35,156 nt of DNA from an uncultured Prevotellaceae bacterium (lineage in GTDB: Bacteria > Bacteroidota > Bacteroidia > Bacteroidales > Muribaculaceae), in assembly GCA_900318335.1 (NCBI GenBank), contig ONKF01000027.1, positions 1 to 35,156 on the forward strand. Reading direction: 5' to 3'. The position numbers and the translations under genes are program-made. Positions 1-35,156 of this stretch are shown piece by piece. Within the stretch, counting starts at the first letter, position 1. The number at the start of each line of letters is the position of its first letter. The notes under the pieces are model-generated. The model was not told where the DNA came from. It did no database searches and saw only the letters and a list, made by a program, of their open reading frames with translations.

Positions 1-2436
1 CTCGTGATACTGGGTGCGGATGTTGATGCCGCCATAGGCAACTCGCTCCATGTAATTAGTTTTGAAAATATCATTAGCAAGGATGGCAACACTCAAACTG
101 TTGTCCTTAAGGAACTGCTTACCCAAACGCAGATTCAGGTAGCCATTGGCCTCGGTCTGGCAGGGGCCTGATTCATTGTAAGGAGTGAAACCTCCTTTTA
201 TGTTCAACAGCCATGAGTGTGGTAACGAGAAGGTGTTGTCAAGCGTTATAACGGCAATAAGCCCATTCCACTTGTGGGTGATACCCATGGGGTAAACATC
301 ATCGTTGCAGAAATAGAGGTCTGCCGAATAGTTCATCTGCCAAAAACCCACTTTAGGCGTGAAATTTAATGTAATGCCATAATACTCCTGCTTGGGCGTA
401 TTGCGGTAGTCCATGATGACTACGCCGGGGTGATTTACGTCATCATAGGCCGTCTGGAAGGAGCGTATGCTATTCTTGTGATATTGATAGTAAGCTTCTA
501 CATTTATCCACTTCCATGAAGAAGACAACGAGAAATTGTGATGGGTCTGCGGTTGCAAGAGTGGATTGCCCGTGTCATATTCATACTTACTGCGGTAGTT
601 AACCGAGGAAGACAACAGGCTATACTGTGGATTGTATCGAGAGCAGTTATAAGACAATCGGTGCTGCCAATTCTCTGAGTTATAAGCCAGCGATACACGA
701 GGAATCAGCACTGAATAGTCAGGACTCATCTCATCATTGCGTTTACCATCGATGTCATAAATATTATGCTCATTTTGCCATCTCAGGCCCGTGTTCATCG
801 AGAATTTGCCAAGTCGCAACGAGTAGTTGGCAAAAAGGGACCAGATTGACGTTTCTTGTTTCACATGACTGTCGGCCGAGAAGCCACTCTGAATGAAATC
901 GTGAGTGCGATGCACCAATGAGGCTTCTTCGCCAAAGGTCAGTTCCCCTTTAGGCACTGGTGCTGTAATAACCAGTTTTTCGGCCAACAGGCGATCATTG
1001 GAATTCGTTTGGCTGCTGACAATGGTCGAGCCCTCTGTGCCGCCTTCCATGTTCTTTAGTGACTCAGCTTGATAGAAATCTGCGCTGAAGTTGATGTTCC
1101 ACTTGCCTATGCTGCCAACATAGTAGGCATTCACAGTGTGTCTCATGCGTGGCTTTTCCACTGTGTTCGTCATGCTGTGACCAGCATCAACAAGTTCACC
1201 ATCTCTCCACGTTTGTTCTTCCATCTCGCGTCGAGTAATACTGTTGCCGATGTAATTGAATGCCGTGTAAGTCAGACCAACCGAATGGTTATCGTTGATT
1301 TCCCAGTTCCAGCCCAAGTCAGCAAAATAATACTTCATTCTGAAAAGCCAAGATGCATCTTTCTTGTAGTCCCACGTTGAGGAGGCCTGCAATTGGTCCT
1401 GAGCTGTCGCATCAATCGCCAAATTATTATCGTTCAGATAACCACGAGCAAAGAAGTCCATGCCGTTGCGCAGTCGGTAGTTCAGGGCTGCATTGACGTT
1501 GGCGTAGTATTCTTTGCCTTGGCGGTATGAGGCCGAGAAATTGCCGCTCCAGCCTTCACCAGCCTTGCGCACGGTCTTCAGGCGGATGACCGAGGTCACG
1601 TCTGCACCGTATTCAGGGCCGGGATTGGTGATAATCTCGGCTGAGAGGATTTCGTCAGCACGGTAGCGGTCGAGTTCAGAGTTGTCACGCACTTTCTTGT
1701 TATTGATGTAGATTTCGGGCGTGCCATGACCTGCAATCTTGCCGTCACTCATCATCAGCGGCAGGTGGGTCAACATTTCAGTGACAGAGCCGAATTGTTC
1801 CAATACGGTGCCCTGCACGTTGGCGAGGATGCCATGATCGGTGGCGCGGACAAGTTGCTTGGCCCCCTTGACGATAACGCCGTCGAGCGCGAACTGATCG
1901 GGTTGCATCTTGATAGTGCCGACGTTGTCTCGGACGCACAGGCGATGCTCGGGCTTGTAGCCGACATAGGTGATGCGGGCGATGACCTTGCCGTGGTCGT
2001 TGGGGATGACGAAACGTCCACTCTCGTTGGTCACACCGCCGCCCACCATCGTCGAGTCTGCAGGATTGAGCAGGGTGACGTTGGCATAGGGAAGCGGCAG
2101 GTTGTTCTCGTCAACAACCAGCCCCTTGAGGTGATGCTCGGTCTTGTGGATGCATTCCACATAGATTTCGCCCTTCTCACCCTGGGTCATGCGGATGGGA
2201 TAGAAGCCTATCATCTGGCGGATAGCCTCGGGCACGGGCTTGTTCTTGATGTGGGTGGTAATAGTAAAGTCCTCCAACTCGTTATAGAGGAAATAGATGG
2301 TGTAGTCGTGGGATTCTTCGGCCAGCTGGCGCAGGGCGTCGGCAATCGACACGTCGCGGTAGTTGCGGGTCACACGCTGGGCCTGTGCTGCCACAAGGGT
2401 CATGCAGCACACAAGGAAAATGATGGCTTTTCTCAT
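1..2436 (-). CDS. TonB-dependent receptor with STN domain and PF14905-type barrel (3' end outside window)
   Basis: The frame stays open from the ATG at 2436 to the left edge (812 codons), so the C-terminus is missing. Visible in order: signal peptide (about residues 1-19, ending AAQAQ), an STN-like domain (about 20-95, with VSIADALRQLAEES), a carboxypeptidase-regulatory-like beta-sandwich (about 97-180), a plug with the family hallmark GTPEIYINNKKVRD and NPGPEYGADVTSVIRLKT, then beta-barrel strands. The plug text matches the outer-membrane beta-barrel family common in Bacteroidota. The STN domain in this family contacts a FecR-type anti-sigma factor in the periplasm, which fits the two genes upstream: the FecR-like stop lies only 4 nt before this ATG. 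Role inferred: energised uptake of an unknown ligand combined with surface signalling that induces its own operon. The substrate cannot be told from sequence. Confidence 0.9.
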   Translation of the reverse strand, partial: MRKAIIFLVCCMTLVAAQAQRVTRNYRDVSIADALRQLAEESHDYTIYFLYNELEDFTITTHIKNKPVPEAIRQMIGFYPIRMTQGEKGEIYVECIHKTEHHLKGLVVDENNLPLPYANVTLLNPADSTMVGGGVTNESGRFVIPNDHGKVIARITYVGYKPEHRLCVRDNVGTIKMQPDQFALDGVIVKGAKQLVRATDHGILANVQGTVLEQFGSVTEMLTHLPLMMSDGKIAGHGTPEIYINNKKVRDNSELDRYRADEILSAEIITNPGPEYGADVTSVIRLKTVRKAGEGWSGNFSASYRQGKEYYANVNAALNYRLRNGMDFFARGYLNDNNLAIDATAQDQLQASSTWDYKKDASWLFRMKYYFADLGWNWEINDNHSVGLTYTAFNYIGNSITRREMEEQTWRDGELVDAGHSMTNTVEKPRMRHTVNAYYVGSIGKWNINFSADFYQAESLKNMEGGTEGSTIVSSQTNSNDRLLAEKLVITAPVPKGELTFGEEASLVHRTHDFIQSGFSADSHVKQETSIWSLFANYSLRLGKFSMNTGLRWQNEHNIYDIDGKRNDEMSPDYSVLIPRVSLAYNSENWQHRLSYNCSRYNPQYSLLSSSVNYRSKYEYDTGNPLLQPQTHHNFSLSSSWKWINVEAYYQYHKNSIRSFQTAYDDVNHPGVVIMDYRNTPKQEYYGITLNFTPKVGFWQMNYSADLYFCNDDVYPMGITHKWNGLIAVITLDNTFSLPHSWLLNIKGGFTPYNESGPCQTEANGYLNLRLGKQFLKDNSLSVAILANDIFKTNYMERVAYGGINIRTQYHE

Positions 2437-2440
2437 GGTA

Positions 2441-3115
2441 TTACTGCACGATTAATCGGTTACCTGTTTGCTCAATTGATACGCTCTCAAAATGGCTCAT
2501 GTCCTCCAGCACCTTTTCCAGGCCGTCACCCTTGTTCCACACGAAGTGGAAACGCAGGTTGCGGGCATCGTCGTTCTGGAACTCGACCGTCATGCCGTAG
2601 TAGGCCGCTATCTCGTCGAGCATCTGCTCCAACGGGGTGTTGTCAAATACCACAGGCGCTTCGTCCTCGACAGCCGACGAGTCGGCCACGCCAAGGTTAG
2701 TCCCTGCTTCTGCTTCGGTCTGGGAAGTGTTGGCGACTTTTTCAGTCTTTTGTTTGGATGTGTCAGTAGCGGTGAGATGGCGCACGGTGTAAACCGTTGC
2801 CCATGCGATGCCCGACATCATCAGCACGCCAAGCACTGTCGCAGCTACTCTTAGCCACAGGCGTTCGTGCTTTTGCGCCGTTAGATGCGTTTGCTCGAAT
2901 TGCTCCCAGGCCTTGTCCTCGTCCACGGGTTGGGACAGGCTGCGCTGACTGCGACGGGCACGGGCGGCTTGGGTGAGACTGCGGTAGAATTCGCGCGTCT
3001 CGTCGTCACGGTTGACGGTATCCATGATTTCTTGTTCGCTGTAACGCTCGGGATGATCCAGCATATCCAGCAGACGGTCGATGTTGTTGTTCGTTTCCAT
3101 TGCGGTTGGTGTCAT
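2441..3115 (-). CDS. Short FecR-like anti-sigma factor (DUF4974 only)
   Basis: 224 residues if started at the ATG overlapping the sigma-factor stop (TAATG), which I prefer because it implies translational coupling. An ATG 30 nt upstream and one 15 nt downstream are alternatives. Residues 1-86 are charged and cytoplasmic (sigma-binding part). One membrane helix spans about 87-111 (RVAATVLGVLMMSGIAWATV). A low-complexity periplasmic linker covers about 112-153, and a DUF4974-like domain about 155-224 (VVFDNTPLEQMLDEIAAYYG). The usual FecR beta-domain between helix and DUF4974 is absent, which makes the protein roughly 100 residues shorter than typical family members. It probably holds the ECF sigma factor inactive until the STN-bearing receptor encoded next signals ligand binding. 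Confidence 0.85.
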   Translation of the reverse strand: MTPTAMETNNNIDRLLDMLDHPERYSEQEIMDTVNRDDETREFYRSLTQAARARRSQRSLSQPVDEDKAWEQFEQTHLTAQKHERLWLRVAATVLGVLMMSGIAWATVYTVRHLTATDTSKQKTEKVANTSQTEAEAGTNLGVADSSAVEDEAPVVFDNTPLEQMLDEIAAYYGMTVEFQNDDARNLRFHFVWNKGDGLEKVLEDMSHFESVSIEQTGNRLIVQ

Positions 3116-3597
3116 TAGATTAAACTCTTGATGCGATTGATACACTGACGCAAGTACTTATAGACGGCGCCCACGCTCATGTCAAGGCGTGTGGCGATTT
3201 CCTGGAAGGTCAATTCCTCGTCAAAGCGTAGACGGAAGATGGTCCGTTGCGGCTCCTCGATTTGGCCATCGACAATGGCGTTAATCCGGTCAAGTTCGGC
3301 CAGCACTTCCTCGATGGGGCGCGAGTCATTCACCTCGTCCAGTGGATGGAGGTGCTTGAACCGCTCACGCAACTGCATTTTCCTGATGTGGTTGATGCAA
3401 CCGTTGCGCACGGCGCTCATCAAGTAGGCCTCGGTCTTGTTGCCCGTCATCTGGTATCTATTCTCCAGCAGGCGGGCAAACACATCCTGGACCACGTCCT
3501 GGGCCTCAGCATCATCGTGCAGCAAGGTTCTGGCCAGATGTATCATCTTGCCGTAATGTTGCCTGAACAGGCCCTCAAGTATGCTCTTGTCATTCAT
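3115..3597 (-). CDS. ECF-type RNA polymerase sigma-70 factor
   Basis: 160 residues, the usual size for an extracytoplasmic-function sigma factor. Region 2 lies at about 5-70 (LFRQHYGKMIHLARTLL, DAQDVVQDVFARLLENR) and region 4 at about 108-158, with a helix-turn-helix (LTFQEIATRLDMSVGAVYKYLRQCINRIK). It is the first gene of a tightly packed three-gene unit with a FecR-like anti-sigma and a TonB-dependent receptor, the standard Bacteroidota arrangement for trans-envelope signalling. It likely directs polymerase to the promoter of its own operon and perhaps little else. No autoregulatory promoter distinct from the housekeeping type could be recognised. Confidence 0.95.
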   Translation of the reverse strand: MNDKSILEGLFRQHYGKMIHLARTLLHDDAEAQDVVQDVFARLLENRYQMTGNKTEAYLMSAVRNGCINHIRKMQLRERFKHLHPLDEVNDSRPIEEVLAELDRINAIVDGQIEEPQRTIFRLRFDEELTFQEIATRLDMSVGAVYKYLRQCINRIKSLI

Positions 3598-3671
3598 ATC
3601 AGTATCGTCTCTCTATATCAATGACACATGAAAGGTATGTTTTTTCACACTCAGGTGAGATTTTTTCATGG

Positions 3672-3702
3672 CAAAAGTACCCAAAATCCAATGCTCCACA
3701 AT
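3672..3702 (-). promoter_or_regulatory. Bacteroidota-type promoter for the ECF sigma operon
   Basis: Read on the minus strand: -7 element TACTTTTG (3679-3672) with ATTG (3702-3699) 19 nt upstream, close to the TTTG / TAnnTTTG consensus. It would give a leader of roughly 65-70 nt ahead of the sigma factor. Confidence 0.5.
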
Positions 3703-3908
3703 CCTCGGAATGGTGTTTTTCAGCAATAATAAGGTATTAGTGACAACAATGGTGGTTGTCAAAAATGACAACCGAAATCTGCTGTTGATCACATCTGCTT
3801 ACAGAAGCTTACACTTCAGCTATGCTATAAATGTCTGGAAAAACAGAAATCTATTATTTATGTTTCTATAATATACTTCTTTTTTCGCTCCTGATGCTTT
3901 GCCATTAT

Positions 3909-3939
3909 TTTGATAGTTTTTTATAAATCACTAACTTTG
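3909..3939 (+). promoter_or_regulatory. Bacteroidota-type promoter for the dockerin/FISUMP gene
   Basis: TTTG (3909-3912), 19-nt spacer, TAACTTTG (3932-3939): a full match to the Bacteroidota vegetative promoter, about 40 nt before the ATG at 3980. Confidence 0.7.
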
Positions 3940-3979
3940 CGGATGAGAGATTATTATAAACCAACAAACCCATAACGTT

Positions 3980-4765
3980 ATGACGAAGTTTAGCTCTTTT
4001 TTATTTGTATCGTTGCTGATGCTGGCCTCACTCACGGTCAATGCACAGGAGTATCCTCGTGGAGATGCAAACCTTGATGGAACAGTCAACATTTCTGATG
4101 TGACAAGCCTGATCAATTACCTGTTGACTGGTTCTTGGTCTGATGAGCCCGTGTCGCCGCCCGATGACCACGAGTGGGTTGACCTGGGTCTTCCCAGCGG
4201 CACACTGTGGGCGACCTGCAACTTGGGAGCCAACGCCCCCGAGGACTACGGCGACTACTTCGCCTGGGGCGAAACTGTGCCGAAGGACTTCTTCGCCGAC
4301 TGGGGCACATACAAGTGGTGCCACGGCAGCAATAACACGATGACGAAGTACTGCACCGACAGCTATTATGGCTATAACGGCTTTGTCGATAACAAAACCG
4401 AATTGGACCCGGAGGATGATGCCGCCTATGTCAACTGGGGTCCCATGTGGCGCATGCCGACCAAAGAACAACAGGACGAGCTGTGGGAAAAATGCACCTG
4501 GACGTGGACGATGCAGAACGGTGTGAACGGTGCGTTGGTATCTGGCCCAAACGGGAACACTTTGTTCTTGCCCGCTGCGGGCTCCCGATGGCTTACCCTC
4601 GATCACGGGGGCTCAAGCGGCCGTTATTGGTCGCGTACGCTCAGCCCCTACCACGATTACTACGCCTGGGACTTGAGTTTCGACTCGGAATCTTGGGGCG
4701 GCTGTGGCACCTGTAGCCGCAACGCCGGCTTGCCCGTGCGTGCTGTGCGCGTGACTCAGAATTAG
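3980..4765 (+). CDS. Secreted protein: N-terminal dockerin-like repeat plus FISUMP-like domain
   Basis: 261 residues. A signal peptide covers about 1-22 (cleavage after VNA). A single dockerin-like EF-hand repeat follows directly (RGDANLDGTVNISDVTSLIN, about 26-48). The rest (about 62-260) resembles the Fibrobacter-succinogenes major paralogous (FISUMP) domain: EWVDLGLPSGTLWATCNLGA at the start, repeated Trp/Gly/Tyr motifs (FAWGE, WGPMWRMPTKEQQDEL, GRYWSRT) and LPVRAVRV near the end. FISUMP domains are widespread in secreted Bacteroidota proteins and their function is unknown. A dockerin repeat at the N-terminus is unusual, since the other dockerin proteins in this window carry it at the C-terminus. 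It has its own promoter and is transcribed alone, convergent with ccsBA. No lipobox, so probably released or held by the dockerin. Confidence 0.85.
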   Translation: MTKFSSFLFVSLLMLASLTVNAQEYPRGDANLDGTVNISDVTSLINYLLTGSWSDEPVSPPDDHEWVDLGLPSGTLWATCNLGANAPEDYGDYFAWGETVPKDFFADWGTYKWCHGSNNTMTKYCTDSYYGYNGFVDNKTELDPEDDAAYVNWGPMWRMPTKEQQDELWEKCTWTWTMQNGVNGALVSGPNGNTLFLPAAGSRWLTLDHGGSSGRYWSRTLSPYHDYYAWDLSFDSESWGGCGTCSRNAGLPVRAVRVTQN

Positions 4766-4805
4766 CAGCTTTTCCGGCCCTCGATGAACTCGGTATTTAA
4801 GCCAT

Positions 4806-7016
4806 TTAAGCGTAGCTGTGCATGCCCCCCAGGATGAAGTTGACGCCAAAGTAGGTGATCAGCACGCTCAGGAAAGCGACGATGCAGTACCCGTGAAAGA
4901 ACATCGGCTTGCGGAATATCGCCAACGACTGGCCGTGAAGGGGCAGGGCATAGATGATGAGGGTAATCAGGGCCCACACCTCTTTGGGGTCCCAGCTCCA
5001 GTAAGTGCCCCATGACACGTTGGCCCAGATGGCGCCGATAAACACGCCTGCGGTCAACAGGAATACGGCGGGGTAGAGGATAATCTGCCCAACGACGTGC
5101 AGACGTTCGGCCATTGCCCGATCTCGGCGCAGGGCGAAGGCCATCACGCCGCCCATCATGAGGAACGCCAGCAGGGCATAGGCTATCATGATGACGGCAA
5201 CATGGATGCTCAGCAGCGGTGACACCAGCACGGGCATGAGTTGTGTGATTTGGGGGTTACTCTCGCCGAAGGATGCTACCATCAGCGCCAAACCTGCCGT
5301 GAGGATACCAAATGGCAGCACCAGCATTGACTTTCTCCCCGCCAACAGCGTCAGCACCACCGTTGCCCACGCCATGAACTGCATGGTCTCAAATCCGTTG
5401 CTCATAGGCACATGACCGCTGATGACCCATCGCAGTATCAGAGCCGTTGTCAGGTAGAGCAGCGAGAATGCCAGTGTCAGGATGGCGACGGTTTTAGCCC
5501 ATCGGGGCAGTTTGCGGGAACGGGCCACACATCGGCATGTGATCACAAACAGCACTATGCCCAGTGTGGCAAGCGCCATCGACAGCGGGCGGTCCCATTC
5601 CATGCTGTTGTACAGTTTTTCTGATTTGAACGCGGCATCACTGGGCAGCATGGCTCCGCATTCCTTGACTTGATACTTCTTGAGCTTGGTTATGAATTGG
5701 TTAGCGCTTTTCCAGTCCTGGCTGGCGACCATCTCATAGAGGTAGTCCATACCTCCCCGCAGGAACAGCCACTTGCCGTCATCGATGTCGTGAGGGATGT
5801 CGAGTGAGCCATGGCTGTACCACTCGAGTTTCCCGCCATGGTTCAGGGGGAACAGTTTGACCATCGTGCCGGCAGCGACCATGTTGGCAATCTGATAGCG
5901 CTCGTCGGCCTCGCCCAGTGCGCGGATGGTGGCTTGGTCATCGATGGCCTGCAGGCTGTCTATGGCTTGCTGCATGGCGCCGCTCGAAACCGTGCGGTAG
6001 AAGTCCTCGAGCGAGGCATACTTGCCCTCTATCCCCAGCAGATGCTTCACTGTGCTGTTCTTGATCTTGATGATGGGTTCGTTTTTCCAGTCATCGTAAT
6101 AGAAAATCCACCCCGATGCCACCTGCTCGGCGGTGAGCCCTTTATAGGACGTCTTGCCGTATAGCTTGGCCGTGAATTGGCGCGCAAACGTCTGGAAGGG
6201 GCAGATGCGGTTATTGTGCAGGATGTACAGGTCACCCATCCTCTCGGCGACATCACGTGGCAAAGTGCCGGGTTGGGCACTGGCAGCGGACACCCCGGCG
6301 ATGAGCAGGCAGACACCCGCTATACCGCGCTTGAGGGCAGGGTGCTTCAGTAGCGTCCTGAAAGCCGTCCTGCGGTCGAGTAGCACGCCTATCATGCCCA
6401 CTAACAGCAGGCCATAGCCGGCATAGGTCACACCGATGCCCCATGGGTCATGCGCTACCGTGAAGATGGCTCCGCGTCCCTCGGCGTCATATCGCGACTG
6501 ATAGAAGCGGTAACCGCGGTGAGAGAACACCTTGTTCATCGACACGGTGCCATCTGTTGCCCGTCCGTCACCGTCAACCACTTGGATGCGGCTGATGAAG
6601 TCCATTGGCGCAGGCGTGCCGGGATAGGTCTGGATGTCAAAGGATTGCAGCCTCACTGTGAACGGCAACGTGTGCTGCTTGCCGTCATTGCTCATGAAGA
6701 CATTGACGGCCTGTCCGTTCACGGCTTGCATTTTGCCGTGCAGGGCAGTGAACCAGGTGATGCCCGCTCCACCCAGGATGACCAGCAGCGCCAGGTGCAA
6801 CAGCAACACCGACGGGCGTTTCCACATTCCCCTCAACAGGATGTAGCACAACCCCGATACCGCAATGGCAGCCCATAGTGCCACAAAGGCGATGTTGTCA
6901 TAGAACCATGCTCTCGCCACCTGGGTGCCGTGGATTTTCTCGACAACAGTAGCTGCCGCCAGCGTCACCATCATGATGATAAGACAGCCAAAGGATATGC
7001 GTTTCAATGTCTTCAT
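4806..7016 (-). CDS. ccsBA: Fused cytochrome c synthase CcsBA (System II ResB-ResC fusion)
   Basis: 736 residues. The N-terminal ResB/CcsB-like part (about 1-245) has membrane helices near the start, a periplasmic beta-rich region (LQSFDIQTYPGTPAPMDFIS, then FSHRGYRFYQSRYD) and a helix near 200-220. A large periplasmic segment follows (about 247-475). The C-terminal CcsA/ResC part has many helices and the haem-handling WWD motif at 669-676 (WGTYWSWD, followed by PKEVWALI). Such fusions attach haem to CxxCH motifs of exported cytochromes. It lies downstream of a di-haem CxxCH lipoprotein on the same strand, so that protein is its likely client. The start at 7016 gives an intact first helix. 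It is preceded by a strong hairpin that may limit read-through from the upstream genes. Confidence 0.93.
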   Translation of the reverse strand: MKTLKRISFGCLIIMMVTLAAATVVEKIHGTQVARAWFYDNIAFVALWAAIAVSGLCYILLRGMWKRPSVLLLHLALLVILGGAGITWFTALHGKMQAVNGQAVNVFMSNDGKQHTLPFTVRLQSFDIQTYPGTPAPMDFISRIQVVDGDGRATDGTVSMNKVFSHRGYRFYQSRYDAEGRGAIFTVAHDPWGIGVTYAGYGLLLVGMIGVLLDRRTAFRTLLKHPALKRGIAGVCLLIAGVSAASAQPGTLPRDVAERMGDLYILHNNRICPFQTFARQFTAKLYGKTSYKGLTAEQVASGWIFYYDDWKNEPIIKIKNSTVKHLLGIEGKYASLEDFYRTVSSGAMQQAIDSLQAIDDQATIRALGEADERYQIANMVAAGTMVKLFPLNHGGKLEWYSHGSLDIPHDIDDGKWLFLRGGMDYLYEMVASQDWKSANQFITKLKKYQVKECGAMLPSDAAFKSEKLYNSMEWDRPLSMALATLGIVLFVITCRCVARSRKLPRWAKTVAILTLAFSLLYLTTALILRWVISGHVPMSNGFETMQFMAWATVVLTLLAGRKSMLVLPFGILTAGLALMVASFGESNPQITQLMPVLVSPLLSIHVAVIMIAYALLAFLMMGGVMAFALRRDRAMAERLHVVGQIILYPAVFLLTAGVFIGAIWANVSWGTYWSWDPKEVWALITLIIYALPLHGQSLAIFRKPMFFHGYCIVAFLSVLITYFGVNFILGGMHSYA

Positions 7017-7039
7017 GATTTAAAAATAAATAGTCAAAA

Positions 7040-7124
7040 AGGTGGATGTGTCATAATAGGCCTCTGGATTTCTCCGTGCGCAGCACGGATATAACAATAG
7101 ACGGGATTTATGACACATCCACCT
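7040..7124 (-). terminator. Long nested hairpin with U-run before ccsBA (terminator or attenuator)
   Basis: A perfect 17-bp inverted repeat (7040-7056 with 7108-7124) encloses a second 7-bp hairpin (7073-7079 with 7083-7089). In the minus-strand transcript the outer stem is followed directly by UUUUU, then GACUAUUU. It sits between the di-haem cytochrome gene and ccsBA, and only 23 nt separate it from the ccsBA start. No separate TAnnTTTG promoter was found for ccsBA, so partial termination or attenuation is more likely than a full stop. Confidence 0.7.
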
Positions 7125-7157
7125 ATAATTATACAGGGTGGAAAATGTTAAGAGCCA

Positions 7158-8753
7158 TTAGATGGACTCGATGAAGGTGACCATGGCGGCACGGTCGGCC
7201 TTGCTGAGCTGGCGGAACCTTTCAACGCTCTTGCGGGCATCGCTCTTGGCGTTGCCGTGCCACATGATGGCCTCGATGACGTTACGCGCGCGGCAGTCGT
7301 GCAGGCGGTCGTCGGCGCCAGTGCACTTCTTGCTCAGGCCACGTCCCCACAACGGGGTGGTGCGGCACCAGCCGGTGCGGATGTCATTGACCATATACAT
7401 GCGGTGCTGAACCAGGTCGCTATAGGGCCAGATGGTCTGGTGAGGATAGCGGGGCAGCATTTCGGCATAGGAGCCGACAAAGAAGTTGTTCGGGTCACGT
7501 ATCACGTCATCACCGGTCGTCCAGCTGGGACGATGGCAATAGGCGCAGCCGATCTCGGTAAACAATTCCTTGCCGCGCTGGAAATCCGGGTCATTGATGT
7601 TACGGGCAGCGGGAACGGCCAGGCCGCGGTGCCATGCCATCAGGTCGATATACTCCTGATCGGTCATCTCGATATCGAGTGACTTGCCCATCAGGTAGTT
7701 ATAGATATCGGTCTCGGGATTACCGGTCACTTTCTGCTTGGGGAAATACTTGTAGAAGTCGGCCTGTACCTCGGGATCCTTGCTGGCCACTGCGGCATAG
7801 GCTGCCGTCATGTAATGGTAACGGCGGTCGCTGCGGGTCACGTTGGTGATGTTCCAGATGGCGTTGGCTCCGGCTCCGTCTTGCAGATTGGCGCGCGACA
7901 GGGCATAAGTGTAGCGGCGCACGTATTTGGTGCCGTCACCCTGCACATTATTAGTATAATAGTTAAAGTCGCTACCGTTCCAGATGGCGGGATTCAGGGC
8001 CACCCCGGCAGCCTGCTCGGCTTCATACTGGGCGCGGATGTCCTTCTCGTCGATGGCGTCGAGCAAGCCCGTGCCATACAAGCCGATGGTGCTTTCAAGG
8101 CGAACGCGCAACTGGCTGTAGTCGATGTCCTTACCTCCCACTTGCAGGGGTACGTAGAATGCGCTCTGCGGGATGGTTACCTCGGGATAAATCAGGCTAT
8201 AGGTCTCGCCGTCGGGGAAGCGGTTGCCCCACTCGTCGGTGTACTCGCGCCAGTCGATGACGATCTTGCTCTCGTCAATGGGCGCTTTGAAGGGCTTCTG
8301 GGCCTGGGTCTGCGGCATACCGGTGAGTGATGACAGGTAGGTGTCGTTCTCGTCGGTGAGCACCAGCAGATAGCCGTTGCCCTGGATGTTGGAGTTGTAA
8401 TTCAGCTGACGTGCGCCATGACCGTAGCCCGGGTGGCAGGTAATGCACGCGTCACGCACCCACAACGGTCCCAGACCGCGCATCGGCGTGGTCTTGTCGG
8501 TATCCGTGTCAAACGGTGCTTCAAAGATGCGCTCGCCACGCTTGAACGAGGCCAGCAGCCCTTGCTTGTTGATGGCTTCGGTCTCTTGCTCATAGGCCGA
8601 AGCGGTCACGTTGCTGGTCGTGCCCAGTTTGCCGCCCGTGTAGTAGTAATCGGGCAATTCGGGAGTGACATCACTGCCGCCCTTGTTCTTGTCATCGCTG
8701 CATGATGTCATCATGATGGCGGCCAGTGCAATGATAAACCAATGTTTCTTCAT
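7158..8753 (-). CDS. Di-haem c-type cytochrome lipoprotein (di-haem oxidoreductase, COG3488 type)
   Basis: 531 residues. A lipoprotein signal ends at Cys18, and the mature protein starts CSDDK, which resembles the acidic export signal of surface lipoproteins in Bacteroidota. Two covalent haem sites are visible: CITCH at 103-107 and CAYCH at 403-407. The surrounding text (GLGPLWVRDACITCHPGYGHG; FTEIGCAYCHRPSWTTGDD; WCRTTPLWGRGL; IEAIMWHGNAKSDARKSV) matches the putative thiol oxidoreductase / di-haem peroxidase-like family that commonly sits beside imelysin genes. The enzyme reaction in this family is not settled. It lies 30 bp after the imelysin gene in one transcription unit. The downstream CcsBA would attach the haems after export. 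Likely role: electron transfer linked to iron acquisition. Confidence 0.9.
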   Translation of the reverse strand: MKKHWFIIALAAIMMTSCSDDKNKGGSDVTPELPDYYYTGGKLGTTSNVTASAYEQETEAINKQGLLASFKRGERIFEAPFDTDTDKTTPMRGLGPLWVRDACITCHPGYGHGARQLNYNSNIQGNGYLLVLTDENDTYLSSLTGMPQTQAQKPFKAPIDESKIVIDWREYTDEWGNRFPDGETYSLIYPEVTIPQSAFYVPLQVGGKDIDYSQLRVRLESTIGLYGTGLLDAIDEKDIRAQYEAEQAAGVALNPAIWNGSDFNYYTNNVQGDGTKYVRRYTYALSRANLQDGAGANAIWNITNVTRSDRRYHYMTAAYAAVASKDPEVQADFYKYFPKQKVTGNPETDIYNYLMGKSLDIEMTDQEYIDLMAWHRGLAVPAARNINDPDFQRGKELFTEIGCAYCHRPSWTTGDDVIRDPNNFFVGSYAEMLPRYPHQTIWPYSDLVQHRMYMVNDIRTGWCRTTPLWGRGLSKKCTGADDRLHDCRARNVIEAIMWHGNAKSDARKSVERFRQLSKADRAAMVTFIESI

Positions 8754-8783
8754 GACTTTTCGGTACGTTTTTAGGGTGAATGT

Positions 8784-9938
8784 TTACTTCAGGCCTTCGA
8801 TAGCGGCATCCAGGGCATCGAGCAGTTCGTTGCAGGCGTCAACCGCCTTCTGGGTCTCGCTCTTGGTCAAGTGGTTACGGAAGGGGGCAGGCATCGATGA
8901 TACCTCCTTCAGGGCATTGTCGATAGCCTCGCGCACTTCCTTATCGAGCGAGGCATCTACCTTATTCATATAAGCGGCCATCGAGTTGGTGTTGACACTG
9001 CCGTCGAGCGAACCGTAGTAGATGTTGCGGACGCTGCGGATGTTGTCGGTAAAGTCGGCAATCGAGTTCCAGCTGTACCATGACTCCACGTCGAGGACGT
9101 TACCCGAGTTAACGGGGTCGGTAATCTTGGTGTTGCCCACCTCGTCGCTGATGTCGCTGGCTCCGGTCAGGATCTGTTCCATGGCAGCGAGTTGGGTCTT
9201 GTACAGGGTATTGCCTGCTTTGCCGGCGTCGATCATGTTGGCACCGTAGTTGAACGTGGGATCCAGGTCATAATCCTCAAGCTGTGCGCGCTTGGCGCTG
9301 GAAATTTTGTCCATGCCTGCCCACGAAGCTTCCAGGCGTACCGTTTGGTTGGCGAGGTCTTCTGCAACAGCGGCATTGTAAATCAGTTCTTTCTCGCTGA
9401 TGTCGTTCACATTGCGGGCAGCACCGTCACGGAAGAGCACATACTCCACGGCATGGAATCCCAGCAGGCCATAGCCCAGTGTGGCAAATGCATCGGCTCC
9501 GGCGCCATCCTCGTCAAGTGCCGCAATCAGGGCGTCGTTGTTCAGGATGTTGTCGAGTTGTGACTTCTGCAGGGGCCACGAGTCGATGTGCGGGTCGATG
9601 TTGTAGTCGGCGGCGGCACCAAACAGGAATGCCTCGCTCAACTCCCAGTACTTGCGGGCGCTGATCCACTTGTTGCAGCACTCTTGCACTTTGTTCTGGG
9701 TGGGATTCTGGCGCAGTTGCTCGCACAATCTTGCCAGTTCGTTGGCCTCATTGGCCAGCGACTCGTAGGTGGGAACGACAACACCGTTCACATACTGGGT
9801 GATGATCGCGGTCTTCTTGCTGTCGAGTTGAGTCGGGTCGGGCTCATCGTTGTCGTCACCGCAGGAGGTGAAACCGAGGCTCATGCTTGCTATTGCGGCG
9901 AGCATGAGGGATTTTTTTAATAATTCAATTGCTTTCAT
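8784..9938 (-). CDS. Imelysin-family lipoprotein (peptidase M75-like, iron-related)
   Basis: 384 residues. A lipoprotein signal ends at Cys26 (LGFTSC) and is followed by GDDNDEP, an acidic stretch like surface-export signals. The imelysin hallmark GFHAVEYVLF contains the HxxE pair (His162, Glu165), and IDSWPL lies about 40 residues earlier. The rest is mostly helical, as in known imelysin structures. The family includes iron-regulated proteins such as IrpA and the EfeO C-terminal domain, and it is thought to bind iron or haem rather than act as a general protease. It sits between a porin-like protein and a di-haem cytochrome in the same operon, the expected neighbourhood for iron handling. 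Confidence 0.9.
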   Translation of the reverse strand: MKAIELLKKSLMLAAIASMSLGFTSCGDDNDEPDPTQLDSKKTAIITQYVNGVVVPTYESLANEANELARLCEQLRQNPTQNKVQECCNKWISARKYWELSEAFLFGAAADYNIDPHIDSWPLQKSQLDNILNNDALIAALDEDGAGADAFATLGYGLLGFHAVEYVLFRDGAARNVNDISEKELIYNAAVAEDLANQTVRLEASWAGMDKISSAKRAQLEDYDLDPTFNYGANMIDAGKAGNTLYKTQLAAMEQILTGASDISDEVGNTKITDPVNSGNVLDVESWYSWNSIADFTDNIRSVRNIYYGSLDGSVNTNSMAAYMNKVDASLDKEVREAIDNALKEVSSMPAPFRNHLTKSETQKAVDACNELLDALDAAIEGLK

Positions 9939-9982
9939 TTTTTTTGTTTAATTATGGTTTATAGTTATTATTGTGGTATAGC

Positions 9983-11308
9983 TTAGATGTGGAACAGACC
10001 GCTGTAGCAGACGCCCAGACTGATGGTCGGCTCGTTGTTGTACTGCGACGACAGGATGCGGTAACTGTATTCGCCCTTGATGGCGATCTGGGGGATGGGG
10101 TAGTAGTTGATTCCGGCAGTCACCTTCTGGCGTGACCACATTTTCTCGTCGGTCATGTTCTTGACGGTCTTGTACATAGAGTCATAATAGTCGTAGCGGC
10201 CAAAGATGTAGAGCTTCTGCTCGCGTTCACGCATGGTCGAGATCTGTGAGAAGATGTCATAACCTGCCTCGATGCCCATGGCGATGGCTGCCTCGCCGAT
10301 GTTGGTCTTGGGCGACGGCGAGTCGGCGCGGGTTGACATGTTGGCGGTACTGATTTCGAGTGAATTGCTCAGGTGGCCATAGTCAAAGTTGCCGCGCGCG
10401 ATGATGTTGTGGTCATTGTACAGGAAGTCAAATGCTCCGATGGCAACCGTGCCATGCAGGCCCTTGTACTTGCCGGTAGCGTTGAGGGTGTTGTTGGCAC
10501 TGTTACCCAGATAGCCGCTCACGCTCAGGCGCAAGCCCTTGATGGAATAGTTGTCGATGCGCACAGCGCCACCGTATGCTGTAGCCATTTTGAATTCATA
10601 GGGACTGCCTGAACCGTCATGAATCCAACCCTTGTTGCCAAATCGGTCGGCGTCCAATCCAGCCAGGAACATGGCCTCGTAGCGCCAATCGCCGGCACGT
10701 CCCCACAGACTCACGCCGGTCTCATGCCAGGTGCAGGGCAGGATGGTGTTCTCGCCCTCAGGACGGTAAACGGTGAAGAACTCGGTGGGCATGTGCGCGT
10801 TGTTGGTGCCTCCAACGGGAACAACCATGTGGCCCAAGCGCAGGTTCAATGCCTGCGAGAAGGATTTCTGCAGCCAGAATTGCTCCAGGGCGACCTCACC
10901 GCCACGTTCCACTTCAGATTCATATTCGCCTGTCTCTTCTTCTTCGATCTCAACGGCACTCTCGGTGCCGCCGTGTTCAAACTCAATCTCGGTGCCCAGC
11001 GACCAGCCCTTACCGAAGTCATAGCCCAGATAGATGACCACGTGAGGCAGGTCAAACTGGCCGAAGCCGCTGTCGTTTTTATACAGATTGGCGTTAGTGT
11101 AGCGCTTGTAGTTGTTGCTGTAAAACATGCGGCTGGCAACAGCCTCGCCATAGCCGCCTATGGTCAGGCGATGCTTGGTTTCTGACGTCTGTTCTGTTGC
11201 CTGTTCGTTGCCTGCTTGCTTGGTTTCGAGCAGGTTGTCGGCATGAACCGTCAACGTGCCCATGGCCAGGCACATTGCCATAATCGGGAGTATCTTTTTT
11301 GCTTTCAT
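9983..11308 (-). CDS. Porin-like outer-membrane beta-barrel protein
   Basis: 441 residues. A signal peptide spans about 1-23 (ending TVHA). After a Gln/Glu/Thr-rich linker come alternating amphipathic strands typical of a barrel (LTIGGYGEAVASRMFYS, PHVVIYLGYDFGKGWSLGTEIEFEHGG, LNLRLGHMVVPVGG) and a short aromatic-ended C-terminus (GVCYSGLFHI). It resembles phosphate-selective porin O/P-like or 'putative porin' families. I cannot assign a substrate. An acidic loop (EIEEEETGEYESEVE) at about 120-136 could bind cations. It is the first gene of the operon with imelysin, di-haem cytochrome and CcsBA, so it may let ferric or ferrous iron, or small chelates, through the outer membrane. Confidence 0.8.
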   Translation of the reverse strand: MKAKKILPIMAMCLAMGTLTVHADNLLETKQAGNEQATEQTSETKHRLTIGGYGEAVASRMFYSNNYKRYTNANLYKNDSGFGQFDLPHVVIYLGYDFGKGWSLGTEIEFEHGGTESAVEIEEEETGEYESEVERGGEVALEQFWLQKSFSQALNLRLGHMVVPVGGTNNAHMPTEFFTVYRPEGENTILPCTWHETGVSLWGRAGDWRYEAMFLAGLDADRFGNKGWIHDGSGSPYEFKMATAYGGAVRIDNYSIKGLRLSVSGYLGNSANNTLNATGKYKGLHGTVAIGAFDFLYNDHNIIARGNFDYGHLSNSLEISTANMSTRADSPSPKTNIGEAAIAMGIEAGYDIFSQISTMREREQKLYIFGRYDYYDSMYKTVKNMTDEKMWSRQKVTAGINYYPIPQIAIKGEYSYRILSSQYNNEPTISLGVCYSGLFHI

Positions 11309-11334
11309 AATAATAATGTATTATTTATCGCCTG

Positions 11335-11365
11335 CAAAATTATCCCGAAAAAGGTGGCCGTGAAA
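11335..11365 (-). promoter_or_regulatory. Promoter of the porin-imelysin-cytochrome operon
   Basis: On the minus strand TAATTTTG (11342-11335) fits TAnnTTTG. TTTC (11365-11362) lies 19 nt upstream as a one-mismatch -33 element. It gives a leader of about 20 nt. No convincing Fur-type palindrome was seen beside it. Confidence 0.5.
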
Positions 11366-11499
11366 TCACCAAAAGATGGGAAAAACAGAGCCGCTCCTCG
11401 CTATTTTTGGTGAGACCTGGCGGCCGCTGGTGCCATGTGGTAGGGCACGATGGCAAGCCAAAAAGGCAAACAATGCCGATTTATATAGTGGAAAAACAT

Positions 11500-11507
11500 T
11501 ACCTTTG
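11500..11507 (+). promoter_or_regulatory. -7 element ahead of the C69 dipeptidase gene
   Basis: TACCTTTG fits TAnnTTTG and lies about 43 nt before the ATG at 11551. Only a weak -33 candidate (TTTA at 11480, spacer 16) is present. Confidence 0.5.
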
Positions 11508-11550
11508 TGGGGCAAAGGCAACAGAACAATTATACTTATAGAATGAGACT

Positions 11551-13223
11551 ATGAAGAGAATACTGCTATTGCTGGTGGTGCTAGCCATAGCGTCGCTGCG
11601 TATCGATGCATGCACAAGCATCTTGGTCGGAAAGGGAGCAAGTGCCGATGGATCAGTCATGTGCACTTACAACATTGACTCGTGGGGAGCATGTCACAAG
11701 ATGTATCGGTATGAGGCGGGCAAGCACCGGGCCGGAACTATGCGCAAGATTTATGACCGTGACTCGCGCGTCTATCACGGAGAGATCCCCGAGGCTCCAG
11801 TGACCTATCTGGTGACGGGCAACATCAATGAGTGGCAAGTGGCGATCGGCGAAACGACCTTTGAAGGTCGAGAAGAACTGATTGATCGTGAAGGGATTAT
11901 CGACTATGGGTCGCTGATGGATTTGGGACTGCAACGTGCCCGCACGGCTCGTGAGGCGATCTGGGTAATGACCAGTCTGGCCAACGAATACGGATTTTGC
12001 AGTTCGGGCGAGTCGTTCACGGTGTGTGACCCCAACGAGGCTTGGTTGCTCGAGATGTCGGGCTGCGGGCCAGGCAGTAAGCATGTCGTGTGGATTGCCG
12101 TGCGTGTTCCTGATAATGCGGTGATGGCGCATGCCAACCAGAGCCGTATCCGTCGTGTGGACCTGACTGACACGGCCAATGTGATGATTTCGCCTGATTG
12201 CATCGACTTTGCTCGCCAGCGCGGTTACTTCAAGGGCAGTGATAGTGAGTTCAGTTTCTGCGACGCCTTCAATCCGCCCTCGTTCGGCGGACGGCGCATG
12301 GGTGACTCGCGTGTGTGGGCCATCTACCGTCATCTCACGACGGGCATGGACCGCTATTTGCCCTATATCGAGGGAAAACGGCCTATGAGCGAAGTGGAGC
12401 CGTTGCCCATGTGGATCATTCCTGATGAGCGTCTCACTGTGGATGACGTTATCAAGTGCCTGCAGGACCGCTTCGAGGGTACACCGTTTGTCATGGACGA
12501 CGATCCTGGAGCCGGCATCTACGACAGCCCGTTCCGTCCCCAACCATCCTACTACGAGGATGACAGCACAACGATGTTTCACGAGCGTTCGGTGGCAACC
12601 AGCCACACGGCATTTACCTGGGTGTGCCAGTTGCGCGGTTTCTTGCCGCGCGAGGTGGCGGCGTGATTTGGTGGGGAAATGATGACAGTGGCATGGTGGC
12701 CTACACTCCTGTCTATTGCTGTTCCACCCGTGTGCCGCATTGCTATAACGATGAGAAGGCCGATGCCTATACCTTCAGTGATGAGAGTGCCTACTGGGTG
12801 TGCAACTGGGTGAGCAATATGGTTTATCCTCGATGGAGCCTGCTCTATCCCGAATTGAAGCAGGTGCGCGACTCGCTGCAGGCCAGTTATTTCGACCGCC
12901 AGGCCGAGGTGGAGAAACGCGCCCTCGAGTTGATGCAGACCGACCGCCAGTCGGCAATCAGCCACTTGACTGATTATGGCTGCCAAGTGGGAGACCAGAT
13001 GGTGAAACGTTGGCGCCAGATGGCCTATCACATGATCGTGAAGTACAATGATGGTGTCATTCGCCAGGAGGAAAACGGCCAGTATCTGCGCAACTCCAGC
13101 GGTTTCCGTCCCAGACTCACCCGTCCCGGCATGAGCGATAAGGTGCGCCACCGCATACACCAGTCCACGGGCACGCGCTACGAGGTGCCAGAGACCGAAA
13201 ACCTCGATGCTTCCTATATGTAG
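11551..13223 (+). pseudogene. C69-family dipeptidase interrupted by a -1 frameshift near 12657
   Basis: The two halves of one gene lie in different frames. The first (11551-12666) has a signal peptide and the N-terminal nucleophile Cys21 (DACTSILVGKGASADGS), which in this Ntn-hydrolase family becomes residue 1 of the mature enzyme. It reads through SVATSHTAFTWVCQLRGFLPREV and then hits TGA. The second frame continues exactly where the family continues: GGVIWWGNDDSGMVAYTPVYCCSTRVPHCYN, on to a stop at 13223. Adding one G to the GG at 12657-12658 would restore ...PREVGGVIWWGND. An intact product would be about 557 residues, normal for a secreted C69 dipeptidase. Either a sequencing or assembly error or a real recent mutation: the rest of both halves shows no decay. 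Truncated, it would lack the C-terminal third. Confidence 0.88.
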
Positions 13224-13249
13224 GCCCTGAGCCCGACGCACATTGTGCA

Positions 13250-13293
13250 ATCAGGCTGAACATCGTCCGATTCAAGGAGATGTCCAGCCTGAT
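13250..13293. terminator. Hairpin between convergent dipeptidase and asd genes
   Basis: Inverted repeat ATCAGGCTG / CAGCCTGAT (9 bp) continued by ACATC / GATGT (5 bp) after one mismatch, loop of 14 nt. It starts 27 nt after the dipeptidase stop. There is no strong T-run on either side, so a terminator role is plausible rather than certain. The rest of the 189-bp gap (13224-13412) shows nothing recognisable. Confidence 0.45.
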
Positions 13294-13412
13294 GTGTTGT
13301 ATAGATACCAGGTCTTGCCGATATTCTCTGCGATTTACTTGGCGTTGCAGCCTGCCTCGTGTCTGATTGTTTAGCCCTAACTGTGATGATTATACTAAAC
13401 TTTGTGCATGAA

Positions 13413-14423
13413 TTACTTCTTGCGGTGGGCGATGAGGTACTGGCCGATTTGGACGGCATTAAGGGCTGCACCCTTCTTGATCTGGTCGCCACAGAGCCAG
13501 AATGTCAAGCCGTTGTCGCTGCTGGTGTCCACACGGATACGGCCCACGTATACCGGATCCTTGCCTGAGCAGTCGATGGGCATGGGATAGCGGTTGCTGC
13601 GCGGGTCATCCACAACAACGACACCGGGGGCAAGCTGCAGGGCGGCACGGGCCTCCTCGGGGGTGATGGGCTTCTCGCACTCAATCCACACGGCCTCGCT
13701 GTGGGCGCGCATCACGGGCACGCGCACGCAGGTGGCGCTCACGCGGATGTCGCTGTGCATGATTTTGCAGGTCTCTTTCACCATCTTCATCTCCTCGCGG
13801 GTATAGTCGTTCTCCTGGAAGATGTCGATATGGGGAATGACGTTATAGGCAAGTTCGTGCTGGAAGTGGCGCACGGTGAGTTCTTCCTTGCCCACGGCAA
13901 TCTCACTGGTCTGCAGCGCGAGCTCATACATGGCCTCCATGCCGGCACCGCTGGCAGCCTGATAGGTGGCCACCTGCACATTCTTGATGTGCGACAGGTC
14001 ATCGAGCGGCTTCAGGGCCACTACCATGATGATGGTCGAGCAGTTGGGGTTGGCGATGATGTTGCGAGGCGTGTTCAGGGCATCTTCGCCATTGACCTCG
14101 GGCACCACCAGGGGCACGTCGTCGTCCATGCGGAAGGCGCTGCTGTTGTCAATCATGATGCAGCCATGCTTGGTGATGGTAGGTGCAAACTCGCGGGCGG
14201 GTCCGGCACCCATTGCGACAAATGCGATATCGATGTCCTTGAAGTCATCGTTATGCTGCAAGAGTTTGACCACGTGGTCCTTGCCACGGAAGGTGAAAAT
14301 GCGGCCGGCACTGCGTTCCGAGCCGAACAACACGAGTTCAGTAACAGGGAAATTCTGTTCGTCCAGGACACGCATGAATTCTTGTCCCACTGCGCCACTG
14401 GCGCCAACAATAGCAACCTTCAT
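13413..14423 (-). CDS. asd: Aspartate-semialdehyde dehydrogenase
   Basis: 336 residues, the standard length. It makes L-aspartate 4-semialdehyde from aspartyl phosphate with NADPH, the branch point to lysine/diaminopimelate, threonine and methionine. Visible: an N-terminal nucleotide-binding motif [14 protein letters not shown] (3-16), the catalytic Cys128 in NPNCSTI, the substrate-binding stretch [11 protein letters not shown], the [15 protein letters not shown] segment with the active-site His, and a conserved C-terminal [20 protein letters not shown]. Cytoplasmic. It follows the argB-like gene by 87 bp on the same strand. No separate promoter could be recognised. Confidence 0.97.
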
Positions 14424-14510
14424 TGGAGTATAATGCTTAAAATTTAGAGTTTAACGTTTTTTGTTTTATTGTTTCGCGACCTTGTCGTGCAAATCGCGTG
14501 CCAACTTGCG

Positions 14511-15290
14511 TTACGGCATCACCCCCTTGATGTGGGTGCCCTTGTCGGGCTTGCCCAACTGCGACGGGCAGGTGATAATGACCTCTTTCACGCCATGGTC
14601 GATGGCTGTGAACGCGTTATCCAGTTTGTTGACAAACCAGTCCTTGATGATGTCCATGTCGCGCAGGGTCTTGTACTGTGTGCGCCTCAGGTTGGCGATC
14701 ACGCTGTCGGGATCATCGGTGTTAAGCAGCACGCCCTTTCTCACAAAGCAGTAGATCAGTGTGATGTCAAATCGCAGCGCCAGCGCGCGGGCAATCTCGG
14801 CGGCAAGGGCATCGGTTTCATTAAACAGCAGGTTGCCCCGTCCGTCATGGGTAATCGGGGCCAGCACCGGCACGATACCGTTGTCAATCAGTCGTGCGAT
14901 GCCCTCGGTGTTGACGTGGCGCACCTGGCCTGTGTCTCCCAACTTGCTGTTAGGCAGTTTGGCGCTGGTAACCAGGTTCATGTCGGCACCGGTCACACCC
15001 AGAGCGTTCACCTTGTTGCCCTGCAGCAGCGAGACGAACAGGCGGCTTACCAGTCCGCCATAGACCATCGTGAGCAACTTCAGTGTCCCGGCGTCCACCA
15101 CAGGACGATCGTCAATGAGTTTAGTCTTGATGCCCAATTTGTTGCCTATCTCCTGCGCCATCATGTTGCCGCTGAAGATCAGCATCTTTTTGCCCTTGAT
15201 GGCGGCAAATTCCTTCACAAAGGTGCGCAACTCGTCGGCTTTCTCAACAATCTTGCCGCTAACTTTAACGATTGTGAATTTCTCGTTCAT
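14511..15290 (-). CDS. argB: Acetylglutamate-kinase-like amino-acid kinase (divergent ArgB)
   Basis: 259 residues, normal for ArgB, and recognisable along its length (TIVKVSGKIVE, TLKLLTMVYGGLVSRL, VNALGVTGADMNL, VPVLAPITHDGRGNLL, DITLIYCFVRKGVL). The family phosphorylates the gamma-carboxylate of N-acetylglutamate (N-succinylglutamate in some Bacteroidota) for arginine synthesis. Several phosphate-loop residues differ from what I expect of the family: K-x-GG is KVSG, the HGGG loop is FSGN, and the GGM before the second catalytic Lys is DWF, although that Lys (FVNKL) is kept. It may be a clade variant, a weak enzyme or a paralogue with another role. It lies between prfB and asd on the same strand. 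Confidence 0.85.
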   Translation of the reverse strand: MNEKFTIVKVSGKIVEKADELRTFVKEFAAIKGKKMLIFSGNMMAQEIGNKLGIKTKLIDDRPVVDAGTLKLLTMVYGGLVSRLFVSLLQGNKVNALGVTGADMNLVTSAKLPNSKLGDTGQVRHVNTEGIARLIDNGIVPVLAPITHDGRGNLLFNETDALAAEIARALALRFDITLIYCFVRKGVLLNTDDPDSVIANLRRTQYKTLRDMDIIKDWFVNKLDNAFTAIDHGVKEVIITCPSQLGKPDKGTHIKGVMP

Positions 15291-15391
15291 CTGTCTTGTG
15301 ATGATTTGGTTTTACAAAATAATATGTCACTCCAGCGCGGGTCATAGCAGACCTATGACTCCTGAAACCTGACGCCTAACGCATCCTGGAT

Positions 15392-16501
15392 TTAGCTCTC
15401 GGCAAACTCCATCAAGTACGCCTTGATGAACTCGTCGATATCGCCGTCCATCACGCCACCCACGTCGCTCGTCTGGTGGTTGGTGCGGTGGTCCTTCACG
15501 CGGCGGTCATCAAACACATAGCTGCGTATCTGGCTGCCCCATTCAATCTTTTTCTTGCTGTCCTCGACCTTGCGCTGTTCTTCCTGTCGGTGTTGCAACT
15601 CCTTGTTATAGAGGATGGAGCGTAGGTTGCGCAGGGCGTTCTCGCGGTTCTTGGGCTGGTCGCGGGTCTCGGTGTTCTCCACCAGGATTTCCTCTTCCTC
15701 GCCCGTGTAGGGATCCTTATACTGGTAGCGCACGCGCACACCCGATTCCACCTTGTTCACGTTCTGGCCACCGGCACCGCCGCTGCGGAAGGTGTCCCAC
15801 GAGATTCTGGCGGGATCCAGTGTGATCTCGATTGTGTCATCGACCAGCGGGGTCACGAATACCGATGCAAACGAGGTCATGCGCTTGCCCTGGGCGTTGT
15901 AGGGCGACACGCGCACCAGGCGGTGAACACCGTTCTCGCTCTTGAGGTAGCCGTAGGCAAAGTCGCCCTCGATGCTGATGGTCACGCTCTTGATGCCAGC
16001 CTCGTCACCGTCGATGAGGTGCTCGATGGCGGTCTTGTAGCCGTGGCGCTCACACCAGCGCAGGTACATGCGCATCAGCATCGATGCCCAGTCCTGGCTC
16101 TCGGTGCCGCCGGCACCAGAGTTGATTTTCAATATCGCGTCCATCTTGTCCTCGTCGTGGCGCAGCATGTTACGCAGCTCCAGTTTCTCGAGCAGGCCCA
16201 TGGCCTTGGTGTACAAGGCATCCACCTCGCTCTCTTCAACGAGGCCTTCCTTGACAAAGTCAAATCCGGTAGCCACCTCGTCCACAGCGAGTTCCACTTC
16301 CTCACAGCCGTTAATCCAGTTGCGCAGGGCCTTGATTTTCTTCATTTGGGCCTCGGCGGCCTTCTGGTCCTGCCAGAAGTCGGGCACATGGGTGCGCAGT
16401 TCCTCTTCTTCGACCTCGATTTTCTTGCCATCGATATCCAGATAGCGTTTCAGGTCGTCCTTGCGTTGTTGTAATTCCTTGAGTTGTTCTAACGTTATCA
16501 T
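15392..16501 (-). CDS. prfB: Peptide chain release factor 2 (no programmed frameshift)
   Basis: 369 residues in a single frame. RF2 reads UGA and UAA stops and releases the peptide. The GGQ catalytic motif is at 244-246 (SGGAGGQNVNK). The stop-codon recognition tripeptide is SPY at 199-201 rather than the SPF of E. coli; I recall this form as common in Bacteroidota. The residues that flank the programmed +1 frameshift in most bacterial prfB genes (RYL then D) are encoded here as CTG GAT at 16441-16436, in frame, without the CTTTGA slip site. Production is therefore not autoregulated by that mechanism. Stop is TAA. Neighbours suggest no functional operon. Confidence 0.97.
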   Translation of the reverse strand: MITLEQLKELQQRKDDLKRYLDIDGKKIEVEEEELRTHVPDFWQDQKAAEAQMKKIKALRNWINGCEEVELAVDEVATGFDFVKEGLVEESEVDALYTKAMGLLEKLELRNMLRHDEDKMDAILKINSGAGGTESQDWASMLMRMYLRWCERHGYKTAIEHLIDGDEAGIKSVTISIEGDFAYGYLKSENGVHRLVRVSPYNAQGKRMTSFASVFVTPLVDDTIEITLDPARISWDTFRSGGAGGQNVNKVESGVRVRYQYKDPYTGEEEEILVENTETRDQPKNRENALRNLRSILYNKELQHRQEEQRKVEDSKKKIEWGSQIRSYVFDDRRVKDHRTNHQTSDVGGVMDGDIDEFIKAYLMEFAES

Positions 16502-16586
16502 TTTTTTCAGTTTTCAGTTTTCGGCTTTCAGTTGGCAGTTGAGCACTATAAAGCTGACTTCCAATCTGAAGCCTCCAACCTAAAGC
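16502..16586. repeat. Low-complexity spacer with degenerate TTTCAGTTT units
   Basis: Between fadD-like and prfB lie several imperfect copies of a 9-10 nt unit (ttttcagttttcagttttc, then gctttcagttggcagttg), followed by a pyrimidine-biased stretch with AAGCCT twice. A similar tract (CTCCTGAAACCTGACGCCT, about 15359-15378) lies on the other side of prfB. Such tracts look like slippage remnants. No promoter consensus is found here. Confidence 0.5.
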
Positions 16587-18437
16587 CTATTCTTTTTCTT
16601 TCTTATCTTTCTTCTTACGGTAGTCGGCGGCATACATCGCGTCAATCAGCGGACGGTAGCGCTTGTTGATGACAGCGCGGCGAATTTTCAGCGTGTTTGT
16701 CAACTCGCCGCTTTCCATCGTGAAGGCCTTGGGCAGCAGCACAAAGCGCTTGATCTGCTCATAGCTGGCCAAACCCTTCTGGTAGTCGTTGATGCGGTCC
16801 TCAATCATCTTGTGGATGTCGCTGTTGTTGACCAGTTCCTCGATGCTGTGGTGCTCGATATGTTTCTTGTCGGCATAGGTCTTCAGCTCCTCAAAATCGG
16901 GCACGATGAGTGCCGACACATACTTGCGGCCGTCACCGATGATGGCCACCTGATCGATGAACTTGTCCTGGCCCAGCATTGTCTCCAGCACTTGAGGGGC
17001 GATATACTTGCCGTTGCTGGTCTTGTACAGGTCCTTCAGGCGTTCGGTGAGGATGATTTCTCCTGTCGGGGCGATCTCGCCGCAGTCGCCGGTGTGGAAC
17101 CAGCCGTCGGCATCGATGGCCTTGGCCGTCTCCTCGGGTTTATTGTAATAGCCCTTCATCACCGTTGGGCCCTTGACGAGAATCTCGTTCTGCTCACCGA
17201 TTTTCACTTGCAGGCTCGAGATGGGCATGCCCACGGTGCCTATTGTCCAGCCAGGCTCGGTAAAGAAGCTTACCGACGCGTTGGTTTCGCTCAGGCCGTA
17301 ACCGATGCAGATGTTGATGCCCACGGCATGCAGGAACTCGGTGATGTTGTCGCTCAGCATCGCTCCCGCAGTGGGGAAGAGCTTGCCGTCGGTCACGCCG
17401 ATGGCGCCGCGCAGCTTGCTGAACACCTTTTTCTCAAAGTACTGGTATTGCTTTTCAATCAGGGCAGGGGCTTTCTTGCCCACGCGGGCATACTTCAGGT
17501 TCCTGGTCTTGCCCACGCGGATGGCCTGCTTGACCATCATCCTCACGACGGGCTTTGCATTCGACAGGTTGTCATTGATGGCAGTATACACTTTTTCCCA
17601 GAATCGGGGCACGCTGCACATGTAGTTGGGCTGCACCTCTTTCACGGCACGCTGGATCTCGCGGGCGTCATAGTTGATGGCCACTCTGATGCCGGTAATC
17701 AGGCAGACCATCGTCCAGCCTAATTCAAACACATGGCTGAAGGGCAGGAAACTCAACGATATGTCGGTCTTGTCATCGATGATGGTGTCAAAACGCTCGA
17801 TATGGGCATCCATTGCCGCGCTCATGTTGCTGTGGGTGAGCATTACACCCTTGGGGACTCCGGTTGTGCCCGACGTGTAGATCAGGTACATCGTGTCGCT
17901 GGGCTCGCCAGCCTGCTTGCGGTTGTTGAGCTCGGTAAGCACCTCCTTGCCCAGCTTATCGCCGGTAGTGAGGAATTCCTGCCACGTCAAGGTCGATTTG
18001 TCATCGGCATCGCGTTTCACTGCAGGGTGCAGCGTGACGATGAACTTCAGGGTGGGGCACTCTCCAATCACCTGGCGCGCGATGTTATATTGGTTCTGGT
18101 CTCCGACAAACAGGATGGTCGCACCCGAATCCTTCACGATATAGGCTACCTCATCGCGGCTGCTTGTCGCATAGATGGGCACGGGGATTGCACGGTTATA
18201 GAAGGCGCCAAAGTGGATAATCAGCACCTCGGGGCAATTCTGTGTGAAAAGGCACACGCGGCCCTGGGGTTCCACGCCGTTAACAAGAAACGCACCCGCA
18301 GCACGGTCAATCCGTTCGCTAAATCCCTTCCACGTGATAGACGACCACACTTGAGTCTCGTAATCGCGGAAGCGCAACGCCTCGCGCTCACCATACTTGG
18401 CACACTGTCCTGGAATCAGTTCTACAAATCTGTTCAT
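16587..18437 (-). CDS. Long-chain acyl-CoA ligase (AMP-forming)
   Basis: 616 residues. ATP-dependent activation of fatty acids to acyl-CoA through an acyl-adenylate. Visible ANL-superfamily motifs: P-loop IYTSGTTGVPKG (about 188-199), SFLPFSHVFELGW, the adenine-binding IGYGLSETNASVSF, the GWFHTGDCGEI hinge-proximal motif and the ERLKDLYKTSNGKYIAPQ linker. The C-terminal domain carries a catalytic Lys candidate in TNTLKIRRAVINKRY. A Lys/Glu-rich tail ends the protein. Probably peripheral to the cytoplasmic membrane, feeding exogenous or recycled fatty acids into lipid synthesis. It is the first gene after a canonical promoter; prfB, the argB-like gene and asd follow with gaps of 85-101 bp, so partial read-through is possible. 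Confidence 0.93.
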   Translation of the reverse strand: MNRFVELIPGQCAKYGEREALRFRDYETQVWSSITWKGFSERIDRAAGAFLVNGVEPQGRVCLFTQNCPEVLIIHFGAFYNRAIPVPIYATSSRDEVAYIVKDSGATILFVGDQNQYNIARQVIGECPTLKFIVTLHPAVKRDADDKSTLTWQEFLTTGDKLGKEVLTELNNRKQAGEPSDTMYLIYTSGTTGVPKGVMLTHSNMSAAMDAHIERFDTIIDDKTDISLSFLPFSHVFELGWTMVCLITGIRVAINYDAREIQRAVKEVQPNYMCSVPRFWEKVYTAINDNLSNAKPVVRMMVKQAIRVGKTRNLKYARVGKKAPALIEKQYQYFEKKVFSKLRGAIGVTDGKLFPTAGAMLSDNITEFLHAVGINICIGYGLSETNASVSFFTEPGWTIGTVGMPISSLQVKIGEQNEILVKGPTVMKGYYNKPEETAKAIDADGWFHTGDCGEIAPTGEIILTERLKDLYKTSNGKYIAPQVLETMLGQDKFIDQVAIIGDGRKYVSALIVPDFEELKTYADKKHIEHHSIEELVNNSDIHKMIEDRINDYQKGLASYEQIKRFVLLPKAFTMESGELTNTLKIRRAVINKRYRPLIDAMYAADYRKKKDKKEKE

Positions 18438-18571
18438 AAGCCATCATGCTTTATCATTCAAGAAGTTGTGCCATAATCCGTTTTTCCATAATCGCGTTTC
18501 GCGGCATTGAGGCCGATTGAAAATGCTACATAAAGAATTGGGTCACATCTCCCCGAATGGGTTATAATCGG

Positions 18572-18603
18572 CAAAATTACTGAAAGTCGAACAAAATGAC
18601 AAA
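18572..18603 (-). promoter_or_regulatory. Promoter of the acyl-CoA ligase gene
   Basis: Minus strand: TTTG (18603-18600), 20-nt spacer, TAATTTTG (18579-18572), a full match to the Bacteroidota consensus. Confidence 0.65.
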
Positions 18604-18800
18604 TTTATTTCAGCATTTCTAATGGGTGCTTGACAATTAATTCGCCTTTTTTGAGGTGCGATGCCGTGGGTGGTGGGTGGTGGCTGTGGCACTGGTTCCC
18701 ACTTCACTGATGTGTTTTGAGCCTGCCGTCACGTCATGGTGTTTGCCGTGTCAGGGGGAGTGAATCAAGGTTGTTTTTAAGTCAATCTGGTGTTAAAGAT

Positions 18801-18932
18801 GTGTGAAATCGGTTTAGATTTTTGGTGATACCCATGTGGTTTAAATTGATGGATTTCAGTTATTTATTAGGCCAGATAGGTTAGATTTTTGGTTTGAATG
18901 GGAGTGGAGTGTGTTTTTTATCATTACCTTTG
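18801..18932 (+). promoter_or_regulatory. Amylase control region: three repeat boxes and -7 element
   Basis: Box 1 TGTGAAATCGGTTTAGATTT (18802-18821, continuing TTGG to 18825). Box 2 GGTTTAAATTGATGG (18838-18852). Box 3 GGTTAGATTTTTGG (18879-18892, followed by TTTGAATGG). The -7 element TACCTTTG is at 18925-18932, 46 nt after the start of box 3. No good -33 element is present, which suggests activator dependence. The same layout occurs before susC at 22591-22721. I infer binding of the SusR-like regulator encoded downstream. Confidence 0.65.
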
Positions 18933-18970
18933 TGGAAAACAACAACCAATAAAAACCAAATTTCACTGCA

Positions 18971-20860
18971 ATGAGACGAGTATTGTCATTTTCCCTGTTG
19001 ATGATTGTGGCGCTGACATCGCTGGCAGCGGTCTATGAACCGTCACTGTCGAGCGACAGCGAGGTATGTGTGTTCTTTGAGGCCAATGGATCGGTCAATG
19101 ACTCGCCCAAAATCTGGGCCTGGGCCGGAAATACCGATGGCCGTGACTATGTGGGCACCTCGTGGCCTGGTCCCGCTATGACCTACATGGGTGACACCCC
19201 GAGCGGCAACAAGATCTACAAGTGGACCTATACGGGCACGCTCACGATGCCCACAGGACTGATTTTCACGTGGAATAGCGAGTCGGGCCGCGTTGACGGC
19301 ACGTTCACCAACCACGGCTACTACGTGATGGGGCAGTTGACCAAGATAATCGGTGCGGGTCCATCCACCTTCGTCCCCAACCAGAATGTCATCTACGAGC
19401 TTGACCTCTACAACTTTACCAGCCAGGGCACCCTGGCTGCCGCACAGCAGCGGCTGGACTATCTCAAGGACTTGGGCATCGACATCATCTGGCTCATGCC
19501 CATCCATCCCCGTGGTGTCCTGGGCCGTATCGGCTCGTTGGGCAGCCCCTACGCTCCCCGCGACTACCATGCGGTGAACAGCGACTTCGGCACCATGGCC
19601 GATCTCAAGGCCTTTGTCAACGCCGCCCACCAGCGGGGTATGCAAGTGTGGCTCGATTGGGTCGCAAACCATACCGCTAAAGATAATGTGTGGATTACCG
19701 AGCACCGCAACTACTATAACTCGACACTCACCAGCCCCAATGGCTATGGCGACGTCTACCAGCTCGATTACAGCAAGGAGGCTACTCAGCTGGCGATGAT
19801 CGAGGCGATGGAGTACTGGATTGACCAGGCTGACATCGACGGTTTCCGCTGCGACTACGTCAGCAGCAACACCATTCCCACCGAGTTTTGGACCCGTGCC
19901 ATCAAGGCGCTCAAGGAGTACAAGCCCGGCAAGACCATCACCATGCTGGGCGAGGGCGACATGGCCAATAGCGTGTCGCGTCTGCTCGTGTGTGGTTGGG
20001 ACTATGACTACGCATGGGGCTTCCAGTCGGCCCTGGTCAACAACAAGAACAATCCCACTGGCGTGCTCAACCAGTGCCGCAACCTGGTGGGCGACCTGCG
20101 GTTCATTGACATCAGCCGCATGGTCTATCTCACTAACCACGACCAGAACTACAACAGCTCGATGAACACCCAGTATGGCAACAATGCCTATGCTTTCACG
20201 GTGCTGACGTTCACCCTCTATGGTATGCCCATGCTCTACAACGGTCAGGAGACAGGTTACCTGATGTCGCGTAAGCTGGATTACTTCAACCGCACGCCCA
20301 TCAACTGGAACTCCGTCGACAACAAGATGCTGAACACCGTCAAGGCCCTGACGGCCCTCAAGCACAGCTGCGACGCGCTCATCGACAATGGCGACCGTGC
20401 CAGCGAAGTGACTTTCCTCACCACTGGCAACGCTAATCTCGTCGCATATACCCGCCACCATGGCAACCAGACGGCCCTCGTGGTCCTCAACCTGGGCAGC
20501 AGCACGGTCAATACCGTGGTGACCGGCCTCGAGGCTGGCGAGTGGAAACTGGCAATCGATGTGGACAACATCAGTGCAGGCCTGACTGACACTCCCGTTA
20601 ACATGAATTCCACCCAGAGTTTCTCGGTGCCCGCTGGAGGCTACAAGGTTTATTACCGCGGGGAGCCTGCAAGCCATGAGCTTGAGGGTGACGTGAACCT
20701 GGATGGTGAGATATCTATCGGTGACGTGTCGGCGATTATCGACATCCTGCTGGGATCAGATGTGGACGATGCGCTCATGAAACGTGCCGATTTGAACCAC
20801 GATGGTGAAGTGACTATCGGCGATTTGGGCGAGGTGATCGACATTTTATTGAATAATTAA
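18971..20860 (+). CDS. Secreted GH13 alpha-amylase with CBM26-like and dockerin-like modules
   Basis: 629 residues. A type I signal peptide (about 1-19) with no lipobox, unlike the lipoprotein SusG. A starch-binding CBM26-like module spans about 28-125 (VFFEANGSVNDSPKIWAWAG, WPGPAMTYMG, FTNHGYYVMG). The GH13 barrel follows (about 135-480) with nucleophile Asp295 in DGFRCDYV, acid Glu328 in GEGDM and transition-state Asp391 in LTNHDQ. A C-terminal all-beta domain covers about 485-560. Residues about 568-629 hold two dockerin-like EF-hand repeats (GDVNLDGEISIGDVSAIID; ADLNHDGEVTIGDLGEVID). Predicted role: endo-cleavage of starch or maltodextrins outside the cell or in the periplasm, feeding the SusCD transporter downstream. 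The susR-like gene follows after 34 bp, so the two are probably co-transcribed. Confidence 0.93.
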   Translation: MRRVLSFSLLMIVALTSLAAVYEPSLSSDSEVCVFFEANGSVNDSPKIWAWAGNTDGRDYVGTSWPGPAMTYMGDTPSGNKIYKWTYTGTLTMPTGLIFTWNSESGRVDGTFTNHGYYVMGQLTKIIGAGPSTFVPNQNVIYELDLYNFTSQGTLAAAQQRLDYLKDLGIDIIWLMPIHPRGVLGRIGSLGSPYAPRDYHAVNSDFGTMADLKAFVNAAHQRGMQVWLDWVANHTAKDNVWITEHRNYYNSTLTSPNGYGDVYQLDYSKEATQLAMIEAMEYWIDQADIDGFRCDYVSSNTIPTEFWTRAIKALKEYKPGKTITMLGEGDMANSVSRLLVCGWDYDYAWGFQSALVNNKNNPTGVLNQCRNLVGDLRFIDISRMVYLTNHDQNYNSSMNTQYGNNAYAFTVLTFTLYGMPMLYNGQETGYLMSRKLDYFNRTPINWNSVDNKMLNTVKALTALKHSCDALIDNGDRASEVTFLTTGNANLVAYTRHHGNQTALVVLNLGSSTVNTVVTGLEAGEWKLAIDVDNISAGLTDTPVNMNSTQSFSVPAGGYKVYYRGEPASHELEGDVNLDGEISIGDVSAIIDILLGSDVDDALMKRADLNHDGEVTIGDLGEVIDILLNN

Positions 20861-20894
20861 GTAATCAGGCATCGGCCTTTTTGGGGGGATCGAT

Positions 20895-22532
20895 ATGAGG
20901 AGATTTGTGATACTGACGGTGGTGGCAATGTGCGTTGTTCATGTAGCCGGGGCATTGCCTGCCGATGCTTTCCAGCGCTTGGACAACCTGATTGCCACAC
21001 AACCTGCTATAGTGGCCGAGAAGGAGGCCCGTCTCGCCCGCATGAAGGCCGACCTGGCCCGCGAGACGTCAGCAGCGGGACGCTATTCCTCGTTGAGGAG
21101 GCTCTATGAGGAATACTCGGCCTACCAGTATGATTCGGCCTATGCCTACGTCAGCCAGTGCATCAACCTCGCTATGGCTATGGGTAACGAGTCCCTCCTC
21201 AACGAGAGCCGCCTGAACCTGGCTCACATCCTTTCCACAGCCTGCCTGATGGACAAGGCCCGCTCGACCTTGAACCAGATCGACACGACCCGCTTGACAC
21301 CAAGCCAGCTCGTCGTGTATCACCGTACCCTCACCGACCTGCTCATTTACCAGGCCGAGTACATGCAAGGTACACAATATGCCGAGGAGTATGTGCAGCA
21401 GCTGATACAAGTGCGCCGGAGTGCGATAGCTGTCAATATCCCTCACGACAATATCAATTACCTGATCACGCAGGCTGAGTGCTATGCCGATAACAATCAG
21501 TACCAGCGTGCCATCGACTTGCTGGCCAAGTTGGTAGGTGACTACCATTCTGGCGATCGCATGTACTCCATCATCACGAGCACCATGTCGTTCTATTATT
21601 CTCAGTTGGGCGACAAGGAGCAGCAGATGCAATACCTCATCAAGAGTGCCGAGAGTGATCTGGAGGGTTGCATCCGCGAGAATACGTCGTTGAGGGCGAT
21701 TGCCGACCGCCTGTTTGACGAGGGCGACATCGACCGCGCCTACCGCTACATGCGCGTGGCGGTGGACGATGCCAACTTCTATGGCACGCGCCTGCGCAAC
21801 ATCCAGGCCGCACACATTGTACCCAAGATTCTCACGGCCTATCAGACCAAGCAGGAGCGCAACCACCGCAACATGATGTGGCTGCTCGGCATTATATCGG
21901 TCATTGCGGCAATGCTTGTGGTGGGTGTGATCGCCATCTACCAGCTGCTCAAGCGCTATCGCCGATTGAATGAACAGAAGAAGGCCATCAATGAGCAGTT
22001 GCACCAGGTCAATGTACAGTTGGGTGACACGGTCGAGCAATTGCACGAGAGCAACGGGCTGTTACGCGAGCGCGAGAAATTGAAAGAGGAGTATATCGCC
22101 CGATTCCTGACCTTGTCAAGCCGCTTTATCGATCGCGGCGAGGAGCAGCGCAAGGCCATGTATCGCCTGTATCGCGACCGCAAAACCGAGGATTTGGCAC
22201 GGGCGTTGAAGAGCACCCACTTCGGCAACGAGAATGCCCAGTTGTTCTATGAGAACTTTGATAACGCGTTCTTGAACATTTACCCCACCTTTGTCGATGA
22301 GGTGAACAAACTCCTCCAGGAGGACGGCAAGATTGAGGTCAAGCAGGGCAAGCGACTGACCACCGAGTCGCGCGTGTTGGCACTCATTCGCATCGGCATC
22401 ACCGACAACCAGAGCATCGCAGCGATCCTGCGTGCCAGCCTGACGACCATCTACACCTACCGCTCCAAACTCAAGGCTCGCGCTCTCGACAAGGACAACT
22501 TCGAGAGCAATGTCAAGTCGATCGACTGTTGA
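20895..22532 (+). CDS. susR: SusR-like membrane transcriptional regulator
   Basis: 545 residues. A signal sequence or first helix (about 1-20) is followed by a periplasmic alpha-helical, TPR-like sensor (about 25-320), one membrane helix (about 327-352, MMWLLGIISVIAAMLVVGVIAIYQLL), a coiled coil (about 353-398, rich in Gln, Leu and Glu) and a cytoplasmic DUF6377-type region. The end (about 485-530) is a helix-turn-helix (RVLALIRIGITDNQSIAAILRASLTTIYTYRSKLKAR). This is the architecture of SusR, which senses maltose or longer malto-oligosaccharides in the periplasm and activates sus genes. Its place between amylase and susC supports the assignment. No promoter of its own is visible, so it should rise with the amylase transcript. 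Confidence 0.88.
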   Translation: MRRFVILTVVAMCVVHVAGALPADAFQRLDNLIATQPAIVAEKEARLARMKADLARETSAAGRYSSLRRLYEEYSAYQYDSAYAYVSQCINLAMAMGNESLLNESRLNLAHILSTACLMDKARSTLNQIDTTRLTPSQLVVYHRTLTDLLIYQAEYMQGTQYAEEYVQQLIQVRRSAIAVNIPHDNINYLITQAECYADNNQYQRAIDLLAKLVGDYHSGDRMYSIITSTMSFYYSQLGDKEQQMQYLIKSAESDLEGCIRENTSLRAIADRLFDEGDIDRAYRYMRVAVDDANFYGTRLRNIQAAHIVPKILTAYQTKQERNHRNMMWLLGIISVIAAMLVVGVIAIYQLLKRYRRLNEQKKAINEQLHQVNVQLGDTVEQLHESNGLLREREKLKEEYIARFLTLSSRFIDRGEEQRKAMYRLYRDRKTEDLARALKSTHFGNENAQLFYENFDNAFLNIYPTFVDEVNKLLQEDGKIEVKQGKRLTTESRVLALIRIGITDNQSIAAILRASLTTIYTYRSKLKARALDKDNFESNVKSIDC

Positions 22533-22590
22533 CGTGGTTGTGGCGGCCATGGATTGAACGGACGAAATGGGGGATTTTTGCGATTTTCTC

Positions 22591-22721
22591 TTGTGAAATC
22601 AGTTAGATTCTTTGTTGACTGACGTTCGGTTAATGCATTGGATGATAGTTGGTTAACTGAAATTCAAAGTTTGATTTTTGTTTGAAGCCCTTTTGGCATG
22701 CGTGCGAGCATTGTAAATTTG
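22591..22721 (+). promoter_or_regulatory. susC control region: repeat boxes matching the amylase upstream region
   Basis: Box 1 TGTGAAATCAGTTAGATTCT (22592-22611, continuing TTG). Box 2 GGTTAATGCATTGG (22628-22641), weak. Box 3 AGTTTGATTTTTGTTTGAAG (22668-22687). The -7 element TAAATTTG is at 22714-22721, with TTTG (22692-22695) 18 nt upstream of it. Distances box1-box2-box3-(-7) are 27, 40 and 46 nt, against 27, 41 and 46 before the amylase gene. The leader to the ATG is about 75 nt. Confidence 0.65.
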
Positions 22722-22799
22722 CAATGCTTAACTTTTTGGCATCCTAATCCAGCTGCAACCAGATAACCCAATCATATTTTTATTAAATAACTTTTTGAC

Positions 22800-25757
22800 A
22801 TGAAGAAATGTAAAACAGGATTGTTGCAACGCGCGCTATTGGTGTGCGCTGCACTGATGCTTGCCTTGGGCATTTCGGCGCAGACCTTGACGGTCACTGG
22901 TCACATCGTGGATGAGGCCGGCGAGGACCTGATTGGTGCCAGTGTCGCTGTCAAGGGCACATCTAACGGAGGCGTTACCGACTTTGATGGCCGATTCACC
23001 ATCGAGAACGCTCCGAGTAACGGAACCCTGGTCATCTCCTACATCGGTTTTGAGACCCAGGAAGTGGCTATCAATGGCCAGAACCACTTTGAGATTACCC
23101 TTGCCGAGGAGCGCTCCCAGCTCAACGAGGTGGTGGTAGTGGGCTACGGTTCGCTGGCCAAGAAGGAAATTTCGAGTTCGGTTGTTCAAATCGACAAGAA
23201 GCAGTTCAACCAGGGTGTTGCCAGCGACCCCTTGGCACTCGTTGCCGGTAAGGTGGCTGGTCTCAACGTGAGCACTGCAGCCGCTGCCAACCCCAACTCG
23301 ATGACCGACTTCCAGGTGCGTGGCGCCGGTTCACTCACGGCCTCTAACGGTCCGCTTATCGTCATCGACGGTATTGCTGGTGGTGACCTGCGCAACATCG
23401 CAACTCAGGACGTTGAGAGCATCACCGTCCTCAAGGACGCCGGCTCGGCCGCTATCTATGGTACCCGTGGTGCCAATGGTGTCATCCTCGTGACCACCAA
23501 GAAGGGTGCCGGCGCGCCTGGCTTGACCACTGTGACCTATGACAGCTATATCGCTGGCAACTTTGCCAAGCCCAAGCCCCGCATCCTCACGACCGAAGAG
23601 TTCCGTCGTTCGCGTCGCGGCCAGGACTATGGCGGTGACACCAACTGGTGGGACGAGATTACCCGCCCCATGAGCTATAACCTCAACCAGTACTTGTCAA
23701 TCGACAGTTCGACCAAGAATGGCTACTTTGGCGCATCGGTTAACTACAAGCGTGGTAACGGTCTTGACATTGTCTCTGGCCGTGAGGAATATGGTGCACG
23801 ATTCGTTGGCGAGCAGCGCGTGCTGGACAACTTCTTGCAGTTCAACGCGTCGCTTTCGGGACGCAAGGTGCATGAGAAGTGGGGCAACGACGGCTTGTTC
23901 GACACCGCTCTGACGATGAATCCCACGATTCCCGTCTTTAACGATGACGGTACCTATTACCAGCCCAACAGTCCCACCGACATCCACAACCCGGTGAATG
24001 ACTTGAAGAACAACGTGAGCAATGGCGACCGCATTTACCTGTTGGGTAACGGTGACGTCAAGGTCAACCTGATCCAGACCGATACCCACTACCTGAACAC
24101 CTCGCTGAGCTATGCGTTGCAGTACAATGACCTGAAATCCAATTTCTACACGCCCAGCACCTCGAGTGAGAGCTATTGGAACGGCTATGCAGGCCGTGCC
24201 AACATCAATTACCAGAAGTGGTGGACCAACCGTCTGGAGTGGCTCGGTAACTACACCCTCACCCTCAACGACCATCAGCTCAAGGCCGTGGTGGGCTACT
24301 CATGGGAGCGCACCCGTTGGGAACAGAGTGGTAACGAGAACATGGGCTTTGTCTATGACAGCATGATCTATCATGGTATCGGCAACGGTACTTATCTGCG
24401 CGAGGGCAAGGCCAACATGTGGGCTGGTTCGTCCGAATCGACCCTTATTGGCTTCTTCGGCCGCTTGAACTATAATTTCCGTGATATGTTGTTCCTTGCC
24501 GCTTCGATGCGTCGTGAGGGTAGCACCAAGTTTGGTGTCAACAAGAAGTGGGGTAGCTTCCCCTCTGTCTCACTGGCTTGGGAAATCACCCGTACCCCGT
24601 TTGCCGAGGGTCTGTCCCGTACTTTCCAGAGCTTGAAGCCCCGTATATCCTATGGTGTGACAGGACGTAGCGACTTTAATGCCTACCAGTCACTCTCGAC
24701 CTACAGCAGCTATGGCGCTTACTTGATCGACGGCGAGTGGATCAATGGTTATGCTCCCTCGGTCAACGCCAATCCTGACCTGGCATGGGAGAAGTCAACC
24801 GCCTTCAACGTGGGTGTGGACTTCGTTGCATTCAACAGCCGCCTGCGCGGTAGTGTCGAGTACTACGACCGCCGCAGTCAGGACCTGCTCTATAACTACA
24901 CTGCCCCCCAGCCCCCCTTCATCTATAACTCGATTCTGGTGAATGTGGGTACCACCAAGAATACCGGTGTCGAGGTTGTGCTCGACTATGACGTGCTCAC
25001 CAACACCGCTGTCAAGTGGACCACGGGCATCAACTGGAGCACGGGTAAGACCAAGCTCACCAAGCTCTCGAGCGACGTTTATCAGATGAGCTACCTCGAC
25101 CTGTACCGCAAGCCCGGCGTGGGTACCAGCGAGTACTTCTTCCGTGTCGAGGAAGGTGGCACCATCGGCCAGTATTACGGCTTCGAGCATGCCGGTATCG
25201 ATGATAATGGCCTGTTCCTGGTCTACGACAACGATGGCAACGCCGTTCCTGCCGCCCAGGCCGATCCCTCCTACAAGCGTAACATCGGTAACGGTGCGCC
25301 CAGGCATTTCCTCGCTTGGACCAACTCGTTCACCTGGCGCAATTGGGACCTGAGCATGCTGATGCGTGGTGCCTTTGGTTACAAGATCTTCAACATGCGC
25401 CGTTACGGCATGGGTCTCATGGGCTGCGGTACCGATAATGTACTGGCCAGTGCCTATACCGACTATGCTGACGTCAGTGCTGGCGGTAGCATCATCTCGA
25501 GCTACTTCCTTGAGAAGGGTGACTACTTCAAACTCGACAACGTGACTCTGGGTTACACCTTCGTGCCCAAGAAGCGTAACCTGCTCGAGAGCCTGCGCGT
25601 TTATCTGTCGGCCAAGAACCTGTTCACCCTCACGGGCTACAAGGGCAACGATCCCTCGATTGTCACCTCGACCGGTATTACCCCGGGTATCGACTCCAAC
25701 AGTGCTTATCCCCAGGCTTACCAATTCACCCTCGGTGTGACTATTCGTTTCCACTAA
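22800..25757 (+). CDS. susC: SusC-like TonB-dependent outer-membrane transporter
   Basis: 985 residues, close to the length of known SusC proteins. Signal peptide about 1-27 (ending GISA). Carboxypeptidase-D-regulatory-like domain about 28-105 (VTGHIVDEAGEDLIGASVAVKG). TonB box region NEVVVVGYGSLAKKEISSS (about 109-127). The plug carries DFQVRGAGSL, PLIVIDGIAGG and DAGSAAIYGTRGANGVILVTTKKG. A large beta-barrel ends in LGVTIRFH with the C-terminal aromatic His/Phe pattern. It imports malto-oligosaccharides across the outer membrane with its SusD lid. The start is supported by the leader and signal peptide. First gene of the susC-susD-susE-like run. Confidence 0.95.
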   Translation: MKKCKTGLLQRALLVCAALMLALGISAQTLTVTGHIVDEAGEDLIGASVAVKGTSNGGVTDFDGRFTIENAPSNGTLVISYIGFETQEVAINGQNHFEITLAEERSQLNEVVVVGYGSLAKKEISSSVVQIDKKQFNQGVASDPLALVAGKVAGLNVSTAAAANPNSMTDFQVRGAGSLTASNGPLIVIDGIAGGDLRNIATQDVESITVLKDAGSAAIYGTRGANGVILVTTKKGAGAPGLTTVTYDSYIAGNFAKPKPRILTTEEFRRSRRGQDYGGDTNWWDEITRPMSYNLNQYLSIDSSTKNGYFGASVNYKRGNGLDIVSGREEYGARFVGEQRVLDNFLQFNASLSGRKVHEKWGNDGLFDTALTMNPTIPVFNDDGTYYQPNSPTDIHNPVNDLKNNVSNGDRIYLLGNGDVKVNLIQTDTHYLNTSLSYALQYNDLKSNFYTPSTSSESYWNGYAGRANINYQKWWTNRLEWLGNYTLTLNDHQLKAVVGYSWERTRWEQSGNENMGFVYDSMIYHGIGNGTYLREGKANMWAGSSESTLIGFFGRLNYNFRDMLFLAASMRREGSTKFGVNKKWGSFPSVSLAWEITRTPFAEGLSRTFQSLKPRISYGVTGRSDFNAYQSLSTYSSYGAYLIDGEWINGYAPSVNANPDLAWEKSTAFNVGVDFVAFNSRLRGSVEYYDRRSQDLLYNYTAPQPPFIYNSILVNVGTTKNTGVEVVLDYDVLTNTAVKWTTGINWSTGKTKLTKLSSDVYQMSYLDLYRKPGVGTSEYFFRVEEGGTIGQYYGFEHAGIDDNGLFLVYDNDGNAVPAAQADPSYKRNIGNGAPRHFLAWTNSFTWRNWDLSMLMRGAFGYKIFNMRRYGMGLMGCGTDNVLASAYTDYADVSAGGSIISSYFLEKGDYFKLDNVTLGYTFVPKKRNLLESLRVYLSAKNLFTLTGYKGNDPSIVTSTGITPGIDSNSAYPQAYQFTLGVTIRFH

Positions 25758-25772
25758 TCAATTAATAAGCAA

Positions 25773-27602
25773 ATGATTATGAAAGATTTCAAATATATCA
25801 TCATAGCAATAGCAGTGAGCGTGTTGGGTCTGTCGTCTTGTACCGACCTCGATGAGAAGGTCAACGACCGCATCGACGCCACCGTGTATTATCAGAACGA
25901 AGCCAGTGTGAAAGGTGCCGTGGCGGCCATCTACAACCAGACGTCATCGACCCTCGCCGGCGAGAATTTCTTCCACCTCAGCGAGTATCCTGCCGACCAG
26001 CTGACCTGGCGCGTGTGGAATGGTGGACAATGGGGCTGGGACGAGGCCATGAAGACCGTGCTCTCCTGGCACAACTGGAACAGCGAGTCCACAATTATCC
26101 AAAACGCATGGTCGGGTGCTTGGACAGCCGTTGGACTGGCCAACCTCTTGCTCAACGACCTTGGGGTCCTCGACGCTGAGTCCTTGGGTATGACTCCCGA
26201 GAAACTCAACCAGTATGTGGCCGAGGTGCGTACCATCCGCGCTTGGAATTACTACTGCCTGTTTGAACTCTGGGGTGGTGCGCTGCCCTTGAATGTCAAG
26301 GCTGGCAGTGAGGTGCCCGGCACCGCCGATCCCGACTGGGATGTTTCTTGCAAGAAAATCTATCAGTTCATCATGGATGAGCTCGACCAGACCTATTTGC
26401 AGCTGGCCAAGGAGGATGGTACCCGCAGTACCGTCAACCGTGCCAACCAGGCCATGAACCGCATGTTGAAGGCCCGTTTGTTGCTCAATGCCGAGATTTT
26501 CATCAAGGAGGCCCATTATGATGAGTGCGAGGCCCTGTCCAAGCAGATCATCAATGGCGACTTCGGTACCTATCGTCTCGCCGACAACTACCGTGACCTC
26601 TACAGTATCGATAACGTGAAGTGCCCCGAGGTCATCTTTGCCCTTGCGGCTGAGGATGGACAGGGTGCCGCCAATGCCATCAGCAACGTGCGCACCATGG
26701 TGGGTATGTGGTATGGCTATGCCGACTACTTCGGACAGTCCTATGACGGCATCGGTGCATGGAATTGCGTTTGCCTCGTTCCGAGCTTTGACAATGCTGG
26801 TACGATTCTGCCTACTGGTGGCTCTGAGGGTGCCAACTGCTTCCTCGATTCACCCTATAACGACAAGTTGGGTGCTCCCTATGAGCGTTTTGACGATCGC
26901 GATATCCGCAAGCAGAACTATGTATATAATGTCACCACCCGCACCCATGGTCCCGGTATGTTCCTCAAGGGCGTGATGCGTGCCAACTTTGGCACGGGCG
27001 ATGTCCTCAAGGCTGATGCCGACCGTGATGGACAGGATCTGGTCTATGTGGATCAGGTGGGTACCTTCCTGAATCAGGGCCGTGTCCTCGAGACGGTGAT
27101 GAGTCCGCGATGGGGCGAGACCAACTCGGGCGTGCGCCTGGTGAAGTATCCTCTCTATCCTAATGATGATGCCGGTGGCTTCAAGTCGATCGACGATGTG
27201 CAGTTCCGCTTGGCCGAGGCTTATTATAATGTTGCCGAGTGTGAGATGCGCAAGGGCAATAGTGGCGAGGCACGCAACTATGTGGATGCCGTTCGCCAGC
27301 GCTACTTCACCGCTGCCAATCGCGCTTCGGCCCTCTCGGTGCCTGGTCCCGGCTTCACCGCCTTTGACATGGACTGGATGTTGAGCGAGTGGGGTAAGGA
27401 ATACCTGGGCGAGGGCAACCGCCGTCGCACCGACCTGCGCCGCTTTGACAAGTTCACCCAGGGCACATGGTGGTTCTGGGGTCGCGCCACCGAGCCAGGC
27501 ATCGACCTGCCCGCTAAGCGCAGCACCAAGTATGAGTGGTATCCGCTGCCTCAGTCGGCTCTGTCAGTCAATCCGGGTCTTATCCAGAATCCCAATTATT
27601 AA
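25773..27602 (+). CDS. susD: SusD-like starch-binding outer-membrane lipoprotein
   Basis: 609 residues from the first ATG; a second ATG two codons later is equally possible. Lipoprotein signal with lipid Cys23 (LGLSSC, then TDLDEK). The RagB/SusD fold is indicated by an N-terminal helical region with AEVRTIRAWNYYCLFELWGGALPL, TPR-like helices (RANQAMNRMLKARLLLNAEIFIK) and the conserved C-terminal segment LSEWGKEYLGEGNRRRTDLRRFDKFTQG, ending with PLPQSALSVNPGLIQNPNY. It caps SusC at the cell surface and captures the glycan. Gaps of 15 bp from susC and 27 bp to the next gene show one operon. Confidence 0.95.
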   Translation: MIMKDFKYIIIAIAVSVLGLSSCTDLDEKVNDRIDATVYYQNEASVKGAVAAIYNQTSSTLAGENFFHLSEYPADQLTWRVWNGGQWGWDEAMKTVLSWHNWNSESTIIQNAWSGAWTAVGLANLLLNDLGVLDAESLGMTPEKLNQYVAEVRTIRAWNYYCLFELWGGALPLNVKAGSEVPGTADPDWDVSCKKIYQFIMDELDQTYLQLAKEDGTRSTVNRANQAMNRMLKARLLLNAEIFIKEAHYDECEALSKQIINGDFGTYRLADNYRDLYSIDNVKCPEVIFALAAEDGQGAANAISNVRTMVGMWYGYADYFGQSYDGIGAWNCVCLVPSFDNAGTILPTGGSEGANCFLDSPYNDKLGAPYERFDDRDIRKQNYVYNVTTRTHGPGMFLKGVMRANFGTGDVLKADADRDGQDLVYVDQVGTFLNQGRVLETVMSPRWGETNSGVRLVKYPLYPNDDAGGFKSIDDVQFRLAEAYYNVAECEMRKGNSGEARNYVDAVRQRYFTAANRASALSVPGPGFTAFDMDWMLSEWGKEYLGEGNRRRTDLRRFDKFTQGTWWFWGRATEPGIDLPAKRSTKYEWYPLPQSALSVNPGLIQNPNY

Positions 27603-27629
27603 TCGTAACAACTAATACATGACAACGAT

Positions 27630-29048
27630 ATGAAAACAAGGAATATATATAGTCTGATAGTGGCGCTGCTGGCCGTCATGAGCGTGATGACCAGTTGCTC
27701 CAAGGATGAGGACATCATCTTTGAGCATGAGCGTCAGCAGTTTGAGACCCGTGCCGATCGCATCCTGCTTGAGTTCATCGCTCCCTACGGTACCGCAGTC
27801 GATGAGGAAATCTACATCATGGGTGCATTCAATGGCGACAGCGCATCGATGGGTAAGGAGCAGTGGAAACTCATGAAGGCTCCCGGCAGTGACATCAAGT
27901 GGGGTATCTATTTGGATCCCTCAACCTTTGTCAATGGCAAGACGCTGGCCGACGGTTTCCGTTTCTACAGCGCTACCCAGGGCACCGAGTTCACCGTCAA
28001 GGGTGAGATCGCTAACCACACCGACAACCCTGGACTGGGCACCTTCACCAACGTGTGGGGTGAACGCTGGGAGAGCTACTACTGGAGTGGTGACGGTCCC
28101 GAGATTGAGCATGACGGCTTTGTGGTCTATGTGCTCGACGAGACGGGCTGGAACAACCTGAACCTCTACATGTGGGGTGACGTGAATAACCTCAATGGTG
28201 ATTGGCCCGGCATGACGCCCACTGGCAAGCAGAAAATCGGTGGTACCGAATATACCTACTTCGACATGGGCGCAGCCAACACGGGTCTGAACGAGAACCT
28301 CATCTTCAACAACGGTGAGGGTTCCCAGTTGGCCGACTTCAACTTCACCATCGACCACGACATCTATCTGCGTGTGACCGCAAGCGGTGTCGAGGAGTTG
28401 GGTGAGCCTGAGGTCGTGGAGCATGACGGCTTTGCGGTGTTTGTGGTCGACAAGACCGGTTGGAATGCGCTGAACCTCTACATGTGGGGCGACGTGAACG
28501 ACCTGAACGGTGGTTGGCCCGGCATGGTTCCCACGGGTGAGCAGACCATCAAGGGTGTGACCTATACCTATTTTGATATGGGTGACGTCAATACTGGCCT
28601 GACCGAGAACCTCATTTTCAACAATGGTGAGGGAACTCAGCTGGCCGACTATGCTTACACCATCGACCACGACCTCTATCTGGAGGTGACCGCCAGTGGT
28701 GTGACCGAGATCGATCCTGCTACCTATACAGGTGGCGGTGACACCCCTGAGCCCCCGACTGGCGACCTGCATTACATCTATGTGGACGACAAGACGGGTT
28801 GGGACGCTATTGCCCTGTATGCTTGGGGTGACAAGGAGTTCTTCGGTGGCTGGCCTGGCGCATTGCCCACCGGCACCAAGACCGTCGACGGCGTGAACTA
28901 CATCTATTGGGAATTCACCAGCGCCGGCGAGACCGAGCACCTCATCTTCAACAACAATGGTGGAGGTTCTCAGACACCCGACTTCGACGTTGTGCTCGAC
29001 CGTGACTATTACCTCACGGTGACAGCCAGCGGTGTGACAGCCAAGTAA
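27630..29048 (+). CDS. SusE/SusF-like surface lipoprotein with three CBM26-like repeats
   Basis: 472 residues. Lipoprotein signal with Cys23, followed by SKDED, typical of surface-exported lipoproteins. An N-terminal beta-sandwich spans about 45-155 (LLEFIAPYGTAVDEEIYIMGAFNGD). Three similar modules of about 95-104 residues follow, at about 160-263, 264-365 and 378-472. Each has TGW-hydrophobic LYMWGD / LYAWGD, GDWPGM or GGWPGA, ENLIFNNGEG or EHLIFNNNGGG and YL-VTASGV. These match starch-binding CBM26-type modules. It replaces SusE/SusF, which carry tandem starch-binding modules in the same operon position. Likely role: holding starch at the surface beside SusCD. A terminator follows directly. 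Confidence 0.88.
   Translation: MKTRNIYSLIVALLAVMSVMTSCSKDEDIIFEHERQQFETRADRILLEFIAPYGTAVDEEIYIMGAFNGDSASMGKEQWKLMKAPGSDIKWGIYLDPSTFVNGKTLADGFRFYSATQGTEFTVKGEIANHTDNPGLGTFTNVWGERWESYYWSGDGPEIEHDGFVVYVLDETGWNNLNLYMWGDVNNLNGDWPGMTPTGKQKIGGTEYTYFDMGAANTGLNENLIFNNGEGSQLADFNFTIDHDIYLRVTASGVEELGEPEVVEHDGFAVFVVDKTGWNALNLYMWGDVNDLNGGWPGMVPTGEQTIKGVTYTYFDMGDVNTGLTENLIFNNGEGTQLADYAYTIDHDLYLEVTASGVTEIDPATYTGGGDTPEPPTGDLHYIYVDDKTGWDAIALYAWGDKEFFGGWPGALPTGTKTVDGVNYIYWEFTSAGETEHLIFNNNGGGSQTPDFDVVLDRDYYLTVTASGVTAK
28107..28730 (+). repeat. Two tandem ~312-bp direct repeats coding for CBM26-like modules 1 and 2
   Basis: Units 28107-28418 and 28419-28730 both begin GAGCATGACGGCTTT and share long near-identical stretches such as AACCTCTACATGTGGGG and GAGAACCTCAT-TTCAACAA. 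The third module (from about 28761) is more diverged at DNA level. The first two are therefore a younger in-frame duplication. Confidence 0.75.
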
Positions 29049-29062
29049 ACACTATTTCCCCC

Positions 29063-29108
29063 AATCAGGGCAGGGCTTTCTACCTGCTTCTTCTGCTCTG
29101 CCCTGATT
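29063..29108 (+). terminator. Terminator after the susC-D-E-like operon
   Basis: Perfect 11-bp stem AATCAGGGCAG / CTGCCCTGATT (29063-29073 with 29098-29108), 24-nt loop, followed by ATTATTG. It starts 14 nt after the stop codon of the SusE/F-like gene. Confidence 0.75.
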
Positions 29109-29172
29109 ATTATTGAACGGAGTGGCAATTCTGCTCCATCATTAATGAGAGTTCAAGTTTTACGGGCAAGAT

Positions 29173-29204
29173 GTTGCCGTAATGGGAAAATTACGCTATA
29201 TTTG
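29173..29204 (+). promoter_or_regulatory. Promoter of the GH97 gene
   Basis: TATATTTG (29197-29204) fits the -7 consensus. GTTG (29173-29176) lies 20 nt upstream as a weak -33. About 44 nt before the ATG. Together with the terminator before it, this makes the GH97 gene a separate transcription unit. Confidence 0.55.
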
Positions 29205-29248
29205 CATTTGTAAACTTGATGATTAACAAATGTAACTAGAATAAGAAT

Positions 29249-31231
29249 ATGAAGAAGATATTGTTCCTGGTTATAATCTGCCTGTGCGCCAATGTATTAG
29301 CTGTTGCTAAGGACGCGAAGGTAAGCTCGCCTGACGGGTCCTTGACAGTGACCGTGGGCGTGGATGGTGGCCGAGCCTGGTATCAGGTGAATCGAGGCAA
29401 TGAGTTGATTCTGGGCCGTTCGGAATTGGGCTTTGTGCTCAAGGACAGCGACTTGAGGGGCAACTTCAAGATGGGCAAGGTGACCAGCTCGTCGCTTGAC
29501 GAGACTTGGAGCCAACCCTGGGGCGAGGATGCGGTAGTGCGCAATCATTACAACGAGATGCGGGTCACCTTGCAAGAACGGGGTGGTCTCAAGCGTCAGT
29601 TGGGTGTTGCGGTACGCGCTTTCAATGATGGCGTGGCGCTGCGTTATGAGTTCCCCCGCCAGCGTGGCCTTCAGGACTTCGTCATCATCGACGAGGTGAC
29701 CGAGTTTGCTCTGCCCACCGATGCCCAGGCGTGGTCGATTCCCGCACTGACTGCCTATTACGAGGGAATCTACACCCGTGAGCTCGTGAGCAAGAAAGGC
29801 AATATGGCGGGTCCCGTCGCTCTCGAGGTGAACGACTCGCTCTACATGGCCATCATGGATGCCAACCTGACCGACTACTCGACGATGAATTTTTCTCACA
29901 ATGGGACGACGCTCAAAGCCGACCTTGTGCCCTGGAAGAATGGTGACCGGGTGAGGGTGGGAGAGACCCGTGTGAGCCCTTGGCGTGCCATTATCATCGG
30001 ACGCACGGCTGCCGACATCCTGCTCTCGCGCATGGCGCTTAACCTCAATGAGCCCTGCAAAATTCAGGATACCTCGTGGCTGAAGCCTTCCAAGTATGTG
30101 GGAATCTGGTGGGCTATGCAGAAACAGCAGTGGACCTGGTCCCAGGGTGAGCGCCATGGCGCCACTACTGCCAATACCAAGCGCTACATCGACTTCGCTG
30201 CCCGTCATGGTCTGGGCGGCGTGTTGGTTGAGGGCTGGAACTACGGCTGGGATACTGACTGGACCAAGCATGGCGACGGCTTCTCGTTCACCCGGGCCTA
30301 TCCCGACTACGACCTGCAGGGCCTGTGCCGCTATGCTGCTGAGCGTGGCGTGCGCATCATCGCCCACAACGAGACGGGTGGCGCGGCCCAGAACTACGAG
30401 AACCAGCTCGAGGACGCTTATCGCCTCTATGAGTCGCTGGGCATCAACACGGTCAAGACCGGTTATGTCAACTCTCATTTCTATAACGGGGAGCTCCAGC
30501 ATTCACAGTGGGGTGTACAGCACTTCCGCAAGGTCATCGAGACCGCCGCGCGCTACCACCTGATGATTGTCAATCATGAGGGAGCGATACCCAGCGGTAT
30601 CCAGCGCACGTGGCCCAACCTGATTGCGACCGAGAGCATGCGTGGCCAGGAATACAACGCGTTTGACCGTGGCGGTGGCAATCCGCCTTATCACGAGTGC
30701 ATCCTGCCGTTCACACGCGGTCTGGGTGGTCCGATGGACTTCACGCCCGGCATTTTCAACTATGACAACGAGGCTGTGCCCGGCACTTGTCCTAAGAACA
30801 CGCTTGCCCACCAGCTGGCCGAATACATCGTTATCTATAGCCCGGGTCACATGGCTGCCGACCTGATTGAGAACTATGAGCATCAGCCCGCCTTTAAGTT
30901 CATCGAGGAGGTGCCCACCAACTGGGAACGCACCCTTGTGCCCCATGCGGCAATGGGTCAGTATGTGACTTATGCGCGTCAGGAACGCGGTACCGACAAC
31001 TGGTACGTCGGCAGCGTCACCGATGCCAAGGCCCGCGACCTGGAACTGCCGCTCGATTTCCTGGGTGACGGTAAATATATGGCGATTATCTATGAGGATG
31101 GTCCCGATGCCGACTATCGCACCAATCCTTATCCGATGACCATTCGCCGTCTGGACGTGAACCGGAATACCGTGCTACATCTACATCTGGCACCTGGAGG
31201 CGGAACCGCCATCCAGCTCCTGGCCCGATAA
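29249..31231 (+). CDS. susB: GH97 alpha-glucosidase, inverting SusB type
   Basis: 660 residues, with a signal peptide (about 1-20). GH97 N-terminal beta-sandwich (SSPDGSLTVTVGVDGGRAWYQV), a (beta/alpha)8 barrel (KYVGIWWAMQ, GVLVEGWNYGWDTDW) and a C-terminal beta domain. The residues match the inverting SusB subgroup: Glu375 (HNETGG) and Glu444 (NHEGA) as calcium/base glutamates and Glu468 (RGQEYN) as the acid. KTGY stands where retaining GH97 enzymes have an Asp nucleophile. It releases glucose from the non-reducing ends of malto-oligosaccharides in the periplasm after SusCD import. It has its own promoter and a strong terminator directly after the stop. Confidence 0.94.
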   Translation: MKKILFLVIICLCANVLAVAKDAKVSSPDGSLTVTVGVDGGRAWYQVNRGNELILGRSELGFVLKDSDLRGNFKMGKVTSSSLDETWSQPWGEDAVVRNHYNEMRVTLQERGGLKRQLGVAVRAFNDGVALRYEFPRQRGLQDFVIIDEVTEFALPTDAQAWSIPALTAYYEGIYTRELVSKKGNMAGPVALEVNDSLYMAIMDANLTDYSTMNFSHNGTTLKADLVPWKNGDRVRVGETRVSPWRAIIIGRTAADILLSRMALNLNEPCKIQDTSWLKPSKYVGIWWAMQKQQWTWSQGERHGATTANTKRYIDFAARHGLGGVLVEGWNYGWDTDWTKHGDGFSFTRAYPDYDLQGLCRYAAERGVRIIAHNETGGAAQNYENQLEDAYRLYESLGINTVKTGYVNSHFYNGELQHSQWGVQHFRKVIETAARYHLMIVNHEGAIPSGIQRTWPNLIATESMRGQEYNAFDRGGGNPPYHECILPFTRGLGGPMDFTPGIFNYDNEAVPGTCPKNTLAHQLAEYIVIYSPGHMAADLIENYEHQPAFKFIEEVPTNWERTLVPHAAMGQYVTYARQERGTDNWYVGSVTDAKARDLELPLDFLGDGKYMAIIYEDGPDADYRTNPYPMTIRRLDVNRNTVLHLHLAPGGGTAIQLLAR

Positions 31232-31236
31232 ACAGT

Positions 31237-31268
31237 AAAAACCGCTCTCAAAACTGAGGGCGGTTTTT
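31237..31268. terminator. Bidirectional intrinsic terminator
   Basis: Stem AAAACCGC-T-CTC / GAG-G-GCGGTTTT with a 6-nt loop, followed by T-rich DNA on the plus strand, and by TTTTT in the minus direction too. It serves the GH97 gene and the convergent dockerin gene ending at 31291. Confidence 0.85.
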
Positions 31269-31290
31269 GTTTCCCGTTATAGAGTGTTTA

Positions 31291-32655
31291 TTACTCGTTC
31301 GAGCCAATTAGTAGCATGTCGATGAGCAAGGAGAGGTCCTTGATGTTGATGTTCTCGTTCTCGTCGATGTCGGCATTGGTGGCGTTAAACACCTCAGGAG
31401 CCTCGCCCAGCAGGTAGTCGATCAGGGGGGAGACATCCTTGATTGAAACCTCGCCATCCTCGTTCACGTCACCGATGAGCACTGTAACAGGCACTTCCCA
31501 TGGAAACTCGCAGGGATTTTCCATCCAGCTTTTATTGGCGGGCATAGCCTTTCCTGTGGCAGGGATGAATCCCAATTTCCCTGACTCGGTGATGCCCAGT
31601 ACAAACTTGCCTTCTGTTGACGTGTAATTGTCGGCATTGAAGCTGCCTTTATTTTCTCCAGCCGATGTGTCATAGTGTATCTCACCATCAGTGTTGCTGA
31701 AGTAAGTGCTTTTCAGCAGGTTTGTACCAGAATAATCAGTATTGCTGTCGGTGCGTGGAGCGCTGCCGGTCAGTGTCAGTTGGCATTCGCTGATGTTATC
31801 ACTGCCGCATTCCAGGATGACAGGCGTTCCTGCGGGAACTGTGCCTCCTGTGGTGGCTACGGTCTCATAGTTGAGAGTGCCGTCGGCATTGATGGCGGTC
31901 ACGGCATAGGCATTCAGCACCTGTCCAGCCAGTGAGAAGGCAAAGGGGACGCAGACCGAGGTATAGTACTTCCCGTTAAAAGCCACCTCAGGTTTTACGT
32001 TGAAGCGGTTGACTGGCTCAATATACCATTTGGCGTTGATCTCACTATTGCTCTCAGCGATGTTAAACACACCCTCATCGTCGATAAAGTATCGGTTGCC
32101 GAGGGATTGCTGTGTTGACACTCCAAAGTAGGTCAGAGTACCCGTTAGTGGTATATAGGCCGTGTAGAGCGGCGATTCACCGCTGTCACCCGATTTCTGG
32201 ATGTTGGCATAGATGTCCTTGAATGTGGCTGTGGGGCTGCCAAAGCTTGTGTGGGAAACACTTCCGGTCGTTAAGGTCAACAGGCTGGTCGACTGGCCTA
32301 TCATCTCATAGTTGTAGTCCGAGGGATTGGTGGTCTTTTTTTTGGCATAGATGATTGTAGAGGCATCAATCAGGTCTGCATCTTCAATCATGTGTATGTC
32401 GGTCTGCATATATCTGCTGGCACAGGTCAGTGCCCTGGCCCTGCCTTCGTCTCCAGATAAATTGGAGAAACCGCCTGCTGCTTTGTCGATGATGACAACA
32501 TAGTCAAACAGGTTGTTGGCAAAGCTGATGTATTCATTGGCGCGGTCAGCATTTCGGAATCGGTAGTATCCTGTTCCATTCAGTTGAGCTGTGGCGGGAA
32601 TAGCAAATATGGCCGCCAGCAGCATGGTAGTTACGTTTCTAAAGATTTTTTTCAT
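31291..32655 (-). CDS. Secreted protein of unknown function with C-terminal dockerin-like pair
   Basis: I start it at the ATG at 32655 (454 residues) because a clean signal peptide begins there (MKKIFRNVTTMLLAAIFAIPATAQ); an in-frame ATG 66 nt upstream would bury it. The body (about 25-385) starts with LNGTGYYRFRNADRANEYIS, a motif seen where secreted Bacteroidales proteins report on 'rendering' of ligands, but I recognise no enzyme. Near 250-340 comes a module with GTVPAGTPVILECGS and NLLKSTYF, shared with the gene upstream. Residues about 390-454 form two dockerin-like repeats (GDVNEDGEVSIKDVSPLIDYLL; ADIDENENINIKDLSLLIDMLL); the second has lost Gly in its calcium loop. It is preceded by a hairpin and probably partly co-transcribed with the upstream gene. 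Confidence 0.75.
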   Translation of the reverse strand: MKKIFRNVTTMLLAAIFAIPATAQLNGTGYYRFRNADRANEYISFANNLFDYVVIIDKAAGGFSNLSGDEGRARALTCASRYMQTDIHMIEDADLIDASTIIYAKKKTTNPSDYNYEMIGQSTSLLTLTTGSVSHTSFGSPTATFKDIYANIQKSGDSGESPLYTAYIPLTGTLTYFGVSTQQSLGNRYFIDDEGVFNIAESNSEINAKWYIEPVNRFNVKPEVAFNGKYYTSVCVPFAFSLAGQVLNAYAVTAINADGTLNYETVATTGGTVPAGTPVILECGSDNISECQLTLTGSAPRTDSNTDYSGTNLLKSTYFSNTDGEIHYDTSAGENKGSFNADNYTSTEGKFVLGITESGKLGFIPATGKAMPANKSWMENPCEFPWEVPVTVLIGDVNEDGEVSIKDVSPLIDYLLGEAPEVFNATNADIDENENINIKDLSLLIDMLLIGSNE

Positions 32656-32700
32656 TGTGATTTCGATTTTTATTGAGTGTGAGTTTCGTCTTGAAAAAGA

Positions 32701-32769
32701 TCGTGAGCAATTCACGGTCATTCATGTCAATGGCCTTAACATGAAATGTTTTCCGTCAATTGCTCACGA
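32701..32769 (-). terminator. Long nested hairpin between the two dockerin-protein genes
   Basis: A 12-bp inverted repeat (32701-32712 with 32758-32769) is extended by 4 bp after one mismatch, and encloses a 7-bp hairpin (32721-32727 with 32739-32745). In the minus-strand transcript it begins 23 nt after the stop of the larger gene and is followed by UCUUUUUC. Only 45 nt remain to the next ATG and no promoter consensus is visible in them, so it may act as a leaky terminator or stability element. Confidence 0.65.
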
Positions 32770-32791
32770 AACTTAATAGATGCTTGAGAAA

Positions 32792-35156
32792 TTATTTCTT
32801 TCTCAGATCGTTTTGCAGCAGATAGTCGATCAGCTCAGAGACGTCCTTGACGAAGATGCGACCGTCCTCGTCAAAGTCGGCGGCATCGTAATCATACTGA
32901 GGATCGAAGCTCATGTTCTCAGGACCATCGAGCAGGATGTCGATGATAGCAGATGCGTCGTCAATCTTTACAAGGCCGTCACGATTCACATCACCACGCA
33001 GACCCAACCTGATGGGGTTGAACTCTTCGCTGACAAGGAAGGCCTGATTGGCGGGAGCCGACCAGATGCTGTAGAAGCCAAGGCCCTTCTCGCCAGTGCT
33101 CAGCGTGCGAACTACGCAGTCTTGTGAACCATCCAGATCATAGGTGCAAGAATCCAGGTCACCTGCACTCAGACCCCACATGTACTTGTTGTTGACAGTA
33201 CCTGCGGTCTTGAGCATCAGGTGCTCATACTTAGCTACATTGTTGTTGTAGAAGTTCTCACCGAAGATGTACTTCGCAAAGCCGAACAACTTCTCAACCT
33301 GCGGGGTGTTGATGCCGTACTCCTTGATGAAGTAGTCGGCGCCCACGAGCAGGTTGTCGGTCGGAGCCGTGCCGTCGTTGGTGTTCAGAGCCAATTCCTG
33401 GTTGCCGGCAACCTCAGCCTTAAGGATGACGGGGGTCTGGGCGGGAACTGTACCACTCAGGGCGGTGAGCTGTGCATCACCTAAGTTGGTGAGGCGGGTT
33501 ACCTTGTAAGCGGTCACACCCTCGGGCAGGTCATAAGCGAAGTCGGTGTAGAGCGTGATAGCATACTTGCCACTTACGAGATTCTCCTCGGGGAAGTTCA
33601 CAACAAACTTCTCGCGAGGCTCTACAGTCCAGATCGTACGGCCATTATTGTTGATAATGTCCTTGTTGTCCTCGCTGATGTAGTCGGGCTTGCCGTCCTT
33701 CTGCACAACATAGTACTTGGTCTCGGGACGTACATACTCGATCTTCTCGATGTACTCGGCAAATTCGCCCAACTGCTCCTTGAGCTCTTCATACTTGTCA
33801 TGAGTCTTAACGCGCTCCCAGTAGGTCATAGCGGTCTCGTAGGCGAAGCTCCAAACGTAGTTCTTGTTGTTCAGAACCTCACGGTAGAAGGCCATGGTCG
33901 AAGCGTCGTCAACCGGTTCTGTCAATGTGCCGCCCATGCGTGACCAGGTCTCGTGCAGGCTGAAGGGTTGCAGGATGCTCTCGCCGCTGCCGCCAGTCTT
34001 CTCAAGCAGCTTCTGGATAGCATCGTTGATGAAGCCCTCGAGCATCGGCAACTTGGTCTCCACTTGATGAGTGTGCTCGCGGTAGAAGTCCACGACGGGC
34101 TGCATGCTCGGGGTCTTGCCATACAGGCGGTAGCCGCCTTCGGCCTCCTCTACATACAGGTGGTAGTCGAAGCTCTCGTTAAACTTCTCCATGAGTTCAT
34201 CGAGACCCTCATCGCCCAGCAGAGCGCCGTCGCCCTCGGCATTGAGCTTGTCGGCAATCAGTTGAACGATTTCGGGAACATACTTCATCGCACGGTTTGC
34301 ATAGCCCTGCAGGTCGGCTGCCTGTGAACGCAGCACCTCTACCTGGCCATGCTCGTTGGTCTTCACGCGGATCACGGTACCAGCCTTGGTGTCGATGTCG
34401 TTAGTGAAGTTCAGGGTCTTGCGGCCAGCGATGTTGGCATACTGATTATTGCCGAGGTTCTTCACGCTGTAATAGCCATCTAGCGGTGTGATGGTCGGGA
34501 GCTCGGCGGGGATGTCAATGATGAAGTAGGCGGTAGCGGTTTCGCTGGTAACGCCATTCTTCTCAGCCTTGATGATGATGGTCATGTCCTGATCGACAGT
34601 CACGGTGCTGCCTACGGTCCACGTATCACCGCCATCGGTGCTGTAGCTGATGGTGGCACCCTCGGTCTCGCAGTTCAGGTTCAAGGTCTGAACACCAGTG
34701 TAAGAACCGGAAACGAGCGAGAAGGTGGGAGTGGCAACGGGCTCGGGAGCAGGCAGGTTGATGGTGTAGGTTGCGCTAGCGACCTCACTGTCGGTCATGT
34801 CGGCCTTCATGGCGATGGCCTTGATGGTCATGGTCTCAGCCACCTCAATAGGTGCGCCATAGACGGGGCTCTCGGCGGTGGGCTCGGTGCCATCGGTGGT
34901 GTAGTGGATGGTAGCATCCTCGGTCTCACAATTGATGGTCACATTCTGAGCCGCGGTGTAAGTGCCCTCCTCGGGATCGAAGGTAGGTGTGGCAACCTGC
35001 TCGGGTTGGGGAGTAACCTCTTCCTTCTCAACGTAGATCCAACCATACTCAGAGTTCTGGTCAGTAGTTGAGTAGTTACCGAAGCGGTTGTTGCTGCTTT
35101 GGTACCTTACGGCACGGTTATAGTCAGCATGCTTTACACGGTAGCCGGCGAGTGTG
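32792..35156 (-). CDS. Large secreted protein with chitobiase-C-like repeats and C-terminal dockerin-like pair (5' end outside window)
   Basis: The frame is open from the right edge to the stop (at least 787 codons), so the N-terminus and any signal peptide are missing. It starts with an unassigned stretch (YRVKHADYNRAVRYQSSNNRFGNYS and on). Two chitobiase/hexosaminidase C-terminal-type beta-sandwiches follow (VATPTFDPEEGTYTAAQNVT...TIHYTTDGTEPT; PVATPTFSLVSGSYTGVQ...TISYSTDGGDTW). A long helical central region of about 250 residues has no recognised family (LDELMEKFNESFDYHLYVEEAEGGYRLYG; VVDFYREHTHQVETKLPMLEGF). A module with GTVPAQTPVILKAEV resembles the downstream gene product. The end is two dockerin-like repeats (GDVNRDGLVKIDDASAIIDILL; ADFDEDGRIFVKDVSELIDYLL). 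Function unknown; probably extracellular. Confidence 0.8.
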   Translation of the reverse strand, partial: TLAGYRVKHADYNRAVRYQSSNNRFGNYSTTDQNSEYGWIYVEKEEVTPQPEQVATPTFDPEEGTYTAAQNVTINCETEDATIHYTTDGTEPTAESPVYGAPIEVAETMTIKAIAMKADMTDSEVASATYTINLPAPEPVATPTFSLVSGSYTGVQTLNLNCETEGATISYSTDGGDTWTVGSTVTVDQDMTIIIKAEKNGVTSETATAYFIIDIPAELPTITPLDGYYSVKNLGNNQYANIAGRKTLNFTNDIDTKAGTVIRVKTNEHGQVEVLRSQAADLQGYANRAMKYVPEIVQLIADKLNAEGDGALLGDEGLDELMEKFNESFDYHLYVEEAEGGYRLYGKTPSMQPVVDFYREHTHQVETKLPMLEGFINDAIQKLLEKTGGSGESILQPFSLHETWSRMGGTLTEPVDDASTMAFYREVLNNKNYVWSFAYETAMTYWERVKTHDKYEELKEQLGEFAEYIEKIEYVRPETKYYVVQKDGKPDYISEDNKDIINNNGRTIWTVEPREKFVVNFPEENLVSGKYAITLYTDFAYDLPEGVTAYKVTRLTNLGDAQLTALSGTVPAQTPVILKAEVAGNQELALNTNDGTAPTDNLLVGADYFIKEYGINTPQVEKLFGFAKYIFGENFYNNNVAKYEHLMLKTAGTVNNKYMWGLSAGDLDSCTYDLDGSQDCVVRTLSTGEKGLGFYSIWSAPANQAFLVSEEFNPIRLGLRGDVNRDGLVKIDDASAIIDILLDGPENMSFDPQYDYDAADFDEDGRIFVKDVSELIDYLLQNDLRKK

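Follow-up and report, generated by a model that had tools for sequence, protein, structure and literature searches.

The promoters of the amylase gene and of susC in a gut-type bacterium carry similar arrays, one on either side of a gene for a SusR-like regulator (DUF6377). Each array contains two direct TTAGATTTTTGG-like boxes exactly 67 bp apart, a 25-bp palindrome with its midpoint 40 bp past the first core and a TAnnTTTG element 44 bp beyond the second core. It is very probable that both regions are activator-dependent starch promoters read by the SusR-like regulator encoded between them, the boxes, and most likely the palindrome as well, being its sites; binding of SusR to the arrays is what their sequence and position lead us to infer. 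As judged from aligned promoters, the geometry (boxes 67 bp apart, palindrome centre at +40, -7 element 44 bp past the second core) is kept from the genus of this bacterium to Bacteroides.

Two similar arrays and the gene between them

The window, that is, the whole stretch of 35,156 nucleotides that was analysed, carries the genes concerned on its plus strand. A GH13 alpha-amylase with a weak CBM26-like region and a dockerin-like one (18971..20860), the first putative target, is followed by the regulator (20895..22532), the candidate reader of the arrays. SusC (TIGR04056; 22800..25757) opens the second target operon. The genes for SusD, a CBM26 SusE/F-like protein and GH97 (25773..31231) have no 67-bp pair of their own and are presumably transcribed from the susC promoter. 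Nor was a 67-bp pair with a -7 element found ahead of the GH97 gene in the 14 loci, window included, in which its start motif was found.

In the amylase array a flank, TGTGAAATCGGT (18802..18813), partly conserved within the genus, leads into the core of box 1, TTAGATTTTTGG (18814..18825). The palindrome (18842..18866, centre 18854) agrees with 11 of 12 consensus positions; the core of box 3, again TTAGATTTTTGG, lies 67 bp past box 1 (18881..18892), and the -7-type element TACCTTTG at 18925..18932. The susC array repeats this order, with a flank TGTGAAATCAG (22592..22602), box 1 TTAGATTCTTTG (22603..22614), a palindrome matching 9 of 12 positions (22631..22655, centre 22643), box 3 TTTGATTTTTGT (22670..22681), likewise 67 bp on, and the element TAAATTTG (22714..22721). 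Boxes, flanks and -7 elements all read along the plus strand, and TGTGAAATC is present in both arrays, at 18802 and 22592. The coordinates bear out the constant-offset likeness, and the outer boxes, that a sequence-only reading of this DNA had noticed: the local alignment score of the two regions, 21, exceeds that of every one of 1000 dinucleotide-shuffled pairs (mean 10.8, maximum 19). The 46 nt which that reading placed between box 3 and TAnnTTTG are the same interval as our 44, counted from two bases ahead of the TTAG core.

TTTG and TAnnTTTG form the promoter consensus. In the amylase promoter the stretch from box 3 (last TTTG at 18893) to the -7 element is free of TTTG, in agreement with the earlier remark that this promoter wants a good -33 element. 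Unlike it, the susC promoter has a TTTG at 22692-22695, 18 nt ahead of the -7 element.

What kind of protein is the regulator? It matches DUF6377 at 4e-77 (259.5 bits against a Pfam cut-off of 36.7) and SusR_regulator at 1.4e-138. Since its score against NF058541 (NCBIfam), 463.3 bits over residues 25-543 of 545, falls under the equivalog cut-off of 480, we call it SusR-like and claim no equivalog status for it. The structural model has TPR-like helices (27-296), a long helix (299-376) and C-terminal helices (490-528), and its best PDB matches are TPR proteins. Model and sequence, read directly rather than through a predictor, suggest a periplasmic TPR-like sensor, a membrane-spanning helix and cytoplasmic HTH-like helices.

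Conservation and spacing of the box pair

If the arrays are operators, are they kept upstream of orthologous genes, as the sequence-only reading expected of SusR-like operators with a promoter-proximal box? Among 28 amylase orthologue loci the -7 element is present in all and the box pair, at six mismatches or fewer, in 27. Ahead of susC the array is present in 14/14 loci in which the susC start and a -7 element were found; in the other 14 of the 28 loci susC was not detected by the screen. The -7 element lies at +43/+44 in 26/26 amylase arrays, in 13/14 susC arrays and in 6/6 arrays ahead of an unlinked CBM26-like protein. This retention at both genes supports the proposed operators.

The spacing itself is sharp. 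In the window and 58 further loci, 37 pairs are 67 bp apart, against a mean of 1.0 over the other 100 distances; a motif-free analysis finds the same distance in 35 of 468 upstream regions, where the median is 2. A second expectation, that the boxes should not occur at random across the genome, holds for pairs and fails for single boxes. In the bacterium's own genome the single-box search stays at background (69/82, control 70/87), whereas there are three 67-bp pairs (control, none), the third preceding an unlinked protein with a CBM26-like module. Thirty genomes with a close orthologue of the regulator yield 63 pairs against 14 for the reversed-pattern control, and among 397 family genomes 28 carry a composite of box 3 and the -7 element, at one mismatch or fewer, with 29 occurrences in all (control, 0).

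All 28 unlinked pairs in the thirty genomes were fetched. Eighteen have a -7 element, at +44 (16) or +43 (2); 17 of these precede a CBM26-like protein of about 1279-1297 residues and one precedes GH97. None of the other ten precedes either. By BLASTP the module of the own-genome protein shares 47% identity with the CBM26 protein encoded in the locus; Pfam does not call CBM26 there at E 0.01, and it is the BLASTP match that makes the link. The array geometry predicts unlinked regulon members, such as this protein outside the locus, from sequence alone.

The central palindrome

What lies between the boxes? The middle element has the form TAA-N5-TGA-N3-TCA-N5-TTA. Its centre, +40, is the top dyad centre in the amylase, susC and CBM26-like-protein arrays, and joint column permutation reaches this dyad in 1, 0 and 0 of 2000 trials, respectively. 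The sequence-only reading had rightly seen that both arrays share a middle element. It had taken this for a GGTT box at +27; the conserved part is the TAA/TGA/TCA/TTA from +28 to +52 of the box-1 core. Only in two Bacteroides groups are the arms box-like (9.0 and 7.3 of 10 matches); elsewhere they match at 2.8-3.8, which counts against the reading that SusR recognises both.

Is the same arrangement found outside the genus? From 33 selected Bacteroides-genus promoters, in which 67 and 77 bp are the dominant spacings, we scored 8 distinct ones at 67 bp and 14 at 77 bp, the rest having other spacings or being duplicates. The palindrome word, as defined in the window's genus, fits best at the offset seen in that genus in 22/22. 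These represent some six independent lineages, because 7 of the 8 and 9 of the 14 each fall in one. The dyad score peaks at +40 in the 77-bp promoters and at +36, not +40, in the 67-bp ones, though the word sits at +28 there; in four promoters at 66 bp no position stands out for the palindrome, with 27, 36, 28 and 29 nearly level. The offset of the palindrome is a blind test in Bacteroides, anchoring apart. The 67/77-bp spacing is not a blind test here, because searches succeeded only once lineage-specific box words had been picked, after inspection, from the aligned promoters; 67/77 bp is, besides, the spacing already in print. Among the first motif-free or fixed-length searches of distant or Bacteroides loci, one gave few pairs and no peak at 67, and another gave 6 matches against 1 and 0 in controls; a strict 15-mer test in Bacteroides gave 2/311 against 1 and 2, the boxes there being shorter. 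Seven Bacteroides-genus genomes were fetched at two regulator loci each, and in five (G411, G416, G419, G487, G503) the box words clearly differ between the loci. The boxes thus follow the regulator, not the species.

Who reads the palindrome?

Box 3 stands at either 67 or 77 bp, a difference of one helical turn, but the palindrome does not move relative to box 1, and for this reason we think it most likely that the palindrome too is read by SusR. We lean, with less confidence than for the arrays as starch promoters, towards a general statement: SusR-family promoters, at least in the window's genus and Bacteroides, would have a third, undescribed operator, the 25-bp palindrome, whose distance to the distal box does not vary; the proximal box could shift by one helical turn and would move together with the -7 element. 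In that case SusR would work on a folded site of three parts, as a multimer or together with one conserved partner, rather than as a simple dimer joining two boxes far apart.

Could the boxes be SusR sites and the palindrome the operator of a separate conserved regulator, gating these promoters jointly with SusR? This is the main rival, and we rate it as possible though rather unlikely. An odd-centred dyad would suit a dimeric regulator, the arm consensus varies, in our reading, less between lineages than the boxes do, and the own-genome count of the palindrome is 38 against 9, 9, 3, 13 and 13 for five control words. Only one of the 38 falls within a 67-bp pair; of 22 places inspected (20 stretches), 17 are intergenic and 5 within short reading frames. 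Yet the distance to box 1 is fixed across genera, and the 36 distinct palindromes outside arrays lie at no constant distance from a -7 element. Once arrays are masked, 1.07 Mb of genus loci contain the word 10 times (class median 2, maximum 12), which ranks it no higher than within the upper few per cent of its class. The motif of the known global sugar regulator, Cur/BT4338, moreover, differs and is even-centred (available parts of PMC6989115 and PMC3878776), and has no match near the arrays.

A role for the palindrome as a general promoter operator was also considered and rejected, on the lack of a common -7 distance and the partial origin of the Bacteroides excess in array sequence. In non-array genus promoters the palindrome is found in 22/354 (rank 8 of 192). 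In non-array Bacteroides promoters it is found in 26/241 (rank 1 of 192), an excess that is partly array sequence counted via neighbouring -7 elements; stricter exclusion leaves it at rank 2, array remnants still included.

The sequence-only reading had proposed three boxes of one kind and orientation, with the middle one at +27, along one face of the helix. In its favour, the genus loci show lesser spacing peaks at 27 (7 pairs) and 40 (10 pairs), and some amylase middles read TTAAATTTATGG. But in each of the three promoter classes the conserved middle columns make up a dyad, the middles shown for susC, the CBM26-like protein and Bacteroides look unlike a direct box at +27, and none of the distances 27, 40 and 67 bp makes a whole number of helical turns (67 bp, at 10.5 bp per turn, gives about 6.4). 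The middle element, a palindrome, keeps a different register, and the proposal is already disfavoured and very doubtful; it is the change from 67 to 77 bp in Bacteroides that preserves helical phase. Least credible is a recent promoter duplication, itself already disfavoured, whose T-rich boxes would act only as UP elements for RNA polymerase. T tracts are present and box 3 lies within the usual UP-element zone, but only spaced elements are common to the two regions (61/131 positions identical in register), and both the pair and the palindrome turn up again at unlinked promoters, as well as in a second genus whose box words differ.

How, then, might SusR work at these promoters? Starch oligosaccharides would bind its periplasmic TPR domain, and cytoplasmic HTH domains would occupy both boxes. 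The proximal box would bring SusR to a point immediately before the -33 zone, which is empty in the amylase promoter, and from there SusR would recruit RNA polymerase. The palindrome would most likely be read by a pair of HTH domains within a multimer.

Comparison with known systems

The Cur/BT4338 (Crp-like) operator resembles the arrays in that both place a palindrome in sugar-gene promoters. Its motif, wwwTATGTTnTAnAACATAwww, is even-centred and bears no resemblance to the palindrome of the window, where TATGTTnTAnAACATA has a single three-mismatch match, at 15306, which is chance level. HTCS operators are likewise direct repeats upstream of susC genes, but the spacing given in the accessible text of PMC3878776 averages about 21 bp, against 67 bp here, which sets the arrays apart from that class.

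SusR was the first regulator of a polysaccharide utilisation locus to be described; its mechanism was termed undefined in 2019 (PMC6874557, in part), and PMC11633381, as far as its available text goes, treats SusR genetics and shows no binding motif. SusR of B. thetaiotaomicron (BT3705), which according to the accessible text of PMC3878776 activates two operons, is likewise a membrane regulator whose gene neighbours those for susC/susD, GH97 and amylase. The window protein differs in scoring just below the SusR equivalog cut-off, and an unlinked CBM26-like target was found here.

Closest of all are the SusR-like operators predicted in Bacteroides by Ravcheev et al. 2013 (PMC3878776, available parts), direct repeats with centres 67 or 77 bp apart. 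Because that pair of boxes was already predicted, the core of our finding is another instance of a known architecture: two direct-repeat sites, 67 bp apart, ahead of operons that lie together with a gene for a SusR-like protein. The organism is another one, the closest named contigs being from uncultured Bacteroidales, several labelled ruminant. The same text speaks of a long spacer lacking conservation and suggests a dimer, whereas the arrays carry a conserved palindrome in the spacer and a -7 element at a fixed distance. As Bacteroides spacers carry the palindrome too, it is the description of the family that is amended; the window arrays are not excluded from it. This raises the question of how a membrane-anchored protein holds three sites over some 80-90 bp. 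With distances this exact (palindrome centre 40 bp and second box 67 or 77 bp from the first box, -7 element 44 bp further on), the SusR mechanism becomes testable.

Paired boxes before the amylase and susC genes

A repeat search made without any motif returned a 13-mer in four copies, two before the amylase gene (box cores at 18814 and 18881) and two before susC (box cores at 22603 and 22670), the members of each pair lying exactly 67 bp apart. The sequence-only reading had held that the two surrounding regions of 131–132 bp are similar, and their alignment beats those of all 1000 dinucleotide-shuffled pairs. Are such boxes scattered at random through the genome? It had supposed that they are not. 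This failed for the single box, which shows no excess over chance in the 3.15-Mb genome, but held for the pair: at 67 bp and up to three mismatches it occurs three times, the control giving none. These are the two arrays and one pair on another contig, before the gene for a 1279-aa protein.

Conservation within the genus

In the window and 58 further loci, 67 bp is the peak box distance (37 pairs, against a mean of 1.0 at the other 100 distances). A motif-free distance scan again placed 67 first, with 35 of the 468 upstream regions against a median of 2. The distances 99 (27) and 21 (20) stand out too, the former fitting a dockerin coding repeat. The loci with a regulator ortholog number 28, the window and 27 fetched. 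All have the −7 element (TAnnTTTG) before the amylase, and 27 have the box pair there (up to six mismatches), L059 having box 1 one base off. The same array precedes susC in all 14 loci for which both a susC start and a −7 element could be located. Wider screening of the remaining 14 gave no susC-like frame; L063 has an open frame that resembles susC and lacks its start. The arrays are kept before orthologous genes, as the sequence-only reading requires. A composite of box 3 and −7 element (at most one mismatch) gave 29 matches in 28 of 397 family genomes, four of the 28 being other genera, and none for the control. We conclude, with high confidence, that both arrays are predicted operators of the SusR family.

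A central palindrome

Column conservation across the arrays has three peaks, the middle one being TAA-N5-TGA-N3-TCA-N5-TTA, at +28 to +52 from the start of the box-1 core. The axis of this dyad, at +40, was picked after inspection; it ranks top among 56 tested axes in each of three agreeing promoter classes taken alone (26 amylase, 13 susC and 22 CBM26-like-protein arrays). Joint permutation of spacer columns, which preserves relatedness among arrays, reached a dyad as strong as the one observed in one of 2000 trials for the amylase class and in none of 2000 for each of the other two. These loci hold 76 pair places; the dyad counts exclude 12 distinct places that have no −7 element. The palindrome word fits best at +28 in amylase promoters of 27 of the 28 loci (second in L083) and likewise before susC in the 14 loci noted above, a descriptive count since the word was derived from these promoters. 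A further inverted repeat, GAGCATTGTAAATTTGCAATGCTT (22706–22729), overlaps the susC −7 element and likely start site, and is kept in part in the susC promoter consensus.

Does the palindrome extend beyond the genus? The set comprised 40 stretches around regulator genes from the genus of Bacteroides stercorirosoris and six named loci, four of them from Bacteroides and two of Prevotella type. Selection with lineage-specific box words kept 33 promoters of 317 candidates, with spacings of 77 (14) and 67 (9) dominating. Among 41 or 31 offsets, +28 was the best for the window-genus palindrome word in 22 of 22 Bacteroides-genus promoters (14 at 77, 8 distinct at 67), once in a tie. The palindrome thus keeps its distance from box 1 at both spacings, and the 10 bp by which they differ, roughly one turn of the helix, fall between it and box 3. 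The −7 element lies 44 bp from box 3 in Bacteroides by construction of the test, and was also observed there in four promoters. In the Prevotella-type promoters, two with boxes 66 bp apart, TCA and a following TTA or TTG lie near the expected places, the palindrome peak not being clear. In Prevotella falsenii, pallens and aurantiaca a pair stands before the regulator gene itself (L141:9532, L142:9541, L143:9568); its spacing of 89 bp exceeds 67 by about two helical turns, and its −7 element is at +44. The palindrome is very likely a real part of the promoter.

In one Bacteroides group the right arm of the palindrome repeats the box half-site in inverted form (9.0 of 10 matches); the match is 7.3 of 10 in a second group and 2.8–3.8 elsewhere. 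In 13 of 61 promoter windows, several of which overlap or are orthologs, the spacer matches box 3 in inverted orientation at 9 of 10 positions, against 3.5% with shuffled spacers. Among seven genomes fetched at two regulator loci each, box words clearly differ between the loci in five (L327/L331, L311/L329, L320/L337, L330/L332, L321/L338); in L326/L340 and L313/L344 one member lacks a confident box-word assignment. We lean somewhat towards the prediction that SusR itself reads the palindrome. A site for a second regulator is the less likely alternative, kept in consideration by the excess of the palindrome word elsewhere in the window's own genome (38 places, against 9, 9, 3, 13 and 13 for control words). 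The word is some 3–4 times commoner than most control words and largely intergenic, at no fixed distance to a promoter element; tandem copies occur twice (L286:2064–2088 with 2120–2144; L287:2032–2056 with 2119–2143).

Candidate unlinked targets

The unlinked 1279-aa protein carries a dockerin-like domain and, C-terminally, a module that shares 47% identity with the CBM26 protein of the starch locus. Thirty genomes with a close regulator ortholog, the window's own included, hold 63 pairs at 67 bp (reversed-pattern control, 14). Of these, 28 are unlinked, and all were fetched and read. TAnnTTTG follows the second core at +44 in 16 and at +43 in two. Judged by N-terminus, all 18 precede relatives of the 1279-aa protein (17, one of them truncated where the fetched stretch stops) or a GH97-like gene (one); the remaining ten have neither downstream. 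Dockerin-type regions form the end of both the amylase (20694–20844 of the window) and this unlinked CBM26-like protein (L076:5771–9610).

The regulator and its locus

The starch locus comprises the amylase (18971–20860), the DUF6377 regulator (20895–22532), SusC, SusD, the CBM26 protein and GH97. The regulator matches DUF6377 (E 4e-77) and the NCBIfam SusR_regulator model (1.4e-138; 463.3 bits, under the cut-off of 480). Its AlphaFold model (mean pLDDT 83, pTM 0.59) suggests a TPR-like domain and a long helix across a presumed membrane segment; the modelled C-terminal helices 490–500, 506–511 and 516–528 look like a helix-turn-helix. TPR proteins are its best structural neighbours in the PDB, and the sequence search found no solved relative (best E 0.4).

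This genome has a second DUF6377 gene (L077:8215–9879), whose neighbours are a susC-type locus and a GH3-like gene; no 67-bp pair of TTAGATTTTT boxes was seen close to it. In 14 of 28 genus loci the fetched stretch showed no susC-like frame, and in several of these 14 GH97 starts close to the regulator, which suggests that the starch locus has been rearranged within the genus. On the minus strand of 1–3597, translations alone indicate consecutive genes for a sigma factor-like, a FecR-like and a TonB-receptor-like protein, putatively another carbohydrate-sensing type of system.

Comparison with known systems

In the accessible text of Ravcheev et al. 2013 (PMC3878776), SusR binding sites are said to have stayed uncharacterised; the SusR-like motifs predicted there are direct repeats at a distance of 67 or 77 bp, and the spacer is called long and non-conserved. 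The literature that could be searched yielded neither a third element nor a measured SusR site, and to that extent the palindrome is new. The Cur/BT4338 motif, as given in the accessible part of PMC6989115, shows no resemblance to it. With the SusR-like motifs described in the accessible text of PMC3878776, the arrays of the window share the same two-box architecture.
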